The notes: generated from the sequence alone by a model not told the origin. 37,979 bases of DNA from Candidatus Methanoperedens sp. (GCA_027460465.1 JAPZAV010000172.1:1-37979), one strand, 5' to 3'; numbered from the stretch's first letter, positions 1 to 37,979 are shown. Numbers and translations: made by a program.

Positions 1-72
1 CATCTTTTTGCAAATCCAGAAAAGGTATCAGGATTTTGTCAAAACATAGAAAAGCTCTGAGCAAGTGCTATA

Positions 73-1155
73 TTAAAGTTCGAACTTCACCACGGTTCCC
101 TCACTCACAGCGGGCTGCTGCTGTGTAATACAATGGATCGTCCCCAGTCCATACACTATATCTGTGCAATCTATACCCACCACTTTTCTATTTTTAAAAG
201 CTCTTTGAATGATATTCAGTGCCAGTCCGTCATTTTCATGTCCAAAGATCGGAACCAGGACCACTTTATTCCCGATATAAAAATTAGAATAGCTTGCAGG
301 AAGTCTTCCAGACTCATCTCCCACAAATCCGGGCATGGGTAATTTAACTATGTTCAAATGATTCCCGTCCTGGTCCTTTGATTCAAGCAGCAGTTCATAG
401 TTTTCCTTTAAGATGGGATAGTTCTCATCGGTTTTATCTTCCTCATAAGCGCATAAAATCGTCGCAGGATCTACAAAACGGGCAATATCATCAACATGCC
501 CATCCGTATCATCTCCGGCTATCCCTTTCTTGAGCCAGATGATATGGTCTGCTCCGAGATATCCTTTCAAATAATTCTCGATCTCCTTCCTGCTCAGATG
601 AGGATTTCTATTCTTATTCAAGAGGCACTGCTCTGTGGTCAAAAGTGTCCCTTTGCCGTTCACATCTATGGAGCCGCCTTCAAGCACGATACCTGGATTG
701 AAATATTCAAGTTTCATTTTCTGATTGATCATCCAGGGAATTCCTGTATCTCTCATAAGCTCCTGGTATTTTTTTCCCCATGCATTGAAAATCCAGTGTA
801 CCATGGCAAGTTTTCTTTTGATCTTATCTGTCACGAATATGGGACCGTAATCACGGATCCAGACATCTGCGTAATCGAATATTATGAAATTTATTTTTCC
901 AGGATCAATGCCATTTTTTCCCAATAGTTTCATTGCTTTTTGTTTCATGCCCTCATCTTTTACAAAGAGATTCACATCCTCACTCTCATGGATAGCCTCT
1001 ATGATCCTGATATATGCCTTTTCAACCTTTTCGACTTGCGGAAAGGTCTGAGGGTCATAAGGCCATGCAAGCCATATTGCATCATGCTTTTCCCATTCCG
1101 CAGGCATGCTATATCCTGATTCCCGGGGCGTTAAATCCAGACCATCCTTTTGCAT
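73..1155 (-). CDS. aguA: Agmatine deiminase
   Basis: This 360-residue protein of the peptidyl-arginine-deiminase-like (PAD_porph) family is expected to hydrolyse agmatine to N-carbamoylputrescine and ammonia in the cytoplasm. The family motifs are visible: LEGGSID near the middle, GDDTDGHVDD, and the C-terminal GTIHCITQQQP, which contains the probable nucleophile Cys342. Length is normal for the family. The ATG is preceded by a GAGGT Shine-Dalgarno about 8 nt upstream. It lies 17 bp downstream of the nitrilase fusion gene, which would catalyse the next step, so the two form a putrescine-forming pair, probably one transcript. Family assignment is firm; the substrate is inferred from motifs and neighbour. 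Confidence 0.93.
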   Translation of the reverse strand: MQKDGLDLTPRESGYSMPAEWEKHDAIWLAWPYDPQTFPQVEKVEKAYIRIIEAIHESEDVNLFVKDEGMKQKAMKLLGKNGIDPGKINFIIFDYADVWIRDYGPIFVTDKIKRKLAMVHWIFNAWGKKYQELMRDTGIPWMINQKMKLEYFNPGIVLEGGSIDVNGKGTLLTTEQCLLNKNRNPHLSRKEIENYLKGYLGADHIIWLKKGIAGDDTDGHVDDIARFVDPATILCAYEEDKTDENYPILKENYELLLESKDQDGNHLNIVKLPMPGFVGDESGRLPASYSNFYIGNKVVLVPIFGHENDGLALNIIQRAFKNRKVVGIDCTDIVYGLGTIHCITQQQPAVSEGTVVKFEL

Positions 1156-1172
1156 CAGGCTACCTCATTTTT

Positions 1173-2408
1173 CTAACCACTGGAAAGTGACCTGTAGGTA
1201 TCAGGACGTCGATTTCTCAAAAAACCCCAGCTTTCCTGGATTCTTTTGTTCTTGCTCAGATCCAGTTCAGCAATTATCACATCTTCTTTATCTTCGCTTG
1301 CTCTTTTGAGAACTTTCCCAAATGAATCGCACACAAACGAACTTCCCCAGAATCTCAGCTCTCCTTCCTCCCCAACCCGGTTTACAGCAGCCACATGAAC
1401 ACCGTTCGCGATGGCGTGGGAGCGCTGAATGGTTTCCCATGCATCATGCCAGTCATCCTCAGCAGGTATGTCATCTTTTATCCAGCCGATAGCAGTGGGA
1501 TAGAACAGGATGTCCGCACCTTTCAATGCAGCGATCCTTGCAGCCTCAGGAAACCACTGATCATAGCAGATAAGTACTGAAAAAGAGGCATAGCCGGTCT
1601 TGTAGACGCAGTATCCCAGATCACCTTCTTTAAAATAATCCTTCTCATAAAAGAACGGGTCATGAGGTATATGGATCTTGCGATATGTATTCATAAGCTT
1701 TCCATCAGAATCGATCACGGCTGCTGAATTATAATAATTGCCGTCCCTGGCTTTTTCAAATACAGGTACGATGATCACCACACCCAGCTCCTCTGCTAAA
1801 CTCGAAAAGATCCCGGTGGAATCGCCCGGGATTGTTTCTGCAAGCTCGGTGGCATCTTTTTTTTCCTCGCGTGGAAAATACTTTGTTCGATATAACTCCT
1901 GAAGACAGATGATCTGCGCGCCTTTTTCAGCTGCGTCTTTTATTCTTTCTGCAGTCTTTTCCATATTTTCTTTGATATCCTCAGAAACGCGCGACTGAAT
2001 GAGTCCTATGGTAACTCTTTTTTTTTTCTGTATCTGATATTCCTTTTTCATGCACCTGTCCATCACGACCTCAATATCAGCCTCGCGGGCTTTTGCAGCC
2101 GCTTCCTCGTTCACGATGCCTTCCTGCATCCACACTGCCTTTGCCTTTATCTTTATTGCCTCCTCCACGATCGGTGGCACAGCCTCAGAACGCCTGAAGA
2201 TATCCACAACATCCACTTTCAGGGGTATGGAAAGGAGGTCTGGATAGCATTTCTTACCTTCCCACTCTTCCAGGTTCGGATTCACAGGGATGATATTGTA
2301 TCCATGCGCTTCCATGAAGCTTGAAACAGAATGGCTCGGACGCTCAGGATTATCAGATATCCCCACTACTGCTATGTTCCTGTAACTTAAAATCCTCTCT
2401 ATCGACAT
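1173..2408 (-). CDS. aguB: CoA-binding domain fused to N-carbamoylputrescine amidase-like nitrilase
   Basis: This 411-residue protein has two domains. Residues 1-125 are a YccU-type CoA-binding Rossmann domain (VVGISDNPERPSHSV, then IIPVNPN and MQEGIVNEEA). Residues 131-405 are a carbon-nitrogen hydrolase with the full Glu-Lys-Cys triad: Glu171 in LQELY, Lys244 in YRKIHIP and Cys281 in ICYDQWFPE. Stand-alone AguB is about 290 residues, so the first 130 residues are an addition. The probable reaction is N-carbamoylputrescine to putrescine, CO2 and ammonia, supported by the adjacent agmatine deiminase. The ATG starts one base after the stop of the upstream CcmD-like gene, suggesting coupled translation. 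What the CoA-binding part does is unknown; it could sense an acyl-CoA or dinucleotide. The amidase substrate is inferred. Confidence 0.88.
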   Translation of the reverse strand: MSIERILSYRNIAVVGISDNPERPSHSVSSFMEAHGYNIIPVNPNLEEWEGKKCYPDLLSIPLKVDVVDIFRRSEAVPPIVEEAIKIKAKAVWMQEGIVNEEAAAKAREADIEVVMDRCMKKEYQIQKKKRVTIGLIQSRVSEDIKENMEKTAERIKDAAEKGAQIICLQELYRTKYFPREEKKDATELAETIPGDSTGIFSSLAEELGVVIIVPVFEKARDGNYYNSAAVIDSDGKLMNTYRKIHIPHDPFFYEKDYFKEGDLGYCVYKTGYASFSVLICYDQWFPEAARIAALKGADILFYPTAIGWIKDDIPAEDDWHDAWETIQRSHAIANGVHVAAVNRVGEEGELRFWGSSFVCDSFGKVLKRASEDKEDVIIAELDLSKNKRIQESWGFLRNRRPDTYRSLSSG

Positions 2409-2409
2409 G

Positions 2410-2532
2410 TTATTTCAGATTCTTAAGGGCATTGATCTCATCTGTTAATGCCTTTTTCAGCCTTATCAAATTTATGATATATACTATCAACACAGCCCAC
2501 ACGATCGCAAACGCTGCATATAAATAATACAT
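2410..2532 (-). CDS. Small CcmD-like membrane protein (40 aa)
   Basis: Reading the minus strand from the ATG at 2532 gives a 40-residue protein starting MYYLYAAFAIVWAVLIVYI and ending EINALKNLK. One N-terminal transmembrane helix (about residues 3-22) is followed by a short basic, helical tail. This is the layout of CcmD, the tiny component that works with the heme exporter CcmABC in cytochrome c maturation. The stop codon lies one base before the start of the nitrilase fusion. No ribosome binding site precedes the ATG, so it may be leaderless. No other ccm genes are in the window, but two multiheme cytochromes are. The resemblance is by overall pattern only, because CcmD proteins have little sequence signal. 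Confidence 0.65.
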   Translation of the reverse strand: MYYLYAAFAIVWAVLIVYIINLIRLKKALTDEINALKNLK

Positions 2533-2595
2533 GTAATATATTCTATTCTCTTATTACATAAAGGTTATTAACATCAAAGATCAAGCCAGATTCTA
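2533..2595. promoter_or_regulatory. Divergent promoter region
   Basis: Only 63 bp separate the minus-strand CcmD-like gene from the plus-strand AhbD gene. An A/T-rich element TTATTAAC (2566-2573) lies about 27 nt before the TTG start of ahbD, where a TATA box would sit for a leaderless transcript. ACATAAA (2557-2563, read on the minus strand as TTTATGT) is similarly placed for the other direction. Neither start has a clear Shine-Dalgarno. This is inference from spacing. Confidence 0.35.
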
Positions 2596-3645
2596 TTGAA
2601 CCAAAATAAAATAAAACCTCCAAGACTTGTTGCGTGGGAGCTTACCAGTGCCTGCAACCTTGCATGCATCCACTGCAGGGCGTCTGCTGTCAAAGACCCT
2701 CTGCCGGATGAACTCTCCACTGATGAAGCAAAGCATTTTGTGGATGAACTCGTAGAATACAGACCTATCATAATCCTCACAGGAGGCGAGCCCCTGCTCA
2801 GGGCTGATGTATACGATATCGCCAGGTATGCTTCAGGGCACGGACTGCGCGTGGTGCTTGCAACCAACGGGACACTTCTTACACAGGATATCGCCCTGAG
2901 GCTGAAAGCCGCAGGCATACAGAGAGTGAGCATCAGCATAGATGGTTCCACTCAGGCAACACATGATGATTTCAGAGGAGAGCCAGGAGCATTTCAGGCT
3001 GCGCTGAACGGTATCGAAGTTCTGAAAAAAGAAGGGATTGGCTTCCAGATAAACACCACGATCACAAAAAGGAATCTTGAAGAGATCCCCGGTATCTATG
3101 AACTTGCCCTTGATCTCGGAGCGGAAGCGCTCCATATATTCTTGCTTGTCCCAACAGGAAGGGGCGAGGAATCCGAAGAAATACCGCCTGATGAGTATGA
3201 ACGCGTGCTCAACTGGTTCTATGATAAGAGCAAAGATGCGCGCATTCAGCTGAAAGCCACATGCGCTCCGCATTATTTCAGGATCATGCGCCAGCGCGCA
3301 AGGGCTGAAGGCATCAGGATAACAAGGGAAACGCACGGGCTTGAGGCAATGACAAAAGGGTGTCTTGGAGGCTCAGGTTTCTGTTTTGTCTCAAGTAAAG
3401 GCGATGTCTATCCATGCGGATACCTGCCTGCGCTCGCAGGAAATATAAAGCAGAAGCCTTTCAAAACCATCTGGGAAAAATCAAAGGTGTTCAGCGACCT
3501 GCGCGACACGAGCATGCTCAAAGGAAAATGCGGCATCTGCGAGTACCGCAATGTGTGCGGTGGATGCAGAGCGCGTGCATATGCTTCAACAGGTGACTAT
3601 CTGGACGAGGAGCCGTACTGCGTCTATGTTCCGGTGAAAGCATGA
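2596..3645 (+). CDS. ahbD: Radical SAM heme synthase, AhbD-like
   Basis: This 349-residue radical SAM enzyme has the cluster motif CNLACIHC (Cys20, Cys24, Cys27) and the GGEPLL motif. A C-terminal SPASM-type region carries further cysteines ([28 protein letters not shown]). The architecture and the C-terminal EEPYC match AhbD, which converts iron-coproporphyrin to heme b in the siroheme-dependent pathway of archaea and sulfate reducers. AhbC, the deacetylase of the same pathway, is closely related and cannot be ruled out. The following gene, overlapping by 4 bp, is a siroheme decarboxylase subunit, which strongly supports a role in heme synthesis. The start is TTG; no ATG lies between it and the upstream in-frame stop. 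Confidence 0.85.
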
Positions 3646-4097
3646 TCTCTCTGGATGATACCGATAAGAAGCTATTGAACGCTCTTCAGCTCGATCTTCC
3701 GCTGGTGCACAGACCCTTCAAAGAACTGGGAAATGCTCTTGGACTGGAGGAGGAAGAGGTGATCGGGCGCATCAAAAGGCTGTCCCGGGAAGGTGCCATC
3801 AGGCGCATAGGTCCGATAATCAGCACCAGGAATACCGGGGGCAAAAGCACGCTTGTTGCGATGAAGGTGCCTGAGGAAAGGATAGAGGAAGTGGCTCAGA
3901 TCATCAACCAGTACGATGAGGTATCGCACAACTACCTTCGCCCTGCGAACTACAATATCTGGTTCACGCTATCTGCAGAGAGCGAAGAGAGGCTGCAGCA
4001 GATACTCAGAGAGATCAGGGAAAAAGCCGGCTGTGAACTCATCAATCTCCCCACGAAAAGACTGTTCAAGATCGGTGTGAAGTTCAATATCAGATAG
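3642..4097 (+). CDS. Siroheme decarboxylase subunit (AhbA/AhbB, Lrp/AsnC type)
   Basis: This 151-residue protein has an N-terminal AsnC-type winged helix (residues 5-55) and an effector-like ferredoxin-fold domain. The motifs RRIGPI, HNYLR, YNIWFTL and the C-terminal [13 protein letters not shown] are typical of AhbA/AhbB, which remove two carboxyl groups from siroheme to give 12,18-didecarboxysiroheme. The gene starts inside the stop codon of the AhbD-like gene (ATGA overlap), so the two are translationally coupled. AhbA and AhbB form a heterodimer and the second subunit is not in this window. I cannot say confidently which of the two this is, though the sequence looks slightly more like AhbB. 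A purely regulatory Lrp protein is unlikely in this context. Confidence 0.85.
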
Positions 4098-4130
4098 CGA
4101 CCTCGGCGCGGATGATCCCCTCACAGCAGG

Positions 4131-4138
4131 TTATATTA
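4131..4138 (+). promoter_or_regulatory. TATA-like box for the PAS protein gene
   Basis: TTATATTA lies 65-72 nt upstream of the PAS gene ATG, in a 105-bp gap that otherwise holds nothing recognisable. An AAGGGG Shine-Dalgarno (about 4191-4196) precedes the start codon. A leader of roughly 40 nt is implied. Confidence 0.4.
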
Positions 4139-4202
4139 AAGGATAGACAATATTGTAAGATACAGTAGAGCCGGAGATAAAGATAATACAAAGGGGCAAC
4201 TT

Positions 4203-5711
4203 ATGAATGAACTGGAAGAATTGCGGGAAACCAGGGTATCTTTTAAAGATCTTTTTGAATTCGTGCCCGATGCTCTCGTTGTTGTTACCCGGGAAGGCAG
4301 CATCGTGCAGATCAATAAGCAGGCTGAGATAATGTTTGGTTATAGCAAAAATGAGCTGCCTGGCACAGCGGTTGAGGTCTTGATACCGGAACGCTTCAGA
4401 GAACTGTATATCGAACATCTCAGCAAAAATATGTCTTCTTCCCGCCCTCTGGAATCTGGTCTGGAATTATATGGCAGAAAAAAAGATGGGACAGAATTTC
4501 CCGCAGCCGTATCTATCGGACAGCTGCAAACCGAGAAAGGCATGGTGGCTGTAAGCCTGTTCCGTGATATCACAGAACACAAACATATAGAAGAAACACT
4601 GCGAGAGTCGGAGATCAGATTCAGATCCGTGGTGCAGTCAGCAATAGACGCGATTATTCTGGCTGATAGTGATGGGAACATCATTTCATGGAACAAAGGC
4701 GCCAGAATCGTATTCGGGTATGAGGAAGAGGAAGTCCTGGACAAACCGCTCACGATTTTAATGCCTGAACGCTACAGGGATGCGCATATTAAAGGACTGG
4801 AACGGGTTCGCACCACAGGTAAGAGCAGTTATATTGGAAAAATAAGTGAAATGCACGGGTTGAGAAAAGATGGAAACGAATTTCCTCTTGAGCTTTCCCG
4901 CGCAGCCTGGAAGGCGGGAGATAAAACATTCTATGGCGGCATTATCCGGGATATAACAGAGCGCAGGCAATCCGAGGAGGCGCTGCGTGCAAGCGAAATG
5001 AAATACAGGGGCATTTTTGAAAATGCTGTCGTAGGTATCTTTCAGATCTCACTTGAAGGTCGCCTGCTTGCTGCAAACCCATCAATTACAAAAATGCTCG
5101 GGTATGGGTCGCCTGAGGAACTTATAGCCGAGATCACGGATTTCCGGAAATTCTTTGTCGAACCTGGATCACGTTTGCAGTTGTTGCGCACGATTCGTAC
5201 AGGTGGTATATTAACTGATTTCGAAGCCCAGATCGGCCGCAGGGACGGCAGTAAATTCTGGGTTTTGATGAATGCCACCTCTCTGCGCGATTCCAGCGGC
5301 AATGTCACGGGCTTGCAGGGGATGTGGATGGACATAACCGACAGCAAGAGGGCTGAGAGGAATTTTCAGGGGCTTATAGAGAGCTTACCCGATGCCATCG
5401 TTGCGGTCGATAAGGATTTCAATATCCTGCTCGTGAATGCTCAGACTGAGAAGATATTTGGTTACACCCGCAAAGAACTGCTTGGCAAACCTTACGATCT
5501 GCTGATACCTGAACGATTCAGGGAAGCACATGCCAGATACTGCGCCGATTATTTTTCACAGCCTTCAATTAAGACAATGTCCCTTCATCGCAGCGCGATG
5601 GCAAAGCATAAGGACGGGTCTGAGTTCCAGGTAGAGATCAACATGAGTCCATTTGAAACAGAAGAAGGAATCATTGTAGTAACCGATATCCACGAGATCA
5701 CCAGAAAATGA
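4203..5711 (+). CDS. Four-PAS-domain sensor protein without output domain
   Basis: This 502-residue soluble protein consists of four tandem PAS/PAC units at about residues 13-130, 135-255, 262-380 and 384-500. Each unit shows PAS features such as FEFVPDALVVV, IMFGYSKNELPG, LMPERYRDAH and closing PAC motifs like FRDITEHK, IRDITERR and MDITDSKRAE. There is no signal peptide, membrane helix, histidine kinase, GGDEF or HTH domain. The protein ends only a few residues after the last PAC motif. It may sense redox state or a ligand and act through protein contacts. Alternatively it may be the remnant of a kinase whose C-terminus was lost. The convergent gene begins three bases after its stop, so no kinase follows. 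Confidence 0.85.
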   Translation: MNELEELRETRVSFKDLFEFVPDALVVVTREGSIVQINKQAEIMFGYSKNELPGTAVEVLIPERFRELYIEHLSKNMSSSRPLESGLELYGRKKDGTEFPAAVSIGQLQTEKGMVAVSLFRDITEHKHIEETLRESEIRFRSVVQSAIDAIILADSDGNIISWNKGARIVFGYEEEEVLDKPLTILMPERYRDAHIKGLERVRTTGKSSYIGKISEMHGLRKDGNEFPLELSRAAWKAGDKTFYGGIIRDITERRQSEEALRASEMKYRGIFENAVVGIFQISLEGRLLAANPSITKMLGYGSPEELIAEITDFRKFFVEPGSRLQLLRTIRTGGILTDFEAQIGRRDGSKFWVLMNATSLRDSSGNVTGLQGMWMDITDSKRAERNFQGLIESLPDAIVAVDKDFNILLVNAQTEKIFGYTRKELLGKPYDLLIPERFREAHARYCADYFSQPSIKTMSLHRSAMAKHKDGSEFQVEINMSPFETEEGIIVVTDIHEITRK

Positions 5712-5714
5712 CCG

Positions 5715-6317
5715 CTATGAAGCGTTCTTGGGAATTGCAATCCTTGGGAACAGTCTTCTGGTCTTCTTGAACTCTCGCGCTTTCTTGACCTGTGTTGCAT
5801 AATCGAACATCCATCCTTCATTAATAAAAATAGTACCATCCCTTATTGTTTCTTTGCTCAGACTCCCGGCTCCGAACTCCATGAGCAGCTGGATCGTAGC
5901 TATGCTTGCTGCACTATATTCATTCATATCCCTGTTCTCGGTCACAATATCATGGAGCAGCATTTTGAATAAGGTTCTGAATTTATTTGCAGGTATGAAT
6001 TGTCTTTCGCTTACTTTCATGAGAACATTGATTTCAATGAGGTTGCTCGTCAACTCATTTATTCTATCCTCACTCCAGTTCTCTGCAGGATAATCTGTGA
6101 TTTCATATGCATCCCATACGTTCTGCAGGTTTTCTTCTATCTCTTTCTTATTTTCAATCCTTTTCAGAGCATATTCTGAGGATTTTAGCTCAGGTATGGT
6201 ATAGATGTAATGCCTCAAAAGATTTCTTAGCTTCTCACCGTCCACCCCTTCCACCATCTTCAGATTTTTAAGAATCTCATATTCTATGTCGCTGAGGTCT
6301 GCGCAAACTTTCGGCAT
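5715..6317 (-). CDS. Hypothetical protein, possibly DNA-binding
   Basis: I do not recognise this 200-residue protein. It has no signal peptide or membrane segment. The first 40 residues (DLSDIEYEILKNLKMVEG, then KLRNLLRHYI) have the short strand plus two-helix pattern of a ribbon-helix-helix or similar DNA-binding head, which is only suggestive. The rest is predicted to be mostly helical and charged. The ATG has a good AAGGTG ribosome binding site. A perfect 6-bp palindrome with A/T-rich centre (6345-6360) overlaps the probable promoter about 30 nt upstream, which would fit autoregulation. It is convergent with the PAS gene, separated by three bases. Confidence 0.75.
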   Translation of the reverse strand: MPKVCADLSDIEYEILKNLKMVEGVDGEKLRNLLRHYIYTIPELKSSEYALKRIENKKEIEENLQNVWDAYEITDYPAENWSEDRINELTSNLIEINVLMKVSERQFIPANKFRTLFKMLLHDIVTENRDMNEYSAASIATIQLLMEFGAGSLSKETIRDGTIFINEGWMFDYATQVKKAREFKKTRRLFPRIAIPKNAS

Positions 6318-6344
6318 TTTACACCTTTTATTAAACTTCTTTTC

Positions 6345-6360
6345 ATGATTAATAAATCAT
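6345..6360. promoter_or_regulatory. Palindrome in promoter of the 200-aa hypothetical gene
   Basis: ATGATT-AATA-AATCAT is a perfect 6-bp inverted repeat with a 4-bp centre. It overlaps a TATA-like stretch (TTTATTAAT on the minus strand), 28-43 nt upstream of the minus-strand ATG. It could be an operator for the downstream protein or for the divergent DUF2769 gene. Inference only. Confidence 0.4.
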
Positions 6361-6480
6361 TCATTCGATCAACTGTATTCCAGACCTGCATCTATCCTGT
6401 AATTTCGGCGCGATCTAAAATCTGTTATGGAAAGCCTTTTAATCTTTCGAATTCTACTAAAAACACATGGGGATTACAAA

Positions 6481-6651
6481 ATGAGCAAAAATTCCGATCC
6501 TGAAGTATACTGTTCTACTGGCATTGCAGTATGTAAGGACATTGACACCAGGCAAATGTGCATCTGCGGCGGCTGCGCTGTCTGGCAGGATTATGATTTG
6601 ATAAGCAGGGAGCCAGCGTATTATTTCTGCAAAAATGGGAGGGCAAGATAA
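6481..6651 (+). CDS. Small Cys-rich DUF2769 protein
   Basis: The ATG at 6481 gives a 56-residue protein, MSKNSDPEVYC to FCKNGRAR. It has six cysteines in the DUF2769 pattern YCSTGIAVC, CICGGC and YYFC. DUF2769 proteins are small, probably metal- or Fe-S-binding archaeal proteins without known function. The frame stays open upstream to 6427, but those extra residues are not family-like, so 6481 is preferred. The next gene starts 8 bp downstream and its N-terminus contains the same Cys arrangement, so this is a stand-alone paralogue of a domain in its neighbour. The two proteins probably act together, for example in delivering electrons or assembling a cluster. Confidence 0.78.
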   Translation: MSKNSDPEVYCSTGIAVCKDIDTRQMCICGGCAVWQDYDLISREPAYYFCKNGRAR

Positions 6652-6659
6652 TTATTAAG

Positions 6660-8132
6660 ATGGTTCAGGACACCGAGGAAAACAGGAAAAAATGCATTTG
6701 CCAGGATTGCCCAAGTTATCCCCACGACTGCAGAGGAGAGATTCTGTATTGTGGCAGGGATAAGAGCGCCTGTGAAATCAAAGCAAGAGGATGTAATTGC
6801 ATTAACTGCAGGGTTTATTATGAAAATAAACTGCAAGGATTATTTTTTTGTGATAAAGAAGAAGCTGGAATGAGCAATACGCTGATGCGAAAGAAAAGGT
6901 CTTATGAAGATGATTCATTTTATCAAACAATAGTGGATATCAAAGATATGGCAGCCAGAGGGGAAAGCGTGGTATGCGCAATGGGATCCCTGAAAAAACT
7001 CCCTTTTTCTCTTGATGACCTGCATTTTATTCCTGCACAGATAGACAGGATTCCTTTAAATAGAGAAGATGAAGTGAGTACTGAAGTTTGTATCGGACCC
7101 TATGCAAAAAAACCATTAAAAGCCTCTTCTCCGATCATGATTTCAGGGATGAGTTTCGGTGCGGTTTCAAAGAATGTCAGACTGGTGATCTCACAGGTTG
7201 CATCAAAGTTAAAAATTGCTTTCAACTCGGGTGAAGGTGGAGTTTTAGAAGAAGGGATCAAAAATGCAAAGGATTACCTTATTGCCCAGTACGCTACAGG
7301 TCGATTCGGTATCAATGAAAACATATTGAAGCAGGTCGCGGCTGTAGAGATTCGATTTGGGGAGGGAGCTTATCCAGGTAAAGGGAGTTATCTGCCTGCA
7401 AGCAAAGTAACTCCAGAAATTGCGAAGATAAGAGGCTTAAAGAGCGGCGAAGCTGCATATTCTCCGGCCCATCATGTTGATATAACCACCAGGCAAGAAC
7501 TTAAAGAAAAAGTTTCCTGGCTGCGTGATATCACGGATGGTATTCCCATCGGTGCGAAGCTGGGGTGTGGAAATATTGAAAACGATATTGCGGTCCTGGT
7601 TGATGCCGGAGTTGACTTTATCGCTCTTGATGGTTTTGGCGGAGGCACCGGGGCTACGGATTTTTATGTGAGGGAAAACGTGGGCATTCCGATTTTTGCA
7701 GCGCTGCCCCGTGCGTTTAGAGTGCTTTCAGACCTGGGTGCTAAAGATAGGATCTCTCTTATCGGAGGAGGAGGCTTGCGAACCTCCGCTGATTTTGCCA
7801 AATGCCTTGCTCTTGGGGCGGATGCTGTTTACACAGGTACAGCTGCCCTGATCGCAATAAATTGCGAGCAGTACAGGATCTGTTATACCGGCCTGTGCCC
7901 CACAGGTGTGACCACCACCAATCCGCTACTTGTAAAACAGGTCAACATTGAAAGAGGTATTGAAAAACTATCCAATTTTATCAATATATCAACCAGAGAA
8001 ATAGCCAATCTCACCAGGATCGCTGGAAAAGATGATGTTAACAAACTTGACAGCGATGATCTCGTTTCATTGAATAAGGACATGGGGATCATTACTGGTA
8101 CAAGATGGCTGAACGGGGAATATTCAAAATAA
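6660..8132 (+). CDS. Glutamate-synthase-domain FMN protein with N-terminal DUF2769-like domain
   Basis: This 490-residue protein has two parts. Residues 1-75 are Cys-rich (CICQDC, YCGRDKSAC, CNCINC, FFC), resembling DUF2769. From about residue 95 it is a glutamate synthase catalytic (FMN-binding) domain: ISGMSFGAVSKNVR, FNSGEGG, GKGSYLPASKVTPEIA, GAKLGCGNIENDIA, ALDGFGGGTGA and LIGGGGLRTS. The motif CEQYRICYTGLCPTG is the site for the 3Fe-4S cluster. Archaeal GltB-like proteins of this kind make glutamate from 2-oxoglutarate and glutamine (or ammonia) with partner subunits. No amidotransferase or NADPH subunit is encoded nearby, so the real substrate is uncertain. The N-terminal domain replaces the usual ferredoxin-like domain. 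Confidence 0.88.
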   Translation: MVQDTEENRKKCICQDCPSYPHDCRGEILYCGRDKSACEIKARGCNCINCRVYYENKLQGLFFCDKEEAGMSNTLMRKKRSYEDDSFYQTIVDIKDMAARGESVVCAMGSLKKLPFSLDDLHFIPAQIDRIPLNREDEVSTEVCIGPYAKKPLKASSPIMISGMSFGAVSKNVRLVISQVASKLKIAFNSGEGGVLEEGIKNAKDYLIAQYATGRFGINENILKQVAAVEIRFGEGAYPGKGSYLPASKVTPEIAKIRGLKSGEAAYSPAHHVDITTRQELKEKVSWLRDITDGIPIGAKLGCGNIENDIAVLVDAGVDFIALDGFGGGTGATDFYVRENVGIPIFAALPRAFRVLSDLGAKDRISLIGGGGLRTSADFAKCLALGADAVYTGTAALIAINCEQYRICYTGLCPTGVTTTNPLLVKQVNIERGIEKLSNFINISTREIANLTRIAGKDDVNKLDSDDLVSLNKDMGIITGTRWLNGEYSK

Positions 8133-8157
8133 CGAAATCAAGAGGAAGGTTGAATTC

Positions 8158-8427
8158 TTACTTCATTTTCAATGAGTATAATATCATTATCATCCCCAAT
8201 GTGAACAGAGGTATTCTTATCAGGTGAGCATGGACTACTTCCAGACCCAGGATATGCAATACAAATTCTTCGAAAAGATTGGACAGAGCTATGAGAAAAA
8301 AGCCCGTGCACAGGGTTAATAAAACCTTATCTTTATTTTTTCTATATGCTTTGTAACCCAGCCAGCCAACATAAACTCCTATTGCAAATGAAATAAGACT
8401 CAAAAAAGAAAGAAAAATATGCATCAT
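8158..8427 (-). CDS. Small three-helix membrane protein (DUF7521-like)
   Basis: This 89-residue protein has three predicted membrane helices at about residues 3-24, 36-54 and 66-86, with a basic loop YKAYRKNKDK. The pattern is like archaeal DUF7521 proteins that are often paired with a winged-helix gene. Here it overlaps the upstream regulator gene by 4 bp, so the two are co-translated. It may sense a membrane signal and hold or release the regulator. That role is inferred from the pairing only. Confidence 0.72.
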   Translation of the reverse strand: MMHIFLSFLSLISFAIGVYVGWLGYKAYRKNKDKVLLTLCTGFFLIALSNLFEEFVLHILGLEVVHAHLIRIPLFTLGMIMILYSLKMK

Positions 8428-8765
8428 ATTGTTTCACTGAGTTTTTTCCATATGTCTCTCAATTTCTCACTCTCATCCAACATAAAGTGTACTTTGATAT
8501 TTTCTGCGTCTATTGTGAGAATTATCTTATTAAACTTTGCACGATATATTTTTAAATGATGCCCTTCCGAACTGAGTACCATTTTATTTATTTTAATAAG
8601 CCCCTCATTTTCAAGATAACTCAAGATCCTGTATGTGGTAGATAGAGGTATATTCAATGTGCTGCTGAGCTCGTTGGCTGACTTTTCAGATTCGATGAGT
8701 GAAAGGAGAATCTTTTTACTGTTTTCATTAGTCAATATCGAAATAATAGTTTGATCTATGGACAT
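8424..8765 (-). CDS. Winged helix-turn-helix regulator
   Basis: This 113-residue protein has an ArsR/TrmB-like winged helix at about residues 5-75. The recognition region is SANELSSTLNIPLSTTYRI followed by LENEGLI. A short C-terminal part follows with no obvious metal-binding cysteines. It is cotranscribed with the small membrane protein and divergent from the cupredoxin/multiheme operon, with about 190 bp between. The simplest reading is that it controls that operon and itself. The ligand is unknown. Confidence 0.8.
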   Translation of the reverse strand: MSIDQTIISILTNENSKKILLSLIESEKSANELSSTLNIPLSTTYRILSYLENEGLIKINKMVLSSEGHHLKIYRAKFNKIILTIDAENIKVHFMLDESEKLRDIWKKLSETI

Positions 8766-8955
8766 TAGGATAAACTCTTTTTCTTTGCTGGAGTGAACCC
8801 CTTTTTGTAGATAATCAGTTAAGCAACTATATTTAAACTTAACGCCATTTCAAAAATCCTCATTCTCATGGATTGAGAATTATGTATAAACTATATCTAA
8901 AGATACAAACCAAATGATTGATCGTGATCAAAACAATTTGGATAGGATGGAAAGA
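8766..8955. promoter_or_regulatory. Divergent promoter region of regulator and redox operon
   Basis: The region is A/T rich. TATATTTAAA (about 8828-8837) can serve as a TATA element on either strand, and its minus-strand form is TTTAAATATA. A second A/T block (ATGTATAAACTATATC, about 8882-8897) lies nearer the cupredoxin start. The winged-helix protein would be expected to bind here. No strong palindrome was seen. Confidence 0.4.
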
Positions 8956-9402
8956 ATGAAAAACGGTAAACTCATTCTTTTGATTATAATTTTTGTTTTG
9001 CTAACAAGTTTATCCCTCACACTTGCACAACCAGAAGCGCCCAGAGAAAGAGAGATCACGATCGAAGCATATAAGTTCGCCTATAATCCCGAGATCATCG
9101 AGGTTAACCAGGGGGACAAAGTAACGATCAGGTTCATAAGCACAGATGTGCACCACGGCTTATACATCGATGGCTATGAGCTCAAGACAGATGCCATACC
9201 CGGACATGAGGGGGAAATCACATTCGTAGCCAACAAGACTGGAAAATTTACAATGCGCTGCTCTGTAACCTGCGGAGCTTTCCATCCGTACATGATCAGT
9301 TATCTGAAGGTAAAGCCTGATTACAGGCTCTTCGGCTCGATTCTTCTCGCACTTATCTTATTCCTGAGTTCAATCGTACTGATGGTCAGGAAGGAAAGAT
9401 GA
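8956..9402 (+). CDS. Membrane-anchored CuA cupredoxin (cytochrome oxidase subunit II-like)
   Basis: From the preferred ATG the protein has 148 residues. A signal/anchor helix (residues 5-24, ending LTLAQ) is followed by a cupredoxin domain (31-120) and a C-terminal membrane helix (125-143). All CuA ligands are present: His66 or His67 in DVHHG, and Cys102, Cys106, His110 and Met113 in CSVTCGAFHPYM. It should therefore carry a binuclear copper centre and pass single electrons outside the membrane. It lacks the N-terminal two-helix hairpin of true oxidase subunit II, and no subunit I is nearby. The start at 8956 has GGATGG five nt upstream and begins the signal peptide cleanly; an in-frame ATG at 8914 is an alternative. 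It overlaps the next gene by 4 bp. Confidence 0.88.
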   Translation: MKNGKLILLIIIFVLLTSLSLTLAQPEAPREREITIEAYKFAYNPEIIEVNQGDKVTIRFISTDVHHGLYIDGYELKTDAIPGHEGEITFVANKTGKFTMRCSVTCGAFHPYMISYLKVKPDYRLFGSILLALILFLSSIVLMVRKER

Positions 9403-10397
9403 TCACAATAGAAGATCTGCACTGGAATGAAATTAAGGAAAATATCTGTGGTCACTGCGGGGCATGCGTGCCCTTTTGCGACTGGGAAAAATGCAAAGGT
9501 AATATCGAGGAGGAGAAGTTCGGCACGTGCAATATATGCTACCTCTTCTGTCCCAGAACCTCTTCAAGTGCTATAAATTATAAAACAGGTGCTGACGCGA
9601 GTTTTTCTATAAAAGCGTATAACAGCGTGAAATCTATTGAAGCTTCAGGGAGCGCACAGGACGGAGCATTTATCACGACGCTGCTGAAATTTCTGCTGAG
9701 AGAGAAAATAATAGATTCGGCAATTCTAACAAAAAAGAATGAAGAATGGAAACCGGTTCCATTCATAGCGACCACAGAAAAAGATATTGAAGATGCGTCC
9801 GGTTCAAAATATGGTATATCTCCTTCTCTTTCACTTTTAAAAGAAGCTGTTGATAAATACGAAAAAATAGCATTTGTTGGGCTTCCATGCCAGATCAGGG
9901 CTTTGCGAAACGTGCAGTTACAGAAAAAGCATAAGCTCAATGCTGAAAAGATCATTCTTGCCATAGGACTGTTTTGCAGGGAGAATTTTTTATTTGAAGG
10001 TCTGAAAGGTTTTGTCGAAAGGGAAGGGGTTCAGATGACAGGAGTGAAAAAATTCGACATAAGTGCAGGAAAATTTAGAATATACTCAGATTCCGAAATC
10101 ATAGAAAAACCTGTGCGTAATCTGGATGAACATGTCTGGCCAGTATGCCATGCCTGTGTGGATTTCACATCAGATTTTTCGGATATATCGGCTGGCTCAG
10201 TAGGGTCGAAAAAAGGGAATACTACTGTGCTCATCAGATCAGAGCTTGGAAACAAATTGTTTGGAAAAATGATGGAGAAGAATCTCATTATCGTTGAAAA
10301 TGAAGTGGACATATCTCAAATAGAGAAACTTGCAAATGATAAAATGAAGAACATTGAAAATCTCTCAGATGATGTCAAAAAAATATTATTATGCTGA
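9399..10397 (+). CDS. FrhB/FdhB-family iron-sulfur flavoprotein
   Basis: This 332-residue protein belongs to the coenzyme F420 hydrogenase/dehydrogenase beta-subunit family. N-terminal clusters are formed by Cys17, Cys20, Cys23 and Cys27 (CGHCGACVPFC) and Cys44, Cys47 and Cys51 (CNICYLFC). The FrhB_C-type region follows with GLPCQIRALR and GLFCREN. Known members pass electrons between F420H2 (or ferredoxin) and Fe-S partners through FAD. No signal peptide is present, so it acts in the cytoplasm. Its place between a CuA protein and a membrane Fe-S protein suggests it feeds or accepts electrons on the inner face. The ATG overlaps the cupredoxin stop by 4 bp. The redox partner is not shown by the sequence. 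Confidence 0.83.
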   Translation: MITIEDLHWNEIKENICGHCGACVPFCDWEKCKGNIEEEKFGTCNICYLFCPRTSSSAINYKTGADASFSIKAYNSVKSIEASGSAQDGAFITTLLKFLLREKIIDSAILTKKNEEWKPVPFIATTEKDIEDASGSKYGISPSLSLLKEAVDKYEKIAFVGLPCQIRALRNVQLQKKHKLNAEKIILAIGLFCRENFLFEGLKGFVEREGVQMTGVKKFDISAGKFRIYSDSEIIEKPVRNLDEHVWPVCHACVDFTSDFSDISAGSVGSKKGNTTVLIRSELGNKLFGKMMEKNLIIVENEVDISQIEKLANDKMKNIENLSDDVKKILLC

Positions 10398-10412
10398 CAG
10401 GAAGGTCAAACC

Positions 10413-11858
10413 ATGAAAGACAAGATACTTGGAATATTTCCTCTGGACTGGAGATATGATATCACCTCATTACCTTATGTTCGCAGTGTACTCAAGAGCA
10501 GATGGGTTCCCTTCCTTATCATAGTATTCAACCTTTTCTTTTTCACAATTATACTGATGGCAGGAGTTGTGGGAGGAGTCTCGGCCGGCAATTATAACTT
10601 CGCAATAATGTTCGTCTGGATACTTTGGTGGGTAATGCTGATGCTCGTATTTGTGCCCTTCTTCTCAAGAATCTGGTGCAGCACATGCCCGCTTCCAGCC
10701 TTTGGAGAATGGATACAGAGGCTGGGTTTCTTAAAAGTAAGAAATAAGCTATTTGGACTCAACAGGAAATGGCCGAAACAATTAAAGAACATGTGGCTTA
10801 TGAATTTCTTATTCCTGGGGACAACATACACAACTGGTTTCCTGACCACCCGTCCAATAGCAACGTTCATTCTTTTGATGGCAATAATCCTGGGCAGCGT
10901 GGTATTGAGTACGGTGTTTGAGAGAAGGAGTTTCTGCTTATATTGCTGTCCGGTGAGCGGTTTCCAGGGTCTGTACTCAAACATTGCCATGACAGAGATA
11001 CGGTGCAAGGATCCCGAGGTATGCAGAAATCACAATGTCTCTACCAGAGCTAAAGCGTTAGGGTGCGACTATCAGCAAAGAGATTGTGTGCGTGGAAATG
11101 AAAATGGCTATGCCTGTCCATGGCTGGAGGTTCCTTTTAATCAAAACAGAAGGAATACCTACTGCGGGATGTGCTTTGAATGCTTCAAGACATGTCCATA
11201 TGATAACATGGCCTTCAACTTAAGGCCGCCAGCTACTGATCTGGTTTTAGATAAAAAGCGCGGTCTTGACGAAGCCTGGAAGGCCTTTATGATGCTTGGA
11301 ATAGCTATATTCTTCTTCCTGATAATGCAGGGTCCTTTTGGCTTCTTAAAGGATTGGGCAAATGCAAAAACCCTTGCAGGCTATCTATCATACATAAGCG
11401 TGCATTCTACCTTCAATCTCCTGATATTTCCCGGCATATTCTTTGTTTTTTCCTATGCTTCCCATGCCCTTGGAAGAACGGAATTGCCTCTCAAGAGGGT
11501 ATTTATCAATTTCTCCTACACGCTCGTGCCTTTAGGGTTAATGGCATGGATAGCTTTTAGCGTGGGCATAATTTTCGCCAACGGTAGCTATCTGATACAT
11601 GTGATCTCTGACCCCTTTGGCTGGGGCTGGAATTTATTAGGAACCGCGAACTTCCCCTGGACGCCCTTTATGACCGGGATGGTACCTTACATGCAGATAG
11701 GCGGGCTGCTGCTTGGTCTTGCACTATCGCTTGACATAGGTTTCAAAATAGCCAGGCAGACCTTCAAGAACAGAGATGAAGCAGTCATGGGATTTTATCC
11801 CATAGCTGCCTTCCTGACCGTTACTACCATGTTTTTGATGTGGCTCTTTACAGGATAG
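10413..11858 (+). CDS. NapH/NosR-like membrane Fe-S protein
   Basis: This 481-residue integral membrane protein has about nine predicted helices. Its cysteine motifs are typical of NapH/NosR/CcoG-type quinol or electron-transfer proteins: WCSTCPLPAFGEW (Cys89, Cys92), FCLYCCP (Cys175, 178, 179) and a ferredoxin motif CGMCFECFKTCP (Cys251, 254, 257, 261). Additional cysteines at 198, 204, 218, 225 and 235 lie between them. The second half has five further helices with a conserved-looking His (VHSTFN) after residue 320. It would carry electrons across or along the membrane between the FrhB-like protein and the external CuA proteins. There is no FMN-binding domain of NosR in front. It sits 15 bp after the previous gene and 15 bp before the next. 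Confidence 0.83.
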   Translation: MKDKILGIFPLDWRYDITSLPYVRSVLKSRWVPFLIIVFNLFFFTIILMAGVVGGVSAGNYNFAIMFVWILWWVMLMLVFVPFFSRIWCSTCPLPAFGEWIQRLGFLKVRNKLFGLNRKWPKQLKNMWLMNFLFLGTTYTTGFLTTRPIATFILLMAIILGSVVLSTVFERRSFCLYCCPVSGFQGLYSNIAMTEIRCKDPEVCRNHNVSTRAKALGCDYQQRDCVRGNENGYACPWLEVPFNQNRRNTYCGMCFECFKTCPYDNMAFNLRPPATDLVLDKKRGLDEAWKAFMMLGIAIFFFLIMQGPFGFLKDWANAKTLAGYLSYISVHSTFNLLIFPGIFFVFSYASHALGRTELPLKRVFINFSYTLVPLGLMAWIAFSVGIIFANGSYLIHVISDPFGWGWNLLGTANFPWTPFMTGMVPYMQIGGLLLGLALSLDIGFKIARQTFKNRDEAVMGFYPIAAFLTVTTMFLMWLFTG

Positions 11859-11873
11859 GGAAGAGGTGAAACA

Positions 11874-12284
11874 ATGCAAAAGAAACAGATCGTGGAAATC
11901 ATTGCAGGGCTAATGATAATCACAGCCACAGCTGGCGCAATTGCAGGAACGTTTCTGTATGAGGACATGTTGAACAATGAACGCAAGACCATTGTGATCC
12001 TGGCTCTGGCTCTGGAGTTTGGCAACTGGAGTCCACCTGAAATAAAGCTGGTGGAGGGAGAACCGGTTCGGTTAAAGATCAGAAATACCGATACAGTGAC
12101 CCATGGCTTTGCCGTCCCGGAGCTTGGAATAGGCATAGATGAACCTGTGGAGATAAAAGCAGGTCATGTAGCCAAAATAGATATCACCCCGACCAAGAAA
12201 GGTACATTCCTTTATGTTTGCACTGTATGGTGCAGCAAGCAGCACCCGAAAATGGTTGGAAGAATAATAATCTCGGAGAAGTGA
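11874..12284 (+). CDS. Second CuA cupredoxin, N-terminally anchored
   Basis: This 136-residue protein has an N-terminal membrane anchor (residues 7-28) and a cupredoxin domain at about 45-134. CuA ligands are all present: His77 in VTHGF, and Cys116, Cys120, His124 and Met127 in CTVWCSKQHPKM. Its CuA loop resembles that of the first cupredoxin of the operon, but overall sequence and membrane topology differ (no C-terminal helix here). It should be an external one-electron carrier, probably placed between the membrane Fe-S protein and the cytochromes encoded directly downstream. A GAGGTG ribosome binding site lies about 6 nt before the ATG. It could also be called a NosZ/CoxB C-terminal-like domain, but no catalytic copper domain is attached. 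Confidence 0.87.
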   Translation: MQKKQIVEIIAGLMIITATAGAIAGTFLYEDMLNNERKTIVILALALEFGNWSPPEIKLVEGEPVRLKIRNTDTVTHGFAVPELGIGIDEPVEIKAGHVAKIDITPTKKGTFLYVCTVWCSKQHPKMVGRIIISEK

Positions 12285-12295
12285 GGATTGATAGT

Positions 12296-13540
12296 ATGAG
12301 TTCAAAAGGAATATTCATATTCAAAGCAATGTTAGGCATATTGGTTTTCTGGGCCACCCTGTCAGCGCAGGCTGCTGCAGAGGAACTTCAGATCAGCTAT
12401 TCCTGTGCCAGCTGTCATGAGGACAGGTATAATGAATGGACGCGCTCAATGCACGCACTGGCAGTCAGCGATCCTATTTTCAGGGCAGCTTATACGAGAG
12501 CGATCATATCCAACCCTGAATACAGGGATTATTGCCTTACCTGCCACTCCCCTACCACAATGAGAACAAAAGACTACAACTTTTCAAAATCCATATCACT
12601 TGAAGGCGTTACATGCATCTTCTGCCATACCGTAGACGGAGTTAATAAAAACAGTTATGTTTTTGGTAAGGTCGACCTGATCAGAGGTCCATACGGCGAC
12701 TCGAAGACTGATGCGCATGCATCAGAATATTCTGATCTGCTCACAAAATCAGAGTTCTGTGCGGGATGCCACGAATTCTCAATGAACGGCGTGCCTATCT
12801 CTGAGACTTACTCAGAATGGAAGGAAGGTCCCTACGCAGCTGAAGGTATACAATGTCAGGACTGTCACATGGAGGCAATACGCGGATTTGCAGCAAAGGA
12901 CGGAGTTGAGCGGGAGAAGGTCTACAGGCATTTCTGGTACGGAGGACATTCAGGGCAATTCCTGGAAAAAGCTTTCAAGATGGAATCTCAGATTCAGCGC
13001 AAAGGAAACAATGCTAAAGTTACGCTCAGCATTACCAATAGCAATGTAGGCCACAAAATCCCAAGCGGTTTCCCATACCGAAAGGTGATCCTGAATTTCA
13101 TGGCAACGAACGGGGAAGGAAAAGAGATATTCGCTGATGAGAGGGTGTATACAAAGACTCTTCATGACCAGTATGGCAATGAGGTGTACGACTTCTGGAA
13201 AGCATCCTCCATAGCTATGGATAATAGAATCAAGCCAAAAGAGACCAGAACAGAGGTGTTCGAGTTCGAGCTGCAGGATGGCACGGATAAACTGGAAATC
13301 CAGGCAACTCTGAACTACCAGCTTGAAGCTGAGGTTGTCTCAATATCAAAGGAAATCATGAACGTTGAAATAGCAAAGATAAAAGAGGCAAAATGGTTGA
13401 ATGAGGCACCGGTCTCAAGTCCAGCCACAAAAGAGATGCCAGCTCCTGGATGGATCGGATTCGTTGTTGCATTGATAGCAGCCGTATTGTTCATCAGAAG
13501 AAAGAAGCCAGAAAAGGGAGAAAGGTCTGATGATATCTAG
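12296..13540 (+). CDS. Pentaheme cytochrome c, membrane-anchored
   Basis: From ATG 12296 the protein has 414 residues. A signal peptide (ending AQAAAEE) precedes five CxxCH heme sites at residues 37-41, 80-84, 107-111, 155-159 and 187-191. The remaining part has the NxGHxxPSGFP-type motif (NVGHKIPSGFPYRKV) found in many multiheme cytochromes, then a beta-rich domain. A C-terminal helix follows (PGWIGFVVALIAAVLF then RRKK). That tail resembles archaeal PGF-CTERM sorting signals or is simply a membrane anchor. The start has GAGGA 9 nt upstream; the frame is open further upstream inside the cupredoxin gene, but that lacks a signal peptide at its start. It overlaps the next cytochrome gene by 11 bp. 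Function: electron transfer on the outer face. Confidence 0.88.
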   Translation: MSSKGIFIFKAMLGILVFWATLSAQAAAEELQISYSCASCHEDRYNEWTRSMHALAVSDPIFRAAYTRAIISNPEYRDYCLTCHSPTTMRTKDYNFSKSISLEGVTCIFCHTVDGVNKNSYVFGKVDLIRGPYGDSKTDAHASEYSDLLTKSEFCAGCHEFSMNGVPISETYSEWKEGPYAAEGIQCQDCHMEAIRGFAAKDGVEREKVYRHFWYGGHSGQFLEKAFKMESQIQRKGNNAKVTLSITNSNVGHKIPSGFPYRKVILNFMATNGEGKEIFADERVYTKTLHDQYGNEVYDFWKASSIAMDNRIKPKETRTEVFEFELQDGTDKLEIQATLNYQLEAEVVSISKEIMNVEIAKIKEAKWLNEAPVSSPATKEMPAPGWIGFVVALIAAVLFIRRKKPEKGERSDDI

Positions 13541-15602
13541 AAGGACATTTTGGGCAATGTTTTTCGTGATAGGAGTAGCGGTTGCTGGCTCGGCGCTGAG
13601 CGGGATGCCGACTTCCACGTTAGGTGAGATCTTTTTCCTGGGTAAGGATTTCTCAGGTGAGGTTGTGAACTCTGTAGGCATTCCTGTGGTTGGAGCAAAG
13701 GTACATCTTGTTCCTGCATCAGCTATCAACATGGCGCCGATCACGGCGAGCGAGATTTATTATCCTCCATACCGTGCGGAATCCTATGATGAACCTCTTG
13801 AAGATGCCATCCGGGTAAAGGGGACGGAATTTCCAAATGCAATTACAGATACTGAGGGCAAGTTCATCATCCCTGAAGTGCCTGATGGGAAGTTCTTTGT
13901 TCATGTGACCCCGGCCGAGAGGGATGCTGAGCACTTGCCCGGAGGAGACAGGAGCAGGATTGCCTATGAGGCCGAATCTCTTCGAGGAACCTCTGTAACC
14001 ATAAAGGTCTCAAGCCGTCCTCCTATTGATGCAATCTATGTGGGCAGCTCAACCTGTCTCAGCTGCCATCCGAAGCTTGAAACCCTGAAGCAAACCGGTC
14101 ACAAGCTATCGTTGACCGTACCCGGAGCTCCAGGGCGGCTGCAGGACCACTCGAAGTACCCGGATTACTTCAAATCGCTTCCGAAGTTCAAGGAAACTGA
14201 CCGTTACACTGACGGTACACGCCTTGAACTGGGAGACTACGATCCTGCGAGGGGGTCAGATAAATTCAAGATAAGGGAATTCAGCGATACCAGGCTGCCA
14301 ATAGATACAGTATATTTCGATGTGTATCTGTGGAAGAGCAGGGGAGACGGGAAATATTATATCACTATTGCAAACAGGCTCAACCCCGGGGATCCAGATA
14401 GCCCTGCGCACATGGAAGTTAAACTGCTGTATGGCGGTGCGGTTCACAGGCAGAGGTTCATCGTCTCTGTTCCGCCCAATCTGGGGGAGCGAAAAGGCTG
14501 GTATGTAGTGCTTCATTTCAACCCGGATGGGAGCGACGAAAGATTGAACAGAGAAAGACGTGTCTGGGAGGATTTCTATTTAAGCCAGTTCTGGGATCCG
14601 GGCAGGGATGGCATATACGGCACTGCAGATGATGTGATCAAAGCGCCGCCGGTGAACAGCCAGACCTTCCAGACCATGTGTGCTGCCTGTCACGTGACCG
14701 GCTGGGAGAGATATATGGATCCTGCCACAGGACAGTACCTGGTGCGAGGCGTAAATGACCCGGGCGGAGAGTTGAATATAGATGACGACCCGGAGATGGA
14801 CGAGATCAATATCGGCTGTGAGAAGTGCCATGGTCCGGGTTCAAAGCATACTGGATCGCCAGGACGCTATATTGTGAATCCCAAGCTTCTTTCATCAGAG
14901 CGGAGCAGTGTAATCTGCGGAAGGTGCCATGATAGGCGGCAGGGACACGGGGGTGAAATTGACGGCATCCAGCCGATCAATGAAAAAGGTGAGTTCATAA
15001 GACCAGGAGAGAGCCGCAACACAATGCTTACAGATTACAGCGATCCAGAAAAAAAGGGACCGCAGCCGAATGTAGATATGTGGCCTGATGATATCAACTC
15101 AAAAAAACCCAACCAGCAGTATTCAGATTTCATAAAGTCGAAGCTCTATAGAAATGACAGACTGCTGGTTGCCTGCACAGACTGCCATAACACTCACGGC
15201 GGAACACCTTACCGCCGCTTGCTCAATAACGACCCGGATGACTCCTCCTCTCCTCTGTGCCAGAAGTGTCATGCTATAGACATCATACCCCACATGGAAA
15301 ACAGGTTCGGTGCCAAAATGAAAGGTCAGCTAACTCGCTGTATAGATTGTCATATGCCAGGAACTGCGATTGACATGCAGGGAGGTAGTTACGGAGGCTT
15401 CATCAAGATCCCTCCATATAACAGCTCGGCAGAAGAGGACAGGAATGTCTACTGGGAAGGCCACATCAACTCGCATACGTTCAAAGTACCTTTCAAGAAT
15501 AATGTAGGTGTCGTGGGGATAGAGCCGGGCAAGGCGATGTTTATTCCCTATGTGAACAAATGCGGAGGCTGTCACTTTGTGTATAAGTTGCCGTATAAAT
15601 GA
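13530..15602 (+). CDS. Octaheme cytochrome c with N-terminal carboxypeptidase-regulatory-like domain
   Basis: This 690-residue exported protein has a signal peptide (about 1-25). A beta-sandwich resembling the carboxypeptidase regulatory domain follows (about 38-165, DFSGEVVNSVGIPVVGAKV and ITDTEGKFIIPEVPDGKF). Eight CxxCH heme sites come next: CLSCH at 176-180, then CAACH, CEKCH, CGRCH, CTDCH, CQKCH, CIDCH and CGGCH near the C-terminus. There is no C-terminal membrane helix, so it is probably periplasmic or at the S-layer. The long heme-free stretch between hemes 1 and 2 (about 200 residues) could form a separate binding domain. It shares the transcript and 11 bp with the pentaheme gene. Reductase activity is possible, but no active-site motif is recognised; electron transfer is the safer call. 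Confidence 0.87.
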   Translation: MISRRTFWAMFFVIGVAVAGSALSGMPTSTLGEIFFLGKDFSGEVVNSVGIPVVGAKVHLVPASAINMAPITASEIYYPPYRAESYDEPLEDAIRVKGTEFPNAITDTEGKFIIPEVPDGKFFVHVTPAERDAEHLPGGDRSRIAYEAESLRGTSVTIKVSSRPPIDAIYVGSSTCLSCHPKLETLKQTGHKLSLTVPGAPGRLQDHSKYPDYFKSLPKFKETDRYTDGTRLELGDYDPARGSDKFKIREFSDTRLPIDTVYFDVYLWKSRGDGKYYITIANRLNPGDPDSPAHMEVKLLYGGAVHRQRFIVSVPPNLGERKGWYVVLHFNPDGSDERLNRERRVWEDFYLSQFWDPGRDGIYGTADDVIKAPPVNSQTFQTMCAACHVTGWERYMDPATGQYLVRGVNDPGGELNIDDDPEMDEINIGCEKCHGPGSKHTGSPGRYIVNPKLLSSERSSVICGRCHDRRQGHGGEIDGIQPINEKGEFIRPGESRNTMLTDYSDPEKKGPQPNVDMWPDDINSKKPNQQYSDFIKSKLYRNDRLLVACTDCHNTHGGTPYRRLLNNDPDDSSSPLCQKCHAIDIIPHMENRFGAKMKGQLTRCIDCHMPGTAIDMQGGSYGGFIKIPPYNSSAEEDRNVYWEGHINSHTFKVPFKNNVGVVGIEPGKAMFIPYVNKCGGCHFVYKLPYK

Positions 15603-15648
15603 AATTTCTTAACAATCAGGGTATTATTAGTATTTATTTCTGGTTTTA

Positions 15649-15667
15649 AAACCTTATCATAAGGTTT
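15649..15667. terminator. Hairpin after the cytochrome operon
   Basis: AAACCTTA-TCA-TAAGGTTT is a perfect 8-bp inverted repeat with a 3-nt loop, 47 nt after the octaheme stop. It may be the 3' end signal of the redox operon. Because it also precedes the PHA promoter, an operator role is possible. Confidence 0.4.
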
Positions 15668-15686
15668 GCTTGAGGCCTGGTTCGTT

Positions 15687-15744
15687 GTATATTTAATGAA
15701 TAATCATAAATGTAATAATTAATATACAAAGAAAATCTTATATA
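15687..15744 (+). promoter_or_regulatory. Promoter region of the PHA operon
   Basis: TTATATA (15738-15744) is the best TATA element and would give a leader of about 80 nt before the first PHA gene. Upstream, GTATATTTAAT (15687-15697) and ATTAATATAC (15718-15727) form an imperfect inverted repeat around a very A/T-rich centre, a plausible operator. No binding protein is identified. Confidence 0.45.
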
Positions 15745-15851
15745 CAGGAAAAAACATTAAGGCATTACCCGAGGGGTTACAGAAGTGCGATTATTCGAAC
15801 TCAACTGCATAACTGAAGGTACAAATAAAAAGATTAAAAAGGGTGAATATT

Positions 15852-16940
15852 ATGGTCAAAAAAACTGAAGAAAGAAAAGAAGAGAAAGAAGAAAGAAAGG
15901 ACATGTTCAAGACATGGGCTGATAGCTACACAGCAGTTTCAAAAATGTGGGAGGATTCCTACTTAAAGTTATACAGACCATGGATTGAATCCACAGGAGA
16001 GATGTTCGATAAGGCAGCTCAAATCTCAAAGCAAGCTGCACCTGAGCAATACAAGGAGTTCTATGACGAATGGGTGAAAACATATCAGAACACCATTGGT
16101 GATTATTATCCCATCCCGACTCTGAAGTCCAATAAAGAGACGCTTGAGAAACTCCTCACAAGTGCAGAAGAATCGAACGGGATATACAGATCATGGATCG
16201 CCGAGTTAGAGGACAATTCCCAGAAGACGAGGGAAATACTCAAAGGCGAAACAGACCCTGCAAAATACAAAGAGTGCTATGATATGTGGATAAAGTCGTA
16301 TGAAAAGATTTTCGATGAAATTCTGGCACTGCCGACCAGGGAAAATATAAAAGTGATATTTGAAAATTACACAGGGGTACCAGATATCTATTCAGAGACC
16401 TTTGTGCAGATATCAAAACTGTGGAAGAATACATACGCAAAGCTCTACGCTCCGTGGAGAGAGTCCATAGCCAGGCTTTCTGAGAAAGCTGCAGAGATCT
16501 CTAAAGGAGGAGCGGGTCCTGAAGCATATAAAGAATTTCATACCCTGTGGCTGAATACATATCAGGAGACCTTTGGCACCATGTTTGATGTCAGGCATGC
16601 GCAGCCTTCAAAAGAGGTTTTCGAGAATTTCGTGCAAAGTGCGAACATCTATCTGAACTTTTACAAGTCATGGATAGCTGCGCTTGAAACACTGGAAGTC
16701 AATGCCAAAAAGCTATCAAAACAGACAAATGATCCAAAAGCATTTAAAGAATTTTATGATCTATGGGTAAAAACATATGAAAAAGCTTTTGACAGCTTCT
16801 TTGAGGATACGCTCACAGTCAGCCCGCTGAAAGAGACCCTGGAGCCTGTAAAGAATGCAGCCAGGATGTATGCAGACACAATTACCAGGATCTCCAGGCT
16901 GTGGTTGGAATCGTATTCCAGCTCCACAAGCCGGGCTTGA
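15852..16940 (+). CDS. PhaE-repeat (phasin-like) PHA granule protein 1
   Basis: This 362-residue soluble, highly helical protein has no signal peptide. A charged N-terminus (KKTEERKEEKEERKD) is followed by four copies of a motif like YKEFYDEWVKTYQNTIG, starting at residues 67, 139, 226 and 298. The spacing of 72, 87 and 72 residues shows that a unit of about 159 residues was duplicated. The motif also occurs in PhaE, two genes downstream, so this is a PhaE-related repeat protein. It probably binds the PHA granule surface or the synthase. The ATG at 15852 is chosen because of its GGTGA ribosome binding site and because the next gene begins the same way; a GTG at 15843 is in frame. Function is inferred from the operon. 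Confidence 0.8.
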   Translation: MVKKTEERKEEKEERKDMFKTWADSYTAVSKMWEDSYLKLYRPWIESTGEMFDKAAQISKQAAPEQYKEFYDEWVKTYQNTIGDYYPIPTLKSNKETLEKLLTSAEESNGIYRSWIAELEDNSQKTREILKGETDPAKYKECYDMWIKSYEKIFDEILALPTRENIKVIFENYTGVPDIYSETFVQISKLWKNTYAKLYAPWRESIARLSEKAAEISKGGAGPEAYKEFHTLWLNTYQETFGTMFDVRHAQPSKEVFENFVQSANIYLNFYKSWIAALETLEVNAKKLSKQTNDPKAFKEFYDLWVKTYEKAFDSFFEDTLTVSPLKETLEPVKNAARMYADTITRISRLWLESYSSSTSRA

Positions 16941-16979
16941 ATCCGAAAAAATCCAGCATACCTAGAGAGGTGAATTATT

Positions 16980-18035
16980 ATGGCTAAAAAAACTGAAGAA
17001 AGAAAAGAAGTAAGCGAAGAAAAGCAGGACATGTTCAAGACATGGGCTGATAGCTACACAGCAGTTTCAAAAATGTGGGAGGATTCCTACTTAAAGTTAT
17101 ACAAACCATGGATTGAATCCACGGAAGAGATGTTCGAGAAAGCGGCTCAACTCTCAAAGGAATCTTCTCCAAGGCAGTATAAGGAGTTCTATGATGATTG
17201 GGTAAAAACATACCAGAACACCTTTGGAAAATATTACTCGCTCCCGACTCTGAAATCCAATAAAGAAACGCTTGAGAAACTCCTTACAAGTGCAGAAGAA
17301 TCGAACGGTATATACAGATCATGGATCACCGAGTTAGAGGATAATTCCCGGAAGACAAGGGAGATACTCAAGGGCGAGGCAGACCCTGCAAAATACAGAG
17401 AATGCCATGATATGTGGATAAAATCGTATGAAAAAATATTCGATGAAATCATGGTACTGCCTGTCATGGAAAGTACAAAAGAGATATTTGAAAAATACAC
17501 AGGTGTTCCTGATATCTACTTTGGGAGCTTTGTCCAGATGTCAAAACTATGGAAGAATACATACGCAAAGCTGTACGGGCCGTGGAGTGCGTCTATAGCC
17601 AGGCTTTCAGAGAAAATGGCAGAGCTCTCCGCGGGAGGAGCAAGCCCGGAAGCCTATAAGGAATTCTATACAATATGGATGGAAACGTACAAAGAGACCT
17701 ATGAAAAGTATTTCCAGTCTGTTCAGCCATCAAAAGAGGTATTTGAAAGCTTCGTGCATAGCACCAGCATTTATCTGAACATGTACAAGTCCTGGATAAC
17801 AGCACTTGAAAAAATGTCGAAAAAGGCTGAAGAGCTATCAAAAAAGACCACAGACCCGGAGGCTTATAAGGAATTTTATGATCTCTGGGTAAAAATGTAT
17901 GAAAAGGCATTCGAAAGCTTCTTCGAGGACATGCCTGTTATGGGTCCAATGAAAGAGCTCATGGACCCTGTCAAGAACATGGCAAAGATATATACAGACA
18001 CCTTTGCCAGAATGTCCAAGATGTGGATGAAATAG
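16980..18035 (+). CDS. PhaE-repeat (phasin-like) PHA granule protein 2
   Basis: This 351-residue paralogue of the preceding protein shares its start (MAKKTEERKE) and a stretch of near identity, MFKTWADSYTAVSKMWEDSY. It has the same four-fold repeat of YKEFYDxWVKTY-type motifs. The C-terminal halves differ more, ending in FARMSKMWMK. A GAGAGGTGA ribosome binding site precedes the ATG, almost the same as that of the first copy, so the whole gene start was duplicated. It is 39 bp from the previous gene and 28 bp from phaE. It probably acts as a second granule-associated or synthase-modulating protein. No PhaC-type catalytic motif is present. Confidence 0.8.
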   Translation: MAKKTEERKEVSEEKQDMFKTWADSYTAVSKMWEDSYLKLYKPWIESTEEMFEKAAQLSKESSPRQYKEFYDDWVKTYQNTFGKYYSLPTLKSNKETLEKLLTSAEESNGIYRSWITELEDNSRKTREILKGEADPAKYRECHDMWIKSYEKIFDEIMVLPVMESTKEIFEKYTGVPDIYFGSFVQMSKLWKNTYAKLYGPWSASIARLSEKMAELSAGGASPEAYKEFYTIWMETYKETYEKYFQSVQPSKEVFESFVHSTSIYLNMYKSWITALEKMSKKAEELSKKTTDPEAYKEFYDLWVKMYEKAFESFFEDMPVMGPMKELMDPVKNMAKIYTDTFARMSKMWMK

Positions 18036-18063
18036 GTTCATACCTAAAAAGCAGGGTTTGAGT

Positions 18064-18636
18064 ATGGAAAAATCCAATTTTGAATCCACACAGGAAATCT
18101 TTGACATGTGGTTGAAGACCTACGAAGCCACTTTTGGCAGGATAGTTGAAATGCCTGCCATGGGTCCAACAAGGGAGAGATCCGAAAAAATGATGAAGGG
18201 TTTTTCCCTTTTCGCTGAACTCTCTTCAACCTGGATGGATTCCAATGTGAATTTCCAGAGCGTGTTCATGGAAGCAATGCGCAGAGTGCGAGAAAAGACT
18301 GCAAACGAGATGGAGGGAGAGATCAATCCTGAGAAATATAAAGAATTTTACAGGATCTGGATCGAGACATACAGCGAGACATTCAAGGAATTCCTGAAAT
18401 CCGGGCATTTTGCTTCTGACATGGGGAAATTCATGTCATATTTCATGGAATTTCAGAAGTTCAACCGGGAAATGCTCGAGGAGAACTATCTGAAACCCAT
18501 GAATCTTCCCACGAAGACTGAGATCGATGAGATAAACAAAGAGCTGTATTCTCTGAAGAAAAAGGTTAAGGAGTTAGACCGCGTAATAAAAGAGCTATCT
18601 TTGATGAACCCATCTAACAAGGATGAAATTCTTTAG
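18064..18636 (+). CDS. phaE: Class III PHA synthase subunit PhaE
   Basis: This 190-residue protein contains two copies of the helical motif (IFDMWLKTYEATFG and YKEFYRIWIETYSETF). It has the typical PhaE C-terminus, NLPTKTEIDEINKELYSLKK followed by a coiled-coil stretch. PhaE forms the class III synthase with PhaC, encoded 45 bp downstream, and is needed for its activity. It is shorter than many bacterial PhaE proteins (about 300-360 residues). The ATG at 18064 has GCAGGG at a good distance; a TTG at 18058 is in frame. Of the three related proteins in the operon, this is the only one with the coiled-coil tail. Confidence 0.85.
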   Translation: MEKSNFESTQEIFDMWLKTYEATFGRIVEMPAMGPTRERSEKMMKGFSLFAELSSTWMDSNVNFQSVFMEAMRRVREKTANEMEGEINPEKYKEFYRIWIETYSETFKEFLKSGHFASDMGKFMSYFMEFQKFNREMLEENYLKPMNLPTKTEIDEINKELYSLKKKVKELDRVIKELSLMNPSNKDEIL

Positions 18637-18681
18637 GTTCATCTAACTGAGAAAATGATGCAAGCTTTGTAAGGAGACTAT

Positions 18682-19845
18682 ATGAAGGAAGCTAACTTAA
18701 TTGATTTTGAAAAATTCAAAAGAGGGATGGAACTATTCCTGGAACCACCTGATTTTTCAGTGGGAACAACGCCTTCCGAGATCATCTTTACCGAAGATAA
18801 GATGAAACTTATCCATTATATCCCGGCCGTTGAAAAACCATATGCAGTTCCAGTACTTGTGGTGTATGCACTTGTGAATAGATACTACATCCTGGATCTT
18901 CAGCCCGATAAAAGCGTAATAAAGAAGCTTTTGGATGAGGGTTTTGATGTCTACATCATTGATTGGGGATATCCTTCAGGTACTGATAGATACCTTACGA
19001 TCGACGACTATGTGAATGGTTATATAAACAATGCTGTGGATAAGATAAAACAGAGGTCAGGATTAGATACGATCACGCTCTTTGGCGTTTGTCAGGGAGG
19101 TACTTTTTCTGTGATGTACGCAGCACTGCACCCTGAAAAGATAAAGAACCTCGTCACCCTGGTGTCACCTGTGAACTTTGATACAGATAAAGGGCTTCTT
19201 CATATCTGGGCAAGGAGCCTGGATGTGGACAAGATCGTGGACTATTATGGAATAGTCCCTGGAGATTTCCTGAACGCAGGATTCCTTCTGACCGATCCGT
19301 TCAGGCTCATGATCGATAAATATGTGGGTCTGTTTGAGAAGATCGAGTGCGAAACAGATGATGGACAATGCGAGCTCAGAAATGAAGAAACGGTCAAGAA
19401 CTTCCTCAGAATGGAGAAATGGATATTCGACAGTCCTGATCAGGCAGGTGAAACCTTCAGGCAGTTCTTCAAAGACTGCTATCAGAAGAACCTCCTCATC
19501 AAAAACAAAATGGTGATCGGTAAAACGACGGTTGATCTGAAAAAGATATCCATGCCTCTGCTTAATGTGATGGCAGAGTTCGATCATCTGGTTCCCAACG
19601 AGGCAAGTAAGCCCCTGAACGATGCAGTATCAAGTTCTGATAAAGAGATGCTGGTTTTTCCAACAGGGCACATTGGTATCTTCGTGGGCTCCAGATCTCA
19701 AAAAGATGTCTGTCCCAGGATTTCCGAGTGGCTGAAGCCCAGGTCTATCCTGAACGGGGAAGGGGAAAAAAGGCCTATTCAGACCGGAAAAAAGAGATCA
19801 GAAAGAAAACGAAACAGTCGAACATCAAGAGTGAATAAGAAATGA
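18682..19845 (+). CDS. phaC: Class III polyhydroxyalkanoate synthase PhaC
   Basis: This 387-residue alpha/beta hydrolase-fold enzyme polymerises (R)-3-hydroxyacyl-CoA into PHA. The lipase-like box is GVCQGG, with Cys137 as the nucleophile. The other catalytic residues are Asp301 in AEFDHLVP and His330 in PTGHIGIF. The DWGYPSG and CQGGTFSVMYAALHPEKI regions are typical of the family. Length fits class III or IV synthases, and the PhaE gene upstream makes it class III. The last 40 residues are a very basic tail (KKRSERKRNSRTSRVNKK) not usual for PhaC; it might bind DNA or granule surfaces. The stop overlaps the next gene by 4 bp. Confidence 0.94.
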   Translation: MKEANLIDFEKFKRGMELFLEPPDFSVGTTPSEIIFTEDKMKLIHYIPAVEKPYAVPVLVVYALVNRYYILDLQPDKSVIKKLLDEGFDVYIIDWGYPSGTDRYLTIDDYVNGYINNAVDKIKQRSGLDTITLFGVCQGGTFSVMYAALHPEKIKNLVTLVSPVNFDTDKGLLHIWARSLDVDKIVDYYGIVPGDFLNAGFLLTDPFRLMIDKYVGLFEKIECETDDGQCELRNEETVKNFLRMEKWIFDSPDQAGETFRQFFKDCYQKNLLIKNKMVIGKTTVDLKKISMPLLNVMAEFDHLVPNEASKPLNDAVSSSDKEMLVFPTGHIGIFVGSRSQKDVCPRISEWLKPRSILNGEGEKRPIQTGKKRSERKRNSRTSRVNKK

Positions 19846-20582
19846 GACTTGAAAACAAGGTTGCAATTATTACAGGAGCAGGAAGCGGTATTGGTAGAAT
19901 GACCGCACTTCTGTTCGCAAAGGAAGGAGCAAACGTCGTGGTCGCCGATGTAAATGAAAAAGGCGGCATGGAAGTAGTATCAGAGATCAAGAAAAATGGA
20001 AGCGATGCATTCTTTGCGAAACTGGATGTAACCAGAAGGGAACAATCAAAACAGATGGTCCAGGATGCGCTGGAAAAATTTGGTAGAATCGACATACTGA
20101 TAAATAATGCAGGCATCATCCAGGATGCTCTTGTGACAAAAATGACAGAGGAGCAATGGGATAATGTGATTAATGTCAACCTCAAAGGAGCTTTCAACTG
20201 CATCCAGGCAGTGGTTGAGGTGATGATCAAACAGGGGAATGGTGCAATTATCAACACTGCCTCTATAGTAGGATTATTTGGTAACGTGGGTCAGACCAAT
20301 TACGCTGCCACCAAAGCAGGTTTGATCGGCATGACAAAGACCCTGGCAAAGGAACTCGGGAAAAAAGGGATAAGGGTAAATGCGGTGGCGCCGGGATTCA
20401 TAATGACACCCATGACCTCGAATGTTCCAGAAAAGATCCTTGAACTGATGAGGGAAAAAACCCCGCTGCGCAGGCTGGGTGAAGCAGAGGATGTTGCATA
20501 TGCATATTTATTTCTTGCTTCAGATGAGGCGAAGTTCGTGAACGGTGCAGTACTTTGCGTGGACGGGGGATTAATAATCTAA
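19842..20582 (+). CDS. phaB: SDR 3-ketoacyl-CoA reductase (PhaB-like)
   Basis: This 246-residue classical short-chain dehydrogenase shows the TGAGSGIG cofactor motif, NNAG at 88-91, and the catalytic Ser141, Tyr154 and Lys158 (YAATK). In this operon the expected reaction is acetoacetyl-CoA to (R)-3-hydroxybutyryl-CoA, the monomer for PhaC. An Asp at the end of the second beta strand (VVVADVNE) suggests preference for NAD(H), unlike most NADPH-dependent PhaB enzymes. A FabG role in fatty-acid synthesis is unlikely in an archaeon. The ATG overlaps the phaC stop (ATGA). Confidence 0.87.
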   Translation: MRLENKVAIITGAGSGIGRMTALLFAKEGANVVVADVNEKGGMEVVSEIKKNGSDAFFAKLDVTRREQSKQMVQDALEKFGRIDILINNAGIIQDALVTKMTEEQWDNVINVNLKGAFNCIQAVVEVMIKQGNGAIINTASIVGLFGNVGQTNYAATKAGLIGMTKTLAKELGKKGIRVNAVAPGFIMTPMTSNVPEKILELMREKTPLRRLGEAEDVAYAYLFLASDEAKFVNGAVLCVDGGLII

Positions 20583-20585
20583 TCG

Positions 20586-20610
20586 CTTTATTATAACATG
20601 TGGAATAAAG
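20586..20610. repeat. Inverted repeat between phaB and phaA
   Basis: CTTTATT (20586-20592) and AATAAAG (20604-20610) form a perfect 7-bp inverted repeat around an 11-bp loop, in the only gap of more than 40 bp between phaC and the second SDR gene. It may mark an internal promoter operator or a transcript-processing hairpin. Confidence 0.35.
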
Positions 20611-20626
20611 TATAGAAGGTGAAACA

Positions 20627-21805
20627 ATGAGCAATGCAGTAATAGTATCTGCAACAAGGACTGCAGTAGGGAAGTTCGGGGGGAGTCTGAAGGATTTCGG
20701 TCCGGGACAGCTCGGTTCTGTTGTTTTGAAAGATGCCCTCGCAAGGGCTGATGTTGAACATGGTGAGGTCGATGAAGTTATCATGGGGAATGTCCTCTCA
20801 GGTGGTCACGGTCAGAATGTGGCAAGGCAGGCTGCAATCTGGGCGGGAATCCCGAAAGAGGTTCCTTCTTTTTGTGTGAACAAGGTATGCGGCTCAGGTC
20901 TGAAATCCGTTATTCTCGGAGCACAGTCCATAATGCTGGGTGATGCTGATGTAGTTCTGGCTGGAGGAATGGAGTCCATGTCTTCGACACCTTACGCGTT
21001 GAAAAAAACCCGCTGGGGGGCAAAGATGGGCAACGACGAAGTTGTGGATCTCATGATCTACGACGGATTGTGGGATATTTTCAACAATTACCATATGGGG
21101 ATAACGGCAGAGAACGTGGCGGAAAAATACGGTGTTACAAGGCAAGAGCAGGATGAATTCTCAGCAATAAGCCAGAATAAAGCTGAAGCAGCGATCAAAG
21201 CAGGTAAGTTCAAAGAAGAGATTGTCCCGATAGCGATCCCACAGCCAAAAGGCGAGCCTGTGATCTTTGATACAGATGAGTTCCCCAGGTTCGGCACGAC
21301 AAAGGAGACCCTCGCAAAACTGAAACCTGCGTTCAAAAAGGACGGAACCGTAACTGCGGGCAACGCATCAGGTATAAACGATGGAGCTGCTGCAGTTCTA
21401 TTGATGTCCGAAGAAAAGGCAAAAGAAAAAGGGGTTACGCCATTAGCGACCATAAAAAGCTACGGGTATTGCGGCGTGTCCCCTGAAACAATGGGCATGG
21501 GTCCTGTTTGCGCCACCAGAAAAGCTGTGGAGCGTGCGGATATAACTCAGGACAGGATTGATCTTATTGAGCTGAATGAAGCATTTGCAGCCCAGAGCGT
21601 GGCGGTCAGCAGAGAACTTGGACTGAATCCCGACAGGGTCAACGTAAGCGGCGGCGCCATAGCCCTGGGACATCCCATAGGAGCGAGCGGCACGAGAATC
21701 CTGGTCACACTTCTTCATGAATTGAGAAGAAGGAAAGGAACATACGGTCTTGCGACCCTCTGCATTGGAGGGGGTCAGGGTATTACCATGGTGATAAAGA
21801 GGTAG
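20627..21805 (+). CDS. phaA: Acetyl-CoA acetyltransferase (thiolase)
   Basis: This 392-residue thiolase carries the complete catalytic set: acyl-accepting Cys88 in [10 protein letters not shown], His349 in [10 protein letters not shown] and Cys379 in LCIGGGQG. Length and motifs match biosynthetic thiolases that condense two acetyl-CoA molecules into acetoacetyl-CoA, the first step of PHB synthesis. A GAAGGTGA ribosome binding site lies before the ATG. It stands between the two SDR reductases of the PHA operon. Unlike archaeal thiolases paired with HMG-CoA synthase and an OB-fold partner, it resembles bacterial PhaA, consistent with an operon gained by transfer; this needs a tree to confirm. 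Confidence 0.94.
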
Positions 21806-21807
21806 AC

Positions 21808-22659
21808 ATGAGAATGGGGGCAGGATTGGAAGGTAAAGTCGCTCTGGTCACAGGAGGTGCAAGGGGGATAGGACGGGCGATCGCTCTTCGGCTGGCAGAG
21901 GAGGGAGCAGACGTTGCTATTAACTATCAGTATACAAAAGAGCATGCTGAGAAGGTATCAAAGCTGATAGACCAGATCGGGACAAGAGATGAACTTGATA
22001 GACTATCCCTGATGATAGATCAGATGGATTCAAAAGAGCAGGCAAAGGAAGTGTCGAAGTTGATAGACTCCATGGGCAAGCACTCTGTCATATGCCAGGC
22101 AAACGTCAATGATTATGAGCAGGTAAACAGAATGCGAGACCAGGTTGTGGATCAATTCGGGAAAATCGATATACTGGTCAATAATGCGGGAATCGTCAGG
22201 GATAAATCTTTTGTAAAAATGACACCCCAGATGTGGACTGAAGTATTATCTGTGAACCTGGACGGCACTTTCTACTGCACCAAAGCAGTCATAGAGGGTA
22301 TGCTGGAGCGGAAGTATGGCAGAATCGTGAATATATCCTCTGTAATCGGGAGGATGGGTAACCGCGGACAGGCGAACTATGCAGCCTCAAAGGCTGGAAT
22401 GATAGCCCTCACCCAAACACTGGCAAAGGAATTTGCAAATAAGGGCATAACTGTGAACGCAGTGGCGCCAGGATTCATAGAAACTGATATGCTGAGATCT
22501 GTCCAGAAAGAAGTTATGGATAAAATTCTCGCCCAGATACCTCTCGGAAGACTCGGGAAGCCGTCAGAGGTAGCCGGGGCAGTGGCGTACCTGGTCTCAG
22601 AAGACGGGAATTACATCACAGGCCAGGTCATAGATATAAATGGAGGACTTTATATCTGA
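21808..22659 (+). CDS. SDR 3-oxoacyl reductase with internal 16-residue triple repeat
   Basis: This 283-residue short-chain dehydrogenase has TGGARGIG, NNAG at 125-128, and catalytic Ser (ISS at 176-178), Tyr191 and Lys195 (YAASK). It is about 32 residues longer than normal. The surplus lies after the second beta strand, where three 16-residue units follow each other (residues 44-59, 60-75, 76-91; cores KVSKLIDQIG, RLSLMIDQMD and EVSKLIDSMG). Normal FabG/PhaB proteins have one such helix. NYQY after the second strand favours NADP(H), so this may be the NADPH-dependent ketoacyl-CoA reductase beside the NADH-type PhaB. It starts 2 bp after the thiolase stop, with GAGGT upstream. Confidence 0.86.
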   Translation: MRMGAGLEGKVALVTGGARGIGRAIALRLAEEGADVAINYQYTKEHAEKVSKLIDQIGTRDELDRLSLMIDQMDSKEQAKEVSKLIDSMGKHSVICQANVNDYEQVNRMRDQVVDQFGKIDILVNNAGIVRDKSFVKMTPQMWTEVLSVNLDGTFYCTKAVIEGMLERKYGRIVNISSVIGRMGNRGQANYAASKAGMIALTQTLAKEFANKGITVNAVAPGFIETDMLRSVQKEVMDKILAQIPLGRLGKPSEVAGAVAYLVSEDGNYITGQVIDINGGLYI

Positions 22660-22677
22660 AAGCTTGAAAAAGTCCTG

Positions 22678-22696
22678 TGCGGAGGTTTTTTCCGCA
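22678..22696. terminator. Hairpin with T-rich loop after the PHA operon
   Basis: TGCGGA (22678-22683) pairs with TCCGCA (22691-22696) around a GGTTTTT loop, 19 nt after the last PHA gene. A run of T inside the loop is unusual. It is likely a 3'-end signal. Confidence 0.4.
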
Positions 22697-22741
22697 ATGT
22701 TTATGCATATTGGGGAATAGTCTAAAATGGAGGTTTGAGTC

Positions 22742-22918
22742 TTGCTGACCAAAAGAAAGACATATTCTGAGAAGTGCCCTGTTTGCGGCGGGGATATACA
22801 TCCACTGGGCGAGGAAACAGTCTCTTTTGATGAACTCCCGCCCAGCGCACCTGTTCTTGCAGAGGTTAGCCCGGGTCACTGGGTAAAAGTGGTGGAACGA
22901 AAACCTCCAAGGACATAA
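22742..22918 (+). CDS. Small CxxC protein (58 aa)
   Basis: A TTG start at 22742 with a strong GGAGGT ribosome binding site 7 nt upstream opens a 58-residue frame. An in-frame stop lies just upstream. The protein begins LTKRKTYSEKCPVCGGDIH and ends VVERKPPRT. It has a single CPVCGG knuckle plus two His, so it could bind zinc as half a ribbon or as a dimer. I do not recognise a family. It lies between the PHA operon and the DUF1464 gene on the same strand. The good ribosome binding site is the main support. Confidence 0.6.
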   Translation: MLTKRKTYSEKCPVCGGDIHPLGEETVSFDELPPSAPVLAEVSPGHWVKVVERKPPRT

Positions 22919-22962
22919 GAACAAAACATAAAAGTTAAGAGCCAGAATGATAAGTTTGCGCC

Positions 22963-24006
22963 ATGGTCAGGGTAATAGGTATAGATCCGGGAACAAAAAG
23001 TTTTGATTTCTGCGGTCTGGATGATGACAGGGTAATCCTGGATATATCTGTACAGACCAGGGACATAAGCAATAATCCTGCTCTGATGTCGGACATCATA
23101 ATAGAAACAGGAGCCGACCTTGTGGTTGGACCATCTGGCTACGGCATCCCTGTGACCTCGATCAAAGATATCGGGGAACGGGAACTGTTCCTTATGTCGC
23201 TCATCAAAAAAGGGGATAAGAAAAGTCTGCTTGGCATGCGGAATTCCATTAACAGAATGAAACAACACGGACTTCCTGTTTTCTTCATCCCTGGCGTGAT
23301 ACATCTTCCGACAGTTCCCTATTACAGAAAAATAAACAAAATAGATATGGGGACTGCGGATAAGGTCTGCAGCGCTGCCCTTGCGATTCAGGATCAGGCA
23401 AAAAGGCACAGCAAGAGGTATGATGAAACCTCTTTGATAATGCTGGAGATGGGGTTTGGATACACTGCTGCAATCGCGGTAAAGAACGGGAAAATCATAG
23501 ACGGTGTCGGGGGCAGTACAGGAAATATAGGTTTTCTCTCAATGGGATGTGTGGATGCAGAGCTTGCATATCTTCTTGGAGGATTTAATAAAGACCTCAT
23601 CTTCAAAGGAGGGGTTGAGATGATGGTGAAAAAGCCTGAAGGATTGATGGAGAATGAAAACGCTTTGAACGCATATCTGGATGGTGCAGTTAAGGATGTC
23701 CTGTCTCTCACGGCTTCGGTAAAGCCTGAGGAGATCCTGGTCTCGGGCAGGATATCAAAGCTAAAAGGACTTTTTGAGGAATTGAAAGGACGTCTTGAGC
23801 CTTTGAAGGTAAGAAGATTGGGCGGGTTTAATGTCAGGAATATCAAAGAAGCTGCACAGGGCGCGGCACTGATCGCCAATGGACTTGCCGGAGGAAAGTT
23901 TGAGGAACTCGTTGATATGTTGAAAATAAAAGAGGCTGCCGGGACTTCGCTGGACTATATATTACTGCCCGAGATAGAGGCTCTTAAAAAAGATTATGAG
24001 ATTTAG
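22963..24006 (+). CDS. DUF1464 ASKHA-fold kinase-like protein
   Basis: This 347-residue protein matches the archaeal DUF1464 family, which has the actin/sugar-kinase (ASKHA) fold. The first phosphate motif VIGIDPGTKSFDF is at residues 4-16. A second region follows at LEMGFGYTAAIAVKNGKIID, with GGSTGNIGFLSMG and the late ILVSGRISKL and AAQGAALIANG motifs of nucleotide binding. The substrate is unknown; similarity to butyrate or acetate kinases is structural. There is no signal peptide. It is probably cytoplasmic and conserved in methanogen relatives. Link to the PHA operon is by position only. Confidence 0.85.
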   Translation: MVRVIGIDPGTKSFDFCGLDDDRVILDISVQTRDISNNPALMSDIIIETGADLVVGPSGYGIPVTSIKDIGERELFLMSLIKKGDKKSLLGMRNSINRMKQHGLPVFFIPGVIHLPTVPYYRKINKIDMGTADKVCSAALAIQDQAKRHSKRYDETSLIMLEMGFGYTAAIAVKNGKIIDGVGGSTGNIGFLSMGCVDAELAYLLGGFNKDLIFKGGVEMMVKKPEGLMENENALNAYLDGAVKDVLSLTASVKPEEILVSGRISKLKGLFEELKGRLEPLKVRRLGGFNVRNIKEAAQGAALIANGLAGGKFEELVDMLKIKEAAGTSLDYILLPEIEALKKDYEI

Positions 24007-24023
24007 AATGTTTTTTAGCCTGC

Positions 24024-24569
24024 TTACTGAACCAGGAACATGGATATGAGGGCTGCATACGGGACTGCAATGTTATCGTGCCTGTTGACAGCACCTGCGA
24101 TCATGCCAAAGAGGCTCCCCACAATCGCAATAGGACCTGCATAGTAAAAACCTGCAGCCGCTGCAGCGATAAAACCTGACATAGAGCCTTCCCATGATTT
24201 GTTCTTATTGAAAGGTAATCTGTGCTTTCCAAATCTTCTGCCCATCACTCCTGCAAACCCATCCCCGGCAGCGAGAACCGCGATCGCAGCGAAGCATATT
24301 TTCTCATAGATGAAAAACGAAAGGGAAAGAAGAGAGATGATGGATATGATGTACAGCAATGGCTCTATTGAAAAGCCTTCCATCTCGTTCTCCCTGTAAA
24401 CCAGAGCACGGATCTCCCTGCTAATCCTGGGTTTATGGAACTCGACTGCCAGATAGACCACAAGACCTGATACAGCGAGTGAGAGTGTGAATTCTTTACC
24501 CAGGATGTCAGACCCTGCCAGGTATGGTATCAGGACGCCTGAGATATGGATTGCCTTGCGGAGCTGCAC
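24024..24569 (-). CDS. Dolichol/phytol kinase-like membrane protein
   Basis: This 181-residue integral membrane protein has five to six predicted helices. The motif [16 protein letters not shown] then [11 protein letters not shown] is the CTP-dependent polyprenol kinase / phosphatidate cytidylyltransferase (SEC59, VTE5) signature. In archaea such proteins are thought to phosphorylate isoprenoid alcohols such as dolichol or geranylgeraniol. It is rather short, as archaeal members are. It diverges from purD, with 68 bp between the two starts. Confidence 0.8.
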
Positions 24570-24637
24570 AATACTATTTTGACCTCATGGTTCTTAAAAC
24601 CAGAACATTTTTATGTCCTCAAACATTCTTGGATGAT

Positions 24638-25948
24638 ATGAAAGTACTTCTGATCGGCGGCGGAGGCAGAGAACATGCCATTGCGGATGCAATCGCCCGC
24701 AGCAGGAAGAATCCGCAGCTATACGCTGCAATGAGCAGGAAAAACCCTGGCATTGCTCGCCTGTGCAAAGACTATCGCCTCATGAAAGAAACAGACCCTG
24801 AAATCGTTGATTTTGCCCTGGAACAAAGGATCGAACTTGCAGTCACAGGTCCAGAAGCGCCGCTTGCCGCAGGCATACCTGATCTTCTATGGAAAGCCGG
24901 CATTCCTGTTGTAGGACCGCGCAGGTCTGCGGCACAGATCGAATTCGATAAAGCCTGGACCCGAAATTTCATGAAAAAATACAATATCAAAGGTCTTCCC
25001 GGGTTCAGGGTGTTCAGAAAAGGTGAAAGCGGATCAGACGAATACATAGATGAACTCGGGGACGTTGTAATAAAGCCAGCGGGTCTTACAGGAGGGAAAG
25101 GAGTAAAGGTCATGGGAGACCATTTTGACATCAGGGGCGCAAAGGCTTATGCAAGAGAGGTGCTGAAGAACGACGACCTTGTCATCGAAGAGAGGCTGGT
25201 CGGAGAAGAGTTCACAGTACAGGCTTTTGTGGACGGCAGTACCCTGGCATTTGCCCCCGCAGTACAGGATCATAAAAGGGCACATGAAGGGGATAAAGGG
25301 CCAAATACAGGAGGTATGGGCTCTTACAATGATTCAAAGGACATACTGCCTTTTATGAAGGACTCAGATTACAGTGAAGCAAGGAAAATAATGAGCGATG
25401 CTGTGCGTGCTGTTAAAAAAGAGACCGGAATCCCGTACCAGGGAATCCTTTACGGTCAATTCATGGCAACTGCAGAAGGTATCTCTGTCATAGAGTTCAA
25501 TGCCCGCTTTGGAGATCCTGAAGCCATGAACGTTCTTCCTCTGCTGAGCAATGATTTCCTGGAAATATGTTCTGCGATAGTGGAAGGTACACTCAACAGG
25601 CTCAAGGTCGAATTTAAAAAACAGGCTTCTGTGTGCAAGTACGCAGTCCCAGAAGGGTATCCTGATGATCCTGTCAGGGATTCTGCAGTAGAAATAGGGG
25701 ATGTCAGGGATGCGCTCGTTTTTTACTCGAGCGTGTATGAAAAAGACAGTATTATATACACCACGGGTTCAAGGGCGCTTGCAGTTCTGGGGATAGCAGA
25801 AACCATCAAAGAAGCAGAAAAGAAAGCAGAGGCAGGTCTTGCCGGAATAAAGGGCAGGCTTTACTGCAGGCATGATATAGGTACGGAAGCCCTCATCAGA
25901 AAACGGATACGACACATGGAAGAATTGAGAGGAAAATCCCGGGGATGA
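24638..25948 (+). CDS. purD: Phosphoribosylamine-glycine ligase
   Basis: This 436-residue ATP-grasp enzyme makes glycinamide ribonucleotide in purine synthesis. Visible motifs are [11 protein letters not shown] at the N-terminus, [12 protein letters not shown], the ATP-grasp core [24 protein letters not shown], and [17 protein letters not shown] with metal-binding residues. Length is normal. The start at 24638 is chosen because [10 protein letters not shown] is the family N-terminus and GGATGAT precedes it; the frame is open upstream to 24524 but that part overlaps the divergent kinase gene. It is convergent with Sec61-beta, whose stop is directly adjacent. Confidence 0.95.
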
Positions 25949-26125
25949 CTATCGAACCGGCCAGATGCCGAAATAAGCATTCAATACCAGAATGACTACT
26001 CCCACTGCTATTGCTATTGAGAACACCATCTTCGGATCGATCGAAACTGCAGTTTCCTCAGCATCATAGTATCTCATCAGACCTGCTGAAGACATTAAAC
26101 CGCTGCCTTCTTTTTTCTTTGCCAT
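25949..26125 (-). CDS. Preprotein translocase subunit Sec61-beta
   Basis: Read on the minus strand from ATG at 26125, this 58-residue protein starts MAKKKEGSGLMSSAGLMRYY. It continues with DAEETAVSIDPK and one C-terminal membrane helix (about residues 33-54). This is the clear archaeal Sec61-beta (SecG) pattern: a short cytoplasmic GLMSSAGLMRYYD motif followed by a tail anchor. It is a component of the protein-conducting channel with SecY and SecE. Its stop codon touches the purD stop on the other strand. Confidence 0.9.
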   Translation of the reverse strand: MAKKKEGSGLMSSAGLMRYYDAEETAVSIDPKMVFSIAIAVGVVILVLNAYFGIWPVR

Positions 26126-26228
26126 AATCGCTGTTTATGTTTTCAATACCATTTTAATGTATCGCTGCCTTCCTTACATCAATAATAAATTATTTAACCT
26201 TTGTTCGCATTTATACAAACTGATAGGC

Positions 26229-26237
26229 AAATATATC
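26229..26237 (+). promoter_or_regulatory. TATA-like box for the secreted repeat protein
   Basis: AAATATATC lies about 95 nt upstream of the preferred start of the surface protein. The implied transcript start (about 26260) is next to an ATG that opens a 13-codon frame (26261-26302) ending before the main gene. Confidence 0.35.
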
Positions 26238-26329
26238 AAAAGAGAGGAGAATCAGGTTTCATGATGTTGATGGAATTATTAATATTCATGAACAACAAAT
26301 GATAAAGTAATGTGGGATGTATCTTGAGA

Positions 26330-28081
26330 ATGAAGATTATTGATCAGAAAAAGATAAGAAATCCAGGCATGGAAAACAAACGCTGCAGAGATATAAATCA
26401 CAGCATTCTGTTTACATGTGCGATTTCACTTTTCTTTTTTTCAATCTTGATTGGTCCTGCCTCTGCTGTTGATTATACACAAATCCAGTGGGGAAGTGGA
26501 ATCTCGACAACACTTCATTTTGGTGAATCCATTGCATATAATGGATATTCTGTTGAAGCCATAACGTTCGCAGGTCCAGTGGTGTCAGACAAGTATTCGG
26601 GATCACCAGAAGACCCTGTCCTTGGGTTCGTGGGGTTAAATATATCAAAAAACGGTGTACTTATTAATACGACCGTATTGCAGCAGGGGGATTCGTATTT
26701 CACTCCTGCAGGTGATTTAAAAGTCACAGCAAAAGAGCTGCCTTCCAAATATTCACAGGACTGGGTATTCGAGAAATATGCACCATGGGTAGTATTAACG
26801 TTGAACTCGCGAGGAATACCCGATCTGGAGGTCTCCATAAATACAGCAAGCGACGAGTATTTACCCATGCCAGGTGGAGAAATTCATGCTACGATAAAAA
26901 TCAGAAACAAAGGCTCGGCTGATTTAGTAAATGTTAATCTGAATCTGGAAACCCTGCTCCAGGTAAAAAGAGGAAGTTTGAAGAATTATTATGAGAGAAT
27001 AGCAAAAGGAGAGTCTGTTGAGAGCGATGTTGCGCTCATGATACCGAATTCCCAGGAAAAGAAATCGTACAGTATTGGGGCTAATGTGAGTGGTTCTGAT
27101 ACTCTGGGAGTTTCATACTCTGCCAGAGCACTGAAGAAGATCTCGATAATACCTGAACCTGTCCCGATTCCGAAATTGAGGAAGAGCACAAACACCAAGA
27201 TCTATTCAAAAGATCTTGCAATTGTCTCTCTTTCTTTAAAAAACAATGCAAAATATGATCTTGAGAATGTGACCATAAGCGATTATCTTCCAGAAACTTT
27301 TGCAGTAACAGGGAACAATTCGCTCAAATGGGTGGTTAATATCCCTGCTTTTGGAGAATGGGATATCCATTATCTCGTAAAAGCATCAAAGCCGTATATA
27401 AATGGTATCTTATTGCCGGCTGCAAGTGCTGAATTCAACATGCAAAATGAGTATTACATTATTTCATCAGACCAGCCTGAGATTTATGTGAACGGACCTG
27501 AGATCCGACTCAATAAATATACAGATGTCGACAGGATCAACCCAGGTGATCCCATAACTGTGACAGTATCTGCAGAAAATATCGGCAATTCTCCCTCTAA
27601 AGTAAATATCATAGATCAATTGCCTGGAAATGCGATCGTTCTGAGCGGAAGCACCACGCATGAGGAATATCTATTCGCAAACAAAGAAATAAGTTTCAGC
27701 TACACTTTCAAAACAGAATCAACTCAATCCTTTAAACTGCCACCTCCGATTGCTGAGTATTATGAACTTGGCGTAACAGGTAATAAAATCAAAACTGTGG
27801 GCAATGAGCTTGAAATAACCATTGGATCTTCGGAGATAGATGCCGCAAATGAAGCAGGTACTGAGATCACGCCCGATATGACAGAGATTGAAACTCCGCT
27901 TCCCGCTGAATCAGAAAATCCCACAGATAAGAAAATGTCAGAAAGTTCTAATCATACTGAACCGTATAAAGAAGTTAATGCTCTTCTAAAGATGATGCTT
28001 GGGTGTGAGGATAACAGCACAAAAATGAGCCGCCCTTATTCGGCATATATCGCGTGTTACTTTATAAAAAAGGATGGGTAA
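26330..28081 (+). CDS. Secreted surface protein with CARDB/DUF11-like repeats
   Basis: This protein has about 583 residues. An N-terminal signal peptide (SILFTCAISLFFFSILIGPA, then SAVDYTQ) leads to an S-layer-associated-like first domain. Three beta-sandwich units of the CARDB/DUF11 kind follow. These carry motifs such as VSINTASDEYLPMPGGEI, NVTISDYLPETFAVTG and DRINPGDPITVTVSAENIGN with IDQLPGN. A Thr/Pro/Glu-rich linker and a C-terminal part with two cysteines end the protein; no membrane anchor is seen. N-glycosylation sequons (NTT, NVT, NNS, NHT) are frequent. The start is uncertain: ATG 26330, GTG 26312 or ATG 26369 all work. Probable role: cell-surface structural or adhesion protein. 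Confidence 0.8.
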   Translation: MKIIDQKKIRNPGMENKRCRDINHSILFTCAISLFFFSILIGPASAVDYTQIQWGSGISTTLHFGESIAYNGYSVEAITFAGPVVSDKYSGSPEDPVLGFVGLNISKNGVLINTTVLQQGDSYFTPAGDLKVTAKELPSKYSQDWVFEKYAPWVVLTLNSRGIPDLEVSINTASDEYLPMPGGEIHATIKIRNKGSADLVNVNLNLETLLQVKRGSLKNYYERIAKGESVESDVALMIPNSQEKKSYSIGANVSGSDTLGVSYSARALKKISIIPEPVPIPKLRKSTNTKIYSKDLAIVSLSLKNNAKYDLENVTISDYLPETFAVTGNNSLKWVVNIPAFGEWDIHYLVKASKPYINGILLPAASAEFNMQNEYYIISSDQPEIYVNGPEIRLNKYTDVDRINPGDPITVTVSAENIGNSPSKVNIIDQLPGNAIVLSGSTTHEEYLFANKEISFSYTFKTESTQSFKLPPPIAEYYELGVTGNKIKTVGNELEITIGSSEIDAANEAGTEITPDMTEIETPLPAESENPTDKKMSESSNHTEPYKEVNALLKMMLGCEDNSTKMSRPYSAYIACYFIKKDG

Positions 28082-28121
28082 TGAACTGATGTCCAAAATT
28101 TGCAATTCGATGTAGATAAGG

Positions 28122-29420
28122 TTAAAAGAAATACATCATCACAGGAAGCAGAATTACCCCCATGGCATGGGTTTTTCTTATTTTTGCAAATGATGCGATC
28201 ATCCCTACCGTTGTGGAGATCAAAAAGATGGCAAGCCCGAACCAGCCTGTGAACATTATTACCATCAGAGCAAGACCTGCCAGTACTCCTGTACATAGTT
28301 TTGAATAATTGATCCTTGAAAGATAAACCGGGATCCTGTCTCCCAGGAAGATCGTGGTATAATACGAAATCAGCGAGACATAGATTATGACAGCCAGCAG
28401 AACGATGATGACTGAGAGCTCCCACTCGCTGATATTTATCAATTTATCGACAGCCACCATCGCTCCGCTCCGTGTTCTCTGGATGGTATATAAGGCGATC
28501 AGGCTGAAGATCGCATTTGCAGTATTTGCGCCGCTCAATGATATTATGAATTCCTTTGAAGAGTCCTGGTCTTTCTTTTCGGGAATAAGGAGCCTTGCGA
28601 TTAACGTGCCTACCGCAGAAGAGACACCTGGAAGCCATGCTACGAAAGAGCCTGCCATGCTGCCGATCGCAATACCTTTTGCAATCCTTTTTCCTGGCAG
28701 CACAAATCCGCATTTTTTCTGCTGTGGAGGTATCTCTGACCCTGTCATGAGGCTGATAACGAGCATGGAAGAGCCGAATAATCCTGATAAAAGGGGAAGA
28801 AGGATCGAGGGCTCACCGAATGTGATCAATGGCGCCATCTTATCCGCATTTGCGAATGCAAACATCCCGAGCATCCCGGAAAGGAGAAATAGCATTACTG
28901 CGAAGCCCTTGTATTTCAGATGCACGAGCGATCCCTGACCTATTACCACTTCTCCTCTTTCTGTGGAGATCATCAGAACCACGATAAAAAGAAGGATCCA
29001 TCCAATGTAGGCATCTATAGTGCCATAGAAATAGAAAAAGAAAAAGCCCAGCGGAATAGCCATCAGAAGCGCCATCACCACTGCTCCTGCGCTGCCCAGG
29101 GCTGAAAGACGCACTGCCTCAGATCCTCTTCCTTCCATCAGGAGAGCATGTCCTGGCAGGACAGCCAGAGCGGTATCGGCTTCGGGTGCGCCAAGGAAGA
29201 TCGAGGGGATGATGTCTATGAAAGTCTGTGCAATGGAATTGGAAAGTATGATCACAGCGATATAGAAAGGCGCGAATCCAATGTTGAGAAAGAGCGGGGA
29301 TAATGCCACGAGCACAAGGGCGAAGTTATTGACATGTACGCCAGGGGCAAGACCGGAGATGATCCCCAGGATAAAGCCAATGAAGATGGATAGGATGAGC
29401 AGCGTTATTGAGATCTCCAT
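28122..29420 (-). CDS. TctA-family membrane permease
   Basis: This 432-residue membrane protein has ten or more predicted helices. It shows the TctA/DUF112 pattern: GIISGLAPGVHVNNFALVL at the N-terminus, IPSIFLGAPEADTALAVLPG, and the second repeat GSMAGSFVAWLPGVSSAVGT. The two glycine/proline-rich GLAPG and WLPGVS motifs are the inverted repeats of tricarboxylate transporters of the TTT family. Archaeal members occur without the TctB and TctC partners, as here. The substrate is unknown; an organic acid is likely. It is divergent from the GMP synthase gene. Confidence 0.85.
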   Translation of the reverse strand: MEISITLLILSIFIGFILGIISGLAPGVHVNNFALVLVALSPLFLNIGFAPFYIAVIILSNSIAQTFIDIIPSIFLGAPEADTALAVLPGHALLMEGRGSEAVRLSALGSAGAVVMALLMAIPLGFFFFYFYGTIDAYIGWILLFIVVLMISTERGEVVIGQGSLVHLKYKGFAVMLFLLSGMLGMFAFANADKMAPLITFGEPSILLPLLSGLFGSSMLVISLMTGSEIPPQQKKCGFVLPGKRIAKGIAIGSMAGSFVAWLPGVSSAVGTLIARLLIPEKKDQDSSKEFIISLSGANTANAIFSLIALYTIQRTRSGAMVAVDKLINISEWELSVIIVLLAVIIYVSLISYYTTIFLGDRIPVYLSRINYSKLCTGVLAGLALMVIMFTGWFGLAIFLISTTVGMIASFAKIRKTHAMGVILLPVMMYFF

Positions 29421-29476
29421 TGTAGTCTCAAGAACTTTTAATAAACAAAAGCGTTATGCTAGCCTGCGCAAAAACC

Positions 29477-29483
29477 ATTTAAA
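29477..29483 (+). promoter_or_regulatory. TATA-like box for the GMP synthase gene
   Basis: ATTTAAA (29477-29483) lies 25-31 nt before the ATG, and no Shine-Dalgarno precedes that ATG. This fits a leaderless transcript. The same 87-bp gap must also hold the promoter of the divergent permease. Confidence 0.4.
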
Positions 29484-29507
29484 GCAGGAAAAATATGTTA
29501 GTGTCCA

Positions 29508-30422
29508 ATGGTAAAAGCTGATAAATTCGTTCATGAGAGCATCGAAAAGATCAAAAAAGAAGTGAAAGGACGGGCGATCATCGCTCTTTCAGGCGGCGTT
29601 GACAGCTCTGTATGTGCAGTGCTGGCGCACAGGGCGATCGGAGAATTGCTCACGCCAGTTTACATTGATACAGGGCTCATGCGCAAAGGGGAAACCGAGA
29701 GGATAAAGAAGGTCTTTGCTGACATGAACCTTGAGGTGATAGATGGCAAGGAGAGATTCTTAAATTCCCTCAGAGGTCTTATCGATCCGGAGAAAAAAAG
29801 GAAAGCCGTGGGCGAGGCCTTCATCAGGGAATTTGAAAGAGAAGCCCGTATGATCGGCGCTAAATACCTGATCCAGGGGACGATCTATCCTGACAGGATC
29901 GAATCAGAAGGAGGCATAAAGAGCCACCACAACGTGGGCGGTCTTCCCTCGGTCATGGACTTTGAAAAGATCGTAGAACCTCTCGCTGAACTCTATAAGG
30001 ACGAGGTGAGAGAGGTCGCACGTGCGCTCGGGCTGCCCAGGGGGATCTCGGACAGAATGCCATTCCCTGGTCCGGGTCTTTCAGTAAGGATCATAGGTGA
30101 GGTTACTGAGGATAAGCTCGATGTGGTCAGAGAAGCCAATGCGATCGTGGAGGAAGAGCTTGTTGAGCAGTTCGCGCCCTGGCAGACATTTGCAGCCCTG
30201 CTTGAAAAAGGGACTGGCGTGAAAGGCGATGTCAGGGTACATGGGTGGATAATCGCAGTGCGAGCCGTGCAATCAAGGGACGGCATGACAGCCGAAGCCA
30301 TGGAACTTCCGTGGGAGGTGCTGAAAAAGATAGAGTCGCGCATCACGAGCGAGATCCCGAATGTATCCAGGGTGCTGTACGACCTCACTCCAAAGCCGCC
30401 AGGGACGATCGAGTTTGAATAA
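29508..30422 (+). CDS. guaAB: GMP synthase subunit B (PP-loop ATP pyrophosphatase)
   Basis: This 304-residue protein is the separate archaeal subunit B of GMP synthase, which adenylates XMP and aminates it to GMP with ammonia from subunit A. The PP-loop is SGGVDSSV (residues 28-35). Further family motifs are [42 protein letters not shown] and the C-terminal [12 protein letters not shown]. Length is typical. The glutaminase subunit GuaAa is not in the window. The gene seems leaderless. Confidence 0.95.
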
Positions 30423-30496
30423 AATTTAAACCAGATAAATTTATAAATAATGAGCAATTGATTTGCGGCGCCCGATAGAAATCCAGTGCAACAATA

Positions 30497-30570
30497 GAAC
30501 ACGGATGCCACAGATGCACACGGATTAAAGGTATCCATTAAAATCCGTCTAATTTGTATCTTCCGTGTTC
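30497..30570. repeat. REP-like long imperfect inverted repeat
   Basis: GAACACGGA (30497-30505) pairs with TCCGTGTTC (30562-30570), and nested inside ACGGATT (30520-30526) pairs with AATCCGT (30542-30548). Together they form an imperfect hairpin of about 74 nt. The wording 'AACACGGAT..CACAGAT..CACGGATT' resembles extragenic repeats I recall from many environmental prokaryote genomes. The rest of the 480-bp gap after the GMP synthase (30423-30902) holds no gene I can support. Confidence 0.6.
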
Positions 30571-30644
30571 GCTGTTTTAGTTATCTTCAACAGTCAGGCA
30601 CGCCGATAAGAAACCGATGCAGCCTAAGCATTTCGAAATCACGA

Positions 30645-30658
30645 ACCGCAGATGAGCG
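30645..30658 (+). repeat. Dispersed motif ACCGCAGATGAGCG, copy 1
   Basis: ACCGCAGATGAGCG here and ACCGCAGATGAAAGCG at 32745-32760 share ACCGCAGATGA. Both lie in non-coding, decayed DNA, on either side of the broken nuclease gene. They look like fragments of a dispersed extragenic repeat. Confidence 0.4.
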
Positions 30659-30752
30659 TACTATTAACACTTTCGGTCTGACATCGTTTTATAGCGCTGG
30701 GGTATGACCCCAGACCATAAAATTTGAGGAATAATCCAGCGAGAATATGGTG

Positions 30753-30769
30753 TCTGGACTTCGTCCAGA
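30753..30769. repeat. Perfect 7-bp hairpin TCTGGAC-TTC-GTCCAGA
   Basis: A short perfect stem with a 3-nt loop lies in the gene-free part of the decayed region. It could be a remnant of a mobile or REP-like element; no function can be assigned. Confidence 0.4.
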
Positions 30770-30902
30770 GTCAGGAATTGTGCTTGATCGTATAACAAAA
30801 GATTCGTCTTTACCAGGAGTTTTGTGGAAAATAGTATAATGCATTTCATTTCGGAGAATTCAAAATATCCGGCGAGATTCACGCATACGTCTATTAGCTG
30901 GA

Positions 30903-31094
30903 AGCAATATCATCCAGACAAAATCCGGATCCATTGAATATGCGGATGTGGGTAAAGGTTATCCTTCCCACAGCAAGTATGCTGCCCGGAAAATCCCGAA
31001 TGCCAGAGTAACAGTACCGGAAAACGGGGGTCATATTCTCATTGTACATGAAAAGATCAGATCCGAGATAGTCGAGATAGAAGAATTAATATAA
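30903..31094 (+). pseudogene. Alpha/beta hydrolase remnant with internal deletion
   Basis: This 63-residue frame starts SNIIQTKSGSIEYADVGKGY, the typical beginning of an alpha/beta hydrolase just before the oxyanion loop. It jumps directly to HSKYAARKIPNARVTVPE and NGGHILIVHEK, the typical end with the catalytic His. The middle, about 200 residues with the nucleophile and acid, is missing, and there is no start codon in a good place. An internal deletion that kept the frame is the simplest explanation. It cannot be active. Confidence 0.65.
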
Positions 31095-31106
31095 TCCCTG
31101 AATATA

Positions 31107-32674
31107 ATGCTGTTAGACCCTGGTGGTTTCTTGTCTGCAAGCATAATCGTGTTCGATGGCGCAAACTGCATAGGTGGAAATAAGATCTATGTAGAATTCG
31201 ATGGCAGCGGTGCATTCTTTGATTTCGGAACAAACTATAAAAAAATTTCGAATTTTTATGAAGAATTTCTAAGTCCCAGACCGGCAAGGGGCATCCACGA
31301 TCTGCTTTATATGGGCATGATCCCAAAAATAAGCTGCTACAGGCACGACATCCTGCCGGGCGATGTTGACCTGTCTTCAGCCCTGAATCTCAAAGTCGAT
31401 GCTGTATTTTTATCGCACGCCACCTCGACCATGCCGGCAACGCCGGACTGCTCGATGCGAATATTCCAATCGTGGCATCCCCTGTGACCGCAGCGATTCT
31501 CAAGGCGATGGAGGATTGCGGGAGTGCTGGCATGGAATCTGAAGTCGCCTACGCTGCGCCAAGGAAAGTATCGGAAGAAGATGCACGGATTATTGAAACC
31601 GCACACTACAGGAAGGCGCCTTACACTGGCAGAGAGTTTCTAATCGCAGGTGAATGCAATGGTGATCTGAAAAATTACTGGTGCACCTGCCCTCAAAGCA
31701 GAGAGCTTCAGCATAAAGAGATTAAGCCGGCTGAAGATGAACTGGATTTTGAGTTTAAATCCTTTGAGCTTGACCACTCTATCTACGGCGCCACAGCCTA
31801 TGCAATAAACACATCTGCTGGCTGGATAGTGTATACAGGCGACCTGAGGTCACATGGCAGGTTCAGGGATAAAACAGAGAGATTTGTGAAAGAGGCAGGT
31901 AGTCTTGATCCAGAGGTTCTCATTATAGAAGGTACACGCATCGGAAGACAGGAAAAAGAGGAGTCTGAAGAGGAAGTTTATAAAACCTGCCTGGGTGCTG
32001 CCCTTGATGAGAAAGATCTTATTATTGCTGATTTTTCACCGCGCAATTTTGAAAGGCTCGATACGTTCATGGGTATAGCAAAAGAGGCAGGGAGAAAGCT
32101 TGTGGTGCCTGCAAAGGATGCCTATGTGCTTGATGCAATGAAATGCGTTGACAGCAGGGACAGGATGCCTGATCTACTTATCTACAAAGATCTGAAAGCC
32201 AGACGTGATGCTTACGAGAAGCAGATACATGAAGATTTCACGGAGCAGCTTCTCGATCCTGAGGACATTGCAAAAGCGCCTGAGAGCTATCTCCTCTGCT
32301 TCAGCTTCTGGGGCATGAAACACCTTCTGGACATAAAGCCAGTCAGAGGAACGTATATCTATTCAAGCAGCGAGGCGTACAATGAAGAGCAGGTCATAGA
32401 TTTCAGGAGACTCTGGAACTGGCTGCAATTTTTCAACTTCAAGGTCAGGGGTTTTAAAATGGTTGAGAAGGAGGGAAAAGAGCTGCCGGAGTTCGAAAAA
32501 GGATATCATGCCTCAGGGCACGCGTCTGCAGGTGAACTTCTGAGGATCGTGAGGGAGATAGATCCCGGGATCGTTCTGCCGGTGCATACCGAGCATCCCG
32601 AGTTCTTTGTTGAGAACCTGAAAGAATACCAGGTGGTGCTGGCAGAGGAAGGAAAAAGGATCGAGATAAATTAG
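31107..32674 (+). pseudogene. MBL-fold beta-CASP nuclease-like protein, frameshifted in the HxHxDH motif
   Basis: Two frames together encode one metallo-beta-lactamase/beta-CASP protein of about 520 residues, similar to RNase J-like archaeal hydrolases. Frame one (31107 to about 31420) begins IIVFDGANCIGGNKIYVEF and reaches VDAVFLSHA. Frame two (31421-32674) resumes with HLDHAGNAGLLDANIPIV and contains YTGDLRSHG, IIEGTRIGR, YHASGHAS and VLPVHTEHPE. One base is missing at about 31419-31421, exactly inside the metal-binding SHAHLDH motif. As it stands, frame one ends at 31487 with a false tail, and frame two could start only at 31472 without the motif. A possible start is TTG 31131 with GGTGGT upstream. 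It is either a recent pseudogene or a sequencing/assembly indel. The rest of the sequence is intact, which favours a very recent change or an error. Confidence 0.85.
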
Positions 32675-32744
32675 GGATTATAGTCCATCGCAAAACTTAT
32701 CATAATTAAAAATGTGCCTGACCTGTCAATTGAAAAATATATAA

Positions 32745-32760
32745 ACCGCAGATGAAAGCG
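32745..32760 (+). repeat. Dispersed motif ACCGCAGATGAAAGCG, copy 2
   Basis: This is the second copy of the ACCGCAGATGA motif, directly before the nitrilase fragment; see 30645-30658. Confidence 0.4.
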
Positions 32761-32771
32761 CCCAGGGTCAC

Positions 32772-33044
32772 ATGCCTTCCGAGTTTCCGTATCCGCGGTT
32801 GGATCACTGGAGGATACTGATCAGGGCGAGAGCCATTGAGAATCTGGTATATTTCGCGGCTGTGAACAGGGTCGGAAGTGACGGTTCTGATACCTTTTTC
32901 GGTCATACTTCGATCATTGTCCCCTGGGGCGACATAATATCCAGCTCTGGAGACGAGGAGTGCGTGGTAACGGCTGAAGTTGATCTTTCTAAGGTTTACA
33001 GGGTCAGGGAAAAGCTTCCGTGCTTGAAAGAAGCGGCGCTTTAG
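32772..33044 (+). pseudogene. C-terminal fragment of a nitrilase/omega-amidase-like protein
   Basis: This 90-residue frame matches only the last third of a carbon-nitrogen hydrolase: HWRILIRARAIENLVYFAAV, NRVGSDGSDTFFGHTSI, VPWGD and AEVDLSKVYRVRE. The catalytic Glu, Lys and Cys regions should lie upstream, but that DNA (32675-32771) has stops and a repeat motif instead. No ribosome binding site precedes the ATG. It is a remnant, unrelated in position to the intact nitrilase fusion at 1173-2408, whose equivalent region has similar motifs (IQRSHAIANGVHVAAVNRVG). Confidence 0.7.
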
Positions 33045-33118
33045 AAAAAAACGCGCGGTAGAGGTAGAAGTCAGCGAAAATGAATTTAGATGAAGGAGAT
33101 CAGACACTCTCAGAAAAG

Positions 33119-33124
33119 TTTATA
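33119..33124 (+). promoter_or_regulatory. TATA-like box for purH
   Basis: TTTATA in AAGTTTATACC places the transcript start around 33147, directly before AAGGTG and an ATG at 33152. This supports 33152 as the intended purH start. Confidence 0.45.
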
Positions 33125-33173
33125 CCTTTCTTTTTCTATTCATATAAGGTGATGCGTTCTGCAGAAAAAAGCC

Positions 33174-34766
33174 TTGATCAGCGTTTCTGATAAATCCGGG
33201 ATAGTTGATTTTGCATCAGCTCTTAATAAGCTGGGTTTTGATATAATCTCTACTGGCGGTACATCTTCGTTTCTGAAAAATGCAGGTATAGAAGTGACAG
33301 ATATATCTCATATCACTGGCTTCCCTGAGATGATGGATGGAAGGGTGAAGACACTTCATCCAAAAATACACGGAGCGATCCTCGCACAGAGGATCAATCC
33401 TGTCCATGTCAGAGAAGCAAGAAGAGAGGGTATTGAATTCATAGATATCGTGGTTGTCAACCTCTATCCATTTGAGAGCGTTACGGCACGGAAAGATGCG
33501 GGTCTGGATGAAGCCATTGAAAACATCGATATCGGCGGGCCTGCTCTTGTGAGAGCTGCAGCCAAGAACTACAGGAATGTGGCAGTGATAACAGATCCAG
33601 GAGATTACAGGATGATCATAAACCAGCTTGAAAAAGGGGATCTCGATCTGGACACCAAAGAGCGGCTCGCGGTCAAGGCATTCAGAAGGATCGCAGATTA
33701 CGACTGCGCCATAGACATGTACCTCAGCCAGAAACTGGCAAATGAAGATATTCTGCGATTGAAATTCGTTGAAGGCAGAACGCTTCGATATGGTGAGAAC
33801 TGGCATCAGAGCGCCAGATTCTACAAAGAGCCTGGTGTGACCGAGCCCTCGATAGCAAATGCAAAACAGCTTCATGGAAAGGCGCTTTCCTACAATAATT
33901 ACGTGGATGCAGAGAGCGCATTGAACGCCACTCATGAATTCAGGGATAGAATTGCAGTATGTGTGGTGAAGCACTGCAACCCATGCGGGCTCGCCATCGG
34001 GAATACACTTTCTGAGGCGCTTTCCAGGGCATGGGATGGAGACCCTGTCTCATCATTCGGAAGCATCATATGCATGACCCGGAAACCTGATATGGAAACC
34101 CTGGAATTCCTGAAAGGCAAGTTCGTTGAGCTGATAATTGCCCCTGGCTATGATGAGGATGCGCTTCTTTTTCTTAAGAACAAAAGTAAGGATCTGAGGA
34201 TACTTGAACTCGAAATGGAAAATGGGGTGGAGCTTGAGAATACATACCGCTATATTGCGGGAGGTATGCTCGTGCAGTCGAGGGACAGGGGCCTTTACCA
34301 GAAATGGGAGACCGTGACAGTGCATCCTTTTCCTGACGATAAAAGAGGACTTGCAGAGTTCGCACTGACTGCATGCAAATACACGAAATCCAATGCAGTG
34401 GTTATTGCACGCGAATACGAAGCCGGACTTTACCAGATACTTGCCATCGGAGCAGGTCAGCCAAACAGGGTGGACGCGATCAGGAAGCTTGCTGCCACAA
34501 AAGCTGTGGAGAACCTGAAGATACTCTACGAAAAAGAAAAGCCAGAGCTCACTGAAGAAGAGTTCATCAGAAATACAATGAGCGAGTGCGTACTTGCAAG
34601 CGATGCCTTCTTCCCTTTTGACGACAGCATCGTATATTCTGCAGAAAATCATTTAAAGTACATCGTTTCTCCGGGCGGCTCGATAAGGGATAAAGAGGTC
34701 ATTGAAACCGCCAACAGGCTGGGTGTTTCGCTGGTGTTCACAGGAATGAGGCATTTTTTGCACTGA
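33174..34766 (+). CDS. purH: Bifunctional AICAR transformylase / IMP cyclohydrolase
   Basis: This is the last two-step enzyme of purine synthesis. The N-terminal IMP cyclohydrolase (MGS-like) domain has ISVSDKSGIVDFA, STGGTSSFLK and GRVKTLHPKIHG. The C-terminal transformylase has GENWHQSARFY, GKALSYNNYVDAESA and VKHCNPCGLA, closing with FFPFDDSI, PGGSIRDKEVI and TGMRHFLH. The 530 residues from the TTG at 33174 are nearly full length, but family members begin several residues earlier with KALISVSDKSG. An ATG at 33152 with a good AAGGTG site is one base out of frame. Removing one A from the A6 run at 33165-33170 would give MRSAEKALISVSDKSG. A CTG start at 33159 is the alternative. PurH is absent from many archaea, which use PurP and PurO. 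Confidence 0.93.
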   Translation: MISVSDKSGIVDFASALNKLGFDIISTGGTSSFLKNAGIEVTDISHITGFPEMMDGRVKTLHPKIHGAILAQRINPVHVREARREGIEFIDIVVVNLYPFESVTARKDAGLDEAIENIDIGGPALVRAAAKNYRNVAVITDPGDYRMIINQLEKGDLDLDTKERLAVKAFRRIADYDCAIDMYLSQKLANEDILRLKFVEGRTLRYGENWHQSARFYKEPGVTEPSIANAKQLHGKALSYNNYVDAESALNATHEFRDRIAVCVVKHCNPCGLAIGNTLSEALSRAWDGDPVSSFGSIICMTRKPDMETLEFLKGKFVELIIAPGYDEDALLFLKNKSKDLRILELEMENGVELENTYRYIAGGMLVQSRDRGLYQKWETVTVHPFPDDKRGLAEFALTACKYTKSNAVVIAREYEAGLYQILAIGAGQPNRVDAIRKLAATKAVENLKILYEKEKPELTEEEFIRNTMSECVLASDAFFPFDDSIVYSAENHLKYIVSPGGSIRDKEVIETANRLGVSLVFTGMRHFLH

Positions 34767-34773
34767 AAGTGCA
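34759..34773. terminator. Hairpin over the purH stop codon
   Basis: TGCACT-GAA-AGTGCA is a perfect 6-bp stem with a 3-nt loop, and the purH stop codon lies inside it. It may help end the transcript before the Alba gene. Confidence 0.35.
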
Positions 34774-34833
34774 GTATTACTTCGTTACATTTATGTAGCA
34801 TCATCGTAATTCAATAAAGATGAGGAGACGACA

Positions 34834-35103
34834 ATGGCAGAAAACAACATCATATACGTCGGTAACAAGCCGGTGATGAACTATGTTCTGGCTGTGGTCA
34901 AAGAATTCAACACAGGCGCAAAAGAAGTCACGATCAAAGCCAGAGGAAAAGCGATATCCAGGGCTGTGGACGCTGCTGAGGTCACACGAAACAGGTTCAT
35001 AACAGACGCCAAGGTGAAAGAAATCAAGATCGGAACAGAAAAAATGACCTCGGAAACCGGGGAATCCAATGTCTCCATTATTGAGATTGCAATGAGCAAA
35101 TAG
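34834..35103 (+). CDS. albA: Alba DNA/RNA-binding chromatin protein
   Basis: This 89-residue protein matches archaeal Alba throughout: [18 protein letters not shown] at the N-terminus with the conserved Lys (KPVMNYV) that is acetylated in Sulfolobus, then [18 protein letters not shown] and [16 protein letters not shown]. It forms dimers that coat DNA and also bind RNA. A GAGGAGA ribosome binding site precedes the ATG, and TTTATGTA (about 34790-34797) is a likely TATA box. It stands alone between purH and ribH. Confidence 0.94.
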
Positions 35104-35138
35104 TCCTTCGATCTCAACGTTCTGGAACATCAATCGCA

Positions 35139-35147
35139 AAATATATA
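35139..35147 (+). promoter_or_regulatory. TATA box for ribH
   Basis: The A/T-rich element AAATATATA, preceded by CGC (BRE-like), lies 39-47 nt before the ribH ATG. The implied leader is about 15 nt and includes the CAGGTGA ribosome binding site. Confidence 0.5.
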
Positions 35148-35185
35148 GACATCCCAAGGAATATAGCATCAGGCTCAGGTGAAAA

Positions 35186-35599
35186 ATGAACGATATTAAG
35201 CTGGGATTTGTTGTTTCAGAATTCAACCGTGATCTGACCAGTCAGATGGAAAATCTTGGAAAAGAGCATGCTGCTTTCCTTGGAGCTCTGGTCGAGAAGG
35301 TCATATACGTACCTGGTGTGTTTGATATGCCTCTGGCAGTGAAGAAGCTTGCAGAGGATAAGAACATCGATGCTGTTGTCACGATCGGGTGCGTGATTCA
35401 GGGTGCAACCAAACATGATGAGATCGTGATGCAGCATGCCTCAAGAAAAATAGCAGACCTTGCGCTCGAGTATAATAAACCCATAACCCTCGGAATATCG
35501 GGTCCGGGCATGAGCAGGCTGGATGCTCATGAACGTGTGGAATATGCAAAGCGTGCTGTTGAAGCTGCTGTAAAGATGGTTAAGAGGCTGGGCGAGTGA
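35186..35599 (+). CDS. ribH: 6,7-dimethyl-8-ribityllumazine synthase
   Basis: This 137-residue archaeal-type lumazine synthase makes the riboflavin precursor from 5-amino-6-ribitylaminouracil and dihydroxybutanone phosphate. Family motifs are [12 protein letters not shown] (substrate stacking Phe), [32 protein letters not shown] with the catalytic His, and [20 protein letters not shown]. The short length is normal for archaea. It has its own promoter and a CAGGTGA ribosome binding site. It is convergent with the small hypothetical gene after it. Confidence 0.95.
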
Positions 35600-35606
35600 C
35601 CGGGGT

Positions 35607-35789
35607 TTACATCTTTACGATACCTGCACTGCCGCTGCTTTGAATGATGGCGGCGTATTCCTCAGGGAAAATATCCCGCATATTCTCGAGCAAAAAGATG
35701 TTCCGGGTGCAGAGCATCACCTTATTTGCGGTGAGCCTCAAAGGATCGCACTTTTCCATCCACAGTATAACCTCGTTTGATTCCGTCAT
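35607..35789 (-). CDS. Small hypothetical protein (60 aa)
   Basis: I do not recognise this 60-residue protein. It has two cysteines (EKCDP and VMLCTRN), no membrane helix, and a Gly/Ser-rich C-terminus. The ATG has an excellent AAGGTGAT ribosome binding site 4-5 nt upstream, the main reason to accept it. It is convergent with ribH, with 7 bp between. Confidence 0.65.
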   Translation of the reverse strand: MTESNEVILWMEKCDPLRLTANKVMLCTRNIFLLENMRDIFPEEYAAIIQSSGSAGIVKM

Positions 35790-36004
35790 TTAGATCACCT
35801 TATGTACCCTCAGTTTCCTCCTTTTATCTCAGTGCTCTCCTCATGATAATGATTATAACAAGGTATATAAATAGATTACGATAGGTCATGTATTTTCATT
35901 TTTCAAAATTTCCTTCAGATCATCTTCCCTGTATGACTTGACCTGCAAAAACCTGAAATACGGTTAACCATATTAGTTAAAAAAATGCTGGAGAATCACA
36001 CAAT

Positions 36005-36196
36005 ATGATAAAACACAAGGTGTCGTGCATAATATCCGGGTCTACCGTACCCCCTGAACCTGAGGATATAGAAAAGGAGATCGAGACTATAACAATGCAG
36101 GGCTGGCATCTCAAACAGATAACATCTGGCGGTGGCGGCTCAGGCAATGGTAATGTAACTTCCTGGGTTTATCTGCTGTTCGAACAGGAGATTTAG
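36005..36196 (+). CDS. Small DUF4177-like protein (63 aa)
   Basis: This 63-residue protein has the layout of DUF4177-type small proteins. An N-terminal strand HKVSCIISG leads to a helix EDIEKEIETITMQGWHL, a Gly/Ser loop (SGGGGSGNGN) and a final strand VYLLFEQ. Function is unknown. GGAG at 35990-35993 can serve as ribosome binding site and A/T-rich DNA (ATATTAGTTAA, about 35970) as promoter. The 215-bp gap before it holds nothing else I can name. Confidence 0.65.
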   Translation: MIKHKVSCIISGSTVPPEPEDIEKEIETITMQGWHLKQITSGGGGSGNGNVTSWVYLLFEQEI

Positions 36197-36261
36197 GAGA
36201 CGGAAGGGATTAAATACGGAATTTATTATTCCTTAGCAGAAGCCATGTAAAGTATTATGAA

Positions 36262-36335
36262 TGGGCCCGCTGAGATTCGAACTCAGGATCTCCGCTGTGT
36301 GAGAGCGACGTCATAGCCGACTAGACCACGAGCCC
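36262..36335 (-). tRNA. tRNA-Val (anticodon CAC)
   Basis: Read on the minus strand from 36335, the sequence folds as a complete tRNA. The acceptor stem is GGGCTCG/CGGGCCC with one G-T pair and discriminator A at 36262. The D arm is GTC..GAC, the anticodon stem TCGCT/AGCGG with loop CTCACAC, and the T arm CTGAG-TTCGAAT-CTCAG. The anticodon is CAC (Val). There is no intron and no encoded CCA. Confidence 0.95.
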
Positions 36336-36606
36336 TGAATGGTTGTCTGATGTCATGTATTCCTAATAAGATTATCCTTGCCATGTTAACAATCCTACTT
36401 GAAACGGGACATTTCTTTTATCACATACAAGTTATGCACTGATCCAATAAATAACCTATACTTTCACTGGAGCATAGCTATTAACAGCGAATAGCGATCA
36501 ACGAGACCGACTCCACACGACACAAAAGACCACCAAAGCGCCAGCGGCACTTTACATCTGCTATTATTGCGACTGCCCCGCCACGCAGAGTTCACCCAAT
36601 GGAATA
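36336..36606. other. Intergenic region without recognised feature
   Basis: These 271 bp between the tRNA and the repeat-protein stop contain no supported gene. A small inverted repeat GCTATT-N7-AATAGC (36477-36495) is the only structure seen. The part nearest the tRNA must hold the tRNA promoter. Confidence 0.5.
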
Positions 36607-37979
36607 CTATCGCTCCAGCACGAAGTCCTGCCCTGCATAGACGATGATGCCCTTTGCTTTTAGATCCGAGTCTCTAATTACGTCACCCAGTAGCGTTACA
36701 TTGTGTTCATTGGTTATAGTTATGGACTCATCGAACACAGGTTTAGTAATCGTAATAGACTCATTAAACAAAGCCTCTCTTAAGTATGAAGGGATGGGTC
36801 CTCCACCGCCCAGGGGAGTATATGTCATTGTCATATCTATAATCTCGTCCGCTTTTGCCAAGCTGGACTTCTCTGCCAGCAGAGACTCATCAAAGCCGAT
36901 TATTATTGGCGTGGCTGTAAGAGTGATAACTTCATCACACCATGCCCCCGGAAGGATCACTATCGTTTCATCTACTTTAGCAGAATCCATATAGTTCCTT
37001 GATAAACTCACCTGTTCATCTGAAGTTACCGAGCCAGCCAGTTTGAGATGCACAGTCTCATCAAATGACCTGCATGGATTGAGTTCAACTTTCATTTCAT
37101 ACGAAACTGTTTTCCCTAGCTCAATTATTTCGTCTATTACTGAAAAGTATCTCCTTTCCACGTTAATAAATTCATCAAAAGATTTACATTGTGACAATAT
37201 TATTCTTTGATCGAGCGAGATACTGCTTTTTGTTCCCCAAAGGAATACCGATTCATCGAGTCTGAACGCAGGATGCCATTTCGCAGTGTTGATAACAGTC
37301 CTTTCAATCCCATAATTCATTGCTTTTCCAAATATAAACCCGGATTGCACGCAGCTTGATAGTAAGTAAGGTATCTCCAAAGGATCGAGTATGCTGCTTG
37401 CAGGTACTTCCAGTCTTGAAAGCATGAGGTGTACAGCGCTGCTACCAGTATTCCTATACTTAAGCTGGTCAGTAATCCTCGCGCTGAGTAACTCAGAAGC
37501 ATGAGAGGAGGATTCATTTGACGTTATTAAAGAATGGGTTACTGGTGATTTAAGTAACGAACGCTCAGCTGAACCCCCTGAATCATGCGGGATAAAGGCT
37601 CTTGTCAAACCGTTTGTGGTTTTCATTTCAAGAATCTGAGCGTTTCTCGTACCCCCATGTATAAAAGAACGCTCTAATGAATCTATGATTTTAACTTCGA
37701 GTCCTGAACCGCCTCTTGAGTTTCCAGATAGTAAGTTATGCTCTACTGAATCCATGAATAAGAGCTCAATCTTATGAACCCCTTTGCGGGTTAGATAAGT
37801 CAATGTAATTGTTTCATTAAGTTTGCTGCAAGTTCCTATCTCAAGTTTCTCATCGACCTTGATAAAAGAACCCGGAGGTAAATGATCGTCCTGGATAGCT
37901 TTTCCCATCACCAACATTGTGTCTGAGAGTCCTGCACCCTCTATATAATTACGGTCAATGGTTTCTTTTTGTATGGCAA
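36607..37979 (-). CDS. Large degenerate-repeat protein, 5' end beyond the window
   Basis: The C-terminal 436 residues are read from an internal ATG at 37917, but the frame stays open through 37979 (upstream residues include IDRNYIEGAGLSDTM), so the true start lies outside. The protein is built of short degenerate units like FDESITI, VDETIVI, SDEQVSL, FDETVHL, LDESVFL and ADEIIDM. From about residue 221 on, these recur every 11-16 residues, with two longer gaps. The pattern (hydrophobic-Asp-Glu-Ser/Thr-hydrophobic) suggests stacked short beta strands, as in a solenoid, or degenerate surface repeats like those with LSDTL motifs in other archaea. No C-terminal membrane helix is present; a signal peptide cannot be judged. 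Family unknown. Confidence 0.7.
   Translation of the reverse strand, partial: AIQKETIDRNYIEGAGLSDTMLVMGKAIQDDHLPPGSFIKVDEKLEIGTCSKLNETITLTYLTRKGVHKIELLFMDSVEHNLLSGNSRGGSGLEVKIIDSLERSFIHGGTRNAQILEMKTTNGLTRAFIPHDSGGSAERSLLKSPVTHSLITSNESSSHASELLSARITDQLKYRNTGSSAVHLMLSRLEVPASSILDPLEIPYLLSSCVQSGFIFGKAMNYGIERTVINTAKWHPAFRLDESVFLWGTKSSISLDQRIILSQCKSFDEFINVERRYFSVIDEIIELGKTVSYEMKVELNPCRSFDETVHLKLAGSVTSDEQVSLSRNYMDSAKVDETIVILPGAWCDEVITLTATPIIIGFDESLLAEKSSLAKADEIIDMTMTYTPLGGGGPIPSYLREALFNESITITKPVFDESITITNEHNVTLLGDVIRDSDLKAKGIIVYAGQDFVLER

Follow-up and report, generated by a model that had tools for sequence, protein, structure and literature searches.

The six-gene operon at positions 8956-15602 (+ strand) of the window, meaning the whole 37,979-nucleotide stretch of Candidatus Methanoperedens sp. 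DNA analysed here (GCA_027460465.1, JAPZAV010000172.1:1-37979), is best explained, with somewhat better than even confidence, as the electron-delivery module of the noncanonical nitrate reductase (Nar) re-coupled to F420H2 on the inside and to an octaheme cytochrome on the outside. The association of the CuA1-NapH-CuA2 core with Nar is already known, and what is new is the module with an FrhB protein and an octaheme cytochrome instead of the reductase. This rewired version is represented by two genomes, the window's own (G000) and that of a second family member (G006).

The gene content proposed in the first-pass annotation was confirmed in full by open reading frames and domain matches. In order, the tightly packed genes encode CuA1 (8956-9402; an HCOIIa homologue with a signal peptide, a CuA domain and a C-terminal transmembrane segment), an FrhB/FpoF-type Fe-S flavoprotein (9399-10397; PF04422 and PF04432), the NapH-like polytopic Fe-S protein that forms the core of the module (10413-11858; PF12801 and a weak TIGR02163 napH match), CuA2 (11874-12284; an HCOIIb homologue matching PF00116, with an N-terminal transmembrane anchor), the pentaheme c-type cytochrome MHC5 (12296-13540; C-terminal transmembrane segment), and the octaheme c-type cytochrome MHC8 (13530-15602; signal peptide), the five and eight CxxCH motifs of the two cytochromes giving 13 hemes. 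The CuA1 and FrhB genes overlap, as do those of MHC5 and MHC8, the other intergenic gaps measure 11-15 bp, and a 240-bp gap follows MHC8, the last gene; this spacing suggests that all six are cotranscribed. Two divergent genes on the - strand accompany the operon: a winged-helix TrmB/ArsR-type gene (8424-8765; PF01978; 68% identity in G006), which is a candidate regulator, and a gene for a DUF7521 small membrane protein (8158-8427; PF24365, E 1e-13; 60% identity in G006). On the other side lie tandem PhaE-like genes and a PhaC gene (15843-19845), with many more PhaE-like copies in the same genome; synteny around these PHA genes revealed no empty site for the cassette, and scans of viral contigs with NapH and FrhB queries returned no matches.

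Both small cupredoxins exceed the PF00116 COX2 cut-off of 22 bits (38 bits for CuA1, 25 bits for CuA2), and Thermus CuA structures align across the whole CuA1 domain in a profile search (E 2e-15). The complete ligand set claimed earlier for each was borne out: two Cys, two His and a Met (H67, C102, C106, H110 and M113 in CuA1; H77, C116, C120, H124 and M127 in CuA2) are invariant in eight species, and copper binding is predicted for both proteins. They are the sole COX2-type matches in the window's genome, and PF00116, present in 8 of the 34 family genomes, always occurs there as two genes and always within a CuA1-NapH-CuA2 module.

Among 33 other family genomes, seven encode a close NapH orthologue (74-80% identity). 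In six of these Methanoperedens genomes (G001-G004, G014 and G030; Ca. M. nitroreducens and BLZ2 are among them), the CuA1-NapH-CuA2 genes come immediately 3' of a type II DMSO-reductase-family operon, which encodes an alpha subunit of about 1154 aa (TIGR03479, E 2e-96), a beta subunit (TIGR03478), a chaperone (TIGR03482) and a heme-b gamma subunit (TIGR03477). At one such locus, L039, the alpha subunit has a Tat-signal match, and moaA and moeA come afterwards. In 2015 Arshad et al. described a cluster, both conserved and transcribed, of NarG, NarH, NarJ, Orf7, HCO II, a C-terminally extended NapH and a further HCO II, and proposed an unusual nitrate-reducing complex (PMC4683180), for which Berger et al. 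in 2017 used the name "noncanonical" (PMC5690323). The window has CuA1, the extended NapH and CuA2 in the identical order, two HCO-II (CuA) proteins flanking NapH, with 74-76% (NapH), 63-68% (CuA1) and 54-57% (CuA2) identity to the Nar-linked Methanoperedens proteins; its core is homologous to the delivery part of that complex and probably works alike. It differs from noncanonical Nar in that NarG, NarH, NarJ and Orf7 are absent from both operon and window, and in having FrhB placed after CuA1, ahead of NapH, and MHC8 as the last gene; neither FrhB nor MHC8 was found in the six Nar-linked Methanoperedens loci. MHC5 follows CuA2 in four of the six (G002, G004, G014 and G030), is lacking from the corresponding place in G003, and falls beyond the G001 contig, which ends about 200 bp past CuA2; since the cluster tabulated in PMC4683180 closes with its second HCO II, MHC5 seems to be a further gene linked to it.

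In a contig scan, the NapH core was also recovered at 49-58% identity from Nitrospinota, Planctomycetota, Spirochaetes, Undinarchaeales, Brocadiaceae and Woesearchaeota MAGs, some of whose contigs may be wrongly binned. The gene for a reductase alpha subunit (about 58-61% identity) lies upstream of the core in L074, L075, L076, L077, L078, L081 and L082, so that reductase linkage outside Methanoperedens includes Planctomycetota, Spirochaetes and Undinarchaeales MAGs, and the upstream sequence of L072, L073, L079, L080 and L085 is too short to judge linkage, the gamma subunit being retained in L079 all the same. A different partner is found in L083, from a Woesearchaeota bin: no reductase occurs in roughly 5.6 kb upstream of the core, and CuA2 forms a fusion protein with a copper nitrite reductase (7532-8971; TIGR02376, 300.8 bits, cut-off 296.3) beside CuA1-NapH. 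The joining of CuA1-NapH-CuA2 to NirK indicates that the core is modular. The Planctomycetota contig L077 carries a second NapH-like gene (7962-9365; 40% identity) directly 3' of CuA2. The absence of a catalytic subunit, on which the first-pass annotation had laid stress, thus stands for the window operon and its neighbours and fails for related loci, a linked reductase being present in six of the seven Methanoperedens orthologous loci and in most bacterial ones; the novelty seen in a module without a catalytic partner falls with it, and the view that CuA domains otherwise sit only in oxidases or N2O reductase is contradicted by the same reductase-linked loci.

The core order CuA1-NapH-CuA2 is kept among relatives, and the full six-gene version, with FrhB between CuA1 and NapH and a terminal MHC8, occurs only in the window genome and G006. 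These share an eight-gene unit, the operon together with the winged-helix and DUF7521 genes, and the genes beyond it differ, which makes misassembly less likely and favours a transferable cassette. In G006, for example, MHC8 is followed by the gene of a DUF11 protein and by several more multiheme cytochrome genes, with as many as 11 hemes (L034:1-4726; L114:10690-12303), genes absent there in the window. The six genes are intact, without stops, at about 58-80% identity, and all are under purifying selection: dN/dS is 0.03-0.18 for five of them and pN is 0.165 against a pS of 0.753 for FrhB, for which dS is saturated and gives no ratio, all of these dN/dS values being rough, with synonymous sites near saturation in all six genes. 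Selection on six genes within differing flanks points to a maintained cassette rather than decay. The NapH proteins of the window and G006 form one clade (100/100), whose branching order relative to the Nar-linked Methanoperedens clades is not settled by the tree. With a reductase at the locus in almost every outgroup, the simpler history would be that NarGHJ-Orf7 were lost and that FrhB and MHC8 were gained.

The window FrhB has both the N- and C-terminal domains and the cysteine-rich N-terminus of the FrhB/FpoF/Fsr-N family, its PDB matches are FrhB and Fsr structures, and the family Cys motifs are kept in the window and G006. It departs from that family in scoring under every NCBIfam equivalog cut-off for FrhB/FpoF and in being partnered with NapH and CuA proteins, and it forms a lineage separate from the seven other FrhB-family proteins of its genome. 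Its nearest relatives outside G006 in the sampled phylum are about 40% identical, with no NapH or CuA gene within their short flanks. F420H2 is proposed as its electron input, and given the distance to those relatives the substrate could differ from F420.

The NapH-like protein resembles NapH/NosR-type proteins in the 4Fe-4S ferredoxin-type motif that follows its first membrane segments (C251-x2-C254-x2-C257-x3-C261) and in its paired CxxCP/CxxxCP motifs. It differs from them in having about five further C-terminal helices, in scoring far under the TIGR02163 cut-off, and in lacking a NapG in its operon. It has 9-10 hydrophobic segments (about ten by a simple Kyte-Doolittle scan), and nine transmembrane helices were reported for a homologue (PMC4683180). 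The loop preceding the ferredoxin-type motif contains, between the conserved residues C204 and C225, a 13-residue insertion with an additional Cys (11034-11072, about residues 208-220), which is confined to the FrhB-linked pair and is lacking in the Nar- and NirK-linked homologues of the compared set. With segments counted from the N-terminus and NapH taken as the model, this Fe-S loop should be cytoplasmic, the side on which FrhB is expected, and FrhB is hypothesized to dock on NapH; the predicted NapH structure (pLDDT 64, no PDB fold match) gives such docking no structural support. At L042:3313-8989 and L050:6802-9594, PCYCGC-motif genes accompany a distantly related NapH-like paralogue (about 30% identity), which at L042 also neighbours CcmF-like and DsbD-like genes; this suggests a role in cytochrome c maturation.

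Several readings of the donor side may be weighed against these features. A stricter form of the re-coupling, which we put forward tentatively and hold to be less probable than its opposite, is a direct F420H2-to-outside export complex that bypasses the menaquinone pool, electrons passing from a docked FrhB through the NapH Fe-S domain and the two CuA proteins to extracellular cytochromes; such a complex would possibly join F420H2 and menaquinol electrons. A somewhat more doubtful reading has the module still serving as a menaquinol dehydrogenase, the role it has in the Nar complex, with FrhB as a side input or redox balancer and MHC8 as a new outlet. Methanoperedens uses menaquinone (PMC7082337), NapH homologues in ANME have been proposed as quinol oxidants (PMC9012536), and the core does without FrhB at every Nar- or NirK-linked locus, so that menaquinol may remain the donor. 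Against this reading stand the place of FrhB within the operon, the CuA1-FrhB-NapH order and purifying selection in both genomes, and the NapH Fe-S loop, which differs in exactly these two.

On the acceptor side, MHC5 has five hemes with exactly five conserved free His, and MHC8 has eight hemes, eleven conserved free His and no CxxCK; because the conserved free His suffice, every heme of both could be bis-His ligated, and the two could thus serve as electron carriers. The predicted MHC5 structure was poor (pLDDT 42) and was set aside. Full-length relatives of MHC8 were found only in G006 among the 34 family genomes, and among 393 phylum genomes only a partial relative was detected. The heme region of MHC8 resembles two PDB entries, 6qvm (E 8e-9) and 6i5b (E 3e-5). 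The latter entry is OcwA, as cited in PMC6703420, and the former (681 aa) is probably OmhA, its length being equal to that of the gene listed in PMC7829351; OmhA of Carboxydothermus ferrireducens and OcwA of Thermincola potens are described as cell-surface reductases. The likeness is limited to the middle heme region and is not full-length, and MHC8 differs in having 8 hemes, against 11 in OmhA and 9 in OcwA, and an extra N-terminal domain. It is conceivable, and in our estimate unlikely, that MHC8 is itself a terminal reductase acting on a soluble substrate such as nitrite or NO, which would give the operon a hidden catalytic subunit. In favour of this, the structure of OcwA shows kinship with multiheme enzymes that act in nitrogen and sulfur cycling (PMC6703420), high-potential acceptors are a suitable match for CuA sites, and in L083 the partner of the core is NirK. 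What weighs against such a role is the His supply for all-bis-His ligation, the lack of CxxCK, and an NCBIfam scan in which MHC8 drew no NrfA, HAO or OTR model and a weak NrfH match alone.

A reductase encoded elsewhere in the genome as the recipient of the electrons is very improbable. The obvious candidate is an unlinked type II Mo reductase on C42 (L057:6320-11500), which has alpha, beta and gamma subunits and a chaperone, belongs to another subfamily, and was the only match, a distant one, of the L039 alpha query in the window's genome. In this assembly the reading frame of its alpha subunit is broken close to the end, and its distribution across the family disfavours it as a partner: genomes with strong TIGR03479 matches like C42 (G015-G017, G024 and G027-G029) lack CuA proteins, and G006, which is 99% complete and carries the same cassette, has no type II Mo reductase match, so that its cassette cannot depend on one. 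Other recipients were rejected, a heme-copper oxidase because the genome has no full-length COX1, only a 135-aa COX1-like fragment at C45, and NosZ because it has no CuA protein beyond the two small ones of the window. G006 encodes a cbb3-like oxidase fusion, a NorB/CcoN-like protein and two small cytochromes (L112:5970-8690; L113:5735-8486); cbb3 enzymes are not known to use CuA, and as G000 has no counterpart, these proteins were set aside as partners. Decay of the operon after loss of a nitrate reductase, as the absence of NarGHJ-Orf7 beside remaining delivery genes might be taken to mean, is hardly credible; within its limits the selection test refutes it, with dN/dS well below 1 where computable in two species, and FrhB and MHC8 are additional genes, not remnants.

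Under the favoured reading of a re-coupled Nar delivery module, the core of the relatives (CuA1, NapH, CuA2 and MHC5) is presumed to carry electrons across the membrane, or out of it, to an extracytoplasmic Mo enzyme, and the missing reductase together with the flanking FrhB and MHC8 suggests that in the two rewired genomes this wiring has been re-plugged to export electrons elsewhere. F420H2 (and/or menaquinol) would reduce the FAD/Fe-S centres of FrhB, which would pass electrons to the cytoplasmic Fe-S domain of NapH and thence to CuA1/CuA2, MHC5 and MHC8, from which they may leave outward to an external acceptor. The electron conduit envisaged in the first-pass annotation is thereby upheld as an interpretation, its electron flow being deduced from gene content and homology. 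CuA-NapH-CuA is thus seen as an exchangeable delivery module, occurring with nitrate reductase, with copper nitrite reductase, and with FrhB and an octaheme cytochrome, which extends what CuA centres may serve for and provides a candidate route by which F420 electrons may reach the outside in some Methanoperedens, with no nitrate reductase involved.
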